NCBI GenBank assembly: GCA_026985515.1
Contig: JALSQH010000206.1
Location: forward strand, 1-13,780
DNA: 13,780 bases
Reading direction: 5' to 3'
From: a bacterium
GTDB lineage: Bacteria > JALSQH01
Within the stretch, counting starts at the first letter, position 1. The number at the start of each line of letters is the position of its first letter. A model generated the notes under the pieces. It was not told where the DNA came from and did not search any database. It saw only the letters and a list, made by a program, of their open reading frames with translations. This document shows, one piece after another, positions 1 through 13,780 of the stretch. A program made the position numbers and the translations under genes.

Positions 1-453
1 TTTGGTTATGTCGATATGCAGAGAGTACTTCAGGAATCGGAGAGAGGCAAAAAGTTAATGGAACAGTTGCAGAAAGAGAAGGCATTCAAGGAAGAGGATC
101 TGAAGTTGAGACAGCAGGAGATCCAGAAATTGAAGGATGAGTATGATAAAACAAAAAACATGCTTTCCCCCCAGAAAAGAGCTGAAAAGGAGAATGAAAT
201 CATCAAGAAAATGCAGGATTTTCAGAATCTTGTGAATCAGTATCAGATGGAACTGCAGCAGAAACAGAGTGAATATACCAAACAGGCAATTGATGAGATA
301 AAGGATATAATTTCAGATTATGCGAAACAACATGGCTACAATTTGATTCTTTTAAAGGATGCTGTTCTCTACATGCCTTCTTCATCCGACATAACTGATG
401 ATATAATAGAAGAGTACAACAGATGGTACAGAAAAGTAAAGAGCAAAAAGTAG
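1..453 (+). CDS. skp: Periplasmic chaperone Skp/OmpH family (5' end cut off)
   Basis: Partial gene: the reading frame is open from base 1, and the first visible residues [18 protein letters not shown] match the start of the mature OmpH/Skp domain, so only the signal peptide and a few residues are missing. 150 codons are visible. The middle (about residues 20-95) is a long charged coiled coil rich in Lys, Glu and Gln, as in the tentacles of Skp. The end returns to the conserved body strand ([20 protein letters not shown]) followed by a helix and a basic tail. Skp trimers hold unfolded outer-membrane proteins in the periplasm for delivery to BamA. Its position directly before lpxD, with a 31-nt overlap, matches the common bamA-skp-lpxD-fabZ-lpxA order, so bamA is the likely upstream neighbour (inferred). 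Family assignment is firm; function is by homology. Confidence 0.93.
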
Positions 454-1454
454 CGCTGACACTTCGTGAAATTGCAGATGAGGTAAACGGTAGGGTTGTG
501 GGTGACCCGAATTATGTCGTAACAGGAATTTCAACTATTCAGGATGCAGATTCTAACTCCTTAACATTTCTTGCAAATCCAAAATACAGGAAATTCGTTT
601 CCACAACCAGGGCGGGAGCTATTCTTATTAACGAGGATCCCGGTGTCGCAGGAAAGAACTTCATTGTGGTTGATGACCCGTATCTTGCTTTTGCGAAAAT
701 CCTTGCGAAACACTTCTACACCCCACCAGTTCCTGCCGGGATTTCGAAGAGGGCAATTGTTTCAGAGAATGCGGTGATAGGGGAGAATGTCACTGTTGGG
801 GATGGAACCATAATTTCTGATGGGGTCTCAATCGGTGACGGTACCTACATCTATCCGGGTGTTTTCATAAGTGAGAACAGCAGAGTGGGTAAAAATGCAT
901 TGATTTACCCGGGTGTTATTGTCAGGGAGAACAGCATCATAGGAGACAATGTGATAATCCAGCCAGGTGTGGTGATTGGAGGAGATGGTTTTGGGTTTGT
1001 CCCGGGAAAGAATGGTCATTTCAAAATTCCTCAACTTGGTAATGTGGTCATAGAAGATGATGTGGAGATTGGAGCCAACACCACCATTGATAGAGGTGCC
1101 ATAGGGAGCACGGTAATCGGAAAAGGGACCAAAATAGATAATCTTGTCCAGATAGGTCACAATGTTACCATAGGAAAATATTGTCTGATAGCCGCTCAGG
1201 TCGGTATTGCTGGAAGTACTAAAATAGGAAATTTCGTTATGATAGGTGGGCAGGCTGGTATAGCGGGTCATCTTGAGATAGGTGATGGAGTTCAGATAGC
1301 TGCAAAGAGTGGTATAAATGCTTCCATTCCACCCGGTGAGATAGTTGGTGGAATTCCAGCGGTAAGGCACAGAGATTGGTTGAAGATTGTATCGGTATGG
1401 AAAAGGTTGCCCCAGCTCTGGGAGAGGGTAAAGAAACTGGAGGATAAAAGATGA
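423..1454 (+). CDS. lpxD: UDP-3-O-acylglucosamine N-acyltransferase LpxD
   Basis: LpxD adds the second 3-hydroxyacyl chain, from acyl-ACP, to the 2-amino group of UDP-3-O-acylglucosamine in the cytoplasm. The protein has 343 residues (E. coli LpxD has 341). Residues about 12-100 form the uridine-binding N-terminal domain, with the typical stretch [13 protein letters not shown]. From about residue 108 to 310 there are hexapeptide repeats of a left-handed beta-helix. The LpxD hallmark GGDGFGF is at 187-193, and the catalytic histidine is His246 in VQIGHNV. A C-terminal helix (about 318-343) matches the ACP-recognition helix. The ATG at 423 lies inside skp and has a purine-rich GAAGAG about 8 nt upstream. 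No later ATG or GTG fits, so the protein starts roughly 8 residues earlier than the E. coli enzyme. The stop overlaps the fabZ start in an ATGA. Confidence 0.97.
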
Positions 1455-1894
1455 ATGATTGGGAAGAAATTGTAGAACTGTTACCACATAGATTTCCCTT
1501 TGTGCTCATTGATAGAGTGGAGTCCTTTAAAGAGGGCAAAAAAATTGTCGCGGTAAAAAATGTCTCCTTTGATGAGCCATTTTTCTCAGGTCACTTTCCC
1601 TCAAATCCCCTGATGCCTGGTGTTCTTATTATTGAGTCTATGGCACAGGCCGGGGGACTTCTACTGGTGAAGAGTTATCCTGAGTTGAAAAATGCTCCAG
1701 CGTTTCTGGTGGGAATAGATAAAGCGAGGTTCAAAAAAGAGGTCAGACCGGGGGATCAGCTTTTAATTGAAGTTGTATTGAAGAGAAAGGTTGGATCAAT
1801 TTATAATCTCAAGTGTAAGGCCTCTGTGGAAGGGTCCATTGCCGCTGAGGCTGAAATACTTGTTTCCATAAATAAAGATCAGGAGAAGGAGTGA
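1451..1894 (+). CDS. fabZ: 3-hydroxyacyl-ACP dehydratase FabZ
   Basis: FabZ dehydrates (3R)-hydroxyacyl-ACP to trans-2-enoyl-ACP in fatty acid elongation. It competes with LpxA and LpxD for the 3-hydroxyacyl-ACP pool, which explains its place between them. The 147-residue length is normal for the family. The hot-dog fold signatures are clear: [14 protein letters not shown] near the start, then [20 protein letters not shown] with catalytic His48 and Glu62, then MAQAGG on the central helix, and [18 protein letters not shown]. The GHFP/PGV pattern and the short length indicate FabZ rather than FabA. The start codon overlaps the lpxD stop (ATGA) and a strong GGAGG lies 7 nt upstream at 1439-1443, so coupled translation is likely. 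No LpxC fusion is present, unlike the LpxC-FabZ fusions of Bacteroidetes. Confidence 0.97.
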
Positions 1895-1897
1895 AGT

Positions 1898-2701
1898 ATG
1901 AGTGTCAAAATTGATCCCAGAGCTATTGTGGAGAAGGGAGCAGAGTTGGGTGAGAATGTTGTTATTGATGCCTATGCCTTTGTGGGGAGTAAGGTTAAAA
2001 TTGGAGACAACACCTATGTGGGACCCGGGGTTATCATAAAAAATAGAACTACCATCGGGAAGAATAACAAATTCTTTGCCTATTCATCCATTGGTGAAAT
2101 ACCGCAGGATCTCAAATATCATGGAGAAGATACTGAACTGATAATCGGCGATAATAACACATTCAGAGAGTTTGTAACCATTAATATTGGAACTGAGGGT
2201 GGTGGGGGGGTGACCAGGATTGGAAATAATAATCTGTTTATGGCGTACACCCATGTCGCTCATGATTGCATAATAGGAGATTTCAATGTATTTTCCAATC
2301 TTGCCTCACTGGCTGGTCACATAGTTGTGGGAAATCATGTTGGTGTTGGTGGAATGTCCGGTATTCATCAGTTTGTTCACATAGGTGATTATGCCTATAT
2401 TGGTGGTGGTTCAATGGTTACTCAGGATGTTGTACCCTTTGTGATGGTGGCGGGAAACAGGGCAGAGGTTTATGGAATAAACAGAATTGGACTTGAGAGA
2501 AAGGGATTCAGTGAGGAACAGATTAAGATTGTAAAGAGGATATTTGAGATTTTTTTTAAATCTGGTCTCACTGTAAAGGAGGCTGTAAATAAAATTTCAA
2601 CAGAACTTCCCCAGACAAAAGAGGTAAAAATATTCCTTGACTTTGTCAGAAATGCTTCTGATCGGGGTTTCTGCCGGCTGGTTAAGAATAATTCCCGATA
2701 G
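1898..2701 (+). CDS. lpxA: UDP-N-acetylglucosamine O-acyltransferase LpxA
   Basis: LpxA performs the first, reversible step of lipid A synthesis: transfer of a 3-hydroxyacyl chain from ACP to the 3-OH of UDP-GlcNAc. The protein has 267 residues (E. coli 262). Hexapeptide repeats run from about residue 5 to 190, followed by a helical C-terminal domain. Diagnostic segments are IGEIPQDLKYHGE (65-77), the catalytic His122 in HVAHDC (E. coli His125), His141 and His157, and VAGNRAEVYGINRIGLERKGF (start about 184). By alignment from memory, the acyl-chain ruler position (E. coli Gly173) is Gly170, which suggests a long rather than a C10 chain. The start has two Shine-Dalgarno cores (AGGAGAAGGAG, 1881-1891) and lies 3 nt after the fabZ stop. 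A run of seven G at 2204-2210 falls in the conserved glycine loop. Confidence 0.97.
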   Translation: MSVKIDPRAIVEKGAELGENVVIDAYAFVGSKVKIGDNTYVGPGVIIKNRTTIGKNNKFFAYSSIGEIPQDLKYHGEDTELIIGDNNTFREFVTINIGTEGGGGVTRIGNNNLFMAYTHVAHDCIIGDFNVFSNLASLAGHIVVGNHVGVGGMSGIHQFVHIGDYAYIGGGSMVTQDVVPFVMVAGNRAEVYGINRIGLERKGFSEEQIKIVKRIFEIFFKSGLTVKEAVNKISTELPQTKEVKIFLDFVRNASDRGFCRLVKNNSR

Positions 2702-2721
2702 GTCAGAGTGGGGAATTTGTT

Positions 2722-3846
2722 ATGAAAAAAATCCTCGTCATAACAGGTGAGGAGTCGGGGGACAAGCAGTTCTCTCTTTTCTGGAGAGAAATAAGTCCCT
2801 TTCTTTCTGAGGATTATTTACTCTGGGGCATAGGGGGGAATTTCTTCACTTCCATTGGAGGAGAGGTTGTTTTCCCTCAGGAGAACCTTTCTGTAATGGG
2901 TGTTACTGAGGTCCTTTTCAGAGCCAGAGACATCCTTGAGGCGGGGAAAAGGATTCTGAGTCATCCATATCTGACAGAAACTTCCGGAGTTGTACTTGTG
3001 GATTTCCCCGATTTTAATTTCAGAATTGGAAAGTTACTTGCAGGAAGAGGTTATCCTGTAATTTATTTTATCCCTCCCAAGGTGTGGGCATGGAGGAGGG
3101 GTAGAATAAAGGTTATGAAAAAGTTTGTTAAGCTTGCACTGCTCATTTTTCCCTTTGAATCAGAACTCTACTCTGCTGAGGGGATTGAGAATATCTATGT
3201 TGGAAATCCTGCTATCAGGTATCTCGGGAAAAGGTTGAAGAGTGCCGCAAGAGATTCAGTTCTTCTTCTGCCTGGTAGCAGAAATTTTGAGGTTGAGAAA
3301 CTCCTCCCCATAATGCTCAGGACTGTAAAAGTCCTTGATTTTTATGGATATAAATTGAAGAAGAAATTGATACTTGCCAGCAGTGTGGACAGAACAAAAA
3401 TTGTTACTCTGCTAACTGAAGCAGAGACCTGTGGGGAAATTGTGATAGTGGATGAAAAGAATCTGGTAGAAGTCCTTCCCACAGGAAGAATTGCCATAGC
3501 TGCCTCTGGTACCATTAATCTTGAACTCGCTGTGGCAGGAGTTCCACAGGTGGTTGTTTACAGGGTTTCACCTCTGACTTTTGCGATAGGTAAAAGGTTT
3601 GTTAAGCTTTCTCATGTTTCTCCAGTAAATATTGTGGCCGGCAGGGAGGTGGTGCCTGAATTGCTTCAGGATGAATGCAATGAGAAAAGAATCGTTGAGA
3701 AAGTGTTGAATTTTCTGGATAATGAGGAGCTGGTTAGCAGAGTCAGATCGGGCTATGAAGAGGTGACTGGAGTTCTTTCCTCCGGGGTTGAACCATCTCT
3801 AATTGCCAGCAAAGTAGAGGAAATTTTTGAGAAAAAGGGAAGATGA
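2722..3846 (+). CDS. lpxB: Lipid-A-disaccharide synthase LpxB
   Basis: LpxB (glycosyltransferase family GT19) joins UDP-2,3-diacylglucosamine and 2,3-diacylglucosamine 1-phosphate into the lipid A disaccharide at the inner face of the cytoplasmic membrane. It has 374 residues (E. coli 382). N-terminal motifs are ITGEESGD (7-14), GIGG (36-39), MGVTEVL (59-65), VLVDFPDFNF (91-100) and PPKVWAWRRGR (118-128). C-terminal motifs are LLPGSR (182-187), AASGTINLELA (260-270) and VNIVAGREVVPELLQ (302-316). Two differences from the usual family pattern stand out. The motif normally written GHP or GHT is GNP here (161-163), and the linker from it to LLPGSR is about 10 residues shorter than in E. coli. 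It lies 20 nt after lpxA with only a weak GTGGGGA ribosome site. It directly follows lpxA, so the lpxI often placed here is absent. Confidence 0.95.
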   Translation: MKKILVITGEESGDKQFSLFWREISPFLSEDYLLWGIGGNFFTSIGGEVVFPQENLSVMGVTEVLFRARDILEAGKRILSHPYLTETSGVVLVDFPDFNFRIGKLLAGRGYPVIYFIPPKVWAWRRGRIKVMKKFVKLALLIFPFESELYSAEGIENIYVGNPAIRYLGKRLKSAARDSVLLLPGSRNFEVEKLLPIMLRTVKVLDFYGYKLKKKLILASSVDRTKIVTLLTEAETCGEIVIVDEKNLVEVLPTGRIAIAASGTINLELAVAGVPQVVVYRVSPLTFAIGKRFVKLSHVSPVNIVAGREVVPELLQDECNEKRIVEKVLNFLDNEELVSRVRSGYEEVTGVLSSGVEPSLIASKVEEIFEKKGR

Positions 3847-5561
3847 AAGTTTATCTTAGATTGTTGAGATATGTTTACCCCTACAGGACATCTCTGATAC
3901 TTGCCTCTCTTTTTATGTTACTTGTGGCGGGTCTCACTTCCCTCAGTGCCTACATTGTGAAACCTGTTATGGATTATATCTTTGTGCAGAAGAAGGAGAA
4001 TTTGATTATCCCCTTTGCAATTCTTATCATACTGATTTTCTTCTTCAAAGGTCTTTTTTCATACCTGCAGAGAGTTATAATGGGAAGGGTGGGAATGAGG
4101 GTTGTAACAGATCTCAGACAGGAACTCTTTGATCACCTGTTGACGCAGAATCTTGCCTTTTTCAGATCAGAGTCCTCTGGAAATCTTCTTTCAAGGATTG
4201 TTAACGATGTGTACATGGTCCAGTATGCCGTCACTCAGGCAATAACAGGACTTGTTCAGCATGTTTTTACAGTTGTGGGTCTTGTGGTTGTTGTTTTTTA
4301 TCTTAACTGGAAACTTGCCCTGGTGGCGATTATCGCTTTTCCCCTGGCAGTTTATCCTTTGATCTACTTCAGTTCCAAGATGAGGAAGTACAGCAGGGAA
4401 ACTCAAAGGTCGTATGCAAGAATGAGTGAAGCTATTCTGGAGGGATTGAAGGGCATCGAAATAGTTAAGGCTTTCAATACAGAGGAGTATGAGAGGAAGA
4501 GGTTTAGAAAGGCCAACGAGGAGATGTTCAGAATAGTAATGAAGAATGTGAAAGTTCAATCTCTCTCCAATCCTGTCATGGAGTTCATAGGCGCCCTGGG
4601 GGTTGCATCCATCATATCCCTCGGGGGTTACCTTGTTATACATGGAAGTATGACTGAAGGTGAATTCTTCTCCTTCATAGCATCACTCATGATGCTATAT
4701 GATCCCATCAGAAAAATGAATGGTCTGAATGCCCTCATTCAGGCTGGAGTTGCTGCTGGTGAGAGGATTTTCCAGATACTTGACCTGCCACCTGAAGATG
4801 TTGATAGAGGAGGCGAAATTGAGTTAAGGGAGTTCAGGAGGGAGATAAGATATGAGAATGTCTACTTTAAGTATGAGGATAGATGGATAATCAGGGGAGT
4901 TGATATGGAAATAAAGAGGGGTGAGATGGTGGCAATAGTTGGTTCCACAGGCAGTGGTAAAACAACCCTTGTCAATCTTCTTCCCAGGTTTTATGAAGTA
5001 ACAGATGGGAGGATCACGATTGATGGAATAGATATAAGGAAGATTTCCCTTTCCTCGCTGAGAAGAAATATCAGCGTTGTGACTCAGCAAACCATTCTTT
5101 TTAACGATACTGTGAAAAACAATATTCTCTATGGTAACTGGGGAGCCAGTTTTGAAGATGTGGTCAGAGCGGCAAAAATTGCAAATGCCCATGATTTCAT
5201 AATGAAACTCCCCGAAGGTTATGACACGATTATTGGTGAGGGGGGAGTTAAACTCTCGGGAGGGGAGAGGCAGAGAATTTCAATTGCCAGGGCAGTTTTG
5301 AAAAATGCTCCAATTTTAATACTTGATGAAGCTACAAGTTCACTGGATACTGAATCGGAGAGAGAAGTACAGGAGGCAATAGAGAGGTTGATGGAAAACA
5401 GAACTTCCATAGTAATTGCCCACAGATTATCCACCGTGAGAAGAGCAGATAGAATATATGTAATAAAGGATGGGAAGGTTGTTGAAGTGGGAAATCATGA
5501 GGAATTGCTGAGTCTTAAAGGAGAATATCACCGTTTGTACATGCTCCAGTTTGAGGATTGA
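3843..5561 (+). CDS. msbA: MsbA-type lipid A / lipid ABC flippase (fused TMD-NBD)
   Basis: A 572-residue half-transporter of the ABCB/MsbA type (E. coli MsbA has 582). The N-terminal part (about 1-315) holds about six membrane helices, for example 18-40, 55-75, 138-153, 156-178 and 245-268, with typical coupling sequences (FFRSESSGNLLSRIVNDV). The C-terminal ATPase has Walker A GSTGSGKT (367-374), Q-loop QQTILF (415-420), signature LSGGERQR (471-478), Walker B ILILDEATSSLD (491-502) and H-loop His527. It should work as a homodimer, flipping core-lipid A from the inner to the outer leaflet of the cytoplasmic membrane. Sequence alone cannot separate MsbA from related lipid or peptide exporters; the position inside the LPS operon is the main support. 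The start overlaps the lpxB stop (ATGA) with AAGGGA just upstream. Confidence 0.9.
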   Translation: MKVYLRLLRYVYPYRTSLILASLFMLLVAGLTSLSAYIVKPVMDYIFVQKKENLIIPFAILIILIFFFKGLFSYLQRVIMGRVGMRVVTDLRQELFDHLLTQNLAFFRSESSGNLLSRIVNDVYMVQYAVTQAITGLVQHVFTVVGLVVVVFYLNWKLALVAIIAFPLAVYPLIYFSSKMRKYSRETQRSYARMSEAILEGLKGIEIVKAFNTEEYERKRFRKANEEMFRIVMKNVKVQSLSNPVMEFIGALGVASIISLGGYLVIHGSMTEGEFFSFIASLMMLYDPIRKMNGLNALIQAGVAAGERIFQILDLPPEDVDRGGEIELREFRREIRYENVYFKYEDRWIIRGVDMEIKRGEMVAIVGSTGSGKTTLVNLLPRFYEVTDGRITIDGIDIRKISLSSLRRNISVVTQQTILFNDTVKNNILYGNWGASFEDVVRAAKIANAHDFIMKLPEGYDTIIGEGGVKLSGGERQRISIARAVLKNAPILILDEATSSLDTESEREVQEAIERLMENRTSIVIAHRLSTVRRADRIYVIKDGKVVEVGNHEELLSLKGEYHRLYMLQFED

Positions 5562-6223
5562 TGAAGAGTATAAAGAGATTCTTAAAAGTTGTGTTACTTC
5601 CTGATCTTGTCTATCTTATTGTAAGATTGTGGTTGAAAACGGAAAAGTTTATCTATGTAAACCTCTCCGCACCAGATTACTACCACAAAAAAGGTCAGCC
5701 ACTGATTGTCCTTTCCTGGCATGGAAGAATAATCTTTGTTCCTCCAACACCCTGGAGCAACAGGGTTAAAATCCTTGTCAGTGCCTCTGAAGATGGAGAT
5801 ATGCTGATGAGATACCTTTCTAAATTCGGCTATGAATTTGTGAGGGGTTCGAGCAGAAGGGGTGGTGAACAGGCGAAGGAGCTTCTGTACAGAGCCCTTT
5901 TGGAAGGATACGATATTTTCATAACTCCTGATGGTCCCACAGGTCCCTCTCACAGATTCAAGCCGGGAGCGGTGGAGCTTGCTCTTAAAACTGGTGTCCC
6001 TATTTTCTTTCTTCTGGTAACCACCAATCGTCCTGTTGAGTTTAATACATGGGACAGGTTTTGCATTCCTGCTCCCTTCAGCAGGGTTTATGTTTTCCTC
6101 TTTGGTCCATACTATGTGAAGAACATGGATGATGTGAATTTCCTGGAAAAGGAAATGACGAGGCTTGAGAGAGAAATTGACTGGATAGCAGGGAGAAGGG
6201 GAGATGATCTACCAGGTTTTTAA
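5561..6223 (+). CDS. DUF374-family lysophospholipid/lipid A acyltransferase-like protein
   Basis: A 220-residue protein of the DUF374 branch of the LPLAT acyltransferase superfamily. Residues 8-24 could be a membrane anchor. The conserved order of this family is present: SWHGRIIF (52-59, His54 as the catalytic-type histidine), SASEDGD (74-80), VRGSSRRGG (94-102), TPDGPTGP (122-129), KPGAVELA (134-141) and WDRFCIPAPFSRV (164-176). Sitting between msbA and waaA, it probably adds a secondary acyl chain to Kdo-lipid A, taking the place of LpxL/LpxM, which are a different family. This role is inferred from context; acylation of another lipid is possible. I chose ATG 5561, which forms TGATG with the msbA stop and has GAGG 4 nt upstream. 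A TTG at 5558 would add one residue. Confidence 0.85.
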   Translation: MKSIKRFLKVVLLPDLVYLIVRLWLKTEKFIYVNLSAPDYYHKKGQPLIVLSWHGRIIFVPPTPWSNRVKILVSASEDGDMLMRYLSKFGYEFVRGSSRRGGEQAKELLYRALLEGYDIFITPDGPTGPSHRFKPGAVELALKTGVPIFFLLVTTNRPVEFNTWDRFCIPAPFSRVYVFLFGPYYVKNMDDVNFLEKEMTRLEREIDWIAGRRGDDLPGF

Positions 6224-7415
6224 TAGCCTTTTATACCCTTTTATTCTTCCCCCTGCCCTGGTGTGGGCGGATAGAAGGAGAGATTATCCACTGAAAATCT
6301 GGAAGCGAATTTCTCCTGAGATAGAGAAAAAGTACACCTATTTTTTCCATCTTGCATCACTGGGAGAGGCAAAAACAGTATCTCCTTTGCTGGAATTGTG
6401 GAAGGAAAAAAGAGAGGAAATTCTTTTTGAAACTGTTACACCAACCGGTTATGATGAGTTGAGAAAAAAAAATGTTGATGTGATTCTCTTTCCCTTTGAT
6501 TACTATCCTCTTCTTCGCCTCAATCTAAGGAGAAGTGGAGTGAAAGAGGTTTTTGTTTTTGAGACTGAGCTCTGGCCAGGACTTTTCTCTGCAGCCCTTG
6601 ATCTCAATTTAAGGATCAGAATGCTGAATGTAAAATTTTCATCTTCTACCATTTCAATGCTCAGGAGAACAGCTTTTTTCTGGAAAAGGAGGTTAAGAAA
6701 GGTTGATGAATGGTTCGTTGTTGATGAAGGGGTGAGAAATTTTTTGGTGGAATATGGCATAGAACCGGGTAAAATAAAGATTGTCCCGGATCTCAAGTAC
6801 CTGTCATCTTTTGAGGAGAAAAGCGTCCCTGAAGAAATTGAGGAAAAATTGAGGGCATGGGTGGGAAATAGAAGAAAAAAAATAATAGTAATGGGTAGCA
6901 TGCACAGGGGTGAAGAGGTTATTGTTGAGAAGGTAAATTTTAAAAAGTTCAGGGTGATCTATGTACCCCGGCATCTCAACTATCTTGATGAGTTGAAGCA
7001 TTATTTTTCTGAAAGGGGCCTGAGGGTTTCCCTTTTTTCTGATACTGCAGAGAAGGATTCAGACATCTTGCTGGTAGATAAATATGGTCTGTTGTCATTT
7101 CTCTACAATGCTGGTGACATTGCAGTTATAGGTGGTAGTTTTGTACCACACGGAGGCCACAACCCTCTTGAAGCTGTCAATTTTAAAAAACCAGTGATTT
7201 TTGGCAGGCACATGGAAAATTTTAAGGAAATCGCGGGAGATATAGTTGAATGTGGCGGAGGAAGTTTCTGTGATATGGAAGAAATTGGAGAACTTTTTGA
7301 AAATTATGAAAAATTCTTTCCCCCTGATAAAATTAGAAGTTGCTATGAAAGGTTGAAAAAAAAGAGTGAGATTGTAAGAGATGCATACTCACTGATTGTA
7401 ATGGGAACAAATTAA
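6204..7415 (+). CDS. waaA: 3-deoxy-D-manno-octulosonic acid transferase WaaA (KdtA)
   Basis: WaaA (GT30) moves Kdo from CMP-Kdo to the lipid IVA precursor at the cytoplasmic face of the inner membrane. It has 403 residues (E. coli 425). The N-terminus (about 3-20) is the usual hydrophobic anchor. Family motifs follow in order: HLASLGEAKTVSPLL (49-63, with Glu55 at the catalytic-base position), ETVTPTGYDELR (76-87), FPFDYYP (96-102), FVFETELWPGL (117-127), MGSMHRGEE (230-238), VPRHLNYLDEL (254-264) and GGSFVPHGGHNPLEA (310-324) ending in GRHMENFKEIA (334-344). The segment usually GNLKFD reads PDLKY (195-199). The number of Kdo residues added cannot be told from sequence. The ATG lies 20 nt inside the acyltransferase gene, with GGGAG 8 nt upstream. 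An A9 run (6464-6472) lies within the gene. Confidence 0.96.
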   Translation: MIYQVFNSLLYPFILPPALVWADRRRDYPLKIWKRISPEIEKKYTYFFHLASLGEAKTVSPLLELWKEKREEILFETVTPTGYDELRKKNVDVILFPFDYYPLLRLNLRRSGVKEVFVFETELWPGLFSAALDLNLRIRMLNVKFSSSTISMLRRTAFFWKRRLRKVDEWFVVDEGVRNFLVEYGIEPGKIKIVPDLKYLSSFEEKSVPEEIEEKLRAWVGNRRKKIIVMGSMHRGEEVIVEKVNFKKFRVIYVPRHLNYLDELKHYFSERGLRVSLFSDTAEKDSDILLVDKYGLLSFLYNAGDIAVIGGSFVPHGGHNPLEAVNFKKPVIFGRHMENFKEIAGDIVECGGGSFCDMEEIGELFENYEKFFPPDKIRSCYERLKKKSEIVRDAYSLIVMGTN

Positions 7416-7461
7416 AGTGAAATATGTCTAAACTCTACAAAATTCTCAAAGGGGTGAGGTC

Positions 7462-8382
7462 ATGATAGAGGTAAAGGAGCTAACCAAGAAATATGGAGAT
7501 TTTGTGGCTGTTGATAATATTTCTTTCAATGTTGAGAAGGGTCACATTCTTGGTTTTCTGGGTCCCAATGGAGCAGGTAAGACCACCACAATGAGGATAC
7601 TGACAACTTACATGCCACCCACCTCTGGAACGGCGATTATTGATGGACATGATATTCTTGAAGCTCCAGATGAGGTGAGGAAGAGAGTTGGTTATCTTCC
7701 TGAGAATCCACCCCTTTATAATGATCTGACTGTTGAGGAATACCTCAGGTATGTTGGCAAACTTAAAGGGTTGCCTAAGGGGAAGTTAAATGAGAGACTG
7801 GAATATGTTATTGAAACTGTGGGACTTAAAGAGAAGTACAGAAGCGTTATTGCAACATTATCCAAAGGTTACAGGCAACGTGTGGGGATTGCCCAGGCAA
7901 TAATACACGATCCGTCAGTTGTCATACTGGATGAGCCAACCATTGGACTCGATCCCAACCAGGTAATTGAGGTGAGAAGACTTATAAGGGGACTTGCAGG
8001 GAGCCACACTGTAATCCTTAGTACCCACATATTATCAGAGGTTACCAATACCTGTGACGATGTGGTCATAATCCATCGCGGGAAAATTGTGGCTGCAGAT
8101 TCCATTGAGGCACTCACAACAAAGGGGGAAGGGGTAATTCGGTACAGGGTAAGGGTAAAGTTCCCTGAAAAGGTTGATTCTGGTCAGGTTGAGAGTGAAT
8201 TTGATTTTGTTAAAGATGTGGATGTAAATCCCCATACAGGCGAGGTGATGCTCACTGTTGACCGGGATGAAAATATAGACAGGGTCGCAGAATATTTTGT
8301 AAATTCAGGTGCAGGGTTACTTGAGTTTGCGCCCATGGCAACGACCCTTGAAGAGATATTTACACGTCTGACCATCCAGTAG
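7462..8382 (+). CDS. ABC transporter ATP-binding protein, GldA-like
   Basis: A 306-residue cytoplasmic ATPase subunit. It shows Walker A GPNGAGKT (34-41), Q-loop region YLPENPPLYNDLTVEEYL (78-95), signature LSKGYRQR (133-140), Walker B VVILDEP (153-159) with D-loop GLDP (162-165), and H-loop His189. LSKGY in place of LSGGQ and the PENPPLY segment are typical of the GldA/CcmA-type ATPases that energise ABC-2 permeases. The last 85 residues form a C-terminal extension ending in TTLEEIFTRL, also normal for this group. It should power the permease encoded 13 nt downstream. The start is supported by GGTGAGG just before the ATG. GldA was named for gliding in Flavobacterium, but such cassettes are common in non-gliding bacteria, so I give no gene symbol and infer no motility. 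The substrate is unknown. Confidence 0.93.
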   Translation: MIEVKELTKKYGDFVAVDNISFNVEKGHILGFLGPNGAGKTTTMRILTTYMPPTSGTAIIDGHDILEAPDEVRKRVGYLPENPPLYNDLTVEEYLRYVGKLKGLPKGKLNERLEYVIETVGLKEKYRSVIATLSKGYRQRVGIAQAIIHDPSVVILDEPTIGLDPNQVIEVRRLIRGLAGSHTVILSTHILSEVTNTCDDVVIIHRGKIVAADSIEALTTKGEGVIRYRVRVKFPEKVDSGQVESEFDFVKDVDVNPHTGEVMLTVDRDENIDRVAEYFVNSGAGLLEFAPMATTLEEIFTRLTIQ

Positions 8383-8395
8383 AAAGGAGGGAGAG

Positions 8396-9178
8396 ATGCG
8401 GAAAATATTCATTGTGGCAGGGAAGGAGTTGAAAAGCTACTTTATTTCTCCTGTTGCATATGTTGTACTTGGAGCATTTACACTTATTATGGGATGGTTT
8501 TACTTCAATCTTGTTGCCAGATTTATACAACTTTCAAAGATTTATGAATTGTTCAGAAGACCTGATATTTTGATGAGGATGAATCTCAATGACATGGTGA
8601 TTCAGCCCCTCTTCTACAATATGACGGTAATTCTCATCATTCTCACCCCCATTGTTACAATGAGACTCCTCGCTGAGGAGAAAAATTCTTACACAGATGA
8701 ATTGATCCTTACCTCACCCATTTCCACCTGGCAGATTGTTCTTGGCAAGTTCCTGGGGGCATTTATTTTTTTCCTGATAATGGTTGCAATAACTGCCATA
8801 TTTATGATTGAGCTTTTCGCTTACAGCAATCCCAGACCAGAATTTGGGCCGGTGGTTTCTGGTTATCTGGGGATAATTCTGATGGGTGCATCCTTCCTTG
8901 CTGTGGGAATTTTCACATCAAGTTTAACAAAAAATCAGATTGTTGCTGCGGTTAGCAGTTTCCTTATTCTTCTCATGTTCTATGTTATCAACATAATTTC
9001 ACCTTCAGTCAACTCCAAAACCCTGAGTGAAATACTTGATTATCTTTCCCTCATAAAGCAGTTTGAAGATTTTGGAAAGGGACTCATTGATCTGAGAAAT
9101 GTGGTTTACTATCTCAGCTTCATAACCATTGGCCTCTTCTTTACGAAACTCTCCCTTGATTCACTGAGGTGGAGGTAG
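8396..9178 (+). CDS. ABC-2 type permease, GldF-like
   Basis: A 260-residue membrane protein with about six predicted helices (approximately 18-38, 73-88, 115-140, 152-174, 180-203 and 236-252). The family mark is PIVTMRLLAEEKNSYTDEL (85-103) followed by LTSPIS, the amphipathic cytoplasmic segment typical of GldF/NosY permeases that contacts the ATPase. It would form the transmembrane channel driven by the GldA-like ATPase. The start at 8396 is well supported by AAAGGAGG (8383-8390) directly after the stop of the ATPase gene. Its stop lies 4 nt before the next start, and the GGAGG of that gene overlaps the 3' end of this one (9171-9175), so the genes are probably co-translated. Permease identity is firm; the substrate is unknown. 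Confidence 0.9.
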   Translation: MRKIFIVAGKELKSYFISPVAYVVLGAFTLIMGWFYFNLVARFIQLSKIYELFRRPDILMRMNLNDMVIQPLFYNMTVILIILTPIVTMRLLAEEKNSYTDELILTSPISTWQIVLGKFLGAFIFFLIMVAITAIFMIELFAYSNPRPEFGPVVSGYLGIILMGASFLAVGIFTSSLTKNQIVAAVSSFLILLMFYVINIISPSVNSKTLSEILDYLSLIKQFEDFGKGLIDLRNVVYYLSFITIGLFFTKLSLDSLRWR

Positions 9179-9182
9179 GAAG

Positions 9183-10745
9183 ATGAAAGCGTTTTACAGA
9201 TTTCTTGGAATATCTGGGCTGGTTTTGTTCCTTTTTGGTATTCTCTCTCTCGTAATTTCGGGCAGCTTTAACCTCTATAACGAATTTCACATAATAGGTG
9301 GTGCCTTCTTGATAGCCATATATGTTGTCACAAATTTTCTCTCCCTCAAAGAAATGGTAAAATCAAGAACAACCCGCTACGGTACAGGTACGATCATCTA
9401 CGGACTTATCATTCTTGCAATAATTGTTATTGTTAATCTGATTGTTTACAAAAAGCCTCACAGATGGGATCTTACTGCCAATAAGATTTACAGCCTTTCT
9501 CCCGAAAGCAGAAAGGTTGCAAATATGGTTCCTAAAGGGACGGTAATACTGGCCTTCTTCGAGGGTGGAAATGCAGGTTCCCTCGAAGATCTTCTAAAAA
9601 CTTACGACTACGCCAGTGATAAATTGTCCTATGAAATTGTTGATCCTGAGAAGCATCCCGAACTTGCCGAAAAATATCAGGTTAACAGGGATAAAACTGT
9701 TGTTGTGGTGTACAAAGACAGGTTTTTCAAAGCCACCGAGAACACCGAGCAGGGAATCACAAATGCACTTCTTAAACTCGTGAAGGGTCAGCACAAAAAG
9801 ATTTACTTTCTTACAGATCATGGTGAGCATTCCATTGATGATGATTCTGCACAGGGGTATTCAATTTTGAAAAAGGCTCTTCAGGATGATAATTTTGTTG
9901 TTGAGAAGTTTTCCATACTGAAACAGGGTAAAATCCCTTCCGATGCGTCAGCCATTGTTATCGCAAGTCCATCAAAGGATTACCTGCCGGAGGAGTTAAA
10001 AGTTATTACGGATTATCTAAAGAATGGTGGCGCCGCTATCTTTATGATTGACCCGATGGAAGATGCAGGTTTCAAAGCATATTTGAAAAAATGGGGAGTC
10101 ATCCTTGATAATGACATCATAATTGACAGAAGCGTGAAGCTGTTTGGAGGTCCACAGCTTGGGGTGTTTCCCATTGTCACTGATTATGGGATCCATCCCA
10201 TAACTAAAGGTATGGATGGAAAAAGCACAATTTTTCCAATGGCAAGATCTCTTGAAAAGTTTGAACCACCCAAAGGAGTAACAAGTGAAACTTTTTACAC
10301 CGATTTGAAAATTACCCCCATTGCAAAAACATCTCCCACTGCCTGGGGTGAGACTGATCTGAAGAAATTATTTGAGAAACATCAGGCAGAAATAGACAGG
10401 AATGATAAAAAAGGACCCCTCACAATTGCAATGGTCGTGGAGAAGGATTTGAAGAAAAAGGGGAAAAATGAGGAACAGAAGAGCATCAGAATAGTGGTGA
10501 TTGGAAATTCAAGTTTCGTTACCAATAAGTTTATACAGTCTTTTTACAACATGGATTTCTTTCTCAACATGGTTAACTGGCTTGCAGGTGAGGAGAATTT
10601 CATAACTATCAGACCAAAAAGCACAAAGTACTCAAGGGTAAATTTCACTGAGGAGCAGATGACAAATATGTTCTATCTTTCCGTTTTGATACTTCCTGAA
10701 CTGATTATTCTTCTGGGGATCTTTGTGTGGAGCAAGAGGAGGTAA
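9183..10745 (+). CDS. GldG-family membrane protein (ABC-type auxiliary transport component)
   Basis: A 520-residue protein with the layout of GldG-type partners of ABC-2 permeases. Two N-terminal helices (about 8-27 and 36-54) and a third (about 70-89) are followed by a large soluble domain (90-493) and one C-terminal helix (about 494-516) ending WSKRR. Recognisable segments are RWDLTANKIYSLSPESRKV (94-112), NALLKLVKGQHKKIYFLTDHGEH (start 194), IASPSKDYLPEEL (260-272), NGGAAIFMIDPM (281-292), SPTAWGE (384-390), IRIVVIGNSSFVTN (435-448) and NMVNWLAGEENFITIRPKS (462-480). The soluble part probably faces the periplasm between the anchors. It may receive or gate the substrate, but no biochemical role is established that I can cite. 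The gene sits 4 nt from each neighbour, with GGAGG 7 nt before the ATG. Confidence 0.88.
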   Translation: MKAFYRFLGISGLVLFLFGILSLVISGSFNLYNEFHIIGGAFLIAIYVVTNFLSLKEMVKSRTTRYGTGTIIYGLIILAIIVIVNLIVYKKPHRWDLTANKIYSLSPESRKVANMVPKGTVILAFFEGGNAGSLEDLLKTYDYASDKLSYEIVDPEKHPELAEKYQVNRDKTVVVVYKDRFFKATENTEQGITNALLKLVKGQHKKIYFLTDHGEHSIDDDSAQGYSILKKALQDDNFVVEKFSILKQGKIPSDASAIVIASPSKDYLPEELKVITDYLKNGGAAIFMIDPMEDAGFKAYLKKWGVILDNDIIIDRSVKLFGGPQLGVFPIVTDYGIHPITKGMDGKSTIFPMARSLEKFEPPKGVTSETFYTDLKITPIAKTSPTAWGETDLKKLFEKHQAEIDRNDKKGPLTIAMVVEKDLKKKGKNEEQKSIRIVVIGNSSFVTNKFIQSFYNMDFFLNMVNWLAGEENFITIRPKSTKYSRVNFTEEQMTNMFYLSVLILPELIILLGIFVWSKRR

Positions 10746-10749
10746 ACAG

Positions 10750-12228
10750 ATGCTGAGAAGAATTGTAATTGCCCTTGTAATTTTGATACTCCTTGGGGGT
10801 TACCTGGCCTGGATGAATAAGAAGGAAGAGCAGCACAGAGAACATGAGGAAAAGGTTAAAAGGGTGGTTAAGCTTGATTTTAAGAAGCTGAAAAAGATTA
10901 CCATAAAGAGACCAGATTCCACAGTGGTGCTGGAGAAAAGGGGAGAGTACTGGTGGATTGTTTATCCAGTGGAGGATTATGCCGATAAATTTTCTGTATC
11001 AAACATTATTGATGCTTTCAGGGATAGAAAATATGAGAAAATTGTGACAAATAATCCAAAGGATCTTTCAATCTTCCAGCTTGATCATCCGAAGTATGAA
11101 ATAACCTTTGAAACCTCTGATGGGAAAAAGGTGACCCTGCAGATTGGAAGGAGATTGCCAACTTCATCCAAGATCTTCTACAAGTATCCCGAAAGCAAAA
11201 CAGTTTATCTTGTAAGAACTGGTTTCCTCTATGCTCTGAGAAAGAAGGTTAATGGGTACAGAAGTAAAAAGGTGTTCAAAATATTCTTTCAGAAACCCGC
11301 CACAGGTTCAGGTGCAATAGTAAGGATAAAAGTTACCCAGATTGGCGGAGATTCCTATACCCTTATTTCAAAATTGAAGAAGAAAAAGTATCCTGAGGAG
11401 GTTGAAAAATCGGGAGAGGCCAAGGAGAAAAACCTTGTCTGGTTTATCAGGGGAAAGGTTAATGACATAGCAGATTCTGGCAATGTGGGAGATCTTCTCA
11501 GAAAAATAAGGGATGTCACCCTTGCCGATTTTGTAATCAATGAGCCTTCAGAAAGGGATATAAAGAGATATGGACTTGACCATCCCCAGAAAAAGTTAGA
11601 GGTTTTTCTTGATTCGGGTCAGAAAGCAGTTCTTCTGATCGGGAAAGAGACTCCAAAACCAAAAAATGAGTTTTATGCAATGGTCGTGGGATATAGGCCA
11701 ATTTTTACAATCAGGAAGTATGATGTGGAGAAGTTATTTCCCTCTGTGGAGAGCCTGAGGTCAAAGAAAATTGCTGATTTCTTTGCCGATGAGATAACAG
11801 GTGTTGCTGTGAGAAAGTTTTCAAAAGAGGTACACCTGCACAGGACAAAGGACTGGAGATGGCTTGATGAAAAGGGCGTTGAGCATGACCCCAACGAAGT
11901 TTACAAATTCCTTACAACTCTCAATGGCCAGTATGGAAGCGAATTGATACAATCACCCGATGATAAGGTGGAGAAGAAAAGCATCGGATTTGTGAAAATT
12001 TATGATAAGAAAGGAAATAAAGTTGTGGACTTTGTGATTCATCAACCTGTAAAAATTGAAGATAGAGGTAAGGTTGTATGGCTGGAGTTCCCGGCCCGTG
12101 GAGTTTATATAAAGAAGCATTCATCAATTGGTGATCTGATACCTGATTCACTCTTCAAGTCCAAAAAGGAACTTGAAAAGGAGAAAGAAAAGGAAAAGGG
12201 AAGTAAAAAAGAAGGGGAGAAAAAGTAG
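10750..12228 (+). CDS. Membrane-anchored DUF4340-type protein with duplicated unit
   Basis: A 492-residue protein with one N-terminal helix (about 4-21) that anchors a large, probably periplasmic, domain. Two similar units can be seen. The first centres on FQLDHPKYEITFETSDGKKV (109-128) and QIGRRLPTSSKIFYKYPESK (131-150). The second centres on YGLDHPQKKLEVFLDSGQKA (274-293) and LIGKETPKPKNEFYAM (296-311). Such repeats are the mark of the DUF4340 family, which often follows GldG-like genes. I know of no established function. The tail (about 470-492) is almost only Lys and Glu and is encoded by a polypurine tract. I chose the ATG at 10750, with GAGGAGG 7 nt upstream, over an in-frame TTG at 10723 that overlaps the previous gene. 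The TAG stop directly abuts the stop of the convergent gene. Confidence 0.85.
   Translation: MLRRIVIALVILILLGGYLAWMNKKEEQHREHEEKVKRVVKLDFKKLKKITIKRPDSTVVLEKRGEYWWIVYPVEDYADKFSVSNIIDAFRDRKYEKIVTNNPKDLSIFQLDHPKYEITFETSDGKKVTLQIGRRLPTSSKIFYKYPESKTVYLVRTGFLYALRKKVNGYRSKKVFKIFFQKPATGSGAIVRIKVTQIGGDSYTLISKLKKKKYPEEVEKSGEAKEKNLVWFIRGKVNDIADSGNVGDLLRKIRDVTLADFVINEPSERDIKRYGLDHPQKKLEVFLDSGQKAVLLIGKETPKPKNEFYAMVVGYRPIFTIRKYDVEKLFPSVESLRSKKIADFFADEITGVAVRKFSKEVHLHRTKDWRWLDEKGVEHDPNEVYKFLTTLNGQYGSELIQSPDDKVEKKSIGFVKIYDKKGNKVVDFVIHQPVKIEDRGKVVWLEFPARGVYIKKHSSIGDLIPDSLFKSKKELEKEKEKEKGSKKEGEKK
12175..12225 (+). other. Polypurine tract at the 3' end of the DUF4340 gene
   Basis: Two uninterrupted purine runs, 12175-12203 (29 nt) and 12205-12225 (21 nt), are separated by a single T. 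On the + strand they encode the Lys/Glu tail of the DUF4340 protein. On the - strand the T-rich complement supplies the U-tract of the convergent gene's terminator. Homopurine-homopyrimidine DNA of this length can in principle form triplex structures; that is general knowledge, not seen here. Confidence 0.8.
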
Positions 12229-12239
12229 TTATTCTCCCC
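12214..12239 (-). terminator. Rho-independent terminator of the - strand gene, with both stop codons in the loop
   Basis: A perfect 8-bp inverted repeat, GGGGAGAA (12214-12221) and TTCTCCCC (12232-12239), encloses a 10-nt loop. Read on the - strand, the hairpin is followed by TTCTTTTTTAC, a good U-tract, so it fits an intrinsic terminator for the 12229-13224 gene. Read on the + strand it is followed by CTGTTAAAAATCC, with no U-tract, so it is probably weak or inactive for the long + strand operon. The loop contains the TAG stop of the DUF4340 gene (12226-12228) and the TAA stop of the opposite gene (12229-12231). Confidence 0.75.
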
Positions 12240-13224
12240 CTGTTAAAAATCCAATTGTAAGGGAAACAACAGGCCCGAGCTGGTCTGTACTCCTTCCTCC
12301 GAAACCGCCACCTATGGTGAAAATTACGGGCTCAAAGATTCCTGTTATCTTCAACTGAGAAGAAATCCTTTTTTCTTTACTGTTGTCAGGATAGTTGGAA
12401 ATATTTGTATCACTGCTAATGAGGAAATTTTTTGATAACCTGAAAGTACCATCGATTCCTGTACAGGTACCAACATTTTTGATATATGATGCATAGAAAT
12501 GAAGGTGAGTGGAGTAGATTCTCCCGAGGTAGAGATCCCCCTTCGCTCCCCATGTGACATCGCTGCCCGCTATTCCAAGTATCGGGGTTATGGAAAAGCT
12601 TCTGAATTGAAAAACATATTTAACGAGGGCGATCTTATCAAAAGAATTCCTGGGTCTTACCTGAACATAATCCATAAAGAATCCATATCTTAATCTTATA
12701 CCACTTCTTGCATAGTAGAACCCAATGGATCCCCATGTGTAATTTCTGAGGTTGGAAAAATCTGTGTACTCCAGTGACATCCTGATTTCGTGCCTTTCAA
12801 AGAGATCTTTTTCCTGCTTCCTGAATTCCACAACCTTTACAAGGTCTCCTATTCTTATTTTCGTTTTATACCACTTTACTTTAGCAATACTGAAATCTAT
12901 ATCAACGTGGGTTACCTTCCCCTCACCAATAATCATCTTTTTCCTGTACACTTTTCCATTCAGAGGATTTCTTATAATTAGCTGTCTGTAAATTTTTACC
13001 CTGTCCCCCTTTGAAATATTCTCATTCATTCCTGCGTCGAAGTAGATTCGATGGTGATGAACCTGGAATATGGTGTAGAAACCAAGGGCTCTTTCAACCC
13101 TTTTTGCGGGAGGTTGAACAGGAACTGTGACACCTTTTGCGGATTCTGTGGTGTTGTCACTGTAACCGTAAAGATTTACACCGATGAGAAGTGCAATAAA
13201 AATGGTCAAGATTTTCCTTACCAT
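12229..13224 (-). CDS. Exported protein with SH3-like domain and predicted outer-membrane beta-barrel
   Basis: Not a gene I recognise by name. The 331-residue product begins with a signal peptide (MVRKILTIFIALLIGVNLYG, cleavage probably near residue 20-24) and a short polar/proline linker (about 23-45). Residues about 50-135 look like a small beta domain: NISKGDRVKIYR (69-80), an NPLNGKVY turn (86-93), VIDFSIA-like VDIDFSIAKV (107-116) and IRIGDLVKVVE (123-133). This pattern resembles SH3-like C-terminal domains of FlgT-type envelope proteins. From about 145 to the end there are roughly ten amphipathic strands with many aromatic and Gly residues, suggesting a small beta-barrel, though it ends FLTGGE rather than in the usual terminal Phe. 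I chose ATG (13222-13224), with GGAGG 5 nt upstream, over a GTG two codons earlier that overlaps that site. A flagellar role is not supported by the neighbours. Confidence 0.75.
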   Translation of the reverse strand: MVRKILTIFIALLIGVNLYGYSDNTTESAKGVTVPVQPPAKRVERALGFYTIFQVHHHRIYFDAGMNENISKGDRVKIYRQLIIRNPLNGKVYRKKMIIGEGKVTHVDIDFSIAKVKWYKTKIRIGDLVKVVEFRKQEKDLFERHEIRMSLEYTDFSNLRNYTWGSIGFYYARSGIRLRYGFFMDYVQVRPRNSFDKIALVKYVFQFRSFSITPILGIAGSDVTWGAKGDLYLGRIYSTHLHFYASYIKNVGTCTGIDGTFRLSKNFLISSDTNISNYPDNSKEKRISSQLKITGIFEPVIFTIGGGFGGRSTDQLGPVVSLTIGFLTGGE

Positions 13225-13245
13225 TTCCACCTCCCTTTTTTCTCA

Positions 13246-13274
13246 ATTATAACAGAAATGGGAAAAGAGGGAAA
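13246..13274 (-). promoter_or_regulatory. Predicted sigma70-type promoter of the - strand barrel gene
   Basis: On the - strand the -10 box is a perfect TATAAT (13246-13251), with a weak -35 candidate TTTCCC (13269-13274) at 17-nt spacing. Transcription would start near 13239, giving a very short leader of about 15 nt that carries the GGGAGG ribosome site before ATG 13224. The -10 box is convincing; the -35 assignment is uncertain. Confidence 0.55.
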
Positions 13275-13282
13275 AATTCTTC

Positions 13283-13310
13283 TTGCCTGAAAATTTTTTT
13301 ATGTTAAAAT
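13283..13310 (+). promoter_or_regulatory. Predicted extended -10 promoter of the lipoprotein gene
   Basis: TTGCCT (13283-13288) lies 16 nt before TAAAAT (13305-13310), and the -10 is preceded by TG in the extended arrangement (TGTTAAAAT, 13302-13310). A start near 13317 would leave a leader of about 20 nt with GGAGGGGG before the ATG. Its -35 lies only 8 nt from the candidate -35 of the opposite promoter. An AT-only inverted repeat, AAAAATT (13272-13278) and AATTTTT (13292-13298), flanks this -35; it may be an operator or chance. Confidence 0.6.
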
Positions 13311-13338
13311 TACCTGACTCCTCTGGAGGGGGTTTGTT

Positions 13339-13780
13339 ATGAGAAACTACTTCATTTTTCTCCTCATTCTGGTTGTTGTTGGATGCAGAGTGCAGTCAGA
13401 CACCGGTGGTAACGATGAAAATGGCGGCGGTGGGACTGGGAAGATAGAGAGCTTTAATATCTTCTTACCCGCATTTTCAGATGTAAAAACGATCAATATT
13501 ACGAAGTCCGGTCTGGTTGTGACAGGAATGTATAATTCTTCTTCAACCCTTGCAGTCCTTTCAAATAGTGGGAAGGTGGTGCAATCTCTCAAGCTGAAAG
13601 ATAATCTCTTCATAAACGACACGGTGTATGACCCGGGTGAAAACGCCCTTTACCTTGCTGGTCAGTATGGAAATAAGTATGCCTATGTCGGGAAGTACAG
13701 TGTCACTTCAAATAAAATTGAATGGGAGAAAACATTTGGCTCTGATATTGAAAACAGAGAGTTTGTCATAAGAGGCGTCG
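13339..13780 (+). CDS. Lipoprotein, beta-propeller-like (3' end cut off)
   Basis: Partial gene: 147 codons are visible and the frame is still open at the window end. The start MRNYFIFLLILVVVGC is a lipoprotein signal with lipobox VVGC and lipidated Cys16. The next residue is Arg, so the inner-membrane retention signal Asp known in E. coli is absent and outer-membrane sorting is plausible. A Gly/Asn-rich linker (about 22-34) follows. The remaining part has repeated short strands such as GLVVTGMYNSSSTLAVLSN and ALYLAGQYGNKYAYVGKYS with a WEKTFG-type end, which resembles blades of beta-propeller or PQQ-like repeat proteins. No function can be given. The ATG at 13339 has GGAGG at 13325-13329 and its own predicted promoter in the divergent region. 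Confidence 0.8.
   Translation, partial: MRNYFIFLLILVVVGCRVQSDTGGNDENGGGGTGKIESFNIFLPAFSDVKTINITKSGLVVTGMYNSSSTLAVLSNSGKVVQSLKLKDNLFINDTVYDPGENALYLAGQYGNKYAYVGKYSVTSNKIEWEKTFGSDIENREFVIRGV

Follow-up and report, generated by a model that had tools for sequence, protein, structure and literature searches.

We propose that positions 7,462 to 12,228 of the window, one entire contig (C206, 13,780 nt) of a draft bacterial genome (2.36 Mb in 268 contigs, 97.6% complete), encode an ATP-powered, NosDFY-like envelope complex whose periplasmic tower would act on a protein or lipoprotein client, a reading to which we give a probability of about 0.45. Judged by its sequence, the cassette is unremarkable among the members of a widespread four-gene set, GldA-GldF-GldG-DUF4340, with order, strand and tight spacing all as elsewhere. 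Members occur in over half of the bacterial families sampled, and in Verrucomicrobium spinosum one DUF4340 gene is essential (PMC12283558), yet DUF4340 is scarcely mentioned in the literature searched. The protein families themselves are already catalogued; the kinship of the GIFT domain with IFT52 and Wbp1 has been published, and gliding bacteria are known to have GldAFG. In the open-access literature searched, we found no description of the four-gene cassette, nor any link of GldG with DUF4340 or with MoxR/DUF58. The missing tie to LPS, the recurrence of MoxR/Bat and DnaJ genes nearby and a NosY-like permease give the family a testable direction, to which the window adds one case.

Organization of the locus and its four proteins

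The contig begins with the end of a skp/ompH-like gene, followed by lipid A genes, the cassette and a convergent gene for a secreted protein. The features are listed below, with the evidence for some assignments in brackets.

423..7415, plus strand: lipid A operon lpxD, fabZ, lpxA, lpxB, msbA, DUF374 acyltransferase-like gene, waaA; context, outside the cassette
7416..7461, plus strand: 46-nt spacer from waaA to the ATPase gene, with Shine-Dalgarno-like AGGGGTGAGG and without a terminator-like site
7462..8382, plus strand: GldA-like ABC ATPase, 306 aa (Pfam/NCBIfam and motifs)
8396..9178, plus strand: GldF-like ABC-2 permease, 260 aa (Pfam/NCBIfam)
9183..10745, plus strand: GldG-like protein, 520 aa, with PF09822, DUF7088 and IFT52_GIFT (Pfam/NCBIfam)
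9183..9452, plus strand: three predicted N-terminal membrane helices of GldG, residues 1-90 (model and sequence)
9480..9782, plus strand: thioredoxin-like domain of GldG, without cysteine, residues about 100-200
9798..10604, plus strand: GIFT domain of GldG, IFT52/OST48-like, residues 206-474
10650..10742, plus strand: predicted C-terminal membrane helix of GldG, ending KRR (model and sequence)
10750..12228, plus strand: DUF4340 protein, 492 aa, with N-terminal membrane anchor, three modules and a charged K/E tail
10861..11265, plus strand: DUF4340 module 1 (hhalign)
11305..11751, plus strand: DUF4340 module 2 (hhalign)
11779..12159, plus strand: DUF4340 module 3, missed by Pfam (hhalign)
12215..12240, minus strand: terminator-like hairpin of the convergent gene, the downstream border of the cassette

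The first-pass annotation had described a tight run of four genes behind waaA; its coordinates and gaps (13, 4 and 4 nt, with the ATPase gene starting 46 nt after the end of waaA at 7415) are exact, and Pfam and NCBIfam support the gene names. A purine-rich Shine-Dalgarno-like sequence lies ahead of every cassette start. For the DUF4340 gene it is strong and precedes the ATG at 10750, making the alternative TTG at 10723 given by the ORF tool less likely. As had been noticed earlier, there is no clear terminator behind waaA: no plus-strand terminator-like site was found in 7416-7461, and the sole plus-strand promoter-like site just upstream of the ATPase gene is a 9/12 match at 7306, within waaA. 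Read-through from the lipid A operon into the cassette is therefore plausible on sequence grounds.

Beyond the cassette, the convergent gene (12229-13230, minus strand) encodes a 333-aa protein with a signal-peptide-like N-terminus and a strand-rich C-terminal half; it matches nothing in Pfam or NCBIfam and may be an outer-membrane beta-barrel. A last plus-strand frame (13339-13779), running past the contig end, opens as a putative lipoprotein with an LVVVGC lipobox and matches no family.

In translation, the Walker A (GPNGAGKTT), signature (LSKGYRQR) and Walker B (VVILDEP) motifs of the ATPase are all intact. Together with the matches to PF00005 (115 bits) and PF12679 (53.6 bits), they place the first two genes in the ABC-2 exporter superfamily. 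When a profile of 16 GldF sequences was compared with solved structures, NosY of NosDFY was the only clear relative (E 1.6e-5); GldF does not match the LptF/LptG family.

GldG combines a PF09822 (ABC_transp_aux) match of 111.5 bits, against a cut-off of 34.7, with a GIFT fold. Its predicted structure, built from 52 relatives, reaches pLDDT 88; like that of the DUF4340 protein, it is a single-chain model. Since the C-terminal helix ends in KRR, which the positive-inside rule would place inside, the soluble part is predicted to be periplasmic. The thioredoxin-like domain gives a profile match to protein disulfide oxidoreductase (E 3.8e-9). Superposition of the model aligns the GIFT part with IFT52 (Z 25.0, rmsd 2.2, 215 residues) and with OST48/Wbp1 (Z 19.8-22.8). 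There are no cysteines in the window GldG and 0-4 in its relatives, making thioredoxin and amidotransferase chemistry both unlikely. The two domains probably form a module for binding or docking, not for redox. Residues His213, Glu215, Glu271, Pro291, Gly411-Pro412, Gly441, Phe445, Asn456 and Asn462 are invariant across 52 GldG sequences and may mark a conserved pocket or interface.

The fourth protein clearly belongs to the DUF4340 family (PF14238; 127 bits against a cut-off of 25). Previously described as duplicated, it proves to have three tandem modules, the third aligning to the other two at 99.4-99.6% hhalign probability. The earlier view that the last two proteins are large and probably periplasmic agrees with their lengths and predicted location. 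With a predicted structure of pLDDT 91, the full-length DUF4340 protein has no convincing relative among solved structures. The DnaN-like matches from Foldseek reach a TM-score of only 0.13 and the best VIA-align match a Z of 6.0, too little for us to name a relative.

Distribution and recurrent neighbours

GldG is present in 37 of 59 genomes, each from a different family, and when 84,980 genomes were scanned with an alignment of GldG, at least 549 relatives were confirmed. The best 80 of these, picked by similarity to the window GldG, served as named loci; many end at contig borders. They span Acidobacteria, Nitrospinota, several deltaproteobacterial groups, Gemmatimonadota, Calditrichota, KSB1, Aminicenantes, Latescibacterota, Spirochaetes, Poribacteria, Myxococcota and others. 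GldG was called in 72 of them, with GldF before it in 63, GldA two genes before in 58 and DUF4340 after it in 70. The full four-gene order singled out by the first-pass annotation recurs across many phyla, in 56 of the 72 scorable loci, with median gaps of -4, +3 and -4 nt. Among 192 genomes, DUF4340 was found in 115 and PF09822 in 127, and 112 of the 115 DUF4340-positive genomes have both. GldG is single-copy in the window's own genome. At three loci (L048 in genome G036, L085 and L090) a second DUF4340-like protein is encoded some genes ahead of the cassette.

In a sister genus (G001; contig C148, locus L002), the end of GldF, GldG (75% identical) and DUF4340 (57%) keep their order. By this sequence comparison the DUF4340 protein clearly evolves faster than GldG; synonymous sites are saturated for dN/dS. 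The contig holding GldG is 3.2 kb long there, and waaA and lpxB were not found in the assembly, which is 80% complete. A role in anti-phage defence was rejected, PADLOC having matched the ATPase only generically and the other three proteins not at all.

With neighbours annotated by Pfam, 11 of 72 loci (Gemmatimonadota, Latescibacterota, Calditrichota, Neomarinimicrobiota) have genes for MoxR, DUF58, VWA/BatA and BatD on the flanks of the cassette, several with MoxR-DUF58 ahead and VWA-TPR-BatD after, and DnaJ/DnaK lies near it in 9 of 72; the counts are clade-structured and phylogenetically uncorrected, so we take them as a lead, not a statistic. In other clades the neighbours are housekeeping genes (truB-ribF and pnp, argS, dut). 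PMC3893208 describes MoxR proteins as chaperone-like factors maturing protein complexes. The window's own genome has a MoxR-DUF58-BatA-like run on a different contig from the cassette. The BatA-like protein of this run (contig C249, 2-1330, minus strand) has a GATase/GIFT-like stretch that resembles the GldG fold by eye.

Proposed working and alternatives

Of what enters our preferred reading, the analysis establishes the gene order, its conservation, the predicted folds and topology and the lack of a general LPS link. We infer a single complex in which a GldA dimer would drive two GldF permease halves, forming by analogy a NosFY-like ABC-2 core in the inner membrane. GldG and the DUF4340 protein would stand as a periplasmic tower atop this GldA2-GldF2 core. 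Force from ATP cycles would most likely, again by analogy, be passed to the tower via the membrane helices of GldF and GldG. As for the class of client, the tower would handle a periplasmic substrate, with an envelope protein or lipoprotein more likely than LPS; the chaperone-type recurrent neighbours speak for a protein. The adjacency of the lipid A operon upstream would be local, and the cassette may be using that operon's promoter.

Glycan export is frequent among ABC-2 permeases, and a lipid-linked glycan exporter or flippase is the principal competing possibility, though a distinctly weaker one. GldF would then move an undecaprenyl- or lipid-linked glycan, the GIFT domain and DUF4340 binding its sugar part in the periplasm. 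The structural likeness of GldG to OST48/Wbp1 favours this. It is the main rival because sugar binding has been proposed for GIFT domains, which occur in Wbp1/OST48 (PMC7226087, citing Beatson and Ponting 2004). However, no glycosyltransferase cluster was found among the recurrent neighbours, and the only clear solved relative of GldF, NosY, is not a glycan exporter.

A dedicated LPS or lipid A system that is co-expressed with the lipid A operon seems unlikely, despite a waaA gene only 46 nt ahead without an intervening terminator. We searched 114 related loci, of which the named 80 amount to 1.27 Mb, at E 0.01 with the window's LpxD, FabZ, LpxA, LpxB, DUF374 and WaaA. No homologue of lpxA, lpxB, lpxD, fabZ, DUF374 or waaA was found at any of the 114, although the LpxD, FabZ, LpxA, LpxB and WaaA queries recover their E. 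coli K-12 counterparts at E values of 1e-33 or lower.

LpxC was detected in 166 of 192 genomes. DUF4340 is commoner in LpxC-positive (106/166) than in LpxC-negative genomes (9/26), kinship uncorrected; this excess lends the LPS reading some support and fits an envelope role. Among the nine DUF4340-positive genomes without LpxC, LpxB was found in three (G002, G033 and, weakly, G034) but not in six, although some LpxC or LpxB absences may reflect incomplete assemblies. All six carry PF09822, and five are 93-100% complete (G044, G128, G132, G150, G179). Moreover, MsbA and a separate LptF/LptG (contig C84) already serve lipid A/LPS export in the window's own genome. The empty survey and the five near-complete genomes argue for a local adjacency and make LPS unlikely as the general substrate, and we dropped an LPS-specific role as a general rule.

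The suggested link to LPS synthesis thus finds no support beyond this genome, where the adjacency is unique so far as surveyed. Nor does the cassette appear to move freely, even distant GldG occurring in only 2 of 72,556 plasmid records. As to the envelope-assembly role once proposed for it, the envelope part fits, but the LPS context as a clue to substrate is unsupported elsewhere.

That the cassette is an efflux pump for drugs or ions, aided by accessory proteins, is improbable. The ATPase does resemble DrrA-type exporters (260 bits, under the NCBIfam cut-off), but simple efflux has no need of two large conserved periplasmic partners, and single copy and wide conservation argue against a resistance gene. 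Least probable is that the cassette serves gliding motility or the T9SS just as GldAFG does in Flavobacterium: GldA, GldF and GldG are the best NCBIfam matches and F. johnsoniae GldA is reported with the identical signature LSKGYRQR (PMC9127263), but the scores fall far short of all three equivalog cut-offs (TIGR03522 327 against 402.6, TIGR03518 146 against 288.5 and TIGR03521 91.5 against 389.85 bits, respectively), the cassette has the extra DUF4340 subunit, and SprA of the T9SS translocon has no match in the 97.6% complete genome, so we rejected membership. Elsewhere the search does find SprA-like translocon proteins: 73 of the 192 other, diverse genomes score, 43 of them above the curated cut-off.

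Comparison with known systems

Flavobacterium GldA-GldF-GldG shares with the cassette the three protein families, the ATPase signature and a GldG bearing both a GIFT domain and a membrane helix at the C-terminus. The cassette differs in its DUF4340 partner and in having the ATPase gene beside GldF/G, and its genome lacks a detectable SprA. Its first GldG membrane helices are extra as well, since the NCBIfam GldG model begins only at residue 75. In Flavobacterium, the lipoproteins GldJ and GldK need GldA for stability (PMC9127263) and a gldG mutant loses much of T9SS secretion (PMC5682007). Both findings favour our preferred explanation, but the proteins studied there are not equivalogs of those in the window, which counts against it.

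LptBFG-C is likewise an envelope ABC complex with a periplasmic partner, but GldF does not match its LptF/LptG family. OST48/Wbp1 and IFT52 share the GIFT fold, which superposes over 215-236 residues, but are eukaryotic, separate subunits without an ABC transporter. We would give little credence, for now, to a broader idea. On this view the cassette would be an ATP-driven machine for periplasmic assembly, conserved broadly and essential in some phyla, and its GldG would unite in one chain the thioredoxin-like and GIFT modules that in eukaryotic oligosaccharyltransferase sit on different subunits (Ost3/6 and OST48/Wbp1). In that case it may be ancient, serving to dock glycan or protein clients for maturation.

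The NosDFY complex, which assembles nitrous oxide reductase and has NosD as its periplasmic partner, provides our mechanistic analogy. It shares the GldF-related ABC-2 permease and the plan of an ATPase, a permease and a large periplasmic partner. NosDFY, however, has a role in copper delivery and neither GldG nor DUF4340, and NosD is unlike the periplasmic partners in the window, which are PF09822 and PF14238 proteins only.
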